Below, piece after piece: positions 1-64,000 of a stretch of 64,000 nucleotides of DNA. The notes beneath the pieces are model-generated. The model saw only the letters and a program-made list of their open reading frames with translations, was not told the origin of the DNA and made no database searches. Source of the DNA: Bacteroidota bacterium (GTDB lineage Bacteria; Bacteroidota; Bacteroidia; Bacteroidales; P3); NCBI GenBank assembly GCA_017860255.1, contig JAFNAR010000005.1, positions 1-64,000 of the forward strand. Reading direction: 5' to 3'. A program made the translations under genes and the position numbers. Position 1 is the first letter of the stretch. Every line of letters starts with the position of its first letter.

Positions 1-3000
1 ATTTAAGGTATAGGTTTCACCTTGACAAATCTCTGCAGTAAGGTTAGTTGTTGCTGGTTGATTAATAGTAAGAGTTAGATTTACTATACTATCACAACCC
101 TTTACTGTTTGCAGATTCTGTGTGTATAATCCTGCTGTGTTTACATTAAAGCCATTTTGTGTATAAGTTTCGCCTTGACATACTTCTGCAATGATTGTAT
201 CATTATAAATTGGATTTACAATAAGATTAAGATTTACAATACTATCACAGCCTTTTAAAGTTTGTAGTGTTTGAGTGTGCAAGCCTGCTGTACTTACATT
301 AAAGCCATTTAATGTATAGGATTCACCTTGACAGATTTCTGCATGTATTGTATCATTATATGATTGATTAACACTTAAAGTTAATAATATACTATCACAA
401 CCAATTACAAAAGAATAATCACCAGCTGTGTTAATATTTGCACCATAATTTGTATATGTTTGATTATCACAAATAGTATCAGTAATATATTGAATAGTTT
501 TAATTGCAATGATATTTGCAAATTCATTCCAAATATATGCAGATTGATAACTTTGGATTGATTGACAAGGTACATAAAGAGGAATTGATCTATTTACATT
601 CTCAAAAGTATTAATAATATTATAATAATTAAATGGAGGATTAATAGCATTACAAATTATTGAAGCAAGTTGAGTACAATCATAGAAAGCAGCAATATCA
701 ATTGAAGTTACAGAGTTTCCAATAATTAATGAAGTTAATCCATTACAAGATAGAAAAGCATATTTACCAATTGAAGCAACTGAGTTTGGAATTATTATTG
801 AGGCTAATGCACTACAATTTTTAAAAGTATAGTCACTTATTGAAGTAATAGAGTTTGAAATTATTATTGAGGCAATTCCACTACAATTTGAAAAAGCATA
901 TTTACCAATTGAAGTTACAGAATTTGGAATTGTTATTGAGGTAATTCCACCACATCCAGAAAAAGCATATTCACCAATTGAAGTAACAGAGTTTGGAATT
1001 ATTATTGAGGCTAATGCACTACAATTTTTAAAAGTATAGTCACTTATTGAAGTAATAGAGTTTGGAATTGTGATTGAGGTTAATCCTGTACAACCTTCAA
1101 AAGCACCATTACCAATTGATGTGACAGAGTTTGGGATTGTGATTGAGGTTAATCCTGTACAATTTTCAAAAACTGAACTTTCTATTGTAATAACAGAGTT
1201 TGGAATTGTTATTGATGCAATTCCACTACAGCCATAAAAAGCTTGATATCCAATATAAGTAACAGAATTTCCAATTGAAATTGAGGTTAATCCACTACAA
1301 CCATAAAAAGCCTCATAATCAATTGACGTAACAGAGTTAGGAATTGTTAATGAAGCTAATCCAGAACAACCTGAAAAAGCAGAATTTGGAATATTAACAA
1401 CAGAATTTCCTATAATTAAAGTATTTAGTGATGTTTTATAATTAAAGTTTTGTCCTAAGTTAATAGCATTTATTGCATTATAAGTAAGAGTTCCTAAAAT
1501 ATTACAATCTATAAAAGCATTTGTGGAAATTGTACTTATCGATTCTCCAATTGTTAAAGAAGTCAAACCACTACATCCTGAAAAAGTGGTACTATTTATT
1601 GATGTAACTGAGTTTCCAATAGTGATAGATGTTAATCCACTACAACCTGAAAAAGCAGAATTTGGAATATTAACAACAGAATTTCCAATAATTAAAGTTT
1701 TTAGTGATGTTTTATTATTAAAGTTTTGTCCTAAGTTAGTAGCGTTTATTGCATTATAAGTAAGAGTTTCAATATTATTACAATCGATAAAAGCATTTGA
1801 GGAAATTGTATTTATTAATTCTCCAATTGTTAAAGAAGTCAATCCACTACATCCTGAAAAAGTAGTACTATTTATTGATGTAACTGAGTTTCCAATAGTG
1901 ATAGATGTTAAACCACTACAACCTGAAAAAGCACTAATACCAATTGAAGCAACTGAGTCTGGAATTGTGATTGAGGTTAAACCACTACAATTGTAAAAAG
2001 CATAATCACCAATTGAAGTAACTGAATCTGGAATTGTAATTGAGGTTAAACCACTACAATTGTAAAAAGCAGAATTTCCAATTGAAGTAACTGAGTTAGG
2101 TAGTATTATTGAATTTAAATTCCAACAATCTAGAAAAGTAGCATATTCAATTGAAGTAACAGAGTTTGGAATTGTAATTGAAGTTAAACCATTACAATAA
2201 GAAAAAGCACCACTACCAATTGAAGTAACAGAGTTTGGAATTGTGATTGATGTCAATCCACTACAACCAGAAAAAGCACTACTACCAATTGAAGTAACAG
2301 AGTTTGGAATTATTATTGAGGTTAATCCTGTACAATTTTCAAAAGCATTGCTTGGGATTGAAACAACAGAATCTCCAATTAATATTGTCCTCAAATTACT
2401 GCAACCATAAAATACTGAATTATTGCTAGAACCACCCATATTAATGCAATTAATAGCATAAAAAAAAACTGTATTTAATGACAAACAGCCCGAAAAAGCA
2501 CCATCACCAATTGAAGTAACATTCTCTGGAATAGTTACTGACGTAATATCAATACAACCAGAAAAAGCATTATTACCAATTAGATTAACAGAATTTGAAA
2601 TTGTGAGAGAGGTTAATCCACTACAATTGTAAAAAGTAGCATTTCCAATTGAAGTAACAGAGTTAGGAATGGTCATGGAGGTTAATCCATAGCAATTGTA
2701 AAAAGCATAATCACCAATTGAAGCAACAGAATTTGCAATTGTAACAGAAGTTAATCCACTACAACCAGAAAAAGCACTACTACCAATTGAAGTAACGGAG
2801 TTTGGAATGATAATTGATGTTAATCCACTACAATTATAAAAAGCAGAATTATCAATTGAAGTAACTGACGAAGGAATTGTGATTGAGGTTATTCCACTAC
2901 AATCAGCAAATGCATATTTAGGAATTCTAACAACAGAATCTCCAATTAATATTGTGCTCAAATTACTGCAACCATAAAATACAGAATTATAGCTATAACC

Positions 3001-4152
3001 ACCCATAGTACTGCAATTAATAGCATTAAAAAAAACTGTATCTAATGAAAAGCAATCTTGAAAAACTGAATTTCCAATTGAAGTAACAGAGCTTCCAATT
3101 ATTATTGAGTTTAAACCTCTACAATCTAAAAAAGCACTACTACCAATTGAAGTAACAGAGTTTGGAATTGAGATTGAGGTTAATCCACTACAATCTGAAA
3201 AAGCACTACTACCAATTGAAGTAACAGAGTTTGGAATTATGATTGAAGATAAACTATAACAATATCTAAAAGCATTATCTCCAATTGAAGTAACGGAGTT
3301 TGGAATTGTAATTGAAGTTAAACCATTACAACCAGAAAAAGCACCACTACCTATTGCAGTTACAGAATTTGGAATTGTCATTGAGGTTAATCCACTACAA
3401 CTTTGGAAAGTAAAATCATTAATAATAGTAACTGAATTTGGAATTGTAATAGAGATTAGTCCACTACAACTAGAAAAAGCAAAATCTCCAATCGAAGTAA
3501 CAGAATTTGGGATTGAGATTGAGGTTAATCCGCTACAATCTGAAAAAGCACTACTACCAATTGAAATAACAGAATTTGGAATCATTATAGAGCTTAAGCT
3601 AGTACAATTTTCAAAAGTTCTTACTTTAATTGAAGTTACTGAGTTTCCAATTGTAACAGAAGTTAATCCACTACAACCAGAAAAAGCGCTACTACCAATT
3701 TCAGTTACAGAATCTGGAATTGTGATTGATGCTAATCCAGTGCAATCATAAAAAGACTGATAACCAATTGAAGTAACAGAGTTCGGAATTGAGATTGAGG
3801 TTAATCCACTACAACCTTGAAAAGCATATTCTCCAATTGATGAAACATTATTAGGAATTGTTATTGAAGATAATGCAAAACAACCAGAAAAGGCACTAGT
3901 GCTAATTGAAGTAACTTTATAATATTTTCCATTATAAAGTACAGAATCAGGGAATGAAATACTACCATAATATTCATTAGAATAATCATAACTACTTCCT
4001 TGAAAAGTAACAGAAACCATTCTTGGAACAATTGGGGAGGTAATATTATAATAAATAGTTTTTCCATTATACACAGCAGAAAAGTCATGTGCTTGGGTGT
4101 TTATATTTATTGCAAATATTATTGCAAATAAAATTAATAATATTTTCTTCAT
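1..4152 (-). CDS. BspA-like leucine-rich-repeat surface protein (C-terminus beyond the window)
   Basis: The frame is open from an ATG at 4152 to the left edge (1,384 codons, no stop seen). A signal peptide ([18 protein letters not shown]) is followed by a short non-repeat region and then dozens of about 23-residue repeats of the form [23 protein letters not shown], the BspA/LRR_5 pattern. From roughly residue 1,230 the repeats give way to modules with [13 protein letters not shown] and AGLYTQ motifs, which are common in secreted Bacteroidetes proteins before a type IX secretion tail. The protein is probably exported and surface-attached, acting in adhesion or binding; this role is inferred from the family. 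Two internal segments are recent duplications (see findings). A -7 element at 4222-4229 supports the start. The C-terminal sorting tail, if present, is outside the window. Confidence 0.9.
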
Positions 4153-4221
4153 AATATATTGTTTTTATTGGATAATAGTGTTGTTAGTTCTTTGGAGTCA
4201 AATTAATTATCTCGAACGTTG

Positions 4222-4229
4222 CAAACTTA
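4222..4229 (-). promoter_or_regulatory. -7 promoter element of the LRR gene
   Basis: On the minus strand this reads TAAGTTTG, matching the Bacteroidetes TAnnTTTG consensus. It lies about 70 bases before the ATG at 4152, which implies a leader of roughly 60 nt. Confidence 0.55.
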
Positions 4230-4400
4230 CAATAAAAAATGGAATAAAAAAATAAATTGACAAAAAATTAAAAAAATAAATATTACCTCTTGATGCTGTT
4301 TGTTTGCAGTCATATCATTTTATGATATGTTTACATAAAAATGGTATTTATAATTAATTCAATTTAAATTAGTAGAGATGTGATTATTTCCGTCTTTATA

Positions 4401-4463
4401 TAATGAAAAATTAAAACAGCGTTTCAGTAAAATAAAACCTTATTTCAGTAAAATAGAATAAGG
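4401..4463. repeat. Three-unit 21-bp direct array (CAGTAAAATA family)
   Basis: There are three consecutive 21-base units at 4401-4421, 4422-4442 and 4443-4463. The second and third both begin TTTCAGTAAAATA; the first is a diverged copy (TAATGAAAAATTAAAACAGCG-like). The same family recurs at 36510, 46591 and 53524. The rest of 4153-4590 holds only the two flanking promoters and a small palindrome, CATATCA/TGATATG, near 4312-4330; I see no gene there. Confidence 0.75.
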
Positions 4464-4562
4464 AGTTAGAAATGGAATTTGATTTTTCGTAGAAAAGTTA
4501 TATTTAAGTTGTAAAGTTTTAACTATTTTTTGCATTTATTCTATTGAAGGAAATAAATTATG

Positions 4563-4570
4563 TACTTTTG
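4563..4570 (+). promoter_or_regulatory. -7 promoter element of sdaA
   Basis: TACTTTTG matches TAnnTTTG and lies 20 bases before the ATG at 4591, so the leader would be very short. Confidence 0.55.
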
Positions 4571-4590
4571 TAAGTTAATAAAATTGAATT

Positions 4591-5802
4591 ATGGAAAGTA
4601 TAAAGGAAATTTATAGGATTGGTAATGGTCCTTCAAGCTCACATACCATTGGACCAAAGAATGCAGCTATTGAGTTTTTAAAGAAAAATCCAAATGCAAG
4701 TTCTTATCAAGTAACTCTATATGGTTCTTTGGCTGCAACTGGAAAGGGACACTTAACCGATCAAGCTATTATTAGCGTTCTTTCGGAAGAAAAAACAACA
4801 ATTTTATGGGCTCCTGAAACATTTCTACCTTTTCATCCAAATGGGATGAAGTTTGAGGCTTATAATAAAGAAGGCAAATTGATAGATGACTGGATTATTT
4901 ACAGTGTAGGAGGAGGAAAAATTGCTGATGAAAATACTGAATTAAAAGAATTTCATATCTATCCACATAAAAATATTTCTGAAATACTTGACTATATTGA
5001 CGAAAGAGGATTAACCTTTTGGGAATATGTTGAGAGATATGAAGAAAAAGATATTTGGGATTATCTAACCAATATATGGCATACAATGAAACAATCTGTT
5101 GAAGATGGTTTGCAAGAAGAAGGAGTGTTGCCAGGAGGATTGCATTTGAGGAGAAAAGCAATGTCATATTACACAAAGTCAAAGAGTTATAAGAGTTCAT
5201 TAGTTGGTCGTACATCTGTTCAAGCCTATGCTTTGGCTGTTGCAGAACATAATGCTGCTGGTGGAGTGATTGTAACTGCTCCAACATGTGGTTCATCAGG
5301 AGTTTTGCCTGCTGTGCTTTATCATTTAAGCAAGGAACATGGTTTTACTGACAAACAAATTACTTGGGCATTAGCCACTGCTGGTATTTTTGGAAACGCC
5401 ATTAAGTTTAATGCTTCTATCTCTGGTGCAGAGGTAGGTTGTCAAGGAGAAGTTGGTTCAGCTTGCTCAATGGCAGCAGCAGCAGCTAATCAGCTTTTTG
5501 GTGGAACACCACAACAAATTGAATATGCAGCTGAAATGGGCTTGGAGCATCATTTGGGATTGACCTGCGACCCAATTTGTGGATTGGTTCAAGTGCCATG
5601 TATTGAAAGAAACGCTTTTGCAGCTCTTAGAGCTTTGGATGCAAACTTATATGCAATGATGTCTGATGGTAAACATATCGTTTCTTTTGATAAGGTGGTT
5701 GAAACAATGAAGCTAACTGGTAAAGACCTTCCTTCACTTTACAAGGAAACTGCCGAAGGAGGACTTGCAGTTGTAAATAAACCAAAGAAACTAAAACATT
5801 AA
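4591..5802 (+). CDS. sdaA: L-serine ammonia-lyase (L-serine dehydratase), single chain, iron-sulfur type
   Basis: This enzyme deaminates L-serine to pyruvate and ammonia in the cytosol. The 403-residue protein begins with the typical GNGPSSSHTIGP substrate-loop motif (residues 11-22). It carries the [4Fe-4S] ligand cysteines at 284, 326 and 337, in the contexts EVGCQGEVGSACSMAA and CDPICGLVQVPCIERN. The spacing between them (42 and 11) is that of the one-chain SdaA enzymes. Length and N-terminus fit the Bacteroides-type proteins, in which the beta and alpha domains are fused in one chain. A promoter lies just upstream and the acyltransferase gene starts 35 bases downstream, but nothing suggests a functional link to it. 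Confidence 0.95.
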   Translation: MESIKEIYRIGNGPSSSHTIGPKNAAIEFLKKNPNASSYQVTLYGSLAATGKGHLTDQAIISVLSEEKTTILWAPETFLPFHPNGMKFEAYNKEGKLIDDWIIYSVGGGKIADENTELKEFHIYPHKNISEILDYIDERGLTFWEYVERYEEKDIWDYLTNIWHTMKQSVEDGLQEEGVLPGGLHLRRKAMSYYTKSKSYKSSLVGRTSVQAYALAVAEHNAAGGVIVTAPTCGSSGVLPAVLYHLSKEHGFTDKQITWALATAGIFGNAIKFNASISGAEVGCQGEVGSACSMAAAAANQLFGGTPQQIEYAAEMGLEHHLGLTCDPICGLVQVPCIERNAFAALRALDANLYAMMSDGKHIVSFDKVVETMKLTGKDLPSLYKETAEGGLAVVNKPKKLKH

Positions 5803-5836
5803 ATAAACGAGTTTATAAATAAATAATAATTGGAAA

Positions 5837-7255
5837 ATGGTTTTTAGTAGCATACTTTTCTTATTATATTTTCTTCCCGTTTTTCTTTTAATTTATCATA
5901 TTGTTCCAAAAACTTGGAAGAACTATGTTATTTTACTCGCAAGCATTGTTTTTTATGCATGGGGAGCACCAAAATTTCTTTTTGTTATTTTAGGAGCAAT
6001 TATCCTTACTTTCTTTTTTGTTAGAGAGCTTTATGGAGCAGAAACAATCAAGAAAAAAAGAATATTCACAACGTTAGCAATTGTTCTAAATCTTGGCTTA
6101 CTTGGATATTCCAAATATGCTAATTTCTTTGTAGATAGTGTAAATGCACTAATTTTTTGCTTTGGATTCAAACCAATGAAATGGATTGAGGTTGCATTGC
6201 CAATTGGTATTTCATTTTACACTTTTCACTCCATAACCTATATAATTGATGCATATAGAAATGTTCACAAACCATTCAAAAAACTAAGTGAATATGCAAT
6301 TTATATAATGGCATTTCCTCATATGATTGCTGGACCAATTGTTCGTTTCAATACCATTGCCGACCAAATAACTTCAAGAAAAGAAACTATTGATCAAAAG
6401 CTATTGGGTCTATATCGTTTTTCTATTGGACTTGCCAAAAAAGTGTTGATTGCAAATATAATGGCAGCACAGGCAGATGCAATATTTAATGGAGATATTC
6501 TAACTCTCAGCACTCCAAATGCATGGCTTGGAATAATTGCTTATACTTTCCAAATCTATTTTGACTTTTCAGGCTATTCAGATATGGCAATAGGTCTTGC
6601 ATTGATGATGGGCTTAAAATTCCCTGAAAACTTCAATCTTCCTTATACTTCAAAAAGTATTACAGAATTTTGGAGACGTTGGCATATGACTCTTGGAAGC
6701 TTTATGAAGGATTATCTATACATACCACTTGGAGGAAACAGAGTGGCCAAGAGGAAGATGTATTTTAACCTTTGGATAGTATTTCTTATTTCTGGACTTT
6801 GGCATGGTGCATCGTGGAATTTTGTTACTTGGGGGGCATTTCATGGATTGTTTTTGATTTTGGATAAGATGTTTTTCTTAAAGGTTTTAAACAAGATGGG
6901 AGGTTTTCTTTCAACCATATTGACCTTTATTATTGTAATGATAGGTTGGGTTTTGTTCCGCTCTGATAGTTTACCTTTTGCCTTTACTTATATTGGTAAA
7001 TTGTTCTCTTTCACTGATGGAAATGTGTTCTTGCCAAATCCTGATTTTATAAGAATGATTTTTATTGCAGTTTTCTTTGCCTTTATCACTAAGTTTAAAT
7101 TTGGTCAAAAACTAAACGATTTCTTCTTCCAAAAACAACTTTACAACATAAAACAACATATTCTACTAACTGGATTATCACTTATCTTACTTTTTTTATC
7201 CATTTCATTTATTATCTCTTCCGACTTTAATCCTTTTATATATTTTAGATTTTAG
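5837..7255 (+). CDS. MBOAT-family O-acyltransferase (AlgI/DltB-like)
   Basis: This is a 472-residue polytopic membrane protein. It has the MBOAT hallmarks: PHMIAGPIVRF (residues 161-171), TEFWRRWHMTLG, and the catalytic-histidine motif SGLWHGASWN with His323. Relatives such as AlgI move an acyl group, usually acetyl, across the inner membrane to modify an exported polysaccharide. The next genes encode two AlgJ/AlgX-like proteins, the usual periplasmic partners that finish the transfer, so this is probably a cell-surface glycan O-acylation locus. No polysaccharide polymerase is present in the window, so the substrate cannot be named. The downstream gene follows after 12 bases, which suggests co-transcription. 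Confidence 0.93.
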   Translation: MVFSSILFLLYFLPVFLLIYHIVPKTWKNYVILLASIVFYAWGAPKFLFVILGAIILTFFFVRELYGAETIKKKRIFTTLAIVLNLGLLGYSKYANFFVDSVNALIFCFGFKPMKWIEVALPIGISFYTFHSITYIIDAYRNVHKPFKKLSEYAIYIMAFPHMIAGPIVRFNTIADQITSRKETIDQKLLGLYRFSIGLAKKVLIANIMAAQADAIFNGDILTLSTPNAWLGIIAYTFQIYFDFSGYSDMAIGLALMMGLKFPENFNLPYTSKSITEFWRRWHMTLGSFMKDYLYIPLGGNRVAKRKMYFNLWIVFLISGLWHGASWNFVTWGAFHGLFLILDKMFFLKVLNKMGGFLSTILTFIIVMIGWVLFRSDSLPFAFTYIGKLFSFTDGNVFLPNPDFIRMIFIAVFFAFITKFKFGQKLNDFFFQKQLYNIKQHILLTGLSLILLFLSISFIISSDFNPFIYFRF

Positions 7256-7267
7256 AGAATAGGGAAT

Positions 7268-8566
7268 ATGAAAAGGTTTTTGTTTATTCTTTTTATAATT
7301 CTAATGTTTACTCCAATGATATTCCAATTCTTTGGATACAAAAATGGTAAGCTTGGTGGCTATTATGTGAAAATAGAAAAGCCTGAAATATCATTTATGG
7401 TCTTTAATTCATTAGAAATTCAAAATAAATTAGAGAAATATGTTAAACAACAAATAGCTTTTGCTGATTTCTTTATAAAGTTTAGTAACCAGATTAGATA
7501 CACATTTCTTAAATCATCAAATGTAAATAATGTAATAATAGGTAAGGATAATTATCTTTATTACGATTATTATATAAATTCATATTTAGGAAGAGATTCT
7601 GTACCTCAAGACACAATTAGTTTGGTGGTAAAAGAGTTGACACAGGTAAGAGATTCTTTAAAAGCCAAAGGAGTTGACTTAATAATAATGATTGCACCAG
7701 GTAAGGGAAGTTTTTATCCAGAATATTTCCCAGAATTTTATTCAAGATTAAAGCCTAAAATCACAAACTATGAAAAATACAGTAAAGAGTTTTATAAACA
7801 CAATATTAATTATTTAGACTTTTATGCATGGCTAATTTCATTAAAAGGAAAAACTCCATACAGATTATTTTCAAATACAGGTGTTCATTGGGGACAATAT
7901 GCTTGTTATTTAGCAATTGATTCATTAACAAGTTATTTAGATGAAAAATATAGAATTAATCTGCCAAGGTTAAAAATTTCTAATATTAAAGAATCAACTA
8001 AGATGTTGCGTTCTGATGATGATGCTGAAAAATTAATAAATGTAATTCAAAATATTCCTGATTATCCAATGTCAAATATTGAATTTAAGGTAGATTCAAC
8101 AGGTAATGATAAATTAAGTGTACTTTCAATTGGTGATAGTTATTTCTATGGATTAAGTGATTTGGGCTTAAATAGGTTAGTGTTTTATGAGAGTGAATTT
8201 TGGTTTTATTTTGATGAGGTAGATAAACCAAATAATAAAGAAGGAATAAAATATGTTATAGAATATGATAATATAAAAGAAGAAATAGAAAAACATAATG
8301 TTCTCCTAATTGTTATGACAGAAGGAACATTATCTACTTCTCCAACATCATTTTTTAGAGAACTTTATTATCAATATTGTAAGAAACCTGATTATAATAA
8401 GGAATTTAAACGCTATGTAAGGAAATACGCCATAGCAATTAAAAACAATAAACAATGGTTAAAAGATATAGAATTAAAAGCAAAGAAAAATGGTATAACA
8501 TTAGAAGAAGCAATAGATATAGATGCTAAATACATGGCAAAAGAATATTTGAAAAAGAAATTCTAA
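7268..8566 (+). CDS. AlgJ/AlgX-like SGNH O-acetyltransferase component (first paralogue)
   Basis: The 432-residue protein has an N-terminal membrane anchor or uncleaved signal (residues 1-22) and one SGNH-hydrolase-like domain. Visible motifs are IGKDNYLYYD (about 91-100), MIAPGKGSFYPE (about 141-152), the histidine motif TGVHWGQY (His207) and the nucleophile GDSY (Ser291). In AlgX and AlgJ the histidine lies in a D-x-H-W motif; here the Asp position is Gly205. It sits 12 bases after the MBOAT gene and should receive acyl groups from it on the outer face of the membrane. The C-terminal ELKAKKNGITLEEAIDIDA tail is shared with the second paralogue, which shows that the two arose by duplication. 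Confidence 0.82.
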   Translation: MKRFLFILFIILMFTPMIFQFFGYKNGKLGGYYVKIEKPEISFMVFNSLEIQNKLEKYVKQQIAFADFFIKFSNQIRYTFLKSSNVNNVIIGKDNYLYYDYYINSYLGRDSVPQDTISLVVKELTQVRDSLKAKGVDLIIMIAPGKGSFYPEYFPEFYSRLKPKITNYEKYSKEFYKHNINYLDFYAWLISLKGKTPYRLFSNTGVHWGQYACYLAIDSLTSYLDEKYRINLPRLKISNIKESTKMLRSDDDAEKLINVIQNIPDYPMSNIEFKVDSTGNDKLSVLSIGDSYFYGLSDLGLNRLVFYESEFWFYFDEVDKPNNKEGIKYVIEYDNIKEEIEKHNVLLIVMTEGTLSTSPTSFFRELYYQYCKKPDYNKEFKRYVRKYAIAIKNNKQWLKDIELKAKKNGITLEEAIDIDAKYMAKEYLKKKF

Positions 8567-8572
8567 AAATAA

Positions 8573-8644
8573 GCCTCCGTAGTTTAATGGATAAAATTTC
8601 TGATTCCGGTTCAGAAGATGGCAGTTCGATTCTGCTCGGAGGTT
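8573..8644 (+). tRNA. tRNA-Arg (anticodon CCG)
   Basis: The acceptor strands GCCTCCG (8573-8579) and CGGAGGT (8637-8643) pair with a terminal G-U. The anticodon stem TCTGA/TCAGA encloses the loop TTCCGGT, giving anticodon CCG (reads CGG). The T-loop is TTCGATT. No CCA is encoded. It lies between two AlgJ-like genes in the same direction, so it may be cut out of their common transcript. Confidence 0.9.
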
Positions 8645-8666
8645 CTTATAAAGTGAAAAGTTAAGA

Positions 8667-10040
8667 GTGAAAAAAGATAAGTTAATAAAATATATTTTGT
8701 TTATTGGGTTAATGGGGGTATTGTTTTTGCCATTATTGCAAAGCATCTATCCTTTTTATAAAGAAATACCTCTAAGAGGGGAATTTGTTCCTGTTCCAAA
8801 ACCAATATTAAATAGTGCTAACTGGTTTGATGGAGGTTTCCAGTTTGATGAAGAAAATTATAGGCCAGAGCATACTGGTTTAAGAACCTTGTTTGTTAGA
8901 CTATACAATCAAATAAATTATAGTCTTTTAAAAACTTCTCCAAACAAAAATATTATTTTAGGAAAGGATGATTATCTTTTTGATACAAAACACCTCAATT
9001 CCTATTTGGGAAATGATTATGTAGGAGATAAAGAAATAGGATTGAAGGTAGTTAAATTAGAAAAGGTTTTAGATACCCTTAATTCATTAAATAAAAAGGT
9101 TTTTGTTGTAATTGCTCCTTCAAAGGTTAGATACTTTTCGGAATATGTACCTGAAAGATATTTAATTCGAAAGAAAGAAAAAAACAACTATGAAGAATTA
9201 GCAAAACAATTAAGCAAAAGTAAGGTTCCATATGTTGATTTTAGTGCTTGGTTTTTGTCCCAAAAGCAGAAATCGAAATATTCACTAATGAATAAGTTTG
9301 GAATTCACTGGACTAAATATGGTGAATATCTTGCTATGGATTCATTAATCAATTATATGAACAGGCAATATAATTGGAGTCTTCCAGAAGTAAAACATAG
9401 AAAGCTAACAGTAACCCACACACCACAGTTTACTGATAGGGATATGTTAGACCCATTAAATCTAAGGTGGCAAAATGATGATTTATTATTAGCCTATCCT
9501 GATGTTTATATTGACTCAACAAAACCGCATAAAAAAGGGCCTCGACTTTTGGTTGTGGGAGATAGCTTTTATAGGGGAATGTACAATTGGGGAATGGGAA
9601 GTGATGTGTTTGATAGAGGAGAATATTGGTATTATAATAGAATAATTTACCCTGAATTATATGAAAATGGTAAAATTGTTCAGAGAGATCCAATGTTTAC
9701 TGATATGCATAAAATAATTGATAAGTTTGATATAATAGTATTTTTTCAGACTGAACAAAACCTTCACGATTTAGGATTTAGTTTTATTGAAAGACTCTAT
9801 GCATCATTCTTGCCAAATATAAATGAAGAAGAAAAGGAAATTAGAATTGAATATTATATTGATTTGATTAAGAAAGATCCAGCATGGTATAACTCAGTAA
9901 AGAAAAAAGCAAAAAAATGGAATAAGCCATTAGAAGAAGCCCTAAGAATAGATGCTACTTATATGTTGGAACAAGAACAAGATGCTAAAATAAAAAAAGA
10001 AATTAAGGCAATGGAAATTGAAAAGAAGAAGAATAGATAA
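8667..10040 (+). CDS. AlgJ/AlgX-like SGNH O-acetyltransferase component (second paralogue)
   Basis: This protein is related to the one at 7268-8566. It has an N-terminal membrane segment (residues 8-27), LGKDDYLFDT (about 98-107), VIAPSKVRYFSEY (about 148-160), the histidine motif FGIHWTKYGEY (His214) and GDSF with Ser300. The Asp expected two residues before the histidine is Gly212, as in the first copy. The start is a GTG at 8667; an in-frame stop lies just upstream, so a longer form is excluded, and a later ATG (8712) would remove part of the membrane segment. Two AlgJ-like partners for one MBOAT protein suggest either two acceptors or a heteromeric transferase. The C-terminus is unusually lysine-rich. 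Confidence 0.82.
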   Translation: MKKDKLIKYILFIGLMGVLFLPLLQSIYPFYKEIPLRGEFVPVPKPILNSANWFDGGFQFDEENYRPEHTGLRTLFVRLYNQINYSLLKTSPNKNIILGKDDYLFDTKHLNSYLGNDYVGDKEIGLKVVKLEKVLDTLNSLNKKVFVVIAPSKVRYFSEYVPERYLIRKKEKNNYEELAKQLSKSKVPYVDFSAWFLSQKQKSKYSLMNKFGIHWTKYGEYLAMDSLINYMNRQYNWSLPEVKHRKLTVTHTPQFTDRDMLDPLNLRWQNDDLLLAYPDVYIDSTKPHKKGPRLLVVGDSFYRGMYNWGMGSDVFDRGEYWYYNRIIYPELYENGKIVQRDPMFTDMHKIIDKFDIIVFFQTEQNLHDLGFSFIERLYASFLPNINEEEKEIRIEYYIDLIKKDPAWYNSVKKKAKKWNKPLEEALRIDATYMLEQEQDAKIKKEIKAMEIEKKKNR

Positions 10041-10053
10041 ACGAATAAACAAA

Positions 10054-10890
10054 ATGAAGAAATACAGTTTTTACTTTAAGGAATCAAAGCCATTTGTTAA
10101 GTTAATGATGCTAATATGCATTTTTATGGTGTTTACCTCAATTGCATCATTTATTTTAAGCATAACATCTCTTCCCTCATTAGCCTCACAAGCACTATCG
10201 CAAATCATAATGTTTGGAATGGCTCCACTTTTGTGGTCATTAATGTTTGAAGGCACAACATATAAGAATATAAGTTTCCAAAATAAGAATATAAAATACT
10301 ATATACTAATAGCCATAGGACTTCTTATTGTTTCAATGCCTTTGATTGATGGAATAAATATTTGGAACAACTCTTGGCATTTCCAGGGAGAAGAGAGTTT
10401 CAGACTAATGGAAGAAAATGCTCAAAGAGTTATGGAGAAATTTATGCAAGACACATCAACCTCAAATTTAATCTTGAATATAATTGTCCTTGCTTTAATA
10501 CCAGCCCTGTTGGAAGAATATTTCTTTCGAGTAGCATTACAAACATCAATGATTAATCTTTTTAGAAATAAGTTTATTGGAATATTCCTAACCTCAATAC
10601 TGTTTAGTTTAATTCATTTTCAACTCTTTTCTTTCTTCCCAAGAGTAATAATGGGAATATTTTTAGGCTATCTTTATGTGTTAAGTAAGAATGTAGTTGT
10701 GCCAATTGTTTATCATTTCTTCAACAACCTAATTATAGTAATGGGCTACTACCTTTTCAATACAAAAATAATAGAAACAAACTTAATTCAAACTGGCTAT
10801 ATTTACACTCCAATTCTCTTTGCCCTGTCTCTAATCCTAACAACAGGACTGTATTTTTTTGCAATAAGAATAAATAGGAAAGAAAATTAG
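10054..10890 (+). CDS. CPBP-family intramembrane glutamic endopeptidase
   Basis: This is a polytopic membrane protein of 278 residues counted from the ATG at 10054. That ATG is preferred over the in-frame TTG at 10018, because the TTG would overlap the upstream gene and adds a charged leader. The CPBP (Abi) signature is clear: EEYFFR with Glu154, Glu155 and Arg159, then SLIHFQLFSFFPR and VPIVYHFFNN, which supply the conserved histidines. Related proteases include the CAAX prenyl protease Rce1 and bacteriocin self-immunity proteins. The natural substrate is unknown. The gene follows the AlgJ-like gene after 13 bases and probably belongs to the same transcript. Confidence 0.88.
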   Translation: MKKYSFYFKESKPFVKLMMLICIFMVFTSIASFILSITSLPSLASQALSQIIMFGMAPLLWSLMFEGTTYKNISFQNKNIKYYILIAIGLLIVSMPLIDGINIWNNSWHFQGEESFRLMEENAQRVMEKFMQDTSTSNLILNIIVLALIPALLEEYFFRVALQTSMINLFRNKFIGIFLTSILFSLIHFQLFSFFPRVIMGIFLGYLYVLSKNVVVPIVYHFFNNLIIVMGYYLFNTKIIETNLIQTGYIYTPILFALSLILTTGLYFFAIRINRKEN

Positions 10891-10953
10891 CCTTGATATA
10901 TTTTTATAAAGCCTTGATATATTTCTGTAAAGTCTTGATATATTTTCATAAAA
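10891..10953. repeat. Three-unit 21-bp direct array (TTGATATATTT family)
   Basis: The units at 10891-10911, 10912-10932 and 10933-10953 share the core CTTGATATATTT and end in TAAA. The array starts at the base after the stop codon of the CPBP protease gene. A diverged relative, again of three units, is at 60498-60560. Confidence 0.85.
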
Positions 10954-10992
10954 ACGAAGGATAAAACTAATTATACGGCGACTTTTTACTCA

Positions 10993-11061
10993 AAAGATGC
11001 ACATCATTTGACATGAAAGATGTGCATCTTTCACTATAAAAGATGTACATCTTTTTTTAAT
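10993..11061. repeat. Three-unit 23-bp direct array with palindromic core GATGTGCATC
   Basis: GATG motifs start at 10996, 11019 and 11042, an exact period of 23. The central unit is a full palindrome, AAAGATGTGCATCTTT. The same three-unit array is found at 53446-53514. From 11062 to 11289 I see only AT-rich sequence, with one degenerate ACTCCTTATTCACTGAC near 11270. Confidence 0.85.
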
Positions 11062-11289
11062 ATGTTTTAGATTGAAAGGTTTCTTGTTTTGAAAGGAGAC
11101 TTTTATATAAATAGTCTTTAATTAACCTTTAAGCGATTTTCTTTTGCAAATATAAGAAAAATATTTCAATTGAGAGCTCTTTTTTGTTGATTATTATTTG
11201 AGGTTTAGTGAGTTTAAATCTTTTAATTTCTTTAATGTCCTTCTTATTAACCATTAATAAACTCCTTATTCACTGACTAACCAATTTCA

Positions 11290-11322
11290 TTTGTTCTATG
11301 TGTATTTTTTTTATTATCTTTG
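11290..11322 (+). promoter_or_regulatory. Promoter of the uvrD/pcrA gene
   Basis: A TTTG at 11290-11293 lies 21 bases before TATCTTTG (11315-11322). This is the Bacteroidetes -33/-7 arrangement. The ATG is 45 bases further on. Confidence 0.6.
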
Positions 11323-11366
11323 AAGATTAATTTTAGTGTAATATTATAAATAATTGCGTTATAAAG

Positions 11367-13643
11367 ATGTTGTTAGAAGATTTGAACCCTGAGCAGAGAT
11401 TGGCTTGTGAGAGTGTTGAAGGACCTAATTTGATTATTGCTGGTGCTGGTAGTGGGAAAACCAGAACTTTAACTTACAGGATTGCTTATTTGATTCAACA
11501 AGGGGTTAATCCTCATAATATATTGGCTTTAACCTTTACCAATAAAGCAGCTAACGAAATGAGAGAGAGAATTGTGGATTTGGTTGGAGATAATGCTAAG
11601 TATATTTTTATGGGTACTTTCCACTCAATATTTTCTAAAATTCTTCGTATTGAGGCTGAAAGATTGGGTTATTTGAATTCTTTTACAATTTACGATACAG
11701 AAAATTCTAAATCAGTTATTCGTGCCATTGTTAAGGATTTTAATTTGGATGATAAGCTATATAACAAATCATATCTTTTAAACAGGATTTCAGCAGCAAA
11801 GAGCAGTTTGATTTCTCCACAGGCTTATATGGATAATGAGCAGTTGATGATGGAGGACAGGGCAAATTCAAGACCATATATTGCTAAAATTTATCAAGAG
11901 TATAATCATCGTTTGAGAAGGAATATGGCAATGGATTTTGATGATTTGCTTTTCAATATGAATGTTTTGCTTAGAGATCACAACGATTTGCTTTTAAAAT
12001 ATCAGGAAAGGTTTAAATATATATTGGTTGATGAGTATCAGGATACAAATTTTGCCCAATACTATATTGTTAAAAAGCTTTCTGCCCGATACAGAAATAT
12101 TTGTGTTGTGGGTGATGATGCTCAATCAATTTATGCTTTTCGTGGAGCTGATATTCGTAATATATTGGATTTTCAAAAGGATTATCCAGATGCTAAACTC
12201 TTTAAACTTGAACAAAACTACCGTTCAACAAGCAATATTGTAAATGCTGCGAATAGCGTTATTAGTCGCAATTCCAAAAAAATTGAGAAAAAGGTTTGGA
12301 CCAATAATGGAGAGGGAAGGAAGATTAATTTCTGTAAATCTGATTCCGATAAGGATGAAGCTAAATGGATTTGTAACACCATTAGAGATAGAATACGCGA
12401 AGAAGATGCCGATTATAAGGATTTTGCAATTCTTTACAGAACCAATCAACAATCACGTGTTTTGGAAGAAAATTTTCGTTTTTTGAATATTCCTTATAGA
12501 ATTTTCAGCGGTATTTCATTTTATGGAAGAAAGGAAATAAAAGATATTTTAGCCTATTTTAGTTTGGTTGTAAATAATTCGGATGATGAAGCTTTTTTAA
12601 GAGTTATCAATTATCCTGCACGTTCAATTGGCGACACATCCATAAATAAACTGAAAATATTGGCAAATGAAGAAAATGTATCTTTGTTTCATACAGCTTT
12701 AAATCATATTGATAAAATACAACTTACTCCCAGAACCAAACAAAGCATAATTGATTTTGTAACAATGATTCAAGCTTTCACAATTGAAAAAGATAAGATT
12801 GATGCTTATGAGCTTGGAGTTAAAATTATTGCTAAATCAAATATTGTAACAACTTTAAAGAATGAGGCCGATCCTGCTGTTGAAGATAAATTGGATAATA
12901 TTGATGAATTGATAAGTGCCATTCAAGCATTTGTTGAGTCAGAAGATGAAATGATATTAGATGAACAAACAGGAGAGGAGATTGCTCTTAGAAATAAAAC
13001 ATTAGATATTTTTGTTCAGCAAACAAGTCTTTTAAGCGAAACAGACAGGGGAGATAAGAATGATGATAATACAGTATCTCTTATGACCATTCACTCAGCT
13101 AAGGGATTGGAATTTTCTTATGTCTTTGTTGCAGGAATGGAAGAAAACCTTTTCCCAAGTGCCATGTGTATAGGTTCTCAGGTTGAGATGGAAGAAGAAA
13201 GACGTCTTTTCTATGTTGCAATGACAAGAGCAAAAAAGGAATTAGCACTATCTTGTGCTCAAATGCGTTTTAGAAATGGAAGTATTGCATACAATGAAGA
13301 AAGCAGGTTTTTAGCAGATATAGACAAGGATTATTTCAATGAGAATTATAATAATTTAAAAGAAAAAACCAAGCTAAAAACACCTTCATTCTCCAATTCC
13401 GATTTTGTTAGTGTTAACCGAAATTTAAAGAAAATTGACACACTTCCAAAACCAATTGGAGGAACACCAGTAACTGATATGAACGCTTTTGAAGAAGGAA
13501 TGGAAGTTTATCACGATAAGTTTGGAAAGGGTAAAATCCTTGCTTTGGAAGGAAAAGGAGATGATACAAAAGCAGAAGTAAATTTTGTAGGTTTTGGAAT
13601 TAAAAAATTAGTTCTTAGATTTGCAAAATTAAAATTAATGTAG
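11367..13643 (+). CDS. pcrA: UvrD/PcrA-type ATP-dependent 3'-5' DNA helicase
   Basis: The 758-residue superfamily-1 helicase unwinds DNA in excision repair, replication restart and removal of RecA filaments. Motifs in order: the Q-motif LNPEQRLACE (residues 6-15), Walker A GAGSGKT (26-32), TFTNKAANEMRER, the Walker B motif VDEYQDTN, GDDAQSIYAFRGA, LEQNYRSTSNI, VSLMTIHSAKGLEF and RRLFYVAMTRAKKEL. The C-terminus (about 700-758) looks like the small Tudor-like tail of PcrA (EGMEVYHDKFGKGKI, then KAEVNFVGFGIKKLVL), which binds RNA polymerase in better-studied homologues. Length is normal for Bacteroidetes. It has its own promoter and is followed by a repeat element. Confidence 0.95.
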   Translation: MLLEDLNPEQRLACESVEGPNLIIAGAGSGKTRTLTYRIAYLIQQGVNPHNILALTFTNKAANEMRERIVDLVGDNAKYIFMGTFHSIFSKILRIEAERLGYLNSFTIYDTENSKSVIRAIVKDFNLDDKLYNKSYLLNRISAAKSSLISPQAYMDNEQLMMEDRANSRPYIAKIYQEYNHRLRRNMAMDFDDLLFNMNVLLRDHNDLLLKYQERFKYILVDEYQDTNFAQYYIVKKLSARYRNICVVGDDAQSIYAFRGADIRNILDFQKDYPDAKLFKLEQNYRSTSNIVNAANSVISRNSKKIEKKVWTNNGEGRKINFCKSDSDKDEAKWICNTIRDRIREEDADYKDFAILYRTNQQSRVLEENFRFLNIPYRIFSGISFYGRKEIKDILAYFSLVVNNSDDEAFLRVINYPARSIGDTSINKLKILANEENVSLFHTALNHIDKIQLTPRTKQSIIDFVTMIQAFTIEKDKIDAYELGVKIIAKSNIVTTLKNEADPAVEDKLDNIDELISAIQAFVESEDEMILDEQTGEEIALRNKTLDIFVQQTSLLSETDRGDKNDDNTVSLMTIHSAKGLEFSYVFVAGMEENLFPSAMCIGSQVEMEEERRLFYVAMTRAKKELALSCAQMRFRNGSIAYNEESRFLADIDKDYFNENYNNLKEKTKLKTPSFSNSDFVSVNRNLKKIDTLPKPIGGTPVTDMNAFEEGMEVYHDKFGKGKILALEGKGDDTKAEVNFVGFGIKKLVLRFAKLKLM

Positions 13644-13651
13644 TTTTTTCT

Positions 13652-13804
13652 GTCCACAGATTTGCACAGATTAACACAGATAAATAGAAATAATAAAATA
13701 GAATAGAAATTTACACAGATTAAAATAATAGTCCACATATAAACGCAGTTAAGCAAAAATCAGAAAAAGAAAAATCTGAGGAAATTTGTGAAAATCTGTG
13801 GGCA
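13652..13804. repeat. Long-range inverted pair, TCTGTG family
   Basis: The left arm starts CCACAGATTTGCACAGATT (13654 onward). The right arm ends AAATTTGTGAAAATCTGTGG (about 13783-13801). The arms are inverted copies about 100 bases apart, and further ACACAGATTA copies lie inside. The element begins 9 bases after the uvrD/pcrA stop codon. A sister element is at 39747-39899. Confidence 0.7.
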
Positions 13805-13831
13805 AAGAAAAAAGAAATTACAAATAAATAT

Positions 13832-14479
13832 ATGGAATATAATACAGAAAGAGAGGACTTGAAGATACCTGAATATGGCAGGAATGTTCAAAAGATGGTT
13901 GATTATGCTTTAACCATTGAGGATAGGGAAATGCGAAATGCATATGTGAAATTGATTATAACTGCAATGTATAATGTAAATCCCGATGCAAAAAATATTG
14001 TGGATTACAAACATAAATTATGGGATCATCTTTTCATAATTTCTGATTTTAAATTGGATGTTGATTCACCTTATCCAATGCCTTCAAGACAAGAAACTAT
14101 TGCACCACCACTACCTTTAAGTTACAAGAATAGTGATATTAAGTTTGGCCCTTATGGTAAGGTTTTGGAGAATATGATTGAGAAAGTTATTGAAATGGAA
14201 GATGGGGATGAAAAGAAGGTGTTGATTGCACTTATAGCTCAACAATTAAAGAAATCATATTTGCAATGGAATAGAGATTCAGTTGAAGATGATTTAATCT
14301 TAAAACATTTTGAAGAGCTATCAAAAGGACAGTTGAAGCTTCATGATGATTTTAAACTGAACACAACAAAGAATATTCTTGGAAGTAATAAGAAAAAGTA
14401 TATTAAGCCAAAGAACAATCAAAAGAATGGCAAACATTTCTCAGCTGCAAACGGAAAAAATAATCATAATCCTAAATAA
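13832..14479 (+). CDS. DUF4290 family protein
   Basis: The 215-residue protein resembles the DUF4290 family, which is found almost only in Bacteroidetes and often lies next to murA, as here (9 bases before it). It is predicted to be cytosolic: there is no signal peptide or membrane segment. The first 165 residues are well-formed and mainly helical, with YGRNVQKMVDYALTIEDREMRNAYV (broken here: YGRNVQKMVDYA from residue 15) near the start and a similar GPYGKVLENMIEKVIEMED stretch in the second half. This suggests two related helical halves. The last 35 residues are a basic, Asn/Lys-rich tail. The function is not known. Confidence 0.82.
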   Translation: MEYNTEREDLKIPEYGRNVQKMVDYALTIEDREMRNAYVKLIITAMYNVNPDAKNIVDYKHKLWDHLFIISDFKLDVDSPYPMPSRQETIAPPLPLSYKNSDIKFGPYGKVLENMIEKVIEMEDGDEKKVLIALIAQQLKKSYLQWNRDSVEDDLILKHFEELSKGQLKLHDDFKLNTTKNILGSNKKKYIKPKNNQKNGKHFSAANGKNNHNPK

Positions 14480-14488
14480 TAAATAAAT

Positions 14489-15793
14489 ATGAGTAAGTTT
14501 GAAATTATTGGAGGAAATAAACTCAAAGGAGATATTGTTCCTCAGGGAGCTAAGAATGAAGCTCTGCAAGTTATTTGTGCTGTTTTATTAACTAAGGAAG
14601 AGGTTATAATAGATAATATTCCAAATATTAGAGATGTAAATAAACTTATAGAGTTATTAGCATATATTGGGGTTAAGGTAGAAAAGCTTGGAGAGGAGAA
14701 ATATTCTTTTAAAGCAGAAAATGTTAACCTCGACTTAATTCAAACACCCGAATATTGTAAGTTAGCAACAGGACTAAGAGGAAGCATAATGATTGTTGGT
14801 CCAATGCTTGCACGTTTCCATAAAGCCTCCAATCCAATTCCTGGTGGAGATAAAATAGGTAGAAGACGTTTAGACACTCACTATATGGGATTTCAAAAGC
14901 TTGGAGCCGATGTTAGTTTTAATGAAAAGGTTTCATCTTACGAAATTACAGCCACAAAGCTTAAAGGAACATATATGCTATTGGATGAAGCTTCCGTAAC
15001 AGGAACTGCCAATATTGTTATGAGTGCTGTTATGGCTGAGGGTAAAACAACAATTTTCAATGCAGCTTGTGAACCTTATCTTTTCCAGCTTTGCTCAATG
15101 CTTAACCGAATGGGAGCAAATATATCAGGAGTGGGTTCAAACCTGCTTGTTATTGAAGGAGTAAAAGAATTGAAAGGAACAACGCACAGGTTATTACCCG
15201 ATATGATTGAAGTCGGTTCTTTTATTGGACTTGCAGCAATGACAAGTTCTGAAATAACAATTAAAGATGTAAACTATCAACAATTAGGAATTATACCAGA
15301 TGTTTTTCGCCGTTTAGGAATAAAGATAGAACATATTGGAGATGATATTCATATTCCTTCTCAGGATATTTATGAAGTAGAAAGATTTATGGATGGTTCC
15401 ATTATGACCATTGCTGATGCACCTTGGCCTGGATTCACTCCCGATTTAATCTCCATAGCACTTGTTGTTGCAACACAAGCCAGAGGAAGCGTTCTTATTC
15501 ATCAAAAGATGTTTGAAAGTCGGTTATTCTTTGTTGATAAATTAATTGATATGGGAGCTCAAATAATACTTTGCGATCCACATAGAGCAACAGTAATTGG
15601 ACTTGAAAAACGCTATCCTCTAAGAGGAGTAAATATGGTTTCACCTGATATTAGAGCAGGAGTAGCCCTATTGATTGCAGCCCTTTCAGCACAAGGAAAA
15701 AGCACAATAGATAATATTGAACAAATAGATAGAGGTTATTCAAACATTGACAAACGTCTAAACGCAATAGGTGCTTGTATTAAGAGAGTTTAA
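14489..15793 (+). CDS. murA: UDP-N-acetylglucosamine 1-carboxyvinyltransferase
   Basis: This enzyme catalyses the first committed step of peptidoglycan synthesis, adding enolpyruvate from PEP to UDP-GlcNAc. At 434 residues it has the usual length. Conserved stretches include QGAKNEAL (Lys22/Asn23 of the active site) and the ATGLRGSIMIVGPMLARF region. The catalytic-loop motif, normally PGGCxIGxRPxDxH, reads PGGDKIGRRRLDTH with Asp121 in place of the Cys. Asp at this place keeps activity but removes the residue alkylated by fosfomycin; natural Asp versions are known in other bacteria. Translation is probably coupled to the DUF4290 gene 9 bases upstream. A B-type inverted repeat follows the stop codon. 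Confidence 0.96.
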   Translation: MSKFEIIGGNKLKGDIVPQGAKNEALQVICAVLLTKEEVIIDNIPNIRDVNKLIELLAYIGVKVEKLGEEKYSFKAENVNLDLIQTPEYCKLATGLRGSIMIVGPMLARFHKASNPIPGGDKIGRRRLDTHYMGFQKLGADVSFNEKVSSYEITATKLKGTYMLLDEASVTGTANIVMSAVMAEGKTTIFNAACEPYLFQLCSMLNRMGANISGVGSNLLVIEGVKELKGTTHRLLPDMIEVGSFIGLAAMTSSEITIKDVNYQQLGIIPDVFRRLGIKIEHIGDDIHIPSQDIYEVERFMDGSIMTIADAPWPGFTPDLISIALVVATQARGSVLIHQKMFESRLFFVDKLIDMGAQIILCDPHRATVIGLEKRYPLRGVNMVSPDIRAGVALLIAALSAQGKSTIDNIEQIDRGYSNIDKRLNAIGACIKRV

Positions 15794-15864
15794 TTTTTCT
15801 GTCTTGAACTGTGATTACACTTATTTCTTGCTAAGGCAAGCGGCAAACCGATAAATGTGATTAA

Positions 15865-15948
15865 TCTGAATCAGGATTTACAAGATTATAGGATTAGTAG
15901 GGTTAAAAATCAAGAAAATCCCAAAATTCTGTAAATCCTGATTCTGAC
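15865..15948. repeat. Long-range inverted pair, AATCAGGATT family
   Basis: A perfect 15-base inverted repeat, GAATCAGGATTTACA at 15868-15882 and its complement at 15930-15944, encloses about 47 bases that contain weaker copies. It lies between the convergent murA and oxyR genes and may also act as a bidirectional terminator. A sister element is at 18325-18426. Confidence 0.8.
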
Positions 15949-15980
15949 AAAGGAAACGCCTCAACGCCTCAACAAAAAAC

Positions 15981-16907
15981 CTATAATCGTATTGCAAATT
16001 TCTTTAATCTTTCATCTATCATCTTTTCTGGTATAATTGATTTAAGCATTTCTGCAATATGATTTAAAAGAGTTTCTCTAACATAATCTTTTCTAATTAC
16101 AATAGAAATCTCTCTTACAATTTTAGGAGAAACTAATGGTCGAATATTTTTCTTCTGTTCTTGTGTTAAAAGGTCAATATGAAGTTGAGGTATTATTGTA
16201 TAACCTTTATTCTTATCAATAATTTTAACTAATGTATCAATATTTCCAGCTTCATAATTAGGCTTAAAGTCGGAGTCTCGTTTGCAGAAATTCAATACCT
16301 GATTCCTAAAACAATGTCCTTCCTGCAAAACCCACATATTATCTAATTTCATTGAAGAAGACTTAATTTCTTTTTCTTTATACAAATCATCTAAGGGTGA
16401 AATATAAGCCACGAACTCTTCATAATAAATAGGTATTTCCAATAAATCACTTTCATTTAAAGGCGTTGCAAGAATAGCCATATCCAATTCTGCACGATTA
16501 AGCTGTTTAATAATATTGGAAGTTTGGGTTTCAGTAACGTTTAGTCTAATATTTGGATGTATATCCATAACCTCTTTAAAAAGCTTTGGCAAAATATAAG
16601 TAGCAACAGTTGGAATAATACCCAATTTAATTTGTCCTTCACTTTTATTTCTTTCGTCCATAACCATCTCCATCAATTGCTTGGAGTTATAAAGAATAAT
16701 CTTAGCCTGATTAATTATCTTTTCTCCAATATTTGTTGGCTGAATTGGATGAGAATTTCTATCAAAAATTATTACATCTAACTCGTTTTCGAGTTTTTGA
16801 ATCATAGAACTAAGGGTTGATTGAGTTATATCGCATGCCTTTGCAGCGTTAATGAAATGCCTGTATTTATCAACAGCCACAACGTATTCTAATTGTTGAA
16901 TTGTCAT
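15981..16907 (-). CDS. oxyR: OxyR, LysR-type hydrogen peroxide sensor and activator
   Basis: The 308-residue LysR-family regulator has an N-terminal helix-turn-helix (residues 1-60: TIQQLEYVVAVDKYRHFINA, then DITQSTLSSMIQKLE). Its effector domain has the redox cysteine pair EGHCFRNQVLNFC at Cys199 and Cys208, exactly the E. coli OxyR numbering. A disulfide between these residues switches the protein into an activator of peroxide defence genes. It is divergent from a peroxiredoxin gene with 119 bases between them, which contain a promoter in each direction, so the peroxiredoxin is the likely direct target. Possible autoregulation follows from the family and was not shown here. Confidence 0.93.
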   Translation of the reverse strand: MTIQQLEYVVAVDKYRHFINAAKACDITQSTLSSMIQKLENELDVIIFDRNSHPIQPTNIGEKIINQAKIILYNSKQLMEMVMDERNKSEGQIKLGIIPTVATYILPKLFKEVMDIHPNIRLNVTETQTSNIIKQLNRAELDMAILATPLNESDLLEIPIYYEEFVAYISPLDDLYKEKEIKSSSMKLDNMWVLQEGHCFRNQVLNFCKRDSDFKPNYEAGNIDTLVKIIDKNKGYTIIPQLHIDLLTQEQKKNIRPLVSPKIVREISIVIRKDYVRETLLNHIAEMLKSIIPEKMIDERLKKFAIRL

Positions 16908-16928
16908 ATCTAATCGTTTTTGTCAATA

Positions 16929-16962
16929 CAAAGATAGAAAATATCTGTTTGGTAAATACAAA
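16929..16962 (-). promoter_or_regulatory. oxyR promoter
   Basis: On the minus strand, TTTG (16959-16962) lies 22 bases before TATCTTTG (16929-16936). The start codon is about 22 bases beyond the -7 box. It overlaps the peroxiredoxin promoter region on the other strand. Confidence 0.6.
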
Positions 16963-16979
16963 AACTCGTTATAATTTTG
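16948..16979 (+). promoter_or_regulatory. Peroxiredoxin promoter, probable OxyR target
   Basis: TTTG (16948-16951) and TAATTTTG (16972-16979) are 20 bases apart. The two back-to-back promoters interleave within 34 bases, so one OxyR complex could touch both. Confidence 0.6.
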
Positions 16980-17026
16980 CCAACAGAAAATAAAAATAAA
17001 AGATATAATCAAAAAACGAAAATAAA

Positions 17027-17737
17027 ATGGAAACAACAAGTATAGTAAATTCAATGCCAAGAATTGGCGAAAAAGCACCTTCATTTAAGGCTGTAACAAC
17101 ACAAGGAAACATTAACTTCCCAGAAGACTATAAAGGAAAGTGGAAAATTCTTTTCTCACACCCAGCAGATTTTACTCCTGTTTGTACATCTGAGTTTATG
17201 ACCTTTGCAAAAATGGCACCAGAGTTTGAAGCACTAAATACTCAATTGGTAGGCCTTTCAGTTGATGGACTATACAGTCACATTGCATGGCTAAGAACCA
17301 TTAAGGACAAAATTGAATACAAGGATATGAAAGGGATGGAAGTAAAATTTCCTTTAATTGAAGATATAACAATGGAAGTTGCTAATAAATATGGAATGAT
17401 TCAACCAGGAGAAGCAACCACAAAAGCAGTTAGAGCAGTTTTCTTCATAGACCCACAAGACATTATTCGTGCAATTATATATTATCCACTTGCATTAGGT
17501 AGAAACTTTGACGAATTGAAGAGAGTTTTAATTGGATTGCAAACAGTTGATAATTTCAATGTGGCATTACCAGCAGATTGGCGTCCAGGAGATGAAGTAA
17601 TTGTTCCAACAGCAGGTTCATGTGGAGTAGCTAAGGAAAGAATGGAAAGTAAGGATGAAAATATTAAATGCTACGATTGGTTCTTCTGCACTAAAAAACT
17701 TTCAAAAGAAGAAGTTGAGAGCAGATTAGGTAAATAG
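17027..17737 (+). CDS. Prx6-type peroxiredoxin
   Basis: The enzyme reduces hydrogen peroxide and alkyl hydroperoxides through a cysteine thiol. The peroxidatic site is HPADFTPVCTSEF with Cys53. The length (236 residues) and a long C-terminal domain with Cys215 and Cys221, six residues apart, match the archaeal/thermophile Prx6-like subgroup rather than ordinary AhpC. A further Cys199 lies in AGSCGVAKERM. It is divergently paired with oxyR and has its own promoter, so peroxide induction is expected. The electron donor is not encoded nearby: no AhpF or thioredoxin reductase lies in the window. Confidence 0.93.
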   Translation: METTSIVNSMPRIGEKAPSFKAVTTQGNINFPEDYKGKWKILFSHPADFTPVCTSEFMTFAKMAPEFEALNTQLVGLSVDGLYSHIAWLRTIKDKIEYKDMKGMEVKFPLIEDITMEVANKYGMIQPGEATTKAVRAVFFIDPQDIIRAIIYYPLALGRNFDELKRVLIGLQTVDNFNVALPADWRPGDEVIVPTAGSCGVAKERMESKDENIKCYDWFFCTKKLSKEEVESRLGK

Positions 17738-17839
17738 ATTTTATGTAAATAAGTTTTAAGTTATAATAGATTTGATTTTGATGTTTAAATTTCGGTTTTT
17801 TCAAACTGATTAGATTTTATCCAATTATGAAAAACCACG

Positions 17840-17875
17840 AAGGGAGTTGATTGATTTCTTCTCCCTTTATTTTTT
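17840..17875 (+). terminator. Terminator after the peroxiredoxin gene
   Basis: AAGGGAG (17840-17846) pairs with CTCCCTT (17861-17867), followed by a T-rich run. It lies about 100 bases after the stop codon. Confidence 0.7.
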
Positions 17876-17938
17876 ATATTGAAATAATAATTAAAAATAT
17901 ATCGTTATAAAGATATATTAACTTTTAAGTTTTATTTT

Positions 17939-18292
17939 ATGGAAAATGATGAAAAAGATTTTGGAGAAGAAGATGTAATGAAAAATTTCTATGATAAGCT
18001 TCAAGAAAATCAAAGTGTAACAGTTAATGCTGGTGATATAGTTAAGAGAATAGCTCTTAATACAGGAAAGAGTGTAGAAATGGTTTCAGAAGTAATTAGA
18101 GCATATTTAAAAATAATTATCTATTCAGAACAAGATTTACCTGATTTCGATGAACAGACTTCATTTTTTATGTTCTCTCATTTAGATGAGTTAGATAGAA
18201 TTGAAATGACTTACTCAAAAGATAATAATGGTAAAACCTCAGTTGCCATTGGTCTATTAGCAGAGAAACCAAAAAATACAATTTATTCTTAA
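17939..18292 (+). CDS. Small unknown protein with HU-like N-terminal helices
   Basis: This is an acidic cytosolic protein of 117 residues. I do not recognise a named family. Residues 32-62 (AGDIVKRIALNTGKSVEMVS, then EVIRAYLKIII) resemble the first two helices of the HU/IHF fold, where a Thr-Gly-Lys/Leu-Ser turn separates the helices. The rest does not show the Gly-rich, basic DNA-binding arm (expected around the RNPxT motif), so DNA binding is doubtful. It stands alone, with a terminator upstream and a repeat element downstream. The start has no strong alternative. Confidence 0.6.
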   Translation: MENDEKDFGEEDVMKNFYDKLQENQSVTVNAGDIVKRIALNTGKSVEMVSEVIRAYLKIIIYSEQDLPDFDEQTSFFMFSHLDELDRIEMTYSKDNNGKTSVAIGLLAEKPKNTIYS

Positions 18293-18324
18293 TGTGATTC
18301 AGGAGTTAATTAATGGTTAATATT

Positions 18325-18426
18325 GTCTGAATCAGGATTTGCTTGATTTGAGGATTTTCAGGATTTCAATAAACAATTTCATATTAACAATCAAGACAAT
18401 CCTTTAATCCTGTCAATCCTGATTCA
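18325..18426. repeat. Long-range inverted pair, AATCAGGATT family
   Basis: TGAATCAGGATT (18328-18339) is perfectly complementary to AATCCTGATTCA (18415-18426), with degenerate inner copies (GAGGATTTTCAGGATT; AATCCTTTAATCCTG-like). It is the same family as 15865-15948 and again lies just after a gene (stop at 18292). Confidence 0.8.
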
Positions 18427-18437
18427 TAGAAAAAGAA

Positions 18438-18479
18438 AATCGGTAATTCCGAATTTTTATGTTTTCCGAATTACCGATT
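18438..18479. terminator. Strong hairpin between convergent genes
   Basis: AATCGGTAATTC (18438-18449) pairs perfectly with GAATTACCGATT (18468-18479). A third partial copy, AATTACCGAGTTACC, follows at about 18484-18498. Its position, 21 bases from the end of the minus-strand OmpA-like gene, suggests a terminator, though no long T-run is present. Confidence 0.55.
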
Positions 18480-18499
18480 CACCAATTACCGAGTTACCT

Positions 18500-19774
18500 C
18501 TATTGAGTCTTTAAAATCTTAATTTCACAATTTGGAGTTAAAACACTACCTGACTTGCTTTTCTTTTGCTGTGTTAGTTGTGCTTCAAGTTCTTTAATAT
18601 AAGAACCTCTTGTTTTAAGATTTGTTTCAGGAATACCTCTTCCAATTAAATATTTTTTAATAGCCTCAGCTCTCAAACGTGAGTTTTCAGCATCTTTTCT
18701 TAAACTAAATCCTTCTGTTGGTATTCTTCCTATTATTTCAACAATAAGCTGAGGATATTCTTGAAGAGTTTTCACCACATCGTCTAATGCAGTATAGCTT
18801 TCAGGAAGAAGAGTAACATTGTTCATTTCATCAATATCAAAATAAAGATAGTTATTAATTGGAAGTTTTGAACCAGCCTTTATTTGAACTAAGCGAGCAG
18901 TTAGAATAGAGTCTTTAACAGCTTGTGAATGTGAAATATCTCTTCTGTAATTGAAATATCCATCTTTTTTAAGAGTAATGGTATAATTCTTTCTTGGAAG
19001 AATTTTAATTAATTGAGCACCTGCATCTTGTTTTTCCAAAATAACATTATCGCTTTCTTTATCTTTAATAAGAATGTCAGCTGTTGTTTTTTCTCTTTTA
19101 ATACTATCAATAGGAAGAACAGTAAGTGGTGCAAATTCAGTGTTGACAGTAGCAATAATTGTGTGTCCCAATCCACTACTTGCAAGGTTATCAACCACAA
19201 TAACATATTTCTCACCAGCTGTAACATCAATATAAGATGCATAAGGAGCAGTTGAAGTTTTGGGAACATTAGTCAATTTACCCTTTAATCCAATTCCTGT
19301 AACACCTTTTGTTTCAGTGTTACCTGCTGACATAACTGAACGAATAGGAGTAACCTTATTTCCAATTATTCTATTGCAAAAATACTTATTGGTGTATTTA
19401 TAAACCAACATATCGTAATCGTCAGCAATAGCTTTTGGAGTTACTTCAATACAAAGCTTACCATCATAAGGAATAGATAAAATATACCAAACAGAGTTAT
19501 GTTCTTGATCAAAAACATTCTTTGTCTTAGTATCTTTTGCAATTTCACTTACAAAACCATATCCACGAGGTGGTTCAGTTGGTCCAAAGGGGACATCAAT
19601 TTGAAGTGGTGCAGCAAAAAAACAATCAGCACTTCTTGCAGGAAGTGGAGTTTCTAATATTTGAGGCTTTGGAATAGGTTTCTTACCCTTGTTGGTTTTC
19701 TTAGGTTGTTGAGAATAAGCTCCTGCAACAATTGCAAGAGTAATAACCAAAGTTAAAAAAAATTTCTTCTTCAT
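18500..19774 (-). CDS. OmpA-family outer membrane/peptidoglycan-linking protein
   Basis: The 424-residue protein begins with a signal peptide (cleavage near AGAYSQ, residue 22) and a basic proline/lysine linker. The middle part (about 50-290) includes a region that looks beta-rich and a carboxypeptidase-regulatory-like segment (about 225-290, AQLIKILPRKNYTITLKKDG). The C-terminal 115 residues form an OmpA-like peptidoglycan-binding domain: YLYFDIDEMNNVTLLPES, then RKDAENSRLRAEAIKKYL and GRGIPETNLKTRG. It probably anchors the outer membrane to the cell wall. The single TonB-free gene has its own promoter at 19800. Confidence 0.85.
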   Translation of the reverse strand: MKKKFFLTLVITLAIVAGAYSQQPKKTNKGKKPIPKPQILETPLPARSADCFFAAPLQIDVPFGPTEPPRGYGFVSEIAKDTKTKNVFDQEHNSVWYILSIPYDGKLCIEVTPKAIADDYDMLVYKYTNKYFCNRIIGNKVTPIRSVMSAGNTETKGVTGIGLKGKLTNVPKTSTAPYASYIDVTAGEKYVIVVDNLASSGLGHTIIATVNTEFAPLTVLPIDSIKREKTTADILIKDKESDNVILEKQDAGAQLIKILPRKNYTITLKKDGYFNYRRDISHSQAVKDSILTARLVQIKAGSKLPINNYLYFDIDEMNNVTLLPESYTALDDVVKTLQEYPQLIVEIIGRIPTEGFSLRKDAENSRLRAEAIKKYLIGRGIPETNLKTRGSYIKELEAQLTQQKKSKSGSVLTPNCEIKILKTQ

Positions 19775-19799
19775 AAAAAGAATTATATTAATTGCACTG

Positions 19800-19807
19800 C
19801 AAACATA
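19800..19807 (-). promoter_or_regulatory. -7 element of the OmpA-like gene
   Basis: It reads TATGTTTG on the minus strand, 26 bases before the ATG at 19774. Confidence 0.5.
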
Positions 19808-19882
19808 CTATAATTATTTGAAATATGAGTAAAAATATATGATAAATTGAAGTTAAAACGTTTTTTTTCTTTAAAAATAAAT

Positions 19883-19890
19883 TATCTTTG
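19883..19890 (+). promoter_or_regulatory. -7 element of the purC-gldH-uvrC operon
   Basis: TATCTTTG is followed by the purC ATG 26 bases later. No other promoter-like element was seen before gldH or uvrC. Confidence 0.6.
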
Positions 19891-19916
19891 CACAATAAAA
19901 ACAACAATAATATTAT

Positions 19917-20864
19917 ATGGAAGCATTAGTTAAAACAAACTTTAAGTTTGAGGGACAAAAGGAGTTATACATCGGCAAAGTAAGAGATGTATATAATATT
20001 GATGATAATTTTTTAGTAATGGTTGTTTCAGATAGAATTTCTGCTTTTGATGTAGTATTACCAAAGGGAATTCCTTTCAAGGGACAAGTTTTAAATCAAA
20101 TTGCAGAGAAATTTTTAAATGCAACAGAAGATATTGTTCCAAATTGGAAAATAGCATCACCTGATCCAATGGTAACAATAGGACATCTTTGCGAACCATT
20201 CAAAGTGGAAATGGTTGTTAGAGGTTTCCTTTCAGGACACGCTTGGAGAGAATACAAACAAGGCAAACGTTCACTTTGTGGAGTTGCACTACCAGAAGGA
20301 ATGAAAGAAAATGACAGATTTCCAAACCCAATAATCACACCAACAACCAAAGAATCAATAGGACATGATGAAGATATCTCAAAAGAAGATATAATCAAAT
20401 ATGGCTTAGTTTCAAAAGAAGATTACGAACAATTAGAAAAATATACCCTTGCACTATTCCAAAGAGGACAAGAATTAGCAAAAGAAAGAGGATTAATTTT
20501 AGTTGATACCAAATATGAATTTGGAAAGAAAGATGGAAAAATATATTTGATTGACGAAATCCACACCCCAGACTCTTCACGCTATTTCTATTTGGAAGGC
20601 TACCAGGAACGTCAAAATAATGGCCAACCACAAAGACAATTATCCAAAGAATTTGTTAGAGAATGGTTAATGGAAAATGGATTCCAAGGCTTAGAAGGAC
20701 AAAAAGTTCCTGAAATGACACCTGAAATAATTAATCAAATTTCTGAACGTTATATAGAGCTATACGAAAACATAATAGGAGAGAAGTTCCAAAGAAAAGA
20801 AGCTGACAACCTATCTCAAAGAATAGAAAACAACGTATCAGAGTGGTTAAAAACACAAAAATAG
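19917..20864 (+). CDS. purC: Phosphoribosylaminoimidazole-succinocarboxamide synthase
   Basis: This enzyme joins CAIR and aspartate using ATP in de novo purine synthesis. At 315 residues it belongs to the longer PurC type. Motifs include the N-terminal [11 protein letters not shown] (residues 20-30), [28 protein letters not shown] and the acidic [14 protein letters not shown] near 210-223. It is the first gene of an operon with gldH (7 bases later) and uvrC (15 bases after gldH). That grouping is not metabolic; it reflects shared transcription. Confidence 0.96.
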
Positions 20865-20871
20865 AATAATT

Positions 20872-21381
20872 ATGAAAAGAATTTTTAGCATTGCGTTACT
20901 TTCAGGCATTTTAAGTGTTTTCTTTATTTCATGTGGAGATAAATTTGTATATCAAAACACAATAGAATTCCCAAATCAAAAATGGGATAGAATTGAAAAA
21001 GGAAAAGATATTAGTTTTGAAAAAATCGAAATCACCAACCTTAAAGATGTTTATGATATAAATGTTTCATTCACTCACACAAAGGATATTAATGTTGATG
21101 AAGTTAGTTTTATTCTAAGAATAATCTCACCATCAGGCATGAAGAAAGAATCCATTCATACAGTGCAACTAAAAGATCGCAATGCTGATAAATTCATTGG
21201 AAGTGATTTAGGCGATATTGTTGAAATAAAAGAACCAATAAAACAATACCTAACATTTACCGAAAAAGGAGAATATAAATTTATCATCTCCAATTATAGC
21301 TCAAAATACGAAGTAACAGGACTAAAAAACATAGGCATAGAAGTTAAGAAATCTGAATTGGATTATAACGTTGAGAAATAA
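20872..21381 (+). CDS. gldH: Gliding motility lipoprotein GldH
   Basis: The 169-residue lipoprotein has a lipobox FISCG with lipidated Cys21. The rest matches GldH-type proteins: an N-terminal EFPNQKWDR segment and a beta-sandwich ending in IKQYLTFTEKGEYKFII, close to the usual family ending. GldH is needed for gliding in Flavobacterium johnsoniae, and homologues persist in non-gliding Bacteroidetes, so motility should not be assumed. The window's several T9SS-tailed proteins fit a cell that has the wider Gld/Por machinery. It is in an operon with purC and uvrC. Confidence 0.82.
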   Translation: MKRIFSIALLSGILSVFFISCGDKFVYQNTIEFPNQKWDRIEKGKDISFEKIEITNLKDVYDINVSFTHTKDINVDEVSFILRIISPSGMKKESIHTVQLKDRNADKFIGSDLGDIVEIKEPIKQYLTFTEKGEYKFIISNYSSKYEVTGLKNIGIEVKKSELDYNVEK

Positions 21382-21396
21382 AAAGGCAAAAGGCCT

Positions 21397-23214
21397 ATGA
21401 CCAACAATCTTAATCCTTACTACGATAAACTTTTACCCATATTACAAACACTTCCTTCCACAGCAGGAGTGTATCAATATTTTGATAATAAGGGGACAAT
21501 AATCTATATAGGTAAGGCAAAGAATTTAAAGAACAGGGTGTTATCTTATTTCCACAACCAATCAAACCTTAACTCCAAAACCAAACTCTTAGTTCGAAAA
21601 ATCTACAACATTGAACTCATCCATTTAGGCTCCGAAACCGAAGCCCTGCTATTGGAGTGCAATTTAATAAAGAAATACCGACCACGCTACAACATACTCC
21701 TCAAAGACGACAAAAGCTTTCCATGGGTACGAATAACCAATGAACCCTTTCCCAAGATATTCAAAACACGCAACTTTGTTCGTGATGGCTCACTCTATTT
21801 TGGACCCTATGCCAACAATCGAGCCCTCAAAGACCTGATGGATATAATCCGCATAATGTTTCGCTATCGCACCTGCAACCTCAATCTCACAGAGGAGAAC
21901 ATAAATCAGAACAAATTCAAAGCCTGCCTCAACTACCAAATCAAACTATGCGAAGCACCATGTGAAGGCCTTCAATCAAAAGAAAGCTACAACCAAACCA
22001 TATCCTCAGTAAAAAACATGCTCAAAGGCGATTTCTCCATGCTCCTTAAAGACTTGAAGCAGGAGATGATGACCTGTGCCCAAACCCTTGAATTTGAAGA
22101 AGCACAAGCCGTTAAGGAAAGAATAATGATGTTGGAGAACTACCAATCCAAAAGTGCAGTAGTAAGCTCCACAATCAAAAATGTGGAAGTCTTTGCATAT
22201 GTTGAAGGAGAAAACTCCATACATTTCAATATGATGAAGGTAGTTAATGGATACGTAATTTCTTCTTACAGCATAGAAGTACAACGCAAACTTGACGAAA
22301 CCTTTGAAGAAGTGTTCACTTCGGCCATAGTGCAAAGCAGGGATAAACTCGATTGGCATGACAGAGAAATCATTGTACCCATTAAGTTAGACTTGCCAGA
22401 GGATTATGTGCTTCAAACCATACCACAATTAGGCGATAAAAAGCAACTCCTTGACCTTTCACTCCACAATGCCAAATTCCATAAATTAGAGAAATCTAAA
22501 AAAGCAATGCTTCTTGACCCTGAACGCCATGCAACAAGAATAATGGAAACCATGCAAAAGGATTTAAGAATGGACGTATTACCACGACATATTGAATGCT
22601 TCGATAACTCCAACACCCAGGGAACCAATCCAGTTGCAGCCTGTGTAGTTTTTCGAAATGCCAAACCATCCAACCGTGACTACAAACACTATAATATAAA
22701 AACCGTTGTAGGAGCCGATGACTTTGCTTCCATGCAGGAAGTAGTTTACCGTCGCTATTCTCGATTAGTGGCCGAAGAAAAACCATTACCTGACCTGATT
22801 GTTGTTGATGGAGGAAAAGGACAACTGAGTGCCGCACAAGAAACCCTAAAAGCATTAGGACTTGAAAACAAAATTAAAATGATAGGTATAGCCAAACGCT
22901 TGGAAGAAATATTCTTCCCTAGCGAAAGCATACCACTTTATCTTGACCGAAGAAGTGAAACTCTGAAAGTTTTGCAACAAATTAGAGATGAAGCCCACCG
23001 ATTTGGAATAACCCATCACCGCAACAAACGTTCCAAATCAACCTTCCGCACTCAGCTAACCGAGATAGAAGGAATAGGGGATATAACATCAAGAAACCTG
23101 CTTCTTAAATTCCAAAGTGTTAAAAAAATATCACAAACCTCCCTTGAAGACCTGACCAATGCAATTGGAGCCTCAAAAGCAAAAATTGTTTACGATTATT
23201 TTCACAAAGATTAG
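21397..23214 (+). CDS. uvrC: Excinuclease ABC subunit C
   Basis: UvrC makes the two incisions around DNA damage in nucleotide excision repair. The 605-residue protein has a GIY-YIG domain (about 16-95: TAGVYQYFD, IIYIGKAKNLKNR), a UVR domain (about 205-240, EEAQAVKERIMMLEN), an RNase H-like nuclease domain with HIECFDNSNTQG and LIVVDGGKGQLSA, and C-terminal helix-hairpin-helix repeats (EIEGIGDITSRNLLLKF). The length is normal. It is the last gene of the purC-gldH-uvrC operon. The sense strand is strikingly C-rich and G-poor at third positions compared with genes from 37 kb on. Confidence 0.96.
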   Translation: MTNNLNPYYDKLLPILQTLPSTAGVYQYFDNKGTIIYIGKAKNLKNRVLSYFHNQSNLNSKTKLLVRKIYNIELIHLGSETEALLLECNLIKKYRPRYNILLKDDKSFPWVRITNEPFPKIFKTRNFVRDGSLYFGPYANNRALKDLMDIIRIMFRYRTCNLNLTEENINQNKFKACLNYQIKLCEAPCEGLQSKESYNQTISSVKNMLKGDFSMLLKDLKQEMMTCAQTLEFEEAQAVKERIMMLENYQSKSAVVSSTIKNVEVFAYVEGENSIHFNMMKVVNGYVISSYSIEVQRKLDETFEEVFTSAIVQSRDKLDWHDREIIVPIKLDLPEDYVLQTIPQLGDKKQLLDLSLHNAKFHKLEKSKKAMLLDPERHATRIMETMQKDLRMDVLPRHIECFDNSNTQGTNPVAACVVFRNAKPSNRDYKHYNIKTVVGADDFASMQEVVYRRYSRLVAEEKPLPDLIVVDGGKGQLSAAQETLKALGLENKIKMIGIAKRLEEIFFPSESIPLYLDRRSETLKVLQQIRDEAHRFGITHHRNKRSKSTFRTQLTEIEGIGDITSRNLLLKFQSVKKISQTSLEDLTNAIGASKAKIVYDYFHKD

Positions 23215-23254
23215 AAGAAATTTTCTAAAAAGAGCCTGCGTAATAAAATAAATG

Positions 23255-23262
23255 TATATTTG
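23255..23262 (+). promoter_or_regulatory. -7 element that fixes the start of the following gene
   Basis: TATATTTG lies here; transcription would begin near 23269. An upstream ATG at 23252 is therefore not usable, and the next ATG, 23291, is the start. Confidence 0.6.
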
Positions 23263-23290
23263 CATAAATAATTTAATACCTCAATCTATT

Positions 23291-23857
23291 ATGAAAAGAC
23301 TTATTATACTATTTGCAATCACAATTTGTTTAGGCACTTCAAACAACCTATTCTCACAATCTTCCGATGATATTTACAATACTCCCCTTCAACGTACAGA
23401 AAAATCAGATACCAGTTTATCCGCAGCCAAAACATATAGAAACCCAGAAATAGCAACCCTTCTCTCATTTGCCTATCCAGGAGTAGGACAATTGTATAAT
23501 GGTCAAGCCAATAAAGGAGGTGCTTTTATAACGTGGAAAATCACAAGTGATATTTTTATGATTATTAGTATTTATGGAATTTCAGAAAATTTTCTTTCAT
23601 CAAATGGAAGTGGAGAAGGCTATTTTTGTTTGTTTTTAGCTTCTCTAACAAGTGCAGCAACTTCATGGGTTGTAGGTATAGTTGATGCCAATTTAAGTGC
23701 AAATAAAATAAATAAATACTATGGTTTTACCAATCCAAACGAAAAGAAACCCCAATTTTCCATTAACCCAGATATAAAAATCATTCCACAACCTCTTAGC
23801 CCTAAAACACAAAACTTTTCTCCTTCCTTTGGACTAAACCTAAGTTTAAGCTTCTAA
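23291..23857 (+). CDS. Secreted or membrane protein with a TM2-like PGxGQLYNG motif
   Basis: Counted from the ATG at 23291 the protein has 188 residues. A signal peptide (MKRLIILFAITICLGTSNNL, ending near FSQ) precedes a hydrophobic core with LSFAYPGVGQLYNGQANKGG, a motif of TM2-domain and related small membrane proteins. Two hydrophobic segments follow, around residues 85-105 and 115-135. The tail is hydrophilic and ends in FGLNLSLSF, an aromatic C-terminus of the kind found in outer-membrane proteins. The function is unknown. It pairs with the next envelope gene, 26 bases downstream. Confidence 0.7.
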   Translation: MKRLIILFAITICLGTSNNLFSQSSDDIYNTPLQRTEKSDTSLSAAKTYRNPEIATLLSFAYPGVGQLYNGQANKGGAFITWKITSDIFMIISIYGISENFLSSNGSGEGYFCLFLASLTSAATSWVVGIVDANLSANKINKYYGFTNPNEKKPQFSINPDIKIIPQPLSPKTQNFSPSFGLNLSLSF

Positions 23858-23883
23858 AAGTAAAATAACTAATTGAAAATAAC

Positions 23884-24708
23884 ATGAAGAAAATCCTTTT
23901 AATAATTGCAGGCATACTAATAACAAGCACCATAAATGCTCAAAGCGAATTTGAACAATTAAAAAACTATTATCCATTTGGCATTTCCGTAGGAGTAAAC
24001 CGACTCAGCGAACCAGAATTGATTAGGAGAGAAAAAGGAATCAAACCAGTCAATGCATATAACCCAATAATAGGGTTGGAGTATGAACTCTTCCCATCAA
24101 AACGATTTTCTTATTTTTTAGGAGCCAACTTCTCTTTTGTCCCAACAGAGAGATTTGATATATATGTTGAAAATGTAGATGGTTTGAACTATAATCTGGA
24201 TATGAAATATTCTCTTGAAACCGACCATTCAAAACCAACACTTACAATTCCAATTGGAGCATCATTTAAAGGACGGATTAAAAATAATATTTACTATACA
24301 GTTAAAGCAGGAGTAGAAGTTTCATTTCTTTTTGGAAATAATGAATTAGGGTATTCAATGGGTGAAATCAGAGGAGATATGTCAAATGTGCCTGTCAACG
24401 TGGACAGTATTTCAAAGGTTAGTTATGGAATGTTTCGTGATCAGTCTTATGCAGCAAATGGTTTTATTTCCGCAGGGTTAATGTATGCCATCAAGCCATT
24501 ATTGATAAAGGCCGACCTTATTGCATCCTTTAATTTAGATAATGTTATTTCTGATGATATCAGATATGGATATTTCTTTATTGGATCACCATATAATTCA
24601 GTAAGTGGTGGTTTTTATTCCTCAGATATGTCATATATTGGATTAAAGCTTACCCTTGTACCACGAAAGCACATTAAAGAAAAGAAAGAACCCGTCCCAA
24701 TTCCTTAA
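23884..24708 (+). CDS. Predicted outer-membrane beta-barrel protein
   Basis: The 274-residue protein has a signal peptide (MKKILLIIAGILITSTINAQ). Alternating hydrophobic and aromatic stretches follow: PFGISVGVNRL, YNPIIGLEYELFP, FSYFLGANFSF, YYTVKAGVEVSFLFG, GFISAGLMYAIKPLL and MSYIGLKLTLVP. This pattern is typical of an 8-12-strand porin-like fold. I recognise no specific family. It ends in a charged KEKKEP tail after the last strand, and its last 4 bases overlap the convergent acyl-CoA reductase gene. Confidence 0.7.
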   Translation: MKKILLIIAGILITSTINAQSEFEQLKNYYPFGISVGVNRLSEPELIRREKGIKPVNAYNPIIGLEYELFPSKRFSYFLGANFSFVPTERFDIYVENVDGLNYNLDMKYSLETDHSKPTLTIPIGASFKGRIKNNIYYTVKAGVEVSFLFGNNELGYSMGEIRGDMSNVPVNVDSISKVSYGMFRDQSYAANGFISAGLMYAIKPLLIKADLIASFNLDNVISDDIRYGYFFIGSPYNSVSGGFYSSDMSYIGLKLTLVPRKHIKEKKEPVPIP

Positions 24709-25718
24709 TTCAAGCTATTTAAGAAAAGCATTGTGTCAACATTGTCGGCATAGTCATAAATCTCAGGTTGCTGAGCCTTGCCAAAACCAATAGTTTTCAT
24801 CCCACCAACAAACTCAATATCCGAAACCACACATTGAATATTATCCTTATCCATTTCAACCATATCTTCCACAGACTTCAAATTATCATAAAACTCATAG
24901 TTCAAAACCGAAACAGGAGTGAACAAATCTTTGTTTTCCATCATCAGCATCACTCCTGAATCCACAAAAGCAACATTATTCATAATGAAAATGGCCTTAT
25001 GATAATCGTAGTTGTTTCTGTACTTGTTATGATCCATCAAAAAAGCATAATCCTTTGAAGCCTCCACCAATGGCATAAAATCAAACCCTCTTGGAACAAA
25101 TAACTTTGAAATATTCCTGCAACCCATACCCTTGTGAGTAAGCACATCGGCCATCAAACCCTTAAAGTCAATATCCCTGTCACCAATAACAGCAATAGAA
25201 GAACGAGAATGACGAATAATGTGAGGATATTTTGAAAAATAGTAGTTGAAATAACGAGAAGTATTATTACTGCCAGTTGCAATTACAGCATCAAAACCTT
25301 CAATCTTACCTTCTGCAAACAACACCTTGTCCCTAATCAAAGGTTCAATCTCCACAAGCTTATCTACAATGGCAGGAATAAGCCTGTTGTCCAGAGAAGA
25401 AAGCTTTAAAAGAGCCCTGTTACCACTCAACAAAACACAAAGCAAATCGTGAAAATTAACAGAAGGAATATTACCAGCACAAATAACAGCAACAGTTTTA
25501 GGATTGTCAGTAAAATCATACCTGTCGCAAAACTCTTCAAGCACCTCTTTGTTAAACCACTTAGCCAAAGCCTTCAAAGCCAAACACACGCTATCCCTGT
25601 CAAACCAAGGATTTTCCTTAACGCTTAGGTCAATAGCAACATTCAATTTTTCGTTAGGGCAATTCAAAAAGGGAGCAAGATCAGAGAGAGCATTTATGAT
25701 TTTTAATTTCATTTCCAA
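24705..25718 (-). CDS. LuxC-type acyl-CoA reductase
   Basis: The 337-residue protein matches the LuxC-like acyl-CoA reductase family, relatives of aldehyde dehydrogenases that reduce acyl-CoA or acyl-protein to aldehyde with NADPH. Clear motifs are VAVICAGNIPSVNFHDLL (about 76-93), LSGNRALLKLSS, ATGSNNTSRYFNYYF and the active-site HKGMGCRNISKLFVP with the nucleophilic Cys. No luxD or luxE partner is near, so the substrate is unknown; in Bacteroidetes the gene often stands alone or near a ferredoxin. The start could be Met1 or Met3. A -7 box lies at 25741. Confidence 0.85.
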   Translation of the reverse strand: MEMKLKIINALSDLAPFLNCPNEKLNVAIDLSVKENPWFDRDSVCLALKALAKWFNKEVLEEFCDRYDFTDNPKTVAVICAGNIPSVNFHDLLCVLLSGNRALLKLSSLDNRLIPAIVDKLVEIEPLIRDKVLFAEGKIEGFDAVIATGSNNTSRYFNYYFSKYPHIIRHSRSSIAVIGDRDIDFKGLMADVLTHKGMGCRNISKLFVPRGFDFMPLVEASKDYAFLMDHNKYRNNYDYHKAIFIMNNVAFVDSGVMLMMENKDLFTPVSVLNYEFYDNLKSVEDMVEMDKDNIQCVVSDIEFVGGMKTIGFGKAQQPEIYDYADNVDTMLFLNSLN

Positions 25719-25740
25719 TACTTTTTATTAATTTTGTATG

Positions 25741-25748
25741 CAAATATA
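25741..25748 (-). promoter_or_regulatory. -7 element of the acyl-CoA reductase gene
   Basis: TATATTTG on the minus strand, 22 bases before the start at 25718. Confidence 0.5.
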
Positions 25749-25818
25749 TGTAATTATTTTGTTTCACAAAGTAACATAATTGCTAATTTAGCAGTAAAAG
25801 AAAAGAAATAAAGAAGAG

Positions 25819-26793
25819 ATGAAAAAGAAGTTTTTAATATTAACCGTTGTTATTTTGTTGAGCATAAACCTGTTCTCTCAAAATAGTGAAACCTTTGGTC
25901 AGTTTGAGGTGCAGATGAAAGAACTGATTGATTTAGTTATAGACTCACCCAATGACAACGAACGCTTCAATGCCAACGAAAAACTTCTCACCACCATGGA
26001 AGAAGTTTTGAGCCTTGACAAATCATTCAACTATCCCTTCACATCCCTCAATCGCATAAGCAACCTCAAATCCTCCGACAACAAATTCCGCATCTTCACA
26101 TGGGCAATAGTATCCCATGATGGAAAATATGAAAACTTTGGAGTACTGCAAGCCAAAAACGAATCCACATCCGAATACGAAATCTACATACTAAAAGACA
26201 AGAGCGAAGAAATCTTCAATCCCGAAATGACCAAAACCGACAACCAAACATGGTATGGAGCCGTTTACTACGAACTGCTAACAATGGACTATGAAGGAAG
26301 AAACGTTTACACCCTTATTGGTTACGATGGCAATGACATATACACCAAAAGAAAAATCATAGACTTTATATCCTTCAAACCACGCAGTGCCAAACCCATC
26401 TTTGGAGCCAATAACTTCTACAAAGACCGAGACCGCACTCGCTACATATTTGAATACAACCCCGATGCCAAATTCTTCCTGCTATGGGATAACCAATACT
26501 ACGAAGACAAGAACTTAGCCAGAAAAAGGAAACCCATATTCCGTAAAAGACCAAGAACATCAGGACCCAACATAGTTCAAGAATACATGATAGTTTACGA
26601 TGTACTGGAACCAATGTACGAAGGCCTTGAAGGCAAAAACCAGTTCTACATATCATCAGGCTATGTAAATGGATTCAAATTTGAAAGAGGTAAATGGCGT
26701 TTAATTGAAAACGTACAACCAAGAAACCAAAAAGAAGAACCCAACTTCAACCCAGCCGAAAAGAAAACCATACCATTGTATACTCCAAAATAA
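25819..26793 (+). CDS. Secreted protein of unknown function
   Basis: The 324-residue protein starts with a signal peptide (MKKKFLILTVVILLSINLFSQ). The mature part has a helical N-terminal third (MKELIDLVIDSPNDNERF) and then beta-rich sequence (RIFTWAIVSHDGKYENFGVL, TWYGAVYYELLTM, YTLIGYDGNDI). A basic insert with RKRKPIFRKRPR lies near 240. It recalls Bacteroidales periplasmic proteins without an assigned function; I cannot name a domain. Third codon positions are C-rich, and the coding strand around 26041-26100 has far more C than G. This contrasts sharply with the defence genes that begin 50 bases later. Confidence 0.75.
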   Translation: MKKKFLILTVVILLSINLFSQNSETFGQFEVQMKELIDLVIDSPNDNERFNANEKLLTTMEEVLSLDKSFNYPFTSLNRISNLKSSDNKFRIFTWAIVSHDGKYENFGVLQAKNESTSEYEIYILKDKSEEIFNPEMTKTDNQTWYGAVYYELLTMDYEGRNVYTLIGYDGNDIYTKRKIIDFISFKPRSAKPIFGANNFYKDRDRTRYIFEYNPDAKFFLLWDNQYYEDKNLARKRKPIFRKRPRTSGPNIVQEYMIVYDVLEPMYEGLEGKNQFYISSGYVNGFKFERGKWRLIENVQPRNQKEEPNFNPAEKKTIPLYTPK

Positions 26794-26842
26794 AGAGGAG
26801 GGGAGAGTTTTAATTGTTTATTCGTTTAGTTGAAATTTTAAG

Positions 26843-27271
26843 ATGGATATTTGGAGCAAAGAAAAAAGGTCGGAATGTATGTCAAAAATACCTTCTAAAA
26901 ATACAAAACCGGAGTTAATACTTCGTAAAGCACTTTTTTCAAGAGGATTCAGATATCGTGTAAATGACAGGCGATTACCAGGCAAGCCAGATATTGTTCT
27001 CCCTAAATATAAAACCATTATTTTTCTTCATGGCTGTTTTTGGCATAGACATGAAGGATGCAAATATGCATATACTCCAAAAACAAATACTCAATTCTGG
27101 ATTGATAAATTTAATTCAAATACAGAAAGAGACAAAATAAATGCTGAGAAGCTCACATCAATGGGGTGGAAAATCTTAACAGTCTGGGAGTGCGAAATAA
27201 GACATAAATACAAGCACGACATAGAATCCCTGATTGATAAAATTGAGGAAGCTTTGCTTGTAAACAGTTAG
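26843..27271 (+). CDS. vsr: Very short patch repair (Vsr) endonuclease
   Basis: The 142-residue enzyme belongs to the Vsr family, which nicks next to T in T:G mismatches left by deamination of 5-methylcytosine. Visible active-site parts are PGKPDIVLP with Asp50, HGCFWHRH (63-70, metal and zinc-type ligands) and the C-terminal GWKILTVWECEI. Vsr genes usually accompany C5-cytosine methylases, and one is present at the other end of this island (35026-36309). The gene faces the operon tail-to-tail with 67 bases between. No clear promoter was seen, so it may be read through from the upstream gene. Confidence 0.93.
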   Translation: MDIWSKEKRSECMSKIPSKNTKPELILRKALFSRGFRYRVNDRRLPGKPDIVLPKYKTIIFLHGCFWHRHEGCKYAYTPKTNTQFWIDKFNSNTERDKINAEKLTSMGWKILTVWECEIRHKYKHDIESLIDKIEEALLVNS

Positions 27272-27338
27272 AAAATGGTTGTTGAGTTATAAGATAAGTT
27301 TTTAAATAAAGTTTTGATAAAAAACAGCTTAATTGCAT

Positions 27339-29723
27339 TTATATATTAATACCAAAGCGTTTAAGTTTTTTTAAAGAATTATATGCACTAAGTAATGCCT
27401 GCTCTTTAAATAATTCATTTTTTATTAATGTAGCATAAACAGATTTTACATTTAACAATTCATTATTTTCAAAAATTTTTCTTTGTTCTGCTAATGCTAT
27501 CATTTTATCCCAATCATTTTTAGACAAGAGTGATAATTTGTCATATATTGGCTTGATCTCAATTGTCTCAGTTTCTTTTTTAGAAGATAAAGATTTAATT
27601 TCATCAATAATAGTTGGATTTTCAGAAAGATATTTAAGTGTTATCTTACCAATATATATATCTTTAACAGTTAAATTATTTTTATGTTCTAATTTATTAA
27701 TTATGTCAATGACAGTATAATAATCAAATTCTTTCAGATCTTTTTTCTTAATATAAATTCTAAAACCATCCCAAAATTTTAATCCTAATTTATATATTTC
27801 ACTAATTGCAAAAATTGTATTTTCTTTATTATTTGAATCTGTTTCCTTTTCATTCTCTCTGTCAACTCTTTCTTTTTCTGAAATCAGATGAACTTTTAAA
27901 ATTTCTGTTAAATCTTCCAGATATGATGTTGCTTGTAAATTCCTCCAAGAAGATTCGCGTTTTGCATATTCAGAAATCAATTGTCCACTTGCTTCTTTTT
28001 GTAAAAAATCGAAAACGAATGATATTAGTTTGCGTAATTGATCAATAATTATATCTGCTATCTTTTGATTGGTGTAGATTCCCCATAAATCTATACGATT
28101 CTGAGTTAAATGATGGAAATACGAAATTGTATAAGCAACAGTAAATGACTTAAGATTAGTGTCTCCAATGGCATTAACACCTTTTCTTCCAAATAACTTG
28201 TCTACTTGTTTGTATATAATCGCATTAGCAATAAGTTTTTTATAGAAATTTTCACCGGGTAATTTGTTTTTAGAAACTAATTCATTGATTTTTTTTGTGA
28301 ATTGTATGAAACTTTTTTGCGACCCTTGTGAAACATAATGCGGCTCTAAATCCCAAAGATTAATTAACTTTGCAATATCTGATTTAACAAATTTCAAATT
28401 CGATGGATTTTGTTCTTTGAATTTCTTCTGTTGTGATAGTGTTTGTTTATTTAGAGTTTCTCTGTATTGTCCGTTTGTCCGTTCAAAGAACCACAAATAT
28501 GACTGATTCTTATTTTCTGGATTAATTACATATTTCTTTCTTGATAAACTTTCAATTTTTATAAAATAAGGATTATTAGATGATAAATCTAATTCAGTAA
28601 CTTTGTTTTGACTGTTTGCATAACGGGAAATGTTAGGGACTTCTATATTTTTTTGCTCTTTATCTTTAATAACAGTAAGTTTCATTTGAACAAAAATTTT
28701 ACTCAAATCCACTTCTCTATACTTCTTTTGAGTATGATAAAGTGAAGCAGTTGTTTGTCCACCATTCACAATTTGAAAATCGTTCAGTTTAGTAATAAAA
28801 AGCTGATTGTTTATGATTTCTGTTTCAATTGTCTCAGCTGTTGCAGAAATACCATTATTATAAGGTAGGAACATTTGCGGTTTTTGGCGAATAGTATCTC
28901 TAATCCCTTTATTATACTTTCCTGTTTGTCCGAGAAATGCCCGTACATTGCTTTCCAAAAGTTCATTTGAATATTCTTTGTAAAGATTTGCTAAAATCTC
29001 ACCGGGAACTATAGCCAAATAACAATCATACATTTCATCTTCGATTGGCACTTTCAAACAATGCAAGCCGTTACTCTCATCTGAAAATTTACTGAAGTCA
29101 ATTTCTATAGTTTCATGAATACTGTTCGATTGGTTAATTTTAAAAAGGCGGGTAATGTCCCAAGTCTCAACCTGAACTTCTATGCCTGCAACATCAAATT
29201 TTTCTTTTTCGTGATTTGAAAAACCATTAAGTAAAAAAAATACTTTAATTCTGTCAAAATCTTGTGCCTGCTTTCCAATAATTTTCACAAGTTCATTTAA
29301 TTCTATCAGAGAATTATCAAGATAATCAATATGTCTTTTGAGAGAAGCATTAATAAAGCGTTTTATCTGATTTATAGCTTTTGTATAATCATCTTTTGGA
29401 ATTTTATAGTTGTATGCATCTTTCTGGTCTGTAACAAAATTAGTTATAAACAAATTCAGAGTTGAATAATATGTTTTACTGTTTTCTTCTTTAAATTGAT
29501 CCTGTAAACTGTAGCCATTTATCTTCCAGTCAATTCCACCCTGGCTGTTTGGATGTATGTACGACAAAACTCTTGCTCCTTCAGTCTTTCCTATTGATTC
29601 CAAAACTTCAATACAATATTCTGTAAATTTATCTTCAAAACTCACACCTTCTCCCTCAGAATAAACAAGGGATGCTACATCTGATTTAAGTTCTTCTATG
29701 TAATTCTGTAAAGCTCTTTCCAT
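27339..29723 (-). CDS. AIPR-family phage-resistance protein (last gene of the defence operon)
   Basis: The 794-residue protein matches the AIPR family (named for abortive-infection phage resistance). The central domain has LPYNNGISATAETIE (about 290), then DFQIVNGGQTTASLYH, SKIFVQMKLTVIKD and ANSQNKVTELDLSSNNPYFI. The NGGQT loop is the best family marker. The C-terminal half is helical and lysine-rich, with no recognised motif. AIPR proteins are typical members of MutL/Z1 restriction-like systems and are proposed to be effectors. The gene follows the PD-(D/E)XK gene by 2 bases, so translation is likely coupled. The AT-rich codon usage of the whole operon differs from its left neighbours. Confidence 0.9.
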   Translation of the reverse strand: MERALQNYIEELKSDVASLVYSEGEGVSFEDKFTEYCIEVLESIGKTEGARVLSYIHPNSQGGIDWKINGYSLQDQFKEENSKTYYSTLNLFITNFVTDQKDAYNYKIPKDDYTKAINQIKRFINASLKRHIDYLDNSLIELNELVKIIGKQAQDFDRIKVFFLLNGFSNHEKEKFDVAGIEVQVETWDITRLFKINQSNSIHETIEIDFSKFSDESNGLHCLKVPIEDEMYDCYLAIVPGEILANLYKEYSNELLESNVRAFLGQTGKYNKGIRDTIRQKPQMFLPYNNGISATAETIETEIINNQLFITKLNDFQIVNGGQTTASLYHTQKKYREVDLSKIFVQMKLTVIKDKEQKNIEVPNISRYANSQNKVTELDLSSNNPYFIKIESLSRKKYVINPENKNQSYLWFFERTNGQYRETLNKQTLSQQKKFKEQNPSNLKFVKSDIAKLINLWDLEPHYVSQGSQKSFIQFTKKINELVSKNKLPGENFYKKLIANAIIYKQVDKLFGRKGVNAIGDTNLKSFTVAYTISYFHHLTQNRIDLWGIYTNQKIADIIIDQLRKLISFVFDFLQKEASGQLISEYAKRESSWRNLQATSYLEDLTEILKVHLISEKERVDRENEKETDSNNKENTIFAISEIYKLGLKFWDGFRIYIKKKDLKEFDYYTVIDIINKLEHKNNLTVKDIYIGKITLKYLSENPTIIDEIKSLSSKKETETIEIKPIYDKLSLLSKNDWDKMIALAEQRKIFENNELLNVKSVYATLIKNELFKEQALLSAYNSLKKLKRFGINI

Positions 29724-29725
29724 AA

Positions 29726-30691
29726 TTATAATTTTGTGAATAATTCTTCAAAGTTTATTTTATATTTTTCAACAGCAGATAGTTCAATTGAATATTTTAC
29801 ATCATAAATACTTAATGGTAATTGATTTTTAATAATCTTGGGAAATTCTTCGCTTATCTCAAAAACTAATGTATTTTTTAATGAGTACTTAGTATTGTAT
29901 TGAGACTTGTCATCTTCCATATAACCAATTAATGTCAGGTTTTCATTAAAAAGATTGAGTTCATCTTGATTTGTGATTTTCTTTCTAATTTGTTGTATAA
30001 GTGAATTTAGAGAAAAACCGTTTTCTTTGACTTCTTCCGCTGTGAATAATAATAAAAATAGTTCATTCAGATTTTTTGAGTCTAATTGTCTTTCACTTGA
30101 AATTGTAATTTTTGGATTTTTAGAGGAAGTAAATTTTATTTCAATCCCAATACCACCAAATGTAAAATCTTTGTCCTTATAATCGCTACCTGTCCAAGCA
30201 TTAAGAATTGAAGTAGAAGTTTTTTCATGTTCAAGCAGGTAATTAAAAAACAGCAGTTCTCCAATAAGGCCTTTTTGCTGTTCTCTGTTCAATCCATTGA
30301 AATTGATTTTATCAAACAGTTTTTTCCATTTTGAAATTATATTTAGTGTTGTAATTACAGCTTCATTTTCTGTAATACTTTTCTCAACATCTTCCAGAAT
30401 ATTTTGAATAAACAGTGAAAAAATATCTTTTAACTCATTATCTAACAGATAAATGTTCAGTTCAATGTTGTTTTCATTTTCAATAGTAAAAATTTCAACG
30501 CCTTTGAAACGATAATTTTTCAACTCTGGAATGGCAACATCATTTGAAACAGACATAATATACAGATACAGTCCTGTTATATTATTAGTTGCAGCAAAAC
30601 AGTTCAAATGCTTTATTCCATCAATTCTGGTCTTGATAATTATATCACCTGAAGTTTTCAGACTATCCCAAATAGTTTTAATGTTTATCAT
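29726..30691 (-). CDS. PD-(D/E)XK motif protein (DUF4420-like nuclease)
   Basis: The 321-residue protein has a nuclease-type core: GLIGELLFFNYLL (141-153), then SDYKDKDFTFGG with Asp175, and IGIEIKFTSS with Glu184 and Lys186. This is a D-(x)8-ExK arrangement typical of restriction endonuclease folds. The acidic GELLFF helix fits the family that Pfam calls DUF4420/PD-(D/E)XK. In this type of island it is the most likely DNA-cleaving subunit; this is inferred from the motif and the neighbours. It is separated by 2 bases from each neighbour, which fits a fixed-ratio complex. No helix-turn-helix was visible. Confidence 0.88.
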   Translation of the reverse strand: MINIKTIWDSLKTSGDIIIKTRIDGIKHLNCFAATNNITGLYLYIMSVSNDVAIPELKNYRFKGVEIFTIENENNIELNIYLLDNELKDIFSLFIQNILEDVEKSITENEAVITTLNIISKWKKLFDKINFNGLNREQQKGLIGELLFFNYLLEHEKTSTSILNAWTGSDYKDKDFTFGGIGIEIKFTSSKNPKITISSERQLDSKNLNELFLLLFTAEEVKENGFSLNSLIQQIRKKITNQDELNLFNENLTLIGYMEDDKSQYNTKYSLKNTLVFEISEEFPKIIKNQLPLSIYDVKYSIELSAVEKYKINFEELFTKL

Positions 30692-30693
30692 AA

Positions 30694-33576
30694 TTAATCA
30701 TTTTCAATATCATCATCTAACATTAAGTCCTGTTCAAGGTTGGGATTTATTGCAGCAGTGTATGAAACTTCTTCTTCATCTTTAAGCGTAGGAAAATGTA
30801 AACTGTATCCCACAATAGGCAAATTGTTACTTACATTTTGTGTTCCTCTTTCATCCAAAGCATATATTAAAAGAAGTCCTTTTTTTTCTTTTGCTCGCTG
30901 TTCTTTGATTTCAGCATATTTTAATTCAGAATAATTTTTACTGTTATCTAAATCTACATATCTGTCACCAGCCTGATCAATCTGATTTTTTGAAATCAAA
31001 TAAAATTCCCCATTTCTGCCAATTTGCTGATTACGTACACTGCAACCCATCAATATTTTTTTACCATTGAACTCCAATTCATAAGTTGCAACATTTTCAT
31101 TGGGTTTTCTTTCAGTTCGAGGAGTATTTCCATTATAATCTATATAAACCTTTTCATCAGTGTTGGAAACAATACATATAGCCCACTCAGAAATATTTTG
31201 ATTTTTTGCCTGTTCTTTAATGTAATAACTTATTGTTGCATGTTGTATACTTGGTTGATCAATCTTATAACTGTCCAGAAATTCGCAAAGCACATTGATA
31301 TCAACATTTTTGAATATTATTTTTTGAATTTTGTCATTCAATTTTATAATGTTTTTATCTTCAAAACCTATTCTGTTTACAAGGTATTTCAGTGCATTGA
31401 AATTGTTTTGTATAGCTTCTTTTGTTTTTAATAACAAGTATGTTTGTGGATTCCAGCCAGACAAGGAAACAAAAAATTGCTCTGTGAAATGCATTTTAAC
31501 AACACTTGTTATTGTTAACAGTCCGTGATGATTGCGAACTTTCAAACGAAAATCCTTTGGCCTCTGATGTGAAAAGGTCATTTCGTCAAAGTCGTTACGC
31601 ATTTCTTCAGTTGCCATAGTAATATGGTTAAACCATTCAAAAATCTGGTTAGTAGTGTAAAGTCTGCATAAATCAACATAGCCTGGGCGATATCCAAACC
31701 AGCGTCCCATTTGCATAAGGGAATCATACATTTTAGTTGATCTTATGTAATAAGAAATTGATAATCCTTCAAGAGTAATTCCTCTTGACAGTCTGCTGCC
31801 ACCCACAGCAATTACAGATAAACCATTTTCGTATTGTTTGAAGTCAATTTCTTCTATGTTGTGGTAATCCAGATTTGTAGTTGAACGGGTACCATGAACT
31901 GCACGAACTTCAATTTTTGATGAGGCTTTTTTAAGTTCTGCTTTTACATCTTTCCAAGTATGTTCTTTTATTCTAATGTCAGTATAATCTATATTTTCTA
32001 AAATATTTTTAGTTGTTGGCAGAAAATCTCTTTCATACAATGTTTTTAATTCATTTAATAATGTTTTATCGTCACCTTGAATTGCACTGTTGTATTCCTT
32101 CATTTTATCACTTACAAGTTTAGCAACTTTGTCAATCCAACGTACAAGCAATGCTACGTGTACAAGCATTGAATTGTGTTTGTTTTCCTGCCCTCTGATT
32201 CTACGAATTGCACAAGTTAGAATAAAGGATTTTATTGCTTTTTCTAAACTTTCTGGGATATGGTCAGGTAATGTGTCTTTATTATCTTTATTAATAGTTT
32301 TAAAAAAAGGGGGATCATAATCTCCTGTGTAAATCGGATTATTTTCATTGTCATAACCAACGAATCTGTCAATTGGTCTGAAAATATCTAACGGTTCTTT
32401 AGTAAGTTCTGGATTTTTTTTATTTTCATAACCGAAAATTGTTGCTGCCCCTATATAATTTGTTGGCGCTTTTAAATTGATAATAAAATCTCTTGGAAAT
32501 AAATCTTCACCTATTTTATATTGTTTGTCTTTAATAATAGTAGTAAGTTCTTCATTAAAATCCTGTGGTATAAACAGATTTGCATATGGAGTTGCAGTAT
32601 AACCGATAAATGTATTTTGATCAAAAAGATTTAATAATGTACGAATCAAACGGTTGATAGTTTTAATTTCGTTTATGTCTGCTGTAGAATTTACGGATGC
32701 TGAATCTGCTTCATCGTCAATAATCAATGCAGGAATATCAAATAATTTAGGCGTATTATCAATGTGTTTTACATTAACATCTTTTGAAAACCAGTCAATC
32801 AAGTTTTCGAGAATACTTTTATTCTTTTTAATTACAAAGACTGCCGGATTTTTTCCTATTGGTATGTTCAACCTGTTGGCAATAGCTTGATTAAAATCGC
32901 CTTCATCTCCATTTTTGTAGAATGCAGAAGTAAGCGAATAAATATCTGTATTAATGTTATAATTTCCTACACCAACGATTTTATTTGTTTTTTTTTGAAT
33001 AAATGCAGAACTGTTTCTGCCAATGTAACCATAATCAATACGTTCCTGTGTCTGCCTGCGTAATGAACTTATTGTTCCTGCAATGATGATAATTACTTTG
33101 TAACCAGCATCAGTAGCTTTGTTGATCAGTCCAATATAATTTGAAGTTTTTCCAGATTGAACATGTCCTACAACCATTCCACGTCTATCCCATGAACCTT
33201 TTTTTACTGGATTAACACACTTGTCTAATATTTTGTCTGTAAAATCATCTAACTCATTTATTGGAAACGAAGGGTCTTCTTTAGACATGTACAATTTGTA
33301 TCTGTTCCAGAGTTCAAAGTTAATATTTGCTTTTTCTTCATTAAGCCACGGTAATACATTGTCCGAAAGAATAGAAATTTCACCTTTTCCTACACTATAA
33401 TCCGCCATTAAAATTTCAAACAGAGAATCTTTATCAAAGGTTTGTCCTTCAATAATATTTATTGCCATAGCTTTTTCTATTGCTTTTGAAATTAATTCAG
33501 GTGTTATTTTTGTTCTATCATATTGTGAAAGCAAAATATGACAAATTCCTCTTGCATTATTAATTATATCTGTCAT
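30694..33576 (-). CDS. Z1-domain superfamily-2 helicase-like protein
   Basis: The 960-residue protein is a full-length Z1 family member. ATPase and helicase motifs can be read in order: Walker A GHVQSGKT (137-144), DDEAD (287-291), GYTATP (325-330), GGSRLSRGITLEG (592-604) and QMGRWFGYR (622-630). The core is therefore a DEAD-like superfamily-2 ATPase. The C-terminal 300 residues have no motif I recognise. Z1 proteins are thought to be the motor of MutL/MORC-associated restriction systems. The start overlaps the end of the ATPase gene by 4 bases (ATGA), a sign of translational coupling. Confidence 0.93.
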   Translation of the reverse strand: MTDIINNARGICHILLSQYDRTKITPELISKAIEKAMAINIIEGQTFDKDSLFEILMADYSVGKGEISILSDNVLPWLNEEKANINFELWNRYKLYMSKEDPSFPINELDDFTDKILDKCVNPVKKGSWDRRGMVVGHVQSGKTSNYIGLINKATDAGYKVIIIIAGTISSLRRQTQERIDYGYIGRNSSAFIQKKTNKIVGVGNYNINTDIYSLTSAFYKNGDEGDFNQAIANRLNIPIGKNPAVFVIKKNKSILENLIDWFSKDVNVKHIDNTPKLFDIPALIIDDEADSASVNSTADINEIKTINRLIRTLLNLFDQNTFIGYTATPYANLFIPQDFNEELTTIIKDKQYKIGEDLFPRDFIINLKAPTNYIGAATIFGYENKKNPELTKEPLDIFRPIDRFVGYDNENNPIYTGDYDPPFFKTINKDNKDTLPDHIPESLEKAIKSFILTCAIRRIRGQENKHNSMLVHVALLVRWIDKVAKLVSDKMKEYNSAIQGDDKTLLNELKTLYERDFLPTTKNILENIDYTDIRIKEHTWKDVKAELKKASSKIEVRAVHGTRSTTNLDYHNIEEIDFKQYENGLSVIAVGGSRLSRGITLEGLSISYYIRSTKMYDSLMQMGRWFGYRPGYVDLCRLYTTNQIFEWFNHITMATEEMRNDFDEMTFSHQRPKDFRLKVRNHHGLLTITSVVKMHFTEQFFVSLSGWNPQTYLLLKTKEAIQNNFNALKYLVNRIGFEDKNIIKLNDKIQKIIFKNVDINVLCEFLDSYKIDQPSIQHATISYYIKEQAKNQNISEWAICIVSNTDEKVYIDYNGNTPRTERKPNENVATYELEFNGKKILMGCSVRNQQIGRNGEFYLISKNQIDQAGDRYVDLDNSKNYSELKYAEIKEQRAKEKKGLLLIYALDERGTQNVSNNLPIVGYSLHFPTLKDEEEVSYTAAINPNLEQDLMLDDDIEND

Positions 33577-35024
33577 TTTAAATATTCATTTATTAATGGA
33601 AACATATTGAAAGGCATGGAACTCATAATTTGCTGTTTTGCCAAATTCTCTGGGACTCCCTGCGATACATTTATTCTGTATATCTCTACTGCTAATTCAA
33701 TTAGTTCATCGCTTGGTATTTCAATTTGTTTTTCTAATTCGTGATATGCAGGGTCTTCGTTTTGATTACTCAATATTAATTCGATTGGGACATTATTTTC
33801 TAATAATTTAAATGCCTTTAATGCTAATTTGTTATTCTCAGATATTAAGGCACTAATAACTGGATGTTTCCTATTGATTTTATATTTTTTCAGACCTTCT
33901 CTTGTGACTTCATCTGTCCACAATGGCTGAAAGCTTGGATTGAGATTTGTTGAACTTGTTTTTTGTCCACGCCAGTTATAACGTTTAGCTGATTTTTTAA
34001 TAGCAATGTCTGCAATTCGAGTAAGTTCTCTGCGTATTTCTATAGGAGGTGTTGCAGTAGATTTTTTTATGTCAAGCTGCCAGTTAAAATCGTTTTCGTT
34101 TGAAAAATTTATTGCAATTCTTGCAAGCTTTGAATAATCTCTTTTCTTCTCTATTCCCAGCCAGTCACCTGCAACAAGTAATCTGTCACCACGATAAACA
34201 TAAAATCCCTGTTGTTGAAACCATCCAAGTGAACCTCCAGATTTTTCATATTCAACTTTTCCAATTTCTGACATGTGAGGAAGTATAAAATAAGTTATTT
34301 CAACATTTTCAAATTTTTCAGTAATTCCCATTTCCGGTTTTGGGTCAAGATTTAGCAGAAAAGGATTATAATACTCTATCACTTCATTTTGAAAATATAT
34401 AGTTATTTTTTTACTTTCAATAAATTTGTGGAAAACCAGACTCAAATGTTCTTTTACATTCATCATTTCCTGATAGAAAACATTTCTTACACTTACGTTA
34501 TCGATTTCAGCGTTACCAACAATTCTATCAAGCTTTTCCCATAAAACCAAAGTGCCTGATTTTTCAATTTTATCAAGAAAACTTTCGTCAGAAATTGAAT
34601 CTAATAAACGCCATTCATTTTCTTTATTAACAAAATCTATATCCCAGCATCTCTTAATGATTTCATAATCTTTACGTTTTGTGACACAAGTTAAACGTTT
34701 GCATTGTGAAAATGAAGCAGCTTTCAATCCCATTCCAAAACGGCCTAAATCATTCAAATCTCTTTCTTCCTCTGGATCTTTGCTTCCTGGGGTCATAGCC
34801 ATAACAAGTTCATTAAGATTCATGCCAATACCATTATCTAAAATTGAGATGTATGAATCCTTGCCAAGCCACTTATATTCAATTGAGACTTCTTTTGCTT
34901 TTGCAGAAATACTGTTATCAATAATATCAGCAATAGCTGTAGATAGATTATAACCAAAACTTCTATATGAATTGATTGTAGATTTAGGGTTTGGAGTTGC
35001 AATTTCTGCTCTGTTGTATTCCAT
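33573..35024 (-). CDS. GHKL ATPase of the MutL/MORC/Hsp90 type
   Basis: The 483-residue protein has the N-terminal Bergerat ATP-binding fold: ADIIDNSISAKA (33-44, the N-box with Asn), DNGIGMNL (63-70) and GRFGMGLKAASFSQC (94-108). A transducer-like middle region with WQLDIKKSTATPP follows, where the lysine may contact ATP. It lacks gyrase or histidine-kinase partner domains. Proteins of this kind, described as MutL/MORC-like, occur with Z1 and AIPR genes in restriction-modification islands. An ATP-driven clamp or loader that responds to foreign or unmodified DNA is a plausible role. It lies 1 base after the methylase stop codon. Confidence 0.92.
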   Translation of the reverse strand: MEYNRAEIATPNPKSTINSYRSFGYNLSTAIADIIDNSISAKAKEVSIEYKWLGKDSYISILDNGIGMNLNELVMAMTPGSKDPEEERDLNDLGRFGMGLKAASFSQCKRLTCVTKRKDYEIIKRCWDIDFVNKENEWRLLDSISDESFLDKIEKSGTLVLWEKLDRIVGNAEIDNVSVRNVFYQEMMNVKEHLSLVFHKFIESKKITIYFQNEVIEYYNPFLLNLDPKPEMGITEKFENVEITYFILPHMSEIGKVEYEKSGGSLGWFQQQGFYVYRGDRLLVAGDWLGIEKKRDYSKLARIAINFSNENDFNWQLDIKKSTATPPIEIRRELTRIADIAIKKSAKRYNWRGQKTSSTNLNPSFQPLWTDEVTREGLKKYKINRKHPVISALISENNKLALKAFKLLENNVPIELILSNQNEDPAYHELEKQIEIPSDELIELAVEIYRINVSQGVPENLAKQQIMSSMPFNMFPLINEYLK

Positions 35025-35025
35025 A

Positions 35026-36309
35026 TTAAAACTGTTTTTTTATCTGCTTGGCAATATTATATGCTAAAAGTACTGGTACAGCATTTCCTATTTGTTTAAA
35101 AGCAGAACTTCTGCTTCCTTCAAAATAATAATCATCAGGGAATGATTGTAATCGTGCGGCTTCTCGTATTGTTATTGAACGAACATTTTCAATAGTTGGA
35201 TTTTTTGTGGGATAAATGTAATAATGTCCATCCATAGCTATATGAGCTACAACTGTATGAGAACAGCCATCATAATCAACAACTTGAAATCGATTTTGAA
35301 ATGTTTCTTTATTTTTTTGTGTTTGTAATCTTTCAGGTAGTTCTTTATAATTCAATCTTTTTTTTCCATTATACCATTTTTCGACTGCAATTTTATAAAT
35401 CTCACGATCAATTTCATTGTTAGGCCTTGCAATATGTTGGGTGGTGAAATTAAAATCACTTTTTCTTATATCATAGTTTTCCAGATAATTCATTTTTGAA
35501 AGTGGTTTTGCATATTTTACTGGAGCACACAATTCCCCTTCGCCACTCTTACGTACAGGCAAATCAATAAACAAATCTTCAAGGACTTTGTAATTATTAT
35601 TGATTTTTTCTAATTCTGGATATTTAAAAGATGTTGGCTTGTCCTTGATCTCTTTTTTCCAGCCAACTATTATTACTCTGCGTCTATGCTGTAAAACTCC
35701 ATAATCTGATGCAAGCTGAACTTTTAATTCAATTTCATAACCAATTTCATTTGTCAGTTTTTTTAGATCTTTTAAAGGTTCTCCTTTTTTAGCTGTAAGA
35801 ATTCCTAATACATTTTCAAAAACAAACATCTTAGGATGATATCTTTCTAAAAATTTCACATAAAATTTGTAAAGTTCATTACGGGGATCTTCCTTAACTG
35901 CATCTCCCATTCTGGCTCTTCCCACAATTGAATATGCCTGACATGGAGGGCCACCGACAATTAAATCAATTTTATTTTTTCCTTTCAAAGAATCAACTCT
36001 TTTAAAAATTTCATCAATTGTTTCTACTTTTATTTCTGAGTTTATTACTGAGTCAATTACTGATTTTGGAACCTGATCCCAAAGTTTACTTCCATCTTCT
36101 TTTTCCTTTTTATTATAAAGATAGTCTTTGTAAATATTCAGTTTTCCATTTTCTTTTAGCCAGTGAAAAGCAGCACGAGTTTTTAAAGTATCACACGCAT
36201 ATTTATTCATTTCAATATGAGCTAATGGATTAAAACCTGCTCTTATAAAACCTTCTGATAAGCCACCTGCACCTGCAAATAAATCAATAAAATTTAATTT
36301 ATTATTCAT
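35026..36309 (-). CDS. C5-cytosine DNA methyltransferase
   Basis: The 427-residue enzyme transfers a methyl group from SAM to C5 of cytosine at a specific site, marking self DNA. Motifs in order: I, FIDLFAGAGGLSEGF (7-21); IV, GGPPCQAYSI with catalytic Cys123; VI, the ENVLGIL segment; VIII, QHRRRVIIVG; a target-recognition region of about 150 residues; IX, TIREAARLQSFPDDY; and X, GNAVPVLLAYNIAKQI. It is intact. It is the first gene of the defence operon, so modification is made before the other parts, a sensible order for a restriction system. The target site cannot be read from sequence. Confidence 0.95.
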   Translation of the reverse strand: MNNKLNFIDLFAGAGGLSEGFIRAGFNPLAHIEMNKYACDTLKTRAAFHWLKENGKLNIYKDYLYNKKEKEDGSKLWDQVPKSVIDSVINSEIKVETIDEIFKRVDSLKGKNKIDLIVGGPPCQAYSIVGRARMGDAVKEDPRNELYKFYVKFLERYHPKMFVFENVLGILTAKKGEPLKDLKKLTNEIGYEIELKVQLASDYGVLQHRRRVIIVGWKKEIKDKPTSFKYPELEKINNNYKVLEDLFIDLPVRKSGEGELCAPVKYAKPLSKMNYLENYDIRKSDFNFTTQHIARPNNEIDREIYKIAVEKWYNGKKRLNYKELPERLQTQKNKETFQNRFQVVDYDGCSHTVVAHIAMDGHYYIYPTKNPTIENVRSITIREAARLQSFPDDYYFEGSRSSAFKQIGNAVPVLLAYNIAKQIKKQF

Positions 36310-36353
36310 CCAATATTATTTCTTGTTTACTATTTTTAATTTTTTTCAATCCT

Positions 36354-36361
36354 CAAAGATA
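36354..36361 (-). promoter_or_regulatory. Single promoter of the five-gene defence operon
   Basis: The minus strand reads TATCTTTG, 45 bases before the methylase ATG (36309). With gene spacings of 1, -4, 2 and 2 bases there is no room for other promoters outside coding sequence. No controller-protein gene was seen. Confidence 0.6.
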
Positions 36362-36509
36362 ATAAGAATAATTTAATTACAACTCTAAAAAAGGAAAAGA
36401 TTGTTAATATGCTGGAATACTATCTTAATGTATAATTACATTTATCAAATTAATGGTGTTATGATATGTCTTTGTATATCCTTATAACAAAAAAATAACT
36501 CCTTATTTC

Positions 36510-36572
36510 AGTAAATTAGAATAAGGAGTTAGTAAATTAGAATAAGGAGTTAGTAAAATAGAATAAGGAGTT
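36510..36572. repeat. Three-unit 21-bp direct array (GGAGTTAGTAAA family)
   Basis: Units at 36510-36530, 36531-36551 and 36552-36572 are nearly identical, with the core AGTAAATTAGAATAAGGAG. A partial inverted ACTCCTTATTTC precedes them. This is the cleanest of the arrays. It lies between the defence-operon promoter and the decayed gene at 36825. Confidence 0.9.
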
Positions 36573-36589
36573 AGAAAAGGGAGAAAAAG

Positions 36590-36793
36590 TGAGGGAGGTG
36601 AGGGAAGAAAATAGGGTTTTAAATTATTGTTTTACTAATTGATATATAGTTTGATAAGTGATTTTGTGAGGGAGATGAGGGAGTAAATTTGCGTTTTTAT
36701 AACTTTCTTACATCATACTCAAAACATTTTATGGTTTTAAAATTTTGTATACAACTTTTTAATTTTCACTTTTACCTCCCTCACCTCCCTCAC
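36590..36793. repeat. GTGAGGGAGGTGAGGGA copies in inverted orientation
   Basis: GTGAGGGAGGTGAGGGA starts near 36590 and GTGAGGGAGATGAGGGA near 36668. The inverted copy CCTCCCTCACCTCCCTCAC is near 36774-36792. A further CACCTCCCTCAC at 36849-36860 is inside the remnant gene, where it encodes its Ser-Glu-Gly-Gly tail. It looks like part of a decayed mobile segment. I see no intact gene in 36310-37508 apart from that remnant. Confidence 0.65.
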
Positions 36794-36824
36794 ATTTGGG
36801 TTTATATTTATATTATTCAGTCTG

Positions 36825-37154
36825 TTAGATTGCTTCTTCTAAATCATCATCACCTCCCTCACTTTCTCTACTTATATCTGCATTATCCTTTTTTATTAAT
36901 AGATATTTACGGATTCCTCTAATTCGTTTAGATTGAATATTGAGTTTTGCTAATTCCTTTCCAATTTTCATTGGTGTTAGGTCTTTATGACAATATCCAA
37001 ATCTAAATATTAACTCTTGTAATATGTCACTACTGGTGTAGTATTTGGCATTTTCTACTCTTAATAGTGCTATTTTGGTCGATGGTAGTTTAAAGTATTT
37101 TTCTATTAGTTCTCTAACAAAGTTGGGTTGAACAAATTTGCTGTTTTTTTCTTC
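36825..37154 (-). pseudogene. 3' fragment of a mobile-element (VapE/DUF3874-like) protein gene
   Basis: On the minus strand 109 codons are open up to a TAA at 36825-36827, but there is no start codon; the frame is closed upstream by a TGA at 37155-37157. The product, for example FVRELIEKYF, YYTSSDILQEL, MKIGKELAKLNIQSKRIRG and YLLIKKD, looks like a real folded C-terminal domain with a helix-turn-helix-like end. This resembles the tail of Bacteroidetes VapE/DUF3874 proteins carried by mobile elements. The assignment is by eye and tentative. The 5' part is gone; a small hairpin (CAACTTTG/CAAAGTTG, 37157-37180) marks the break. Confidence 0.5.
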
Positions 37155-37198
37155 TCAACTTTGTCTTGATACAAAGTTGCAAAAATCAAGACTGTTCA

Positions 37199-37305
37199 CA
37201 AAAAGCTAAAAATTGCAGTCTTGAACTAAAAGTTTATAAACTCGCTTTGCTCAAACATATAAACTTTCTTCACGTTCAAAACTACAATTTTCTTTACGCT
37301 TTTTG
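37199..37305. repeat. Long-range inverted pair with CAAAAAGC ends
   Basis: The arm CAAAAAGCTAAAAATTGCAG... (37199-37226) is an imperfect inverted copy of the arm at 37274-37305, which ends CGCTTTTTG. About 47 bases lie between. Nothing else but repeat debris was seen up to the TonB receptor start. Confidence 0.6.
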
Positions 37306-37508
37306 CAAAAGGTCGGTTAGTAATGTTGAGGCGTTTAGGTGTTGAGTTGTTTACTTCCCATTTAGGGGATTGAGGGGTGAATTTAGGAGTGAAAAGCTAA
37401 AAGTGAAAAAATAAAAGTGAAAAGTTTTTTCTTTTGTTGGTGTAATGTTTATGAAAAATTGGTGTCTATATAAACAAAATGATTTTAAAAATTTAAAGTA
37501 TTTATTAT

Positions 37509-39740
37509 ATGAAAAAACTATTCATGTTCCTTGCTGGTTTGCTTGTGTTTGGCTCTTTGTTTGCTCAACAGAAATTTGAAGGTTCTGTTTATGATATTAA
37601 GACTAAGGAAAAACTTCCTTATGTGAATTTGATTTGGGAGGGTACTAAAAAGGGTACTTCTACCGATAGCTTGGGTAATTTCTCTTTACCTATTAATAAT
37701 AAGACTAAAAAGCTTGTGGTTAGTTATATTGGTTACCATAATGACACTATTGAGGTGAATAAGCCTATGACTAATGTGAAGCTTTATTTGAAGGAAAACA
37801 ACACCATGCTTTCTCCAATTTCCATTACTGAAAGGAAACAGAGTTCATATTTATCGAAGATTAGTGTGGAACAAAAAGAGATTATCAGTTCCGAAGGGTT
37901 AAAGCATTTGGCTTGTTGTAATTTAGGTGAGAGTTTTGAAAACACTGCAAGTGTGGATGTTGGTTACAGTGATGCTGTCAGTGGTTCCAAACAGATTCAG
38001 CTTTTGGGTTTGACTGGTGTTTATTCGCAGTTGTTGTTGGAGAATATGCCTTTCTTACGTGGTTTGTCTGCTCCTTTTGGTTTGGGCTATGTGCCTGGAA
38101 GCTGGATGGAGAGCATTTCAATCAGTAAGGGTGTGGCTAATGTGTTGAATGGTTATGAAACTGTTACGGGTCAAATTAATCTGGAATATGACAAGCCAAT
38201 GGAGGCTGATCCTTTCTTTTTGAATTTGTATATGAATTCGGAGTTGAAAGGGGAGTTGAATATGAAGTCTAACATTAAGGTTAATGACAGGTTGTATACT
38301 GGTTTATTGTTACACTCGTCTTATAATTGGCAAGAGGTTGATCATTTGGGACATGATGGGTTTATGGATTATCCTAAGCAAATGCAGTTTAATGTTGCTA
38401 ATCGTTGGCAGTATGAGGGTAAGGGCTTTCATTCTCACACTTTGGTTAACTATTTGCACGAAAGAAGAACGGGAGGTCAGTTGGGCTTTAATCACGATAT
38501 GAGAGGGGATACTTCTTTATATGGTTTGGGTGGTGATGTTGACAGGTTGCATTTCTTCACTAAGAATGGTTGGGTTGTTGGTCATAGCGGTTCAATTGGT
38601 ACTCAAATTACTGGTACTTATTTCAAGAATAATCAGTTCTTTGGTCTTAACAACTATATGGGTGAACAGGGTGATTTGTATGGTAACTTCCTTTTTGCAA
38701 ATGAAACTCGTCATGGTCATCAATACACTGTTGGTGCTTCAATGCGTTACACTAACTTAAAAGAAGATTATGTGGCTAATGGAAATGGTACTTTCTTCAA
38801 TTCAAGCAATTCAGCTTTCAAAGATGCTTTCTATAAGGAAGAGATTGTTCCTGGTGCTTTTGGTCAGTTTTCATTTATTTATGGTGATAAATTCACTGCC
38901 ACAGCTGGTTTGCGTTACGACTACAATTCTCATTATCAAGAAAATTTAATAACTCCTCGTTTCCATTTCCGTTGGAAAATCAATAAGGATTTAATTCTTA
39001 GAGGTGCGGCAGGAAAGGGATACAGGAGTGCTAATATAATTGCTGATAATTTTGGTATATTGGCTTCTTCCCGTCAAATTATTATAAACGAGAATTTGAA
39101 AATGGAGGATGCTTTCAACGGTGGTTTGAATATTCATAAATCGTTTAAAACAAAAGACGAAAGAGAGTTCTCCGTTACTTTGGACTACTACTATACCAAT
39201 TTCTTAAATCAAGTGGTTATGGATTTGGATCAAGACCCAAGGAAGGCTATATTCTACAATCTTAATGGCAAGTCATACTCAAACAGCTTTCAATTGGATG
39301 TTTTGCTTGAACCAATAAAGAGCTTCACTATCACTTTGGCAGGAAGATACAACGATGTTAAAACAACTTATAATGGTGTGTTGATGGAAAAACCTTATGT
39401 CAGCAAGGTGAAGGGTTTGGTTGTGTTGTCTTACAAAACAAAATATGATAAATGGATTTTTGACCTTACAACTCAGTTTAACGGAAAACAAAGAATACCA
39501 AATAATATTGGAGCTAAACAAGGATATGCTGACCCTTATATATTTATGTTAGGACAGGTAACACGCAAGTTTAAACATGTTGATGTTTATGTTGGATGTG
39601 AAAATATAACCAACTACACACAAGAAACCCCAGTTATTGGAGCTGACAGACCATTCAGCAATAATTTTGACGCCTCAGTAGTTTACGCCCCAGTTATGGG
39701 AAGACTATTCTACGCAGGGTTACGACTTACAATTAAATAG
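37509..39740 (+). CDS. TonB-dependent receptor, probably for copper or another soft metal
   Basis: The 743-residue outer-membrane receptor has a signal peptide (to about FAQ, residue 20), a carboxypeptidase-D-like domain (21-95, FEGSVYDIKTKEKLPYVN), a plug domain (about 115-215) and a beta-barrel ending in GRLFYAGLRLTIK. The plug contains KHLACCNLGESFENTASVDV, where a Cys-Cys pair precedes the usual LGESF, and GSKQIQLLGLTGVYSQ. The gene lies before a small secreted heavy-metal-domain protein that also carries a Cys-Cys pair. The two likely cooperate in uptake or handling of a thiophilic metal; that is inferred from the motifs and pairing. Confidence 0.88.
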   Translation: MKKLFMFLAGLLVFGSLFAQQKFEGSVYDIKTKEKLPYVNLIWEGTKKGTSTDSLGNFSLPINNKTKKLVVSYIGYHNDTIEVNKPMTNVKLYLKENNTMLSPISITERKQSSYLSKISVEQKEIISSEGLKHLACCNLGESFENTASVDVGYSDAVSGSKQIQLLGLTGVYSQLLLENMPFLRGLSAPFGLGYVPGSWMESISISKGVANVLNGYETVTGQINLEYDKPMEADPFFLNLYMNSELKGELNMKSNIKVNDRLYTGLLLHSSYNWQEVDHLGHDGFMDYPKQMQFNVANRWQYEGKGFHSHTLVNYLHERRTGGQLGFNHDMRGDTSLYGLGGDVDRLHFFTKNGWVVGHSGSIGTQITGTYFKNNQFFGLNNYMGEQGDLYGNFLFANETRHGHQYTVGASMRYTNLKEDYVANGNGTFFNSSNSAFKDAFYKEEIVPGAFGQFSFIYGDKFTATAGLRYDYNSHYQENLITPRFHFRWKINKDLILRGAAGKGYRSANIIADNFGILASSRQIIINENLKMEDAFNGGLNIHKSFKTKDEREFSVTLDYYYTNFLNQVVMDLDQDPRKAIFYNLNGKSYSNSFQLDVLLEPIKSFTITLAGRYNDVKTTYNGVLMEKPYVSKVKGLVVLSYKTKYDKWIFDLTTQFNGKQRIPNNIGAKQGYADPYIFMLGQVTRKFKHVDVYVGCENITNYTQETPVIGADRPFSNNFDASVVYAPVMGRLFYAGLRLTIK

Positions 39741-39746
39741 ATATTT

Positions 39747-39899
39747 AGTCCACAAATTTCACAGATTGCACAAATAAACAAACTTGAAAATTATTATGTT
39801 AGCTATGAAACAATTTGTGAAAATTAAATGAAAGAAATAAAAAAAGGTAGAAAAGAGCGGAACGGAAATCAGTGTTAATCTGTGAAAATCTGTGGATAA
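39747..39899. repeat. Long-range inverted pair, TCTGTG family
   Basis: The left arm AGTCCACAAATTTCACAGAT (from 39746) and the right arm TTAATCTGTGAAAATCTGTGG (to 39895) are inverted and about 90 bases apart. As at 13652-13804, it starts within 10 bases of a stop codon (39740). Confidence 0.7.
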
Positions 39900-39926
39900 A
39901 AAGAGAAAAAATAAACAAAAAATAAA

Positions 39927-40319
39927 ATGAAAAAAACAATCTTTATTACAGTACTTATGCTTTTGGTGGCAAGTTTTGGATTTGCTCAAAAGGATAATGA
40001 CAATAAAAAAATGGCTAAGGAAGAAACAGCCGTTATTACTTTAAATAAATTCTGTTGTGAGAGTTTGGTTCCTGTTATTGAAAAAACTCTGGCTTATGAA
40101 AAAGGAGTTAAGAGTTTTGAAGTATCGGTAGAGAATAAGAATGTTACTGTTGTTTATAAACCTAAATCAACTTCTGTTGAAAAGATAGCAAAAGCATTGG
40201 CTAAGGCTGGTGTGGAAGCAAATGGTGTTGCAGCAGATGCAAGAGCTATTGAGAAATTACCTTCTTGTTGCAAAAACACTGCTAAGGGATTGGGTTCAGG
40301 TTGTGGACACGAACATTAA
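39927..40319 (+). CDS. Secreted heavy-metal-associated (HMA) domain protein
   Basis: The 130-residue protein has a signal peptide (ending near FGFAQ, residue 21) and a ferredoxin-like HMA domain (about 36-95). Its metal loop reads NKFCCESLVPVIEK rather than the usual MxCxxC, so the site would use the adjacent cysteines. The C-terminus is a second cysteine and histidine cluster, SCCKNTAKGLGSGCGHEH. Periplasmic copper or mercury capture and delivery to or from the TonB receptor is a reasonable inference. The upstream receptor is 186 bases away with a repeat element in between. The last four bases overlap the convergent tetratricopeptide gene. Confidence 0.85.
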   Translation: MKKTIFITVLMLLVASFGFAQKDNDNKKMAKEETAVITLNKFCCESLVPVIEKTLAYEKGVKSFEVSVENKNVTVVYKPKSTSVEKIAKALAKAGVEANGVAADARAIEKLPSCCKNTAKGLGSGCGHEH

Positions 40320-41785
40320 TTTATTTTAAAAGGTTCCTCAGGGGTTTCTTCTGGGTTTTCTTCTGGGTTTTCTTCTGGCAGGGGTTCTTCAACTTCTTCC
40401 TGTGGCTCAGGTTCAATCTTCTGACAAGTTTTATTAAATAATTCAGTTGCCTTTGGATGTTGCATTCCGGAGGCAATTTCTAATTCTGAGCAAATCTTAT
40501 CTTCAATCTTTAATCGTGGGTTTTTGGCTTTCTCGTCAATGTAGATTAATGCCAAAAGATAGTGTGCATCGGGGTTTTGATAGTTAAGCTCTATGGTTGT
40601 TAAAAGATCTTGTTTGGCTTTTAAAATGTTTTTCTTTTCCAAATATAGCTTTCCTCTGTTGTAGTAGGCATCGGCATGTTTCTTGTCCAGTTGAATGGCT
40701 TTTGTGAAAAACTCTTCTGCTTTGGTACTTTGTCCTGTTTTGATTAGGGCTATACCTATATTATTATGTGTGAATGGGTGGTTGGGGTTGTAGGTTAGTG
40801 TCTTGTAGAAGTCTAATAGTGATGAGGCATAATCGCCCAAATTGATATAAACTATTCCTCTATAATTGTAGGCTGATGAAAAGGTATCGCTAATACTTAT
40901 GGCTCTGTTAAGGTCCGATAATGCTCCATTATAATCGGCTAAGTAGTTTTTTGCAATTGCTCTTAAATAGAATATTTCTGCATTTTGAGGTTCTCGTTTC
41001 AATATTATATCATAATCCTCAATGGCTCCCTTAAAGTCGTTTATAAATCCTTTGGCAATGGCTCTTTGTTTGTAGGTTGTGGTGGAGGTTTCGTTGTTAA
41101 GGATGGCTGAATTGAAGCTTGCAAGGGCTGTCAGGTATTCTTTTCTTCTCAGTTTCAACTCTCCCATAAGATAGTAGAGCATTCCGTTGGTCTGGTCATT
41201 ATCCAGTGCTGTTGTTATGTCGGTGTAGGAATCGTTGTAGTTTTTAAAGGTGTAGTTTATCATTGACTTAATGGCATAGAGCGATTTGGGATAGTCTTCA
41301 CCTGTCATTGTGTTGTCAATGGTTTCAATAATGCATTTATAATCTCTTTCGTTAATCAGTTCAAGTGATAGAAAAAATTCTCTATTGTCTTCATTGTAGG
41401 ACGTAACTAAGGAATTGATTGCATTGGAGGATGATTCAATATTAAGGTAGTAAAGCGAAACAAGAGGGGAGATATCCATAAGATTTTCATCACTCATCAT
41501 CACTTCTTCAATATCGGAGTATGCTTTTTTGGTTTGACGGAGTTTGTAGTTGGCAATGGCTCTTGTTTTAAGGATTTTATTTGAAACATATCCTTCCTTA
41601 ATGGCTTTGTCTGATATTGTAACTGCTTTCTTGTAGTTGGCTGAGTCTAATTCTTTTTTAGCAATAAAATTGTAGTAGGAAAGGGAGTCATCTTCCTGAA
41701 TGTTTTGTGAAAACACAATTATTGGAAAGGTGATAAGAAAAAGTAGAGAATAAATATGTTTACTAACGTTCATAATTCTTAGCAA
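40316..41785 (-). CDS. Secreted tetratricopeptide-repeat protein with a Pro/Glu tail
   Basis: The 489-residue protein has an N-terminal signal sequence (about 1-27, LLFLITFPIIVFSQ). Around ten tetratricopeptide repeats follow; the clearest lie at about 230-400 (AILNNETSTTTYKQRAIAKG, NPNHPFTHNNIGIALIKTGQ, DKKHADAYYNRGKLYLEK). The C-terminus is an acidic proline-rich tail made of imperfect EENPEE repeats. It probably scaffolds other periplasmic or outer-membrane proteins. It lies 30 bases after tsaC and seems to share its transcript, together with tRNA-Leu. Two alternative starts (Met1, Met5) precede the signal sequence. Confidence 0.82.
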   Translation of the reverse strand: MLRIMNVSKHIYSLLFLITFPIIVFSQNIQEDDSLSYYNFIAKKELDSANYKKAVTISDKAIKEGYVSNKILKTRAIANYKLRQTKKAYSDIEEVMMSDENLMDISPLVSLYYLNIESSSNAINSLVTSYNEDNREFFLSLELINERDYKCIIETIDNTMTGEDYPKSLYAIKSMINYTFKNYNDSYTDITTALDNDQTNGMLYYLMGELKLRRKEYLTALASFNSAILNNETSTTTYKQRAIAKGFINDFKGAIEDYDIILKREPQNAEIFYLRAIAKNYLADYNGALSDLNRAISISDTFSSAYNYRGIVYINLGDYASSLLDFYKTLTYNPNHPFTHNNIGIALIKTGQSTKAEEFFTKAIQLDKKHADAYYNRGKLYLEKKNILKAKQDLLTTIELNYQNPDAHYLLALIYIDEKAKNPRLKIEDKICSELEIASGMQHPKATELFNKTCQKIEPEPQEEVEEPLPEENPEENPEETPEEPFKIN

Positions 41786-41815
41786 TTTTCTATTTGCTTA
41801 TTTATAACGATGTGG

Positions 41816-42430
41816 TTAGTATTCTAATTGTCCCAATCCCTCTCTTATGATTTCAATCTCTTCGTCAATTAAACTTACAACAGTGGATTGTTGCTTTGAA
41901 CACATACCATCATCGATAATTAAATCAACTCTTTCGCCATACATGTCAACAAAATAATCAGGATTGGTGAAACATTCGTCCTCAACACAAACATTAGGCA
42001 ATGAGGTTGTGATAAGAGGATAACCCAATTGCTCAACAATTTTAAGTACTATTTCAGAATCAGGAATTCTTATACCTATTGTTTTCTTTTTTGTTTGAAG
42101 TATTTTAGGTATTTTGGTAGAGGCTTGAAAAACAAAGGTGAATGCACCAGGGGTGTTGTTTTTAAGCAGTTTGAACAGGTTGTTGGAGATGGGTTTTATA
42201 AACTCTGAGGCTTGTGAAATGGAACTGCAAACAATGGAGAAATTGCTCTTTTCAAACTTTTTCCCTTTTAAGCTTGCCAACCTTTCAGAAGGTTTCATCA
42301 TTCCTAACTTACAAGCAAATGCATAAAGAGTATCGGTAGGGTATATGATTATACCCCCTCTTTCCAAACAATCGCAAATTTCTTCAATTTGACTTTGCTC
42401 AATGCCTTGTGAATGTATTTTTAGGATCAT
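41816..42430 (-). CDS. tsaC: L-threonylcarbamoyladenylate synthase (TsaC/Sua5/YrdC family)
   Basis: The 204-residue enzyme makes threonylcarbamoyl-AMP from threonine, bicarbonate and ATP for the tRNA modification t6A. YrdC-fold motifs are visible: GGIIIYPTDTLYAFAC (29-44) with the conserved Tyr/Pro/Thr/Asp, LKGKKFEKSNFSIVCSS, PGAFTFVFQ (about 94-102) and TIGIRIPDSEI. It lacks the extra C-terminal Sua5 domain. It lies just downstream of tRNA-Leu on the same strand, and its pathway partner tsaB starts 260 bases away on the other strand. Confidence 0.92.
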   Translation of the reverse strand: MILKIHSQGIEQSQIEEICDCLERGGIIIYPTDTLYAFACKLGMMKPSERLASLKGKKFEKSNFSIVCSSISQASEFIKPISNNLFKLLKNNTPGAFTFVFQASTKIPKILQTKKKTIGIRIPDSEIVLKIVEQLGYPLITTSLPNVCVEDECFTNPDYFVDMYGERVDLIIDDGMCSKQQSTVVSLIDEEIEIIREGLGQLEY

Positions 42431-42453
42431 AAAAGTTAATTAAAAAGTGATAG

Positions 42454-42538
42454 TGCGCCTGACAAGATTTGAACTTGCACGTCGTAACCGACACCACCCC
42501 CTCAAAGTGGCGTGTCTACCAAATTTCACCACAGACGC
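42454..42538 (-). tRNA. tRNA-Leu (anticodon GAG)
   Basis: On the minus strand the acceptor GCGTCTG pairs with CAGGCGC (one G-U). The anticodon stem CCACT/GGTGG holds the loop TTGAGGG, giving anticodon GAG (reads CUC/CUU). A long variable arm (TGTCGGTTACGACG) and the TTCAAAT T-loop fit a class II tRNA of 85 bases. The TATCTTTG box at 42551-42558 is properly placed. Confidence 0.92.
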
Positions 42539-42550
42539 ATAATTGATGTG

Positions 42551-42558
42551 CAAAGATA
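42551..42558 (-). promoter_or_regulatory. -7 element of the tRNA-Leu/tsaC transcript
   Basis: TATCTTTG on the minus strand ends 13 bases before the tRNA 5' end. No other promoter was seen before tsaC. Confidence 0.6.
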
Positions 42559-42621
42559 CATTTTTTAAGTGAAAAACGAAAAATCAAACTGAAAGAAGTT
42601 TTGAGATTAGCATTTTTTTTG

Positions 42622-42629
42622 TACTTTTG
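42622..42629 (+). promoter_or_regulatory. -7 element that fixes the tsaB start
   Basis: TACTTTTG lies here, so transcription begins near 42636. A TTG start at 42601 would be upstream of it and is therefore excluded. Confidence 0.6.
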
Positions 42630-42687
42630 CTCTGAATATGGTTTTTGCTATATAAATACTTTTAGTTTTTTACTTTTCACTGAAAAA

Positions 42688-43374
42688 ATGATTTTACTTT
42701 TAGAAACTTCAACTGAAATTTGTTCTGTGGCTTTGGCTAATGGTGAGGATATTGTGGCCAGTAGAATGATTTCCATTCCTAATTCTCATTCTCAAAAGCT
42801 TTCTTTATTGATTCAAGAGGTTATGGATGAAGCTGGTGCTAAATACTCTGAGCTTTCTGCTGTGGCTGTTAGCAAAGGTCCTGGCTCTTATACTGGTCTT
42901 AGGATTGGTGTTTCTACTGCCAAAGGGTTTGCTTATGGTTTGGATATTCCTCTTATTAGCATTGAAACTCTTAGGATTTTGGAGAAGGGTGCAAAGAGAA
43001 AATGTGCTGAAAGTGGAGTAGTTGCAATGATTGATGCAAGAAGGATGGAGGTGTATTGTGAGATTTACGATGCTAAGGGAAATGTTATTAAACCTTTAAG
43101 TGCTGATGTTATTGAAGAGGGTATTTATGATGAATATTTAAACGCTGGCACGGATTTTGTTTTTGTTGGTAATGGAGCTAAGAAATCTATGCCATTTTTT
43201 GCTGACAAACCAAATTGCAGATTTGAAGAAGATATTGTTTTAAATGCTGAGTTAATGGCAGAAATGGCATTGGAGAAGTTAGAGAAAAAAGATTTTGAAG
43301 ATATAGCATATTTTGAACCATACTATTTAAAAGACTTTGTAGCAATAGAATCAAAAGTAAAAGGATTGAGATAA
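42688..43374 (+). CDS. tsaB: tRNA threonylcarbamoyl adenosine modification protein TsaB
   Basis: TsaB is the non-catalytic partner of TsaD in the complex that puts the threonylcarbamoyl group on A37 of ANN-decoding tRNAs. From the ATG at 42688 it has 228 residues: MILLLETSTEICSVALANG (ASKHA fold start), HSQKLSLLIQEVM and the family motif SKGPGSYTGLRIGVSTAKG. The extra 29 codons upstream lie across the promoter and are not part of the protein. It is followed by trmB after 2 bases and is divergent from tsaC, so t6A and m7G tRNA-modification genes cluster here. TsaD and TsaE are not in the window. Confidence 0.93.
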   Translation: MILLLETSTEICSVALANGEDIVASRMISIPNSHSQKLSLLIQEVMDEAGAKYSELSAVAVSKGPGSYTGLRIGVSTAKGFAYGLDIPLISIETLRILEKGAKRKCAESGVVAMIDARRMEVYCEIYDAKGNVIKPLSADVIEEGIYDEYLNAGTDFVFVGNGAKKSMPFFADKPNCRFEEDIVLNAELMAEMALEKLEKKDFEDIAYFEPYYLKDFVAIESKVKGLR

Positions 43375-43376
43375 AA

Positions 43377-44036
43377 ATGGGAAAGGATAAATTAAGACGA
43401 TTTGCTGAGAATGAAACATTCGCTAATATGTTTCAAATGAAATATGAAGACGTTAAGGATGGTTTTTATTTAAAAGGTAAATGGAGAGAAGAGTTTTTTA
43501 AGAACGATAAACCTTTGGTTTTGGAGCTTGGCTGTGGAAAGGGTGAATATACTGTTGGACTGGCTAAGCAATACCCGAACAAGAATTTTATTGGAATTGA
43601 TATTAAGGGTGCAAGAATGTGGAGGGGATGCAAAACTTCGGTTGATGAGAAAATTAATAATGTTGCTTTTGTTAGAACTCATGTTCAGCTTTTGAACTTC
43701 TATTTTGGAGAAAAGGAAGTGTCTGAAATTTGGATAACTTTTCCTGACCCTCAATTAAAGAAACCTAACAAAAGACTTACCTCACCACGATTTCTGGACA
43801 CCTATGCAAAGATTTTGAGAGATGATGCTGTTATTCATTTGAAAACTGACTCACAGGAGCTTTATGACTACACTCTTAATGAGGTTTTAATTCCTCAAAA
43901 AAGAAAGGTTTTGATTTCAACCGATAATCTTTATGAGTCAAATGTTATTGAAGATGTTATATCAATTAGAACATTTTACGAAAACATTTATCTTAGTCAA
44001 GGTAAGCCAATAACTTATCTTAAATTTCAATTATAG
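43377..44036 (+). CDS. trmB: tRNA (guanine-N7-)-methyltransferase
   Basis: The 219-residue SAM-dependent enzyme methylates G46 in the tRNA variable loop. Motifs: VLELGCGKGEYTVGLA (48-63, SAM-binding), NFIGIDIKGARMWRG, and the signature EIWITFPDPQLKKPNKRLTS (start about 116), in which the PDP and KxxKR segments bind tRNA. It is the second gene after tsaB with a 2-base gap. The protein ends with KPITYLKFQL, the normal end of Bacteroidetes homologues. Confidence 0.94.
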   Translation: MGKDKLRRFAENETFANMFQMKYEDVKDGFYLKGKWREEFFKNDKPLVLELGCGKGEYTVGLAKQYPNKNFIGIDIKGARMWRGCKTSVDEKINNVAFVRTHVQLLNFYFGEKEVSEIWITFPDPQLKKPNKRLTSPRFLDTYAKILRDDAVIHLKTDSQELYDYTLNEVLIPQKRKVLISTDNLYESNVIEDVISIRTFYENIYLSQGKPITYLKFQL

Positions 44037-44162
44037 TGATTGGAAAGTAACAAAATTAATATTAATACGTTAAAAAAGAAATAGAAAATCTCGGAAGTAG
44101 AGATTCACATTTATAGTGATTTAATACCTTTTATAGAAAATAAACAACAAAAAAATAAGAAT

Positions 44163-45197
44163 ATGAAAAGATTAGTTTTAGCTTTATTGCTATCAATTGT
44201 TTGCTTTGCAGCAAATGCACAAACGCCAGAAGAGGCAGAAAAGATTAATAAATGGATTGACACTTATCAACAACTTAATGATGCTAAGGATTGGCAAGGT
44301 ATGGTTTCAAAAGCCGGTATTTGTAAACAAGAAATTCCTACTTGGAATCATGTTTATTATTATTCTGGAATTGCATACTACAATTTAAAAGATTATGATA
44401 ATGCAATTATGAATCTTTCTATCTTTATTGATAAAGATCAATCAGAAGCAGGTGCATATTTGCTTAGAGGTCACTCTTTTTCAGAAAAGAAAGATGCAAC
44501 AAAAGCAATTGCTGACTATGATGTATATTTAGGAAAAAATCCTAATGATATTCCAACAATGTTGGCAAAAGCTAATGCTTATTTGAAAGTTAATGATTTG
44601 AATGGTTATTCAAAAGAATTGGGAGTTGTTTTGGCAAAAGATCCAAATAACGCTAAGCTTTTAGAAAATAGAGCAAGTGCTTATGCAAAATTAAACAATT
44701 GGCAAGCTGCTATTGAAGATTATAATAAACTTATTGCACTTAATCCAAACAATGATGACTACTACAATAATCGTGCTTATGCAAATTATGTTATTAAAAC
44801 TCCTGAAAGCTACAAGGCTGCAATTGCAGACTACAATAAAGTAATTGAACTTGGTAAAGGAGATGTTACTGTTTACACTGCTTTAACTGCTTTAAATAGC
44901 GCTTTGAAAGATTATAAGGCAGAAGTTGGTGCATGGGATAAATTGGTTGAATTGCAACCTGCTAATATTGATAATGTATATCGTAGAGGTGCTGCAAAAT
45001 ATAATTCAGGTGATTTTAAAGGTGCAATTGCTGACTTTGATAAAGTTATTCAAAAAGACCCTAAACATATAAACGCTTTAAAACGTAGAGCAACTGCTAA
45101 AACTAAACTTGGTGATAAAGTAGGAGCACAAGCTGATGGAAAACTAATTAGAGAATTGGAAGGAAAACCAGCACCAGCAGCACCAGTTAAGAAGTAA
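44163..45197 (+). CDS. Periplasmic tetratricopeptide-repeat protein
   Basis: The 344-residue protein has a signal peptide (MKRLVLALLLSIVCFAANAQ). At least eight tetratricopeptide repeats follow, for example HVYYYSGIAYYNLKDYDNAI, SEAGAYLLRGHSFSEKKDAT, NPNNDDYYNNRAYANYV and NVYRRGAAKYNSGDFKGAIA. A short Pro/Ala-rich end (PAPAAPVKK) closes it. It is a likely protein-protein interaction scaffold. A repeat-based relation to the protein at 40316-41785 is only general. A good terminator follows at 45223. Confidence 0.85.
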   Translation: MKRLVLALLLSIVCFAANAQTPEEAEKINKWIDTYQQLNDAKDWQGMVSKAGICKQEIPTWNHVYYYSGIAYYNLKDYDNAIMNLSIFIDKDQSEAGAYLLRGHSFSEKKDATKAIADYDVYLGKNPNDIPTMLAKANAYLKVNDLNGYSKELGVVLAKDPNNAKLLENRASAYAKLNNWQAAIEDYNKLIALNPNNDDYYNNRAYANYVIKTPESYKAAIADYNKVIELGKGDVTVYTALTALNSALKDYKAEVGAWDKLVELQPANIDNVYRRGAAKYNSGDFKGAIADFDKVIQKDPKHINALKRRATAKTKLGDKVGAQADGKLIRELEGKPAPAAPVKK

Positions 45198-45222
45198 TTA
45201 TTTAATAATTATCCATAAAGGA

Positions 45223-45259
45223 AAGTGTAATAGACCAAATGGTTTGTTGCACTTTTTTT
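45223..45259 (+). terminator. Terminator after the tetratricopeptide gene
   Basis: AAGTGTAATAGACCA pairs (with G-U pairs) with TGGTTTGTTGCACTT, followed by seven T. It can also serve the convergent MFS gene, since the A-run on the left is short. Confidence 0.8.
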
Positions 45260-45273
45260 ATTCCCCCAAAAGT

Positions 45274-46482
45274 CTACCTTCCGTGAGAAAGGAGCTCTTT
45301 ATTTTTGGAGAGTAGAATGCTAAGAAGAATTAAAACTGCTCCTGTGCCCAAAAGAATAACTTCTATTGAAACAGCATCTGCAAGTGGTCCAAAAACTAAC
45401 ATTCCCAATGGTACCATTGAACTTGAAATCATTGTAAGTATTCCAAATACTCGTCCCAAATATTCTTGCTCCACTTTCTCCTGAATTAGTACATTTGAAT
45501 TGGTATGAAAGAGTGGAACGGCAATTCCCATTGTAAAGATGATAAATAAATATATCCAAAAGATTATGCTAAAACCCAAAGCAAAAGTTGTTATGGCTGT
45601 TAGAAAACAAGCAAAAGCCATTGTATGGATTTTATTCTTAAAGACTTTAAAGTAACTGACAATAACACCTCCCAACATCATTCCAACTGAAAACACAACC
45701 TCAATGGCAGTCAGTCGCCAAACATCTCCTCCATAATTACGAGTAACCTGTAAAGGTGTTAAAAAAGAAACAGGTGCAATTAGAAAGAAAAAGAATATAC
45801 AGAATAGAAAGAAATGTTTAATGTACTTATGTGCTTTAATGTATTTTAAACCTGCTTTCAAATCGGATAAATAGGTTGTGGCATTTCTGTCCAAAGCTTT
45901 TTTATGTGGAGGAATTTTTATGAAAACAAGTAAAGTGAAAACAGCAATAAGGGCAGTGAAAACATCAATAAAAAATATTGCTTCAATGCTTGCAACACTC
46001 AATAAAAAGGCACTAAACATTGGAGAGAGAAGCATCACAACTGAATGAATTGAGCTATTTATTCCATTAACTTTTATTAGCTTATCCTGAGGAACAAATT
46101 GTGGTAAAATGGCTCCAATGGCAGGAGTTTGCATTCCTGAACCTAATGATCTAATGGCTGATACAGCAAACAATAGCCAAATAAACTTATAGCCCATAAG
46201 AAATAATATTGCCAATATAAGAGTGGCAAAGGCTATAAAAGAATCCGATAGTGCAATAATTACCTTTCTGTTATATCTGTCAGCCACAACTCCACTAAAT
46301 GGAGAAAGGAAGAAAGTTGGCAGAAAACCGCAAATTATGGATATAGTCATCATAACTCCTGATTTGGTTTCCAAGGTGATGTACCACATAATGGCAAACT
46401 GCACCAAAGTGGAACCAAACTGTGAAATTGCTTGACTGGTAAGAAAAAGAGTAGTCCTTTTAACCCAAGAATTATTATCCAT
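45274..46482 (-). CDS. MFS-family exporter (macrolide-efflux/enterobactin-exporter type)
   Basis: The 402-residue transporter (from the ATG at 46482) has 10-12 membrane segments. Its first loop carries GVVADRYNRKVIIALSD, the MFS motif A variant G-x-x-x-D-R-x-x-R. The sequence is like the MFS_3 group (Mef, EntS), which exports small molecules, antibiotics or siderophores; the substrate is not evident. A start at 46509 would precede the likely transcription start set by the -7 box at 46507-46514, so the second Met (M10 of the longer frame) is used. It stands alone. Confidence 0.85.
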   Translation of the reverse strand: MDNNSWVKRTTLFLTSQAISQFGSTLVQFAIMWYITLETKSGVMMTISIICGFLPTFFLSPFSGVVADRYNRKVIIALSDSFIAFATLILAILFLMGYKFIWLLFAVSAIRSLGSGMQTPAIGAILPQFVPQDKLIKVNGINSSIHSVVMLLSPMFSAFLLSVASIEAIFFIDVFTALIAVFTLLVFIKIPPHKKALDRNATTYLSDLKAGLKYIKAHKYIKHFFLFCIFFFFLIAPVSFLTPLQVTRNYGGDVWRLTAIEVVFSVGMMLGGVIVSYFKVFKNKIHTMAFACFLTAITTFALGFSIIFWIYLFIIFTMGIAVPLFHTNSNVLIQEKVEQEYLGRVFGILTMISSSMVPLGMLVFGPLADAVSIEVILLGTGAVLILLSILLSKNKELLSHGR

Positions 46483-46506
46483 AGTAAGTATTGTGAATTT
46501 GAGGAG

Positions 46507-46514
46507 CAAATTTA
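46507..46514 (-). promoter_or_regulatory. -7 element of the MFS gene
   Basis: The minus strand reads TAAATTTG. It decides the start codon of the MFS gene (46482 rather than 46509). Confidence 0.5.
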
Positions 46515-46590
46515 AGACAATAATTTGAAATCAATGTTTTTTCTTTCTAAAAAGACTTATTTTTAAAATCCCTCTCAAACCAAAATTCTT

Positions 46591-46674
46591 AACTCCTTAT
46601 TCTAATTTGCTAACTCCTTATTCTATTTTACTGAAATAAGGTTTTAATTTACTAACTCCTTACTTTAATTTTTT
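46591..46674. repeat. Four-unit 21-bp direct array (AACTCCTTATTC family, inverted orientation)
   Basis: Units at 46591-46611, 46612-46632, 46633-46653 and 46654-46674. The first, second and fourth begin AACTCCTTA and the third GAAATAAGG. It is the complement orientation of the 36510 array. Apart from this array, the orphan hairpin at 46759 and the mutA promoter, 46510-46985 holds nothing recognisable. Confidence 0.8.
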
Positions 46675-46758
46675 CTTTCTTTACTTTATTCTTGTTTTAT
46701 AAGCACAATCAAAGAAATTGATTATTCAATAAATAAAATAGCAATTAATGTATTCAGT

Positions 46759-46790
46759 AGAGGCGTGATTGATTGCGCCTCTATTTTTTT
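46759..46790 (+). terminator. Orphan plus-strand terminator
   Basis: AGAGGCG (46759-46765) pairs with CGCCTCT (46776-46782), followed by a T-run. No plus-strand gene ends before it: the left neighbour is the minus-strand MFS gene and mutA is downstream. It may end a small RNA starting in 46680-46750. Confidence 0.7.
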
Positions 46791-46893
46791 ATATGATTTA
46801 TATTGTTAGAAAATAAATGCTTTATTATTGGTATTAAATTAACGTTTTTATTATTTTCTAAAACAAAGATTAGGTTATATCTTGATTTCTTTT

Positions 46894-46901
46894 TAATTTT
46901 G
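46894..46901 (+). promoter_or_regulatory. -7 element of mutA
   Basis: TAATTTTG lies 84 bases before the mutA ATG. The leader of about 78 nt has no cobalamin-riboswitch features. Confidence 0.55.
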
Positions 46902-46985
46902 CAAACTAAATTAAAGAAAATCAGAATGGCTAAAAATAGAATGTCTGATTGTTTGAAAAACAGAAAATTAAAAATATGAATAAAT

Positions 46986-48806
46986 ATGAAAAGCGATAAA
47001 CTTTTTTCTGAGTTTCCTCCTGTTTCAACAGAGCAATGGGAAGAAGTAATAATGGCTGACCTTAAAGGTGGTGATTATGAAAAAAAATTGATATGGAAAA
47101 CTATTGAAGGAATTGATGTTAGACCATATTACAGGGCAGAAAATATTAAGGATTTAAATATTGAACCAACTACAAAGAAAGATAATAATTGGGATATTCG
47201 TCAAGATATCTTTGAGTCAGATATTAAGTTAGCTAATCAAATAGCTCTTGAAGGATTGAAAAGAGGTGTTAATGCTATTGGCTTTGATGCTTCAAAGGTT
47301 CAATCTGATAAGGATATGGAAGTTCTTCTTAATGGTATTGATTTAACTAAGGTTAAGGTTAATTTCTTTTTCGCAACTTGTTTCTTGGAACTTACTAAGA
47401 GATTTATTGCTTATGTTAAAGCAAAATCAATTGACGGAACAAAGGTTTATGGTTCAATGAATTTTGATCCTTATATCTATTCTCTTTATTCTGGAAAATT
47501 ATGCTGTTCTGATGATGAAATAGCTGAACAAGGTGCTCAAATTATTAATTTAATTAAAGAAAATATTCCAAATTTCGATGCTGTTACTGTTAATGGCCAT
47601 TTATTCAATAATGCTGGTGCTTCAATTGTTCAAGAATTGGCTTACACTCTTTCAGCAGCAAATGAATATCTTGCTAGTTTAACTGCAAAAGGAATTCCTG
47701 CTCATTCAGTTGGATATAGGACAGTTTTTGCTTTCGCAACAGGAAGTAACTACTTTATGGAAATTGCTAAAATTAGAGCTGCAAGAATTTTGTGGAAGAA
47801 AATTATGCAAGAGTATAATCCAAAATGTGATTCTGCTTATGATTTATTTATTGCAACTGAAAGTTCTTTCTATAACAAGACAATTTATGACCCATATGTA
47901 AATATGCTAAGAACAACAACTGAAACTATGTCTGCTGCAATTGCTGGTGCTGATTCAATTTCAGTTTATCCTTTTGATTGTGCATTTAAAGAAAGTGATG
48001 ACTTCTCTCGTAGAATTGCTTCTAACCAACAAGTCCTTTTAAAAGAAGAATCTCATTTTGATAAGGTTGTTGACCCTTCTGCTGGTAGTTATTATATTGA
48101 AAATTTAACTTCTTCTATTGCTTCTCATGCTTGGGATATTTTCAAACAAATTGAAGAAAAGGGTGGTTTCTTAAAAGCTATTAAGGAAGGTTACATTCAA
48201 GATGAGGTTAATAAAACTGCTCAAAAGAGATCAAAAGAAGTTGCAATGCGTAAGACAACAATTTTGGGAACAAATCAATATCCAAATCAAACCGAAGAAA
48301 TGTCTTCAAAGATAGAATCAATTTGTCATGGTTACGAAAATCCAGCAAATGAAATTAAAACTTTGAATTGTGATCGTTTGGCTGAACCTTTCGAAAAATT
48401 AAGATTGGATGTTGAAAAATCAAGCAATAAACCAAAAGTATTCCTTTTAACTTATGGTAATTTAGCTATGCGTAAGGCAAGAGCTGGTTTTGCTTCTAAT
48501 TTCTTTGCTGTTTCAGGATATCAAATTATTGATAACGCTGGATTTGATACAGTAGAAGCAGGAGCTAAGGCTGCTTTGGATTCAAAAGCTGAAATAGTTG
48601 TTTTATGTTCTTCTGATGAAGAATATGTTGATTTGGTTGCAGGAGTAACTCCTCTATTGAAGGGAAAAGTAAATCATATTGTTGTTGCTGGTAATCCAGT
48701 TGACCAAATTGAAAACTTCAAAAATCAAGGAATTACTGATTTTATTAGCGTTAAAACTAATGCATTGGAATCACTTCAAAACTATAACAAATTATTGTTG
48801 AAGTAA
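46986..48806 (+). CDS. mutA: Methylmalonyl-CoA mutase small (non-catalytic) subunit
   Basis: MutA pairs with the B12-binding catalytic subunit MutB to interconvert succinyl-CoA and methylmalonyl-CoA, part of propionate metabolism. At 606 residues the length is right. The TIM-barrel part includes VRPYYRAEN (near 46), SSFYNKTIYDPYVNMLRTTTE-like sequence, DSISVYPFD and VVDPSAGSYYIENLT. The C-terminal cobalamin-type domain (about 480-606) has no DxHxxG motif, as expected for the small subunit. In most Bacteroidetes mutB follows at once; here a double terminator and a convergent gene follow, so mutB must lie elsewhere. Confidence 0.93.
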   Translation: MKSDKLFSEFPPVSTEQWEEVIMADLKGGDYEKKLIWKTIEGIDVRPYYRAENIKDLNIEPTTKKDNNWDIRQDIFESDIKLANQIALEGLKRGVNAIGFDASKVQSDKDMEVLLNGIDLTKVKVNFFFATCFLELTKRFIAYVKAKSIDGTKVYGSMNFDPYIYSLYSGKLCCSDDEIAEQGAQIINLIKENIPNFDAVTVNGHLFNNAGASIVQELAYTLSAANEYLASLTAKGIPAHSVGYRTVFAFATGSNYFMEIAKIRAARILWKKIMQEYNPKCDSAYDLFIATESSFYNKTIYDPYVNMLRTTTETMSAAIAGADSISVYPFDCAFKESDDFSRRIASNQQVLLKEESHFDKVVDPSAGSYYIENLTSSIASHAWDIFKQIEEKGGFLKAIKEGYIQDEVNKTAQKRSKEVAMRKTTILGTNQYPNQTEEMSSKIESICHGYENPANEIKTLNCDRLAEPFEKLRLDVEKSSNKPKVFLLTYGNLAMRKARAGFASNFFAVSGYQIIDNAGFDTVEAGAKAALDSKAEIVVLCSSDEEYVDLVAGVTPLLKGKVNHIVVAGNPVDQIENFKNQGITDFISVKTNALESLQNYNKLLLK

Positions 48807-48827
48807 TAATACTTTAATTTATATATG

Positions 48828-48854
48828 AAAGGGAGCTTATAGCTCCCTTTTTTT
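48828..48854 (+). terminator. Terminator after mutA
   Basis: AAAGGGAGC and GCTCCCTTT flank a 5-base loop and are followed by a T-run. The stop codon is about 22 bases upstream. Confidence 0.9.
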
Positions 48855-48924
48855 GTTTTGATTAATTATTACTGAAAAAGTATTCTCTAAGATAAATAGA
48901 GTTTCTCTTGTCGTTTATACAAAA

Positions 48925-48953
48925 TAAAAAAGGGAGCATTTGCTCCCTTTTCT
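48925..48953 (-). terminator. Terminator of the response-regulator transcript
   Basis: AAAAAGGGAGC/GCTCCCTTTT with a 4-base loop has A- and T-runs on both sides. The stem sequence is the same GGGAGC as the mutA terminator 70 bases away, which suggests duplication of a terminator module. Confidence 0.85.
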
Positions 48954-48980
48954 TTGTGTAAAGATAATTCTTAAATCAAA

Positions 48981-49706
48981 TTATTTACTCTTATGTACTG
49001 TAAGTTTAAAACCTACACCATGTTGATTTGCTAATTTAACTTCTGGATCATGCACTAAATATTTTCTAATCTTAGTGATGTAAACGTCCATGCTTCTTGC
49101 ATTAAAGTAAGAATTGTTTTTCCATACCTTTTGAAGTATAACTGTTCTGTCAACAGTTTGATTCATACTTAAACAGAAAATATTTAAAAGTTCACTTTCT
49201 TTACCAGTTAAACGAATGTCTTCTGGTTGATTTTTGTCATTTCCTTTAAATGAAAGTAGATGACGGTTGAAATCGAAAGTGTAAAAATTTCCTATTTCAA
49301 AGATATTGTCTTCTGGACGAGTGCCAATTGAACGACGAGCTATTGCGCTAATTCTGCAAAGTACTTCTTCCATCGAGAAAGGTTTGCATACATAATCGTC
49401 TGCTCCAAGTTCAAAACCTCTAATTATATCTTCTGTTTCTTTATGTTTGTCAGAAACAAACATAATTGGGATTGTTGGGTCTAAATCTCTGATCTTGTCT
49501 GCTACATCAAAACCATCAGTTAAGTCTAAGGATGTTTCCAGAATCACAAAATCAATTTCCTCAGAAGAATAAGCTTTAATTGCTGCTTGTCCATCGGTTA
49601 CTAATCTTACGTTAAACTCATTCTTTTCAAGAAAGGTTTTTACTATTGGTCCAAGGTTCAAATCCCCTTCTGCCAATAGGATTGTTAATTTTCTCATTTT
49701 ACTCAT
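48981..49706 (-). CDS. OmpR-family response regulator with Glu in place of the phospho-Asp
   Basis: The 241-residue protein has a receiver domain (about 6-122) and a winged-helix DNA-binding domain (about 135-238: DIRLTGKESELLNIFCL, KVWKNNSYFNARSMDVYITK). The receiver keeps Asp15, the serine in MFVSD (for Thr/Ser) and Lys in DDYVCKPF, but the phospho-acceptor position reads VILETSL with Glu57 where LLD is expected. It is close to the RprY type of Bacteroides. A Glu there often mimics phosphorylation, so the protein may be constitutively active. No histidine kinase is adjacent; it lies 34 bases after the signal peptidase gene. Confidence 0.88.
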   Translation of the reverse strand: MSKMRKLTILLAEGDLNLGPIVKTFLEKNEFNVRLVTDGQAAIKAYSSEEIDFVILETSLDLTDGFDVADKIRDLDPTIPIMFVSDKHKETEDIIRGFELGADDYVCKPFSMEEVLCRISAIARRSIGTRPEDNIFEIGNFYTFDFNRHLLSFKGNDKNQPEDIRLTGKESELLNIFCLSMNQTVDRTVILQKVWKNNSYFNARSMDVYITKIRKYLVHDPEVKLANQHGVGFKLTVHKSK

Positions 49707-49740
49707 TTTTTTTCAATGTTTGTTTGTTTATTATGCTTTT

Positions 49741-51465
49741 TTAATCTACGAGTCTAAATAATTTACTCCACCTAATCTTATTAAACCATTTTTTATCTTT
49801 ATTTAGACTTAACCATACAAATGAGGCTTTACCTACAATATGGTCTTCTGGAACAAATCCCCAAAATCTACTATCTGCTGAATTATGTCTATTGTCACCC
49901 ATCATCCAATAGTAATCCATTTTAAATGTATATGTTTTGGTTTCTTTCCCATTAATAAATACTTTACCTCCTTTTTGTTCCAATGTATTCTTTTCAAATG
50001 CAGTTATTGCTCTTTTGTATAAAGAAATATTTTTAGAGGTAAGTGTAACAGTCATTCCTTTCTTAGGAATTAAAACAGGTCCATAATTGTCAACATTCCA
50101 ATCCAAACTTTCTTCATAAGGGAATAGATTTTTTTCTTTATAGCCTTTAATGCTTATAACAGGTGTTATGGATTTTACATAAGGGAATTTCTTAATTTTT
50201 TGAATTAATTCATTTGAAAGAGGTAGTGTTGGGTAATTAATTGCACTACTAATTTCATTGCTGTCAACTCCAACCATTTTCAATGCCTGTGCTTTGTCCA
50301 CTAATTCAGGGTGGAAAATAATCTTACAAGGCAGTTTATTGAAAGCTGAATAGGATTTTCCTTTGCTGTTTAATGGTTGAACATCTAAAACATAAGGTGT
50401 AATTGAAAGGTTTTCAATTTGTGGTTTTGTCAAATTAATATAGTAGGAGAGATACATCATATCCATATCTTCCTTAGAAACTCCAATATTTAGCAATTCT
50501 TTTTCATTTAAAGAAGCTCCATTTTCTGTTTCTATTTTATATGTTATTTGATAATCTTTTGGACTTTCAATAGGTTTTCCATTAATATGTACAATTCTAT
50601 TTTCTATTGAAACTGTTTCACCAGGAAGTCCAATACAACGTTTGATGAAATTTTCTCTTTTATCAACAGGTCGAGTTATAATTTGTCCAAATTCTTGTGG
50701 AGAATTCCAAACTCTATCCATGCCATATTTTCTAACTAAGCTATAATAACTATCTGCACTTTGATAGGCAGTTGAAAGAGTATCTCCATCTGGGAAATTA
50801 AACACAACTGCATCATTTCTCTTAACTTTGCCAAGCCCTGGGAAACGATGATAATCCAAATTTATCCATTCAACGTATGACTTGATGTTTAAAAGAGGAA
50901 TTGTGTGGTGAACCAAAGGAAATGCAATAGGTGTGTTCGGAACTCTCGGTCCATAAGCAACCTTACTTACAAATAGATAGTCTCCAACAAGTAGAGATTT
51001 TTCCATTGAGGATGTGGGAATGGTGTAGGCTTCAAAGCCAAACATTCTAATAACTGATGCTGCAATTATTGCAAATAAAATAGCATCTGCCCATTCTCTA
51101 ACTGATGAATTTTTAATTTTTGGTAATTCAGAAGGGTGGGTGTAGTTTTCTTTCTTTGAAAATCCAAGCCAAGGCAAGATAACAAAAGGAAATAAAACTC
51201 CTGCAATCTGAATTAAAAGTCCATTTTTGCGGAAGCACTTCATTATTTCTATAATGATTAGCATCGCAACAAATATATTTATAAAAGGAATTAGACAATA
51301 AATAAACCACCAAAACTTTTTATTTATAATTTTTACAGCATACCAAACGTTAAGAATAGGAATTATGCTATACCAACCTTTAATTCCTGCTTTAATAAAT
51401 ACTTCCCAAAGCCCGATAACGGTAAGAATAGTAGTAATAATGATGATAATTGCGTATATACTCAT
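49741..51465 (-). CDS. lepB: Long signal peptidase I with an N-terminal DUF5684-like membrane domain
   Basis: The protein has 574 residues from the ATG at 51465, which is preferred because an upstream start at 51543 would precede the promoter. The N-terminus (about 1-115) has four membrane segments with [18 protein letters not shown] and [14 protein letters not shown], like DUF5684. The S26 peptidase domain follows: [21 protein letters not shown] (catalytic Ser), the [15 protein letters not shown] segment (catalytic Lys) and [19 protein letters not shown] near the end. About 200 extra residues lie between the GLPGE and MGDNR blocks, longer than in E. coli LepB. It removes signal peptides of exported proteins at the inner membrane. 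Confidence 0.92.
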
Positions 51466-51485
51466 TGATTTATTAATTAAATTAC

Positions 51486-51493
51486 TAATTTTG
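51486..51493 (+). promoter_or_regulatory. -7 element of the C-terminal protease gene
   Basis: TAATTTTG lies 42 bases before the ATG at 51535; the start would be near 51500. The transcript would overlap the leader of the lepB transcript. Confidence 0.55.
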
Positions 51494-51516
51494 CAATTCA
51501 AATTACAAAACGTTTG

Positions 51517-51524
51517 CAAAAATA
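51517..51524 (-). promoter_or_regulatory. -7 element of lepB
   Basis: The minus strand reads TATTTTTG; transcription would begin near 51510, to the right of the divergent start at 51500. A CAAA (-33 TTTG) lies at 51539-51542. Confidence 0.5.
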
Positions 51525-51534
51525 ATATTATTGT

Positions 51535-53301
51535 ATGAAACAAACAATTTTTTCTTTATTTTTTATAATTTCGATTTTCGTAAATGCACAAAGCATTGAT
51601 AGAAACGAGCTTCTGGCAACTGACAATAAAATGTCATTTACATTAAATATGATTAGATATTACTATGCGGAAAAACCCGATATGAAAAAAATTGTGGAAA
51701 AGGGTATAGTAAATATGCTAAAAGAATTGGATCCACATTCCGTTTATATTTCGAAAGAAGATGTGGACAAAATGAATGAACCTTTGGTTGGAAACTTCGA
51801 TGGAGTTGGTGTTTCATTCCAAATTTTGAAAGACACAATTTATGTTGTGGATGTTATTAGAGGTGGTCCTTCTGAAAAGGTGGGTATGTTGCCAGGAGAT
51901 AAAATAATTAAGGTTGATGATAATATTGCAACTGGTGACACAATCAAAACTGATTGGGTTTTTAAACATCTTAGAGGAGTTAAAGGAACTAAGGTTAAAG
52001 TAACCGTTGAAAGAAAAGGAAGAAAAGAACCAATAGTATTTGATATTATTAGAGATAAGATACCAATCACAAGTGTTGACACATGGTTTATGCTTGATAA
52101 AACTCTTGGTTATATCCGTTTGGATAGATTTGCTCAAAACTCACAGGAAGAAGTCGTTAATGCCATAAAAGATTTGAAAAGCAAAGGAATGAAAGAACTA
52201 ATCTTTGACCTTAGAGGAAATGGAGGGGGATATCTTGATGTTGCTTTCAAATTGGGTGATGAGTTTTTGGATGATGAAAAACTAATAGTTTATACAGAAG
52301 GAGTTTCTTCACCACGATATGATTTCAAAAGCCAGTCAAAAGGGGAATTTGAAAAAGGAAAACTTATAATATTAATTGATGAATCATCTGCCTCTGCAAG
52401 TGAAATTGTAACTGGTGCCATTCAAGATTGGGATAGAGGAGTGGTTATTGGAAGAAGAAGTTTTGGAAAGGGATTGGTTCAAAGACCTTTCAATTTGCCT
52501 GATGGTTCTCAAATACGTTTAACTACTTCACGTTACTTTACACCAAGTGGTCGTTGTATTCAAAAACCATGGGATGATGGATTAGACTCCTACTATAACG
52601 ACTATATGAAACGCTATCAACACAAAGAATTAATAACTCCTGATTCAATTAAATTTCCTGATTCACTAAAATATTCAACTTCAAATGGAAGAGTTGTTTA
52701 TGGTGGAGGAGGAATTATGCCAGACGTGTTTGTCCCAATTGACACTTCAAGAGCATCAGACTATTTAATAAATCTTCGTTCAAAAGGAATTTTCAATGAC
52801 TTCACAATGCAATGGGTAGATGATCACAGAACTGAATTTTTAAAACAAAATCCAAGCTTTGATGACTTTAACAAAGCATATCCTTCATTAAATTTAATGA
52901 AAGAATTTACTGCCTATGCACAAAAAGAAGGAGTGGAACATAATGAAATTAAAAAAGAATGGGTTAATCAAATGGTTGGTGAATATCTTTTTGAACAAGT
53001 GAAAGACACAACCAAACCAAACTATACATCTTATCAAATTTATGCAAATGAACTTTTAAATAATCCTGAGTTATTAAAAACAATTGTAGAGAAAGCACAA
53101 AATGAAGATAAGAAAATGGCAGAGATGATGAAAAAGTCAGATGTTTATATCGAGGCTACTCTAAAAGCAATGATAGCAAGAAACCTTTATGGAGTTAATT
53201 ATTACTATCAATCAATAAAAGACACTGATGAAGGCTTACAAAAAGCTATTTCAATAATTAAAGACGATAAGGTTTATAATAATCTATTGAAGAAAAAATA
53301 A
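51535..53301 (+). CDS. S41-family C-terminal processing peptidase (Ctp/Tsp)
   Basis: The 588-residue protease has a signal peptide (to about NAQ, residue 19), a PDZ domain (about 85-165: [20 protein letters not shown]) and the S41 catalytic core: [27 protein letters not shown] with the nucleophile Ser, and [11 protein letters not shown] with the Lys partner. The last 200 residues are helical, as in longer Bacteroidetes members. Ctp proteases cut periplasmic proteins near their C-termini. The gene is divergent from the signal peptidase gene, so two protein-processing genes share a control region. Confidence 0.93.
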
Positions 53302-53365
53302 GTTAAAAGCTTAATTCTAAAATAAAAAATAATAAGAATTATATCTATAATTGAAATAAATTTTG

Positions 53366-53373
53366 TATCTTTG
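53366..53373 (+). promoter_or_regulatory. -7 element without an adjacent gene
   Basis: TATCTTTG is followed by AACTC...GAGTTTTT, a small hairpin at about 53382-53407, and no coding frame until 53711. It may drive a short non-coding transcript. The region 53302-53710 otherwise holds two repeat arrays and a second promoter. Confidence 0.35.
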
Positions 53374-53445
53374 AAAAACTAAACTCTATTTATATATGTA
53401 GGAGTTTTTCGCAAACTGACTAATTACAGAAATTCTTAAAAATAA

Positions 53446-53514
53446 AAAGATGCACGTCTTTACACCCAAAAGATGTGCATCTTTTCTTATTAAAGATGTG
53501 CATCTTTCCAAAAT
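53446..53514. repeat. Three-unit 23-bp direct array with core GATGTGCATC
   Basis: GATG motifs start at 53449, 53472 and 53495 (period 23). The units are AAAGATGCACGTCTTT, AAAGATGTGCATCTTT and AAAGATGTGCATCTTT with variable spacers. It is the same element as 10993-11061. Confidence 0.85.
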
Positions 53515-53523
53515 ATAACCTTG

Positions 53524-53586
53524 TTTCAGTAAAATAAAACCTTATTCTAATAAAATAAAACCTTGTTTCAGTAAATTAAAACAGCG
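53524..53586. repeat. Three-unit 21-bp direct array (CAGTAAAATA family)
   Basis: Units at 53524-53544, 53545-53565 and 53566-53586. The last ends AAAACAGCG, as does one unit at 4401-4421. It starts 10 bases after the 23-bp array. Confidence 0.85.
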
Positions 53587-53618
53587 TTTCATTTAGAATT
53601 AATCATTAAAGAAATTTC

Positions 53619-53649
53619 TTGCATTTATTTTGTGTTTATATTATCTTTG
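53619..53649 (+). promoter_or_regulatory. Promoter of the frameshifted T9SS gene
   Basis: TTG (53619-53621) lies 20 bases before TATCTTTG (53642-53649). The ATG is 62 bases further on. The presence of a good promoter shows that the broken gene is still transcribed or was broken recently. Confidence 0.6.
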
Positions 53650-53710
53650 CTTTTAATTACATTTTGTAATTAATTAAAAGTGCGGTGTCAGCACTTGAAA
53701 CTCCGACATT

Positions 53711-54626
53711 ATGGATATGAAAAATATTATCTTTTTTATCCTATTTCTATTTACATATACTTTTTCATTTTCTCAGGCTCAAATTCCTAATTCAAGTTTT
53801 GAGAATTGGTCAGAAGTTAATGGGTGTTACGAATTAGATAATTGGTACTCATTTAATATTCTTTCAACCCAATATCCTCAAATGGGTACCCTTAGAAGCA
53901 CAGATGCATACGATGGTAATTACTCTTTAAGATTAGTGTCTTCTCCCATTGATATACCTGATTATAATCTTTATGACACTCTTAGGTAGTTTGTCTTTGG
54001 TTGATGGTCCACATGATGGGGATAGCTATACAGATAGACCAAATTATTGTTCCTTCTATTTTAAATACTATCCTTCAACATTGGCTCCTGAAATAATTGA
54101 TACTGCGTATTTCTTTATCAAATTTGATAAACAAGGTAATAATGTAGGCTATGCACATTGGTTATATGCAGGAGCAGAAGTAAATACATGGACAAAGGTT
54201 ACTCTAAGCATAAATTATTATAATAATGAAACACCTGATTCTGTTTTTGTTAATTTTACTTCAAGTTTAAATAGGTTTGTTAAAAGTCATGAAAGTGTGT
54301 CAGTGCATTTCTTAAATGCTATTGGAAATGAGTTAAGAGTGGATAAATTAGAATTATTTAATCAAGTTGCTTTGCCAGAAGAGGCAGAAAACATAAATGA
54401 GATTTCAATTTATCCTAATCCTTGCAAAGAAGATCTGAATTTGATTTTCAATAACAATAACCCTGAAAACCTGATTTACTCAATATACGATGTAACAGGA
54501 AAGAAAATTAAGGGTGATGCTGTTAGAGATACAAAAATCAGCACAAGAGATCTTAATTCAGGTTTCTATATTTTGGAATTAACCAAAAATGGATACTCCG
54601 TAAGACAAAAGTTTATAGTTAAATAG
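53711..54626 (+). pseudogene. Frameshifted T9SS-secreted protein (PCMD-like domain plus sorting tail)
   Basis: Two frames together give one secreted protein of about 300 residues. The first part has a signal peptide and an NSSFENWSE start (QAQIPNSSFENW), then RSTDAYDGNYSLRLVSS, and stops at a TAG (53987-53989). The continuation is in the +1 frame: GSLSLVDGPHDGDSYTDRP, YFKYYPSTLAPEIIDTAYF, then a type IX sorting tail (EISIYPNPCKEDLNLIFNNN..., ending YSVRQKFIVK). The break is near 53981-53989, at CTT AGG TAG, where skipping one base restores the frame. It is probably a one-base insertion; programmed shifting is less likely. The fold resembles PCMD-type carbohydrate-binding proteins, tentatively. 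Confidence 0.8.
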
Positions 54627-54686
54627 ACACAGTAAATTTTTCTCAATATATATGTTCTAATGATAATCTTTATTTGTCAATAGAAT

Positions 54687-54731
54687 AAAAAAAGGTTTCA
54701 GAGTAGATTAATATCACTGAAACCTTTTTTT
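54687..54731. terminator. Bidirectional terminator
   Basis: AAAAAAGGTTTCAG pairs with CTGAAACCTTTTTT across a 15-base loop. It separates the T9SS gene and the convergent phosphoesterase gene. Confidence 0.9.
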
Positions 54732-54774
54732 ATTAAATACATTTTTATTCTATGTATTTAATTCAAGTTATCTA

Positions 54775-56106
54775 TTAATAACGCATTGAGTCTTCCGCCA
54801 TTTTGGTTACAACTTCATTTTGGTAGTTGTAAAGTTTAACGTATGTTTTTGAAGAAGCATCTGAGTTTTGAGGAGTAATTACAATAAAATTCATTGTTGT
54901 TGGAGCTACATTATTATTATCAATCCAAGTACCAGAATTTGCATAAATTGATTTTTGACCATTATGGTTATCTGATGCGATGATTTTAGCATCATGAGTA
55001 TGTCCAAAGATTACAATTCTTTTATTTGAGTTAGGATTTAAAAAATATTGATTCTTTGCTTGGTTGTCCGATTCAGCTGTTAAAGCAGAATTGGCAATTG
55101 CCTGAGCAGTAGGAATGTTTACTTCAACATGATTAAGTGCTTGTCTTTGACTCCATGTGTCTTGAATACCCTTGTATAGATTAACATCTATAACACCACC
55201 TGGTGTTGCTTGGAAAGGTAATAAATCATTTATGGAATAACTGCCAGTGAATCCATCAACATTGGTTACAATAATGTTTTCGTCAAATTTATTTTCTATT
55301 GGTAGATATTTTATAGCCCATTGCCAAAGGTTCCAATATTTTAATAATAGGATTTGACTTTCATCTCCTGAGATGCTTTGAGGAGCAACAGGCATGGTAT
55401 CACCAGCTGTATGGCAGTCTTGTACATGATGAAGAGCTGCTATTCTTGTAAAGAAATATCCAGGAGGTAGTATGCTTCCTGGTGCTATATCTTGATTTGA
55501 AATTGGGTCAGGAGCACAGAAGAAATTATAGCGGTGTCCATGTTCAATTGCAAGTACAGGCATATCTGCTGGGGTGTATGTACCTAATCCTAATTCGTTA
55601 TCTCTTGCTTGATTTATTCCAGGGAAAATAAGACTAACATTCTCAGGGGTAATGGTTAAATCATGGTTGCCTGGAACATAAGTAACTAATATGTTTCCTT
55701 CTTGAATTATAGAGTTAATGGCATCAACCACACCTTTATTGGCTAAGGCAATACGTTGAACAAAGTCAGATTGATTATTTCCTTCATAAGTGTTTACTGT
55801 GGCAGGAACATACCATTCATCAAGTAAATCTCCTGCAATAACAAGTTCTTTAACATTTGAAGAGGCTTTAACTTTGTATAGCATCTTTTCAAGTGATTTA
55901 AGATTGTTTTTGCATTCAGCATAATCGAGATTTGCACCAAGATGTATATCACTAATCACAACAATCATGTTTTTCTCAGTACCCCCATTGCTAAAAGGGT
56001 TTATTGTTGTAGAAGTTGTTGTTGCATCATCTTTATCGCATGAAGCAAACATGCCAATGATTAGCATCAAGAAAAATGAATTTAATAACCTTGTAGTAAA
56101 TTTCAT
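54775..56106 (-). CDS. Calcineurin-like metallophosphoesterase lipoprotein
   Basis: The 443-residue lipoprotein has lipobox FASCD with Cys23 and a Thr-rich linker. It then has all five metallophosphoesterase blocks: ISDIHLG (Asp53, His55), AGDLLDEW (91-98), PGNHDL (145-150), IEHGHRYNF and FGHTHDAKI. It should bind two metal ions at the cell surface or in the periplasm. The substrate is unknown; relatives include UDP-diacylglucosamine hydrolase-like and phosphatase proteins. The TDD-type residue DEWY after GDLL recalls the LpxH/UDP-sugar group, but the length and export argue against LpxH. Leader of about 135 nt. Confidence 0.88.
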   Translation of the reverse strand: MKFTTRLLNSFFLMLIIGMFASCDKDDATTTSTTINPFSNGGTEKNMIVVISDIHLGANLDYAECKNNLKSLEKMLYKVKASSNVKELVIAGDLLDEWYVPATVNTYEGNNQSDFVQRIALANKGVVDAINSIIQEGNILVTYVPGNHDLTITPENVSLIFPGINQARDNELGLGTYTPADMPVLAIEHGHRYNFFCAPDPISNQDIAPGSILPPGYFFTRIAALHHVQDCHTAGDTMPVAPQSISGDESQILLLKYWNLWQWAIKYLPIENKFDENIIVTNVDGFTGSYSINDLLPFQATPGGVIDVNLYKGIQDTWSQRQALNHVEVNIPTAQAIANSALTAESDNQAKNQYFLNPNSNKRIVIFGHTHDAKIIASDNHNGQKSIYANSGTWIDNNNVAPTTMNFIVITPQNSDASSKTYVKLYNYQNEVVTKMAEDSMRY

Positions 56107-56248
56107 GGTAATTTGTTTTAAATTTTTCCTACTCTTAAAGCTTTTCGGAATCCGCTATTATAAATTTCTAATAAATATCTTATTTCTCAATTTATACCAT
56201 TTAAAATGTTTTGTTGAATAATTATAGTTGCTATATGTTTTAATTCAA

Positions 56249-56256
56249 CAAATATA
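56249..56256 (-). promoter_or_regulatory. -7 element of the phosphoesterase gene
   Basis: TATATTTG on the minus strand. The remaining part of 56107-56413 is AT-rich with no recognised element. Confidence 0.5.
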
Positions 56257-56413
56257 CAATTTTACTAAATATAAACTTAAAATATTCGTAAATAAATATC
56301 ATGTAATTGATTCAATATTTAATTTAATTATTGATAACTAAATTTATATATTGAAATTTTATTAGTTATTTTTGTACAATCACTAATAATTAAAAGGGAG
56401 GAAAGAAGTTTTT

Positions 56414-58147
56414 TTACTGCTTCTTATACCAAAAAAATGCTTGATTTTGTTTGCGTTTGCCTTCAAGGGTTTTCTCAACAAAAATCTTTTCTTTGGTCAT
56501 AATATTAATTCCAGTATAATACATTTCTGTTGAAATTGTCATTGGAGTAGGTGTGAAGTCTTGCACCTGCTCCAATTTATATCCCAATTGTTTGGTCTTT
56601 TGAGCAAGTGAACTCATGTCTTTCAATGTACACAAAGGATGTGAAGAAATGAAGTAGGGGATAAGCTGTTGTTTCAGATTATATTTCTTATTTAAATCAT
56701 CAAAAGTATGTTTTAGAGAAATAAATTGATTGAAAGAAGGTTTTCGCATCAAGTTTAAAACCTTGTCTTCTGTGTGTTCTGGTGCTACTTTCAAGCGTCC
56801 AGAAATATGATGTTGAAATACTGTTTCAAAATATTCTTTTGTATGGTATTTCTTTTCTTTATCCTTGTCAATGACAATAAATAAATCATATCTCAATCCA
56901 CTTCCAACAAATGCTTTCTTAATATATGGTAATGCTCTAACTTTTTGATATAAATCTAAAAGAGGTTTATGGTCAAAGTTTAAGTTATTACAAATGTTCG
57001 GAAAAATACATGAGGGCTTAGAACAATTTTGACATATTTTCAAGTCAATGCCTTTCATCCTGTACATATTTGCAGAAGGAGCTCCTAAATCGCTTAAATA
57101 ACCTTTGAAATCTTTGTCTTGTGAAATTAAATCAATCTCTTTCAAAATTGAGTCTTCACTTCTTGAAATAATTTGTTTGCCCTGATGAGCAGCAATGGTA
57201 CAAAAAGAACATCCTCCAAAACAACCTCGATGAATATTTACAGAATATTTAATCATTTCAAAGGCTGAAATATTCCCTCTTTTTGCGTATTTTGGATGTG
57301 GTTTTCTTTCGTAAGGTAAGTCAAACGATTTATCAAGGTCTGAGGATGAGAAATCAGGATTAAATGGATTAATAATAACATAATCCTCACTATGTTTTTG
57401 AACCAGTCTTTCTCCAATAATCTTATTTGATGTTTTTTCAATTTGAAGAATGGAATCAGCCTGCTTATGCTTGCTTTTCAAACAATCCTCATATGAAGGA
57501 AGTTCAATTGTTTTCCAGGCATCATTCTTTGGAATATCTTTTGAAATAAATCCTGTTTGATATATATCTTTTATATCATTAATCTTTTCACCTTTTCCCA
57601 AACGCTTTGCAATTTCCACAATTGTTTTTTCTCCCATTCCATAAACAAGCATATCTGCTTTGCTGTCAATCAAAATGGAAGGCTTCAAGCTGTCTGACCA
57701 GTAATCATAATGAGCATTTCTTCTCATTGAGGCTTCAATTCCTCCAAGAATTACTGGTGTATTGGGATATAGTTCTTTAAGAATATTGGAGTAAACAATT
57801 GTTGCATAATCAGGACGGTAACCAGCTTCACCTCCGGGAGTGTAGGCATCATCGCTTCTTTTTCTTTTTAATGCAGTGTAATGGTTCACCATTGAGTCCA
57901 TAACTCCTGCACTTACTCCAAAAAACAAACGTGGCTGTCCTAATTTTTTGAAATCTCTAAGGTCATCTCTCCAATTGGGTTGTGGAATAATTGCAACTCT
58001 GTAACCGGAGTTTTCAAGCACTCTTCCAATTACTGCATGTCCAAAGCTGGGATGATCAACATAAGCATCGCCACTGACGATAATTACATCTACATAATCC
58101 CACCCAAGGTTTTCAATTTCTTTTTTTGTTATTGGAAGAAAGGACAT
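56414..58147 (-). CDS. YgiQ-family radical SAM protein
   Basis: The 577-residue protein belongs to the YgiQ family (UPF0313). An N-terminal cobalamin-type/Rossmann region with VIIVSGDAYVDHPSFGHAVI (21-40) and GGIEASMRRNAHYDYW (135-150) precedes the radical SAM core: HRGCFGGCSFC with Cys309, Cys313 and Cys316 as [4Fe-4S] ligands, the typical CxxxCxxC of the superfamily. A cysteine-rich segment CQNCSKPSCIFPNIC follows, about 70 residues later. The substrate of YgiQ is not established. It is a single gene, with its own promoter at 58211. Confidence 0.93.
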   Translation of the reverse strand: MSFLPITKKEIENLGWDYVDVIIVSGDAYVDHPSFGHAVIGRVLENSGYRVAIIPQPNWRDDLRDFKKLGQPRLFFGVSAGVMDSMVNHYTALKRKRSDDAYTPGGEAGYRPDYATIVYSNILKELYPNTPVILGGIEASMRRNAHYDYWSDSLKPSILIDSKADMLVYGMGEKTIVEIAKRLGKGEKINDIKDIYQTGFISKDIPKNDAWKTIELPSYEDCLKSKHKQADSILQIEKTSNKIIGERLVQKHSEDYVIINPFNPDFSSSDLDKSFDLPYERKPHPKYAKRGNISAFEMIKYSVNIHRGCFGGCSFCTIAAHQGKQIISRSEDSILKEIDLISQDKDFKGYLSDLGAPSANMYRMKGIDLKICQNCSKPSCIFPNICNNLNFDHKPLLDLYQKVRALPYIKKAFVGSGLRYDLFIVIDKDKEKKYHTKEYFETVFQHHISGRLKVAPEHTEDKVLNLMRKPSFNQFISLKHTFDDLNKKYNLKQQLIPYFISSHPLCTLKDMSSLAQKTKQLGYKLEQVQDFTPTPMTISTEMYYTGINIMTKEKIFVEKTLEGKRKQNQAFFWYKKQ

Positions 58148-58210
58148 ATTAATATTAATTTTTTTTAATGTAGAACTAACGAAAGAATATTGTATTTATT
58201 ATAATTCATG

Positions 58211-58218
58211 CAAATATA
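58211..58218 (-). promoter_or_regulatory. -7 element of the ygiQ gene
   Basis: TATATTTG on the minus strand, 64 bases before the start. Confidence 0.5.
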
Positions 58219-58243
58219 TGAATAAAAAAGGGCGTATTAAAAA

Positions 58244-58284
58244 TGAAGTGCACCCCAAAAGTTAGACAAAAAACTTTTGGGGTT
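58244..58284 (-). terminator. Hairpin fused to an IS3-like terminal sequence
   Basis: ACCCCAAAAGTT (58252-58263) pairs with AACTTTTGGGGT (58272-58283). It lies just after the minus-strand T9SS gene (stop at 58306) and probably ends its transcript. The left half, TGAAGTGCACCCCAAAAG..., resembles the terminal repeat of IS3-family insertion sequences (see findings). Confidence 0.6.
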
Positions 58285-58305
58285 TATTATTTATGTTGTG
58301 TGATT

Positions 58306-59436
58306 TTATCCCTTTACAATCTTATATTCACCAATTCCCTTTTCTGTAATTAGTTTAAGGATATATATTCCGTTATTTAGGTTAGAAACGTCAATAGTAG
58401 TTTTCTTTGGAGAGTTTTCTTGTCTTATGATTCTCCTTCCAAGAGAATCATAAACTTCAATACTATCTATCTTTTCACTGCATTCAATATTTAAATCATT
58501 GCTTACTGGGTTTGGATAAATATTTATTTCAGTATTTCCTGTAACCATATTTAATCCAAGAGTTTGAACACTCTTTTCTTCTCCATAAAGTTTGTTTCCA
58601 TCAACCACTATATATGCTTTATATTTATAGATTGTGTATGGAGAAAGCTCTGTTAGAGCTAATGAAAAGTTATCGTCAATTACATTAGCAATATCAACAG
58701 ATTGTAAGCTTTCATCTGTTTCTGCTTTCCATTCAAATCCTTGGGAAGATATTATATCTGTTCCTCTTGTTATGGTAGCATTAAGTGTTGTTGCTCTGTT
58801 TTGAAGATTGGTAGCATCAAGAGTAGTTACACTTGAAGGAGTATTGCTACTACTCATAACGCTAATATCATCTAAATCGAGACTCTGTTCATCAGAGCAA
58901 TTAAAGTGTCTCCAAGCTATATATACTTGTTGATTATTATAAGCCGAAAGGTCAATATTTCTTTCAAGCCATGTGCGATTAGGGTTTGCTGCTGTTAGTG
59001 TTTCTTCAAATAATAGAGTGAAGTCAGAAGAATTGGTTCCTGTTGTAGATATATAAACTCCATAATGCTCTGCTGGATAGGTGGGAGAGGAGCATACATA
59101 GTACTTTAAACTTGCGTTTGTTTCCAAGCTTATTTGTGGAGTTATTAGCCAATTGTCGGGAGTAAGAACAACATTTGCCCACCAAGATCGTGAAGTAATA
59201 ATTCCCATACTTCCATTATTACCAAGAGGATTATTGCCACTGTAACCATATGCAGTATACCAGATATTAGAATCACCGTCTGCATCAATATTTGTCCAAC
59301 CAGAAGGAATCGATTGATTTAAAAACGTCCCATCGAAATTTTCGCTAAAAATTACCGTTTGTCCCATTGCTGAAATTCCAGCAAACATTATAAGTCCAAA
59401 TATTGCTAATAAAGAAATTTGTAATTTTTTTGTCAT
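58306..59436 (-). CDS. T9SS-secreted cleaved-adhesin (choice-of-anchor J) protein
   Basis: The 376-residue protein has a signal peptide (MTKKLQISLLAIFGLIMFAG, cleavage near MGQ). A cleaved-adhesin-type beta-sandwich follows (about 28-195: SENFDGTFLNQSIPSGWTNI, TPDNWLITPQISL, VYIAWRHFNCSDEQSLDLDDI), then a fibronectin-like segment (about 200-290). A type A sorting tail ends it (INIYPNPVSNDLNIEC, then NLNNGIYILKLITEKG). Such domains occur in gingipain-associated adhesins and many secreted enzymes. It is probably surface-bound or shed. It is co-transcribed with the upstream paralogue, 25 bases apart. Confidence 0.88.
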   Translation of the reverse strand: MTKKLQISLLAIFGLIMFAGISAMGQTVIFSENFDGTFLNQSIPSGWTNIDADGDSNIWYTAYGYSGNNPLGNNGSMGIITSRSWWANVVLTPDNWLITPQISLETNASLKYYVCSSPTYPAEHYGVYISTTGTNSSDFTLLFEETLTAANPNRTWLERNIDLSAYNNQQVYIAWRHFNCSDEQSLDLDDISVMSSSNTPSSVTTLDATNLQNRATTLNATITRGTDIISSQGFEWKAETDESLQSVDIANVIDDNFSLALTELSPYTIYKYKAYIVVDGNKLYGEEKSVQTLGLNMVTGNTEINIYPNPVSNDLNIECSEKIDSIEVYDSLGRRIIRQENSPKKTTIDVSNLNNGIYILKLITEKGIGEYKIVKG

Positions 59437-59461
59437 AGATTAATTATTTTATAGTGTGCTA

Positions 59462-60376
59462 CTATTCCTTCACAATCTTATATTCCCCAATTCCTTTTTC
59501 TGTAATCAGTTTTAGAATATATATTCCGTTATTAAGATTAGAAACATCAATATCGTTAGTCTTTTTAGTACACATTACTTCTTTGCCCAAAACATCATAT
59601 AGAATTACATTCTCAACATTCTCCATAGTTTCTATATTCAAAGCATTGCTAACAGGGTTAGGATAAACTTTTGCTACAATTTCTTCTCTTTTTATATCTT
59701 CTATCACAAGAGTAAAATAAGGACAAGCATAGTTGGTATTTACAATATCTGTATAGCTTATCGAATCATCATACAATATATAGTCTATTACCCGCCAATT
59801 CTTATTTGTGGCAATAGTGTCACAGCAAGATGAAGTGCCGGGATTTGTCAATGAACCACTTTTTATTTCGACAGCGGCAATTCCGCTCCCTAGATTTTGT
59901 GGAAGTTGATGAAATATACTATCTAAGCCGCAGGCAGAAAGATTATTATTATAACAAGAAATATAGTTTAAATTAGGGATTCCACTTACTTTTATTGATG
60001 AAATATCATTATTATAGCAAATCAAACTTATTAATTCACTATTATTAGAAACATCTATGCCTTTTATTCGTAATGAATTGTCACTGCAATAAAACGCGTA
60101 CAAGTTTCCATAAATCCTCATAGTTGAACTTTGGGCATAGTGATTTGTAGTACCATACCAAGAAGAATCAGCACTAATAGTTCTTTCATAAGTTCCGCTT
60201 ACAATTTTTATTCCAGTATTAGGGCCAGACCAAAAATCAATAGATATTGAATCTCCTGGTGTAACGTTTAGTTCAATCCAATGGTTCATATTAACGTTTT
60301 GTCCTATTACTGAAAGTGTAGCAAACATTATTAAGCAAGATAGTACTAAACAGGAAATTTGTAATTTTTTTGTCAT
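59462..60376 (-). CDS. T9SS-secreted leucine-rich-repeat-like protein
   Basis: The 304-residue protein shares its signal peptide (MTKKLQISCLVLSCLIMFA) and its last 60 residues (VYPNPVSNALNIETM..., NLNNGIYILKLITEKG) with the downstream neighbour. The middle is unrelated: a beta-rich start (MNHWIELNVTPGDSISIDF) and short leucine-rich-like repeats (SNNSELISLICYNNDISSIK, then GIPNLNYISCYNNNLSACGL). It is the promoter-proximal gene of the pair (-7 box at 60420). The ligand is unknown. The pattern suggests that export ends are shared while the cargo is exchanged. Confidence 0.85.
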   Translation of the reverse strand: MTKKLQISCLVLSCLIMFATLSVIGQNVNMNHWIELNVTPGDSISIDFWSGPNTGIKIVSGTYERTISADSSWYGTTNHYAQSSTMRIYGNLYAFYCSDNSLRIKGIDVSNNSELISLICYNNDISSIKVSGIPNLNYISCYNNNLSACGLDSIFHQLPQNLGSGIAAVEIKSGSLTNPGTSSCCDTIATNKNWRVIDYILYDDSISYTDIVNTNYACPYFTLVIEDIKREEIVAKVYPNPVSNALNIETMENVENVILYDVLGKEVMCTKKTNDIDVSNLNNGIYILKLITEKGIGEYKIVKE

Positions 60377-60419
60377 AGAATTATATTTTTTTTATTTGTT
60401 GAAACTATATATTATGGCA

Positions 60420-60427
60420 CAAAGTTA
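60420..60427 (-). promoter_or_regulatory. -7 element of the tandem T9SS genes
   Basis: The minus strand reads TAACTTTG, 44 bases before the ATG at 60376. Confidence 0.55.
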
Positions 60428-60497
60428 AATTAATTTATTTAATATCTGCAAAATATTTAGAAATAATTTTTAAAATTGTTTAGTGAAAAATAAACAA

Positions 60498-60560
60498 GAC
60501 TTATTTTGAAATAAGTCTGATATATTTTGAAATATACTTGATATATTTTTATTTATAAAA
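60498..60560. repeat. Three-unit 21-bp direct array (GATATATTTT family)
   Basis: Units at 60498-60518, 60519-60539 and 60540-60560 start GACTTATTTTGAA, GATATATTTTGAA and GATATATTTTTAT. It is related to 10891-10953 but more diverged. The rest of 60377-60729 holds a promoter, the hutH terminator and a short-period repeat; no gene was seen. Confidence 0.75.
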
Positions 60561-60605
60561 GGACTTTTTTGTAGAAAATAAAGAATATAATTTATAGAAA
60601 ATAAA

Positions 60606-60636
60606 AAGCAAGGACTTAAATACTAAATCCTTGCTT
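60606..60636 (-). terminator. Terminator after hutH
   Basis: AAGCAAGGA (60606-60614) pairs with TCCTTGCTT (60628-60636). On the minus strand the stem is followed by a T-rich run. It lies about 95 bases after the hutH stop codon. Confidence 0.8.
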
Positions 60637-60694
60637 AATTTTATTTGTTATTTTATATAGTAGTAAAATATGATTTATGAGACAGCCTCTAAAA

Positions 60695-60726
60695 TTAACC
60701 GTTAACCATTAATCATTAACCATTAA
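60695..60726. repeat. Short-period TTAACCATTAA repeat
   Basis: Four imperfect copies of TTAACCATTAA/TTAATCA follow one another directly after the hutH stop codon. Their significance is unknown. Confidence 0.6.
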
Positions 60727-60729
60727 AAT

Positions 60730-62235
60730 CTATTCTTCAACAATTTCTATGTTTTCAAGAAATTCAACGCTCTTATGCATTAGTTTATACATAATTTCGT
60801 CTTCCTTAACAAAATTAACTTCCTTGCGGTATTCTTCAACAAATGATTCAATTGCATCAGATGATTTTAAACCTGTTTTTTGTTTTCTAAATTCAAGTGC
60901 TTGTGTAGCATTGAAAAGTTCAATTGCAAGAATTTTTTCAGTGTTGTTTACAACTCTATAAAGTTTTGTTGCAGCATTTGAACCAAATGAAACATGATCT
61001 TCTTGTCCTTGTGATGAATCAATTGTGTCAACTGAGGCTGGTGTACATAATTGTTTTGATTGAGAAACAATTGATGCTTGTGTATATTGAGGAATCATAA
61101 AACCAGAGTTCAATCCTGGATTAGCAACCAAGAATGAAGGAAGGTCTCTCTTTCCTGCAATTAGTTGATAAGTTCTTCTTTCTGAAATTGAACCAAGTTC
61201 AGCAACTGCAATAGCTAAATAGTCAAGATTAATTGCAAGAGGTTGACCATGGAAGTTTCCTGCTGAAATAACTTCATCAAGTTCAGGGAAAACAGTTGGG
61301 TTATCAGTAACTGAGTTTATTTCTGTTGTGATAACACTTGCTACCCAACCAATGGCATCTTTTGAAGCTCCATGAACTTGTGGAACACAACGGAATGAAT
61401 ATGGGTCTTGAACATGTTGTTTCTTTTGTTTAATGATTTCGCTTCCTTCCAAAAATTCTCTAATATTTTTAGCCGTTTCAATTTGTCCTTTATGAGGTCT
61501 AACTTGATGAATTGGATCAAAGAAAGGTTCAATTCTTCCATCAAATGCTTCCAAAGAAACACACATAATAAGGTCAGCAAGGAATGAAAGTTTTTGAGCT
61601 TTCAAAATACACCAAACTGCATAAGCACTCATAAATTGAGTTCCATTTAAAAGTGCCAAACCTTCTTTTGATTTTAATTCAATCGGTTTCCATCCAAATT
61701 TCTCGTTTATTTCTTCTGCATTATAACGTTCTCCTTCATAATAAACTTCTCCCAATCCTAAAAGAGGTAAGCACATATGAGCAAGTGGAGCTAAGTCACC
61801 TGATGCTCCAAGAGAACCTTGTTGATAAACAACTGGGTAAACTCCTTCATTGTAGAAAGCAATCAAACGTTCAATTGTTACAAGTTGAGCTCCTGAATTA
61901 CCATAAGAAAGTGATTGAACTTTGTTTAAAAGCATAATTTTTACAATTTCTTCTGGAACTTCTTCTCCCATACCACAAGCATGAGACATAACCAAATTCT
62001 TTTGAAGTTGAGAAAGTTCTTCTTTGCTGATAGATATATTGCATAAAGAACCAAATCCAGTTGTTACACCATAAATAGGTTCTTTTTGGTTTTCCATTTT
62101 CTTATCAAGATAGTTCCTGCAATTGTTTATTCTTTCTTTTGCATCATCTGATAACTCCAATTTTGTGTTGGAATTTAATATTTTTTCAACTTGTTTTAGT
62201 GTTAGTTTCTTAGCACTGATTTTATGTGTTGCCAT
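60730..62235 (-). CDS. hutH: Histidine ammonia-lyase
   Basis: The enzyme converts L-histidine to urocanate and ammonia, the first step of histidine degradation. The 501-residue protein has the MIO-forming tripeptide Ala144-Ser145-Gly146 in QQGSLGASGDLAPLAH, the tyrosine motif YGVTTGFGSL (55-64) and DNPTVFPELDE. Length and motifs are normal for HutH, and the closely related tyrosine/phenylalanine lyases are less likely. No hutU, hutI or ftcD genes lie in the window, so the pathway is split up. The gene follows ruvB by 48 bases and may share its transcript. Confidence 0.94.
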   Translation of the reverse strand: MATHKISAKKLTLKQVEKILNSNTKLELSDDAKERINNCRNYLDKKMENQKEPIYGVTTGFGSLCNISISKEELSQLQKNLVMSHACGMGEEVPEEIVKIMLLNKVQSLSYGNSGAQLVTIERLIAFYNEGVYPVVYQQGSLGASGDLAPLAHMCLPLLGLGEVYYEGERYNAEEINEKFGWKPIELKSKEGLALLNGTQFMSAYAVWCILKAQKLSFLADLIMCVSLEAFDGRIEPFFDPIHQVRPHKGQIETAKNIREFLEGSEIIKQKKQHVQDPYSFRCVPQVHGASKDAIGWVASVITTEINSVTDNPTVFPELDEVISAGNFHGQPLAINLDYLAIAVAELGSISERRTYQLIAGKRDLPSFLVANPGLNSGFMIPQYTQASIVSQSKQLCTPASVDTIDSSQGQEDHVSFGSNAATKLYRVVNNTEKILAIELFNATQALEFRKQKTGLKSSDAIESFVEEYRKEVNFVKEDEIMYKLMHKSVEFLENIEIVEE

Positions 62236-62283
62236 ATATTTTATTGTTTTTTATTTTATTATTATTGTTTTTTTTCTAATTTT

Positions 62284-63318
62284 TTATTCAAATAAGCTAC
62301 CAATTTCTCCTTGTTTGTTTGGATAGTTCTTGCCAAGATGTTGATATGCCAGTGGTGTTGCTTCTCTTCCTCTTGAAGTTCGCATTAGAAAACCTTCTTG
62401 AATCAGGAATGGTTCATATACTTCTTCAATTGTTCCAGCATCTTCGCCAACAGCAGTTGCAATGGTTGTTAGTCCAACAGGTCCTCCCTTAAATTTATCA
62501 ATAATTGCTGAAAGAATTCTATTATCCATTTCATCCAGTCCATTTTTATCAACATTTAATGCCAATAGTGCCATTTGAGCAATTTCCAATGTAATGGTTC
62601 CATTGCCTTTTATTTGTGCAAAATCTCTAACTCTTCTAAGTAAAAGATTGGCAATACGAGGAGTTCCTCTACTCCTCCTGGCAATTTCTTCCGATGCATT
62701 GTCTTCAATTGGAGTGTTTAGAATATTAGCAGAACGTTTTATGATTTTATTAAGAGTATCGTGATTGTAGTATTGCAAGCGAGAGGTTATTCCAAAACGA
62801 GAACGGAGTGGTGCAGTTAGTAGTCCAGATCGAGTTGTAGCTCCAATAAGAGTGAAAGGGCTAAGAGCAATTTGAACACTTCGTGCATTTGGTCCAGATT
62901 CAATTAAAATATCTATTTTGTAATCTTCCATTGCAGAATAAAGGTATTCTTCAACAACAGGACTTAAACGATGTATTTCGTCAATAAATAAAACATCATT
63001 TTCTTCCAAATTAGTTAAAATTCCTGCCAATTCTCCTGGTTTATCCAAAACAGGACCTGATGTTAGTTTTAAATTTACTCCAAGCTCATTTGCAATTATA
63101 TGAGAAAGGGTTGTTTTCCCTAATCCAGGAGGTCCGTGTAAAAGGACATGATCCAAGCTTTCATTCCTTTCCTTCGCAGCCTGAACAAAAATTTTAAGGT
63201 TTTCTATAATTTGAGGTTGACCTGCAAAACTATCGAAATGTAAAGGCCTTAAAGCTCTTTCAAAGTCTTTTTCAGTATTGTTTAGTCTTGAAGGATTGGG
63301 ATCCAAATTCTCGTTCAT
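62284..63318 (-). CDS. ruvB: Holliday junction branch migration ATPase RuvB
   Basis: RuvB is the motor that moves Holliday junctions with RuvA. The 344-residue protein has Walker [10 protein letters not shown] (62-70), Walker [13 protein letters not shown], the sensor 1 segment [20 protein letters not shown] and the C-terminal winged helix with [19 protein letters not shown]. Length and start are standard. It is divergent from the universal stress protein gene, and the region between (146 bases) has a good promoter only for the latter. ruvA and ruvC are not in the window. Confidence 0.96.
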
Positions 63319-63366
63319 ACAAAATAATTACGAAATAATTTTTGTTTTTTAAATTTTATGCCTATA

Positions 63367-63399
63367 TTTGCCAAAAATTATATTGGAAAATTATATTTG
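63367..63399 (+). promoter_or_regulatory. Promoter of the universal stress protein gene
   Basis: TTTG (63367-63370) lies 21 bases before TATATTTG (63392-63399). A second TATATTTG at 63363-63370 overlaps the first element, so two start sites are possible. Confidence 0.6.
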
Positions 63400-63464
63400 C
63401 AAAGGTACTAATTTCCAGAATAAGTTACCAATAAATAAATTATTAATTTTAAAAATTAATGCTT

Positions 63465-64000
63465 ATGATGTCTCAAATTATAGTTGGAATTGATTTTTCT
63501 ACATCGTCACTAACTGCTTTAAGATTGGCTGTTGATATTGCTAATCGTACAGGAGCCGATATTTTAATGGCTTGGATTGAAACCAAAGAAAAAGATAGAG
63601 AAGAAGCACAACAAGAGTTAAATAAGATAGCATCAGATTATAAACCTAAATTGAATGGTAAAAACATTTCATACATAATTTGCCAAGGAAAGGTTTATCA
63701 AGCAATTGCTAAATTAGTTAAGGACGAAAATCCAGACTTACTTGTTATTGGAGCTCATGGCAGAAGTGGTTTTGATGAAAAATATGCTGGTCAGAATGCT
63801 TTTAAATTAGTTATTGAATGTGATGCACCTGTTTTAATAGTTAGAGAAACATTTAATTTTGATAAACACCTTGAAAAGATTGTTCTTCCAATTGACTCTT
63901 CAAGAGATACACGTCAAAAGGTGCCTTGGACAATAGAATTTGCAAAGATGTTCCCTCAATCTCATATTTGTATATTGGGAATTCAAACAAGTAATATTAA
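63465..64000 (+). CDS. Universal stress protein, tandem UspA domains (3' end beyond the window)
   Basis: The frame is open from ATG 63465 (or 63468) to the right edge, 178 codons. The first Usp domain is complete: IIVGIDFSTSSLTALRLAVD at the N-terminus and VIGAHGRSGF with G-x-x-G-x-x-x-x... near residue 95, then APVLIVRE closing the fold (about 123-131). A second domain begins at IVLPIDSSRDTRQKVPWTIE, so this is the two-domain type of about 280 residues. Such proteins bind ATP or AMP and respond to stress. The GAHGRSG loop with the ATP-binding pattern is present. Confidence 0.88.
   Translation, partial: MMSQIIVGIDFSTSSLTALRLAVDIANRTGADILMAWIETKEKDREEAQQELNKIASDYKPKLNGKNISYIICQGKVYQAIAKLVKDENPDLLVIGAHGRSGFDEKYAGQNAFKLVIECDAPVLIVRETFNFDKHLEKIVLPIDSSRDTRQKVPWTIEFAKMFPQSHICILGIQTSNI

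Follow-up and report, generated by a model that had tools for sequence, protein, structure and literature searches.

Here we describe an RprY-like response regulator of the OmpR/PhoB type that is best read as a kinase-free, phosphorylation-independent transcription factor. Its receiver is an aspartate-less pseudo-receiver, and the RprX-like kinase is gone from its lineage; we give this reading a probability of roughly 0.6. The gene lies in what we call the window, the whole 64,000-nucleotide stretch of DNA from a Bacteroidota genome that was analysed. Two members of the canonical two-component receiver set (acceptor Asp, the DD pair, T/S and Lys) are missing from its product, Asp57 and Asp14, and the presence of Glu57 and Gly14 places it among both the aspartate-less receivers (ALRs, defined by the lack of an acceptor Asp) and the pseudo-receivers (in which one or more of the five active-site residues are missing).

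The gene is a minus-strand open reading frame that starts at ATG, with the extent that the initial annotation had given it (Table 1). It belongs to the OmpR/PhoB type by virtue of its receiver and C-terminal winged helix, which are found by Pfam and in the AlphaFold2 model, and the named Foldseek matches are regulators of the same type. The best NCBIfam model is RprY (NF051850) at 237 bits, with the runner-up 103 bits lower at 134; because this best score is still below the equivalog cut-off (>370 bits), of which the canonical genus-mate G021 also falls short (284 bits), we use the name RprY-like. In the AlphaFold2 model the (beta-alpha)5 receiver fold is kept (mean pLDDT 89.7). Full-length Foldseek TM-scores are low (TMq 0.37–0.50), which we read as a difference in domain orientation since receiver-only targets exceed TMt 0.9.

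Table 1. Coordinates of the RprY-like gene, its receiver features and its upstream neighbour in the window.
Feature	Position	Strand	Basis or comment
RprY-like response regulator with pseudo-receiver, 241 aa	48981..49706	(-)	ORF and translation, Pfam, NCBIfam, lepB synteny
Receiver domain PF00072 (Response_reg), residues 9-118	49353..49682	(-)	Pfam above cut-off
Winged-helix DNA-binding domain PF00486 (Trans_reg_C), residues 162-235	49002..49223	(-)	Pfam above cut-off
Codon 14 GGG, Gly; metal-binding Asp in 106/106 canonical orthologues	49665..49667	(-)	Alignment
Codon 57 GAA, Glu at phospho-acceptor position	49536..49538	(-)	Alignment to canonical orthologues
Codon 86 (T+1), Asp; Ala in 106/106 canonical orthologues	49449..49451	(-)	Altered in 16/16 degenerate orthologues
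One-residue insertion, beta4-alpha4 loop, residue 91	49434..49436	(-)	Alignment
Codon 108 AAA, conserved active-site Lys, kept	49383..49385	(-)	Lys in 122/122 orthologues
lepB-rprY gap, 34 bp	49707..49740	(-)	lepB directly upstream, same strand
lepB, signal peptidase I, N-terminal DUF5684 region	49741..51543	(-)	Peptidase_S26 and DUF5684 matches

The position behind lepB is as initially annotated; the two genes lie on the same strand, and we infer that they are co-transcribed; the lepB reading frame as listed begins at TTG, and a later start is likely. The same arrangement, with lepB directly upstream of rprY on the same strand, was found in all 17 further loci examined in the genera g1 (to which the window genome belongs), g4 and g12. 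With the window included, lepB–rprY is thus seen in 18 of 18 loci, which places the gene in the rprY orthologous group, and the g1 sequences group together in the rprY tree (support 96/88). In some relatives the intergenic gap reaches about 100 bp, leaving room for a separate rprY promoter. Gaps of about 90 bp in G055, G049, G067 and G071 (L063, L064, L065 and L066) hold a common near-palindromic element, CATTGAACGCCACAAT, with flanks, which reads CATTGATCGCCACAAT in G071; it is possibly an operator or promoter region. Elsewhere in the window, positions 26843–36309 form a defence-type island with a Vsr endonuclease, AIPR, a DUF4420 PD-(D/E)XK protein, a Z1 domain, HATPase_c_3 and a C-5 cytosine methylase, across which PADLOC models for Vsr, MzaE, MzaD, MzaC, MzaB and DrmMII are matched in order.

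For the orthologue survey we took one protein from every genome in the family sample with a match at E <= 1e-30, which gave 122 proteins from 149 genomes. Additional copies in G020, G034, G040 and G078 were excluded; the two of these four that were read (G020 C80 and G034 C25) have the equivalents of Asp14 and Asp57. Glu13, Asp14 and Asp57 are all present in 106 orthologues (hereafter canonical), and the remaining 16 are degenerate, comprising ten of the 11 g1 genomes, all four g12 genomes with a match and two of the three g4 genomes with a match. Position 57 of the degenerate proteins is Glu in 12, Asn in one and Asp in three; at position 14, all but one of the 16 have Gly, Ser, Pro, Asn or Thr. 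Both residues are lost in twelve, only the one at 14 in three (G031, G012, G003) and only the one at 57 in G046, the partial states being Gly14 with Asp57, Ser14 with Asp57 and, in G046, Asp14 with Asn57; G031 also lacks the T/S residue (codon GCT, Ala85). A clean order of loss, metal ligand first and acceptor second, is not established by these mixed partial states, among which the Asp57 of G031 may be a reversal on the species tree. The G003 and G012 genes (L076, L079) keep Asp57, have lost the metal ligand and have a changed Ala86, on rprY-tree branches of 1.71 and 1.17, and likely encode pseudo-receivers that a screen for missing Asp overlooks. Among 80 named loci from public genomes (the best 80 of 589 confirmed), mostly from uncultured Bacteroidales and other Bacteroidota, only L120–L122, which correspond to g1 members, are degenerate. 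In the 12 genomes of genus g5 and in G026, both an rprY orthologue (E <= 1e-30) and an RprX-like kinase are missing, so this family can do without the entire system.

The central claim of the initial annotation, Glu at the phospho-acceptor position, is borne out by alignment without gaps to the acceptor Asp of solved OmpR/PhoB regulators and to the 106 canonical orthologues, every one of which has Asp there. With no gap near residue 57 in either comparison, and no Asp one or two residues away, misalignment of the acceptor is ruled out; sequencing or assembly error and chance are likewise rejected, as Glu57 recurs in 12 orthologues from 12 separate genomes. The conserved Lys that had been pointed out is universal among the orthologues, and Ser85 (T/S) is also present. 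The description of the receiver as otherwise well formed does not hold: position 14 is Gly, Met59, Met60 and Ala86 are altered, Pro61 is lost and the beta4-alpha4 loop has an insertion. Met59, Met60 and Ala86 are invariant or nearly so in the 106 canonical proteins and altered in all 16 degenerate ones, including those that keep Asp57. The loop insertion occurs in all ten degenerate g1 orthologues, in none of the 106 canonical ones and in none of the six degenerate ones of g12 and g4.

In the eight core degenerate proteins, Glu114, Arg118 and Arg125 of alpha5 and Asp103 and Asp104 of beta5 are kept throughout, residues that we take to correspond to the dimer face of PhoB. Near-invariant columns retained in all eight number 26 of 49 in the receiver and 29 of 37 in the DNA-binding domain, and the DNA-recognition segment in g1 is almost the same as in the canonical majority. 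Position 94 is Ile in all eight, where the canonical proteins have Lys (82), Arg (20) or Val (4); the Lys or Arg is presumably one partner of a dimer-face salt bridge, as in PhoB. Cys117, in alpha5, is found in all eight compared with two of 106 canonical proteins, and is absent from G031, G010, g12 and g4; Cys107 occurs in four of the eight. The window genome (G000) has 14 receiver matches, and the window protein is one of three without the acceptor Asp. The two others (contig 61, ~50491-50817, L045; contig 28, ~3056-3388, L047) are parts of 909- and 889-residue open frames with HisKA matches, have Ser and Ala at the acceptor and Met and Leu in place of the active-site Lys, and are, judged by sequence, further pseudo-receivers.

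A histidine kinase gene lies directly upstream of canonical rprY in most of the loci read from genera g7, g9, g10 and g11; no NCBIfam model names this kinase, and we therefore call it RprX-like from its position. (Across L060–L199, a set of 140 loci, a kinase motif was matched in 76, some of these being other kinases of the window's genome.) Counted at E <= 1e-45, plus the split gene of G021, which is in two pieces at two contig ends, RprX-like carriers make up 110 of the 149 genomes searched; five genomes without a kinase match were identified by subtraction. The kinase is present in 102 of the 106 genomes with canonical rprY compared with none of the 16 with degenerate rprY (Fisher p 1.2e-16, calculated without regard to relatedness). 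The canonical genomes that lack it are four drafts, 75–84% complete (G044, G051, G129, G148), and completeness is at least 94% in 13 of the 16 degenerate genomes. A profile of ten kinase rows searched against 30 genomes scored RprX-like genes at 272–687 bits and all else at 167 bits or below, and by this search the RprX-like gene is absent from all 16 degenerate genomes. In the window genome, which is 99.19% complete, the cognate kinase was not found, the best profile match (166.7 bits) being a generic HisKA/HATPase protein. None of this genome's 12 HisKA matches lies on the window's contig, in agreement with the initial annotation's observation that no kinase gene is adjacent. Its further suggestion, a regulator freed from two-component control, is now well supported, as the RprX-like kinase is missing genome-wide and the pocket has lost more than its acceptor.

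The place from which the kinase gene is missing can be read directly. In G021 (g1) and in G015 and G036 (g4), the rprX locus has the order M14 peptidase–rprX–orf278–waaA, the last gene being one that we take to be waaA. In 15 of the 16 degenerate genomes the M14 peptidase directly abuts orf278, with about 20 bp or less between them where the start is callable, and in the sixteenth, G043, neither peptidase nor kinase lies beside orf278. The empty peptidase–orf278 arrangement was also found in G026, G004, G016 and G027, all of which are without rprY and the kinase.

The pseudo-receiver is under purifying selection. By the Nei-Gojobori method, dN/dS of the receiver is 0.03–0.13 in nine of ten close degenerate pairs and 0.24 in the tenth, and that of the DNA-binding domain is 0.02–0.10 in nine, one pair being saturated. 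The medians for canonical receivers are 0.012 (9 pairs at dS 0.2–0.5) and 0.067 (149 pairs at dS 0.5–1.0), so at short distance degenerate receivers may be under somewhat relaxed selection. Four synonymous codons, GGG, GGA, GGT and GGC, encode Gly14 among G000, G059, G063 and G041, and none of the 16 degenerate rprY genes has an internal stop codon.

How might such a protein work? We propose that it would not undergo normal Asp phosphorylation, and that Glu57 together with Lys108, Ser85, Glu13 and Asp15 may form a direct, Mg-free network like that of CmrT. This network would hold the receiver in, or bias it toward, a dimer-competent state, giving by analogy with CmrT a constitutive or strongly pre-activated dimer, which would then bind RprY-type sites constitutively. 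Output would be set mainly by the amount of protein, probably made from the lepB transcript. It is on this analogy that we infer constitutive, or 'locked active', behaviour for the window protein. Several observations weigh against the proposal: the dimer-face Lys/Arg94 is Ile in all eight core proteins; a phosphomimetic pocket could be upset by the additional acidic residue at 86; Pro61 is lost; the same pocket in relatives ends with Asp57 (G031, G012, G003) or Asn57 (G046), so that Glu is one outcome among several; and the gap of about 100 bp in some relatives is enough for a separate promoter. In CmrT, moreover, E53A alone had little effect (PMC12548384, in excerpt), so Glu57 may be one of several contributors rather than a proven lock.

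A rival reading, which we consider less likely, is a protein that is independent of phosphorylation yet not constitutive, its pseudo-receiver sensing something else, such as a ligand, a partner, acetylation or redox, and its Glu57 being only structural. Cys117, fixed in the core proteins, could have a redox role; RitR has been reported as a redox sensor that evolved from a response regulator (PMC5965902, in excerpt), the kinase-less RprY of Porphyromonas gingivalis is controlled by acetylation (PMC6032018, in excerpt), and purifying selection on the pseudo-receiver argues for a role beyond tethering. However, the window shows no evident link between the gene and a ligand, partner or modifying enzyme, and both cysteines are unevenly distributed, Cys107 reaching only half of the core proteins and Cys117 none of G031, G010, g12 and g4. 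Selection also bears on whether the regulator is instead decaying, its receiver drifting after kinase loss and the protein on its way out, as in the relatives without both genes. The accelerated rprY branches (g1 stem 0.45, g12 stem 1.0 and G003 1.71, compared with 0.10 for canonical G021) and the joint absence of rprY and kinase from the twelve g5 genomes and G026 are what decay would predict, but receiver dN/dS of 0.03–0.24, a Gly14 preserved through synonymous change, uninterrupted frames and the near-invariant columns kept in both domains make it very improbable. We think just as little of continued two-component control, in which another kinase or acetyl phosphate would phosphorylate Glu57 or a neighbouring residue: phosphorylation of Glu is chemically possible (PMC4395418, in excerpt) and the window genome does have 12 HisKA matches, but phosphotransfer is disfavoured by the loss of the metal ligand Asp14 and by the acid at T+1, a position that in canonical receivers is kept small to allow access (PMC12632262, in excerpt).

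The kinase-free reading of the protein is compatible with more than one history of the kinase. In the species tree, built from three proteins (UvrD, RuvB, UvrC) in 30 genomes, and in the rprY tree, g1 and g4 are separate groups, each with a canonical, RprX-bearing member. Receiver state is concordant in all three independent pairs that differ in kinase presence (sign test p 0.25, a test that cannot reach significance with only three pairs). Unordered parsimony needs three changes for RprX (a single loss plus two regains), less than if the gene could only be lost. It would thus allow one loss at the base of g1, g4, g12 and g5, after which G021 and G015/G036 regained rprX and an intact rprY, and the tie between kinase loss and receiver decay would then reflect one event. 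Synteny disfavours this: rprX occupies the same locus in G021 as in G015/G036, although their peptidases share just 41% identity, and in these genomes rprY follows lepB and is placed by the rprY tree inside the respective genus. Regaining the gene twice, each time at the matching locus, is unlikely, and we judge a single loss improbable; the shared rprX synteny favours repeated loss. Within g1, the species tree places canonical G021 inside the degenerate rows (support 94/96). One degeneration event in that genus is nevertheless likely, since a tree with the ten degenerate g1 rows together is not rejected (p-AU 0.182), the rprY tree unites them (with long-branch warnings, on a stem of 0.45 compared with an end branch of 0.10 for G021) and they have the loop insertion in common. 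Tentatively, and at somewhat less than even odds, we suggest that in three or more lineages of this one family the loss of rprX made a kinase-free transcription factor out of the same syntenic regulator, altering the same pocket sites (14, 57, 59, 60, 86) each time, with Glu57 arising independently in at least two (g1, g12), and that fresh purifying selection followed, making this a convergent, selected conversion and not decay.

Pseudo-receivers as a class are already known; what sets this member apart is that a single syntenic gene shows graded states tying kinase loss to receiver decay. A search of titles and the opening parts of abstracts, with most subscription journals outside its reach, found no report of RprY pseudo-receivers or of such a kinase-loss series. 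A 2025 review, in the excerpts available, calls the activation and inactivation of bacterial pseudo-receivers a mystery and functional convergence among them not clear (PMC12632262). The family offers matched comparisons of one orthologue at one locus, in genomes that have the kinase and in genomes that lack it, partial states included. With these, a few proteins should be enough to test directly how a phospho-switch becomes a stand-alone factor.

By published surveys, seen in excerpt, about 4% of receivers are ALRs. The acceptor is most often replaced by Glu (26%); of the two acids it is usually the second that is lost, whereas the first, like the Lys, mostly remains (PMC4395418, PMC12632262). 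The window protein is like this class in having Glu at the acceptor, no second acid, and the first acid and Lys retained. According to the same excerpts, D-to-E substitution can imitate phosphorylation, yet by itself it often does not suffice, and for some pseudo-receivers it has been shown not to be what makes them active (PMC4395418, PMC12632262). The closest likeness in pattern is to CmrT of Clostridioides difficile, an aspartate-less OmpR-family regulator, and extends to the replaced DD pair (DGD in CmrT, EGD in the window protein), an acceptor Glu (Glu53 in CmrT), the kept T/S and Lys and the lost Pro at D+4 (PMC12548384, in excerpt), and the CmrT receiver structure (PDB 2QZJ) was matched by sequence at 9.5e-12 (2qzj_A). 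The structure of that receiver is read as showing direct, Mg-free hydrogen-bond contacts, and CmrT dimerises without its kinase (PMC12548384, in excerpt). CmrT differs in that its gene is accompanied by those of a kinase and of a canonical partner regulator, whereas the window gene has no adjacent kinase and is of the RprY line; the function of CmrT has been tested. RprY, with RprX, of Bacteroides fragilis represents the same regulator line, as judged by the best NCBIfam model. The RprY of P. gingivalis is likewise an orphan that has lost RprX, but can still be phosphorylated in vitro (PMC6032018, in excerpt), whereas the window protein has neither acceptor nor metal ligand. The system described here differs from the known pseudo-receivers ChxR, HP1043, RitR and AtvR in that sister species still display the canonical state, the kinase gene and the empty locus.
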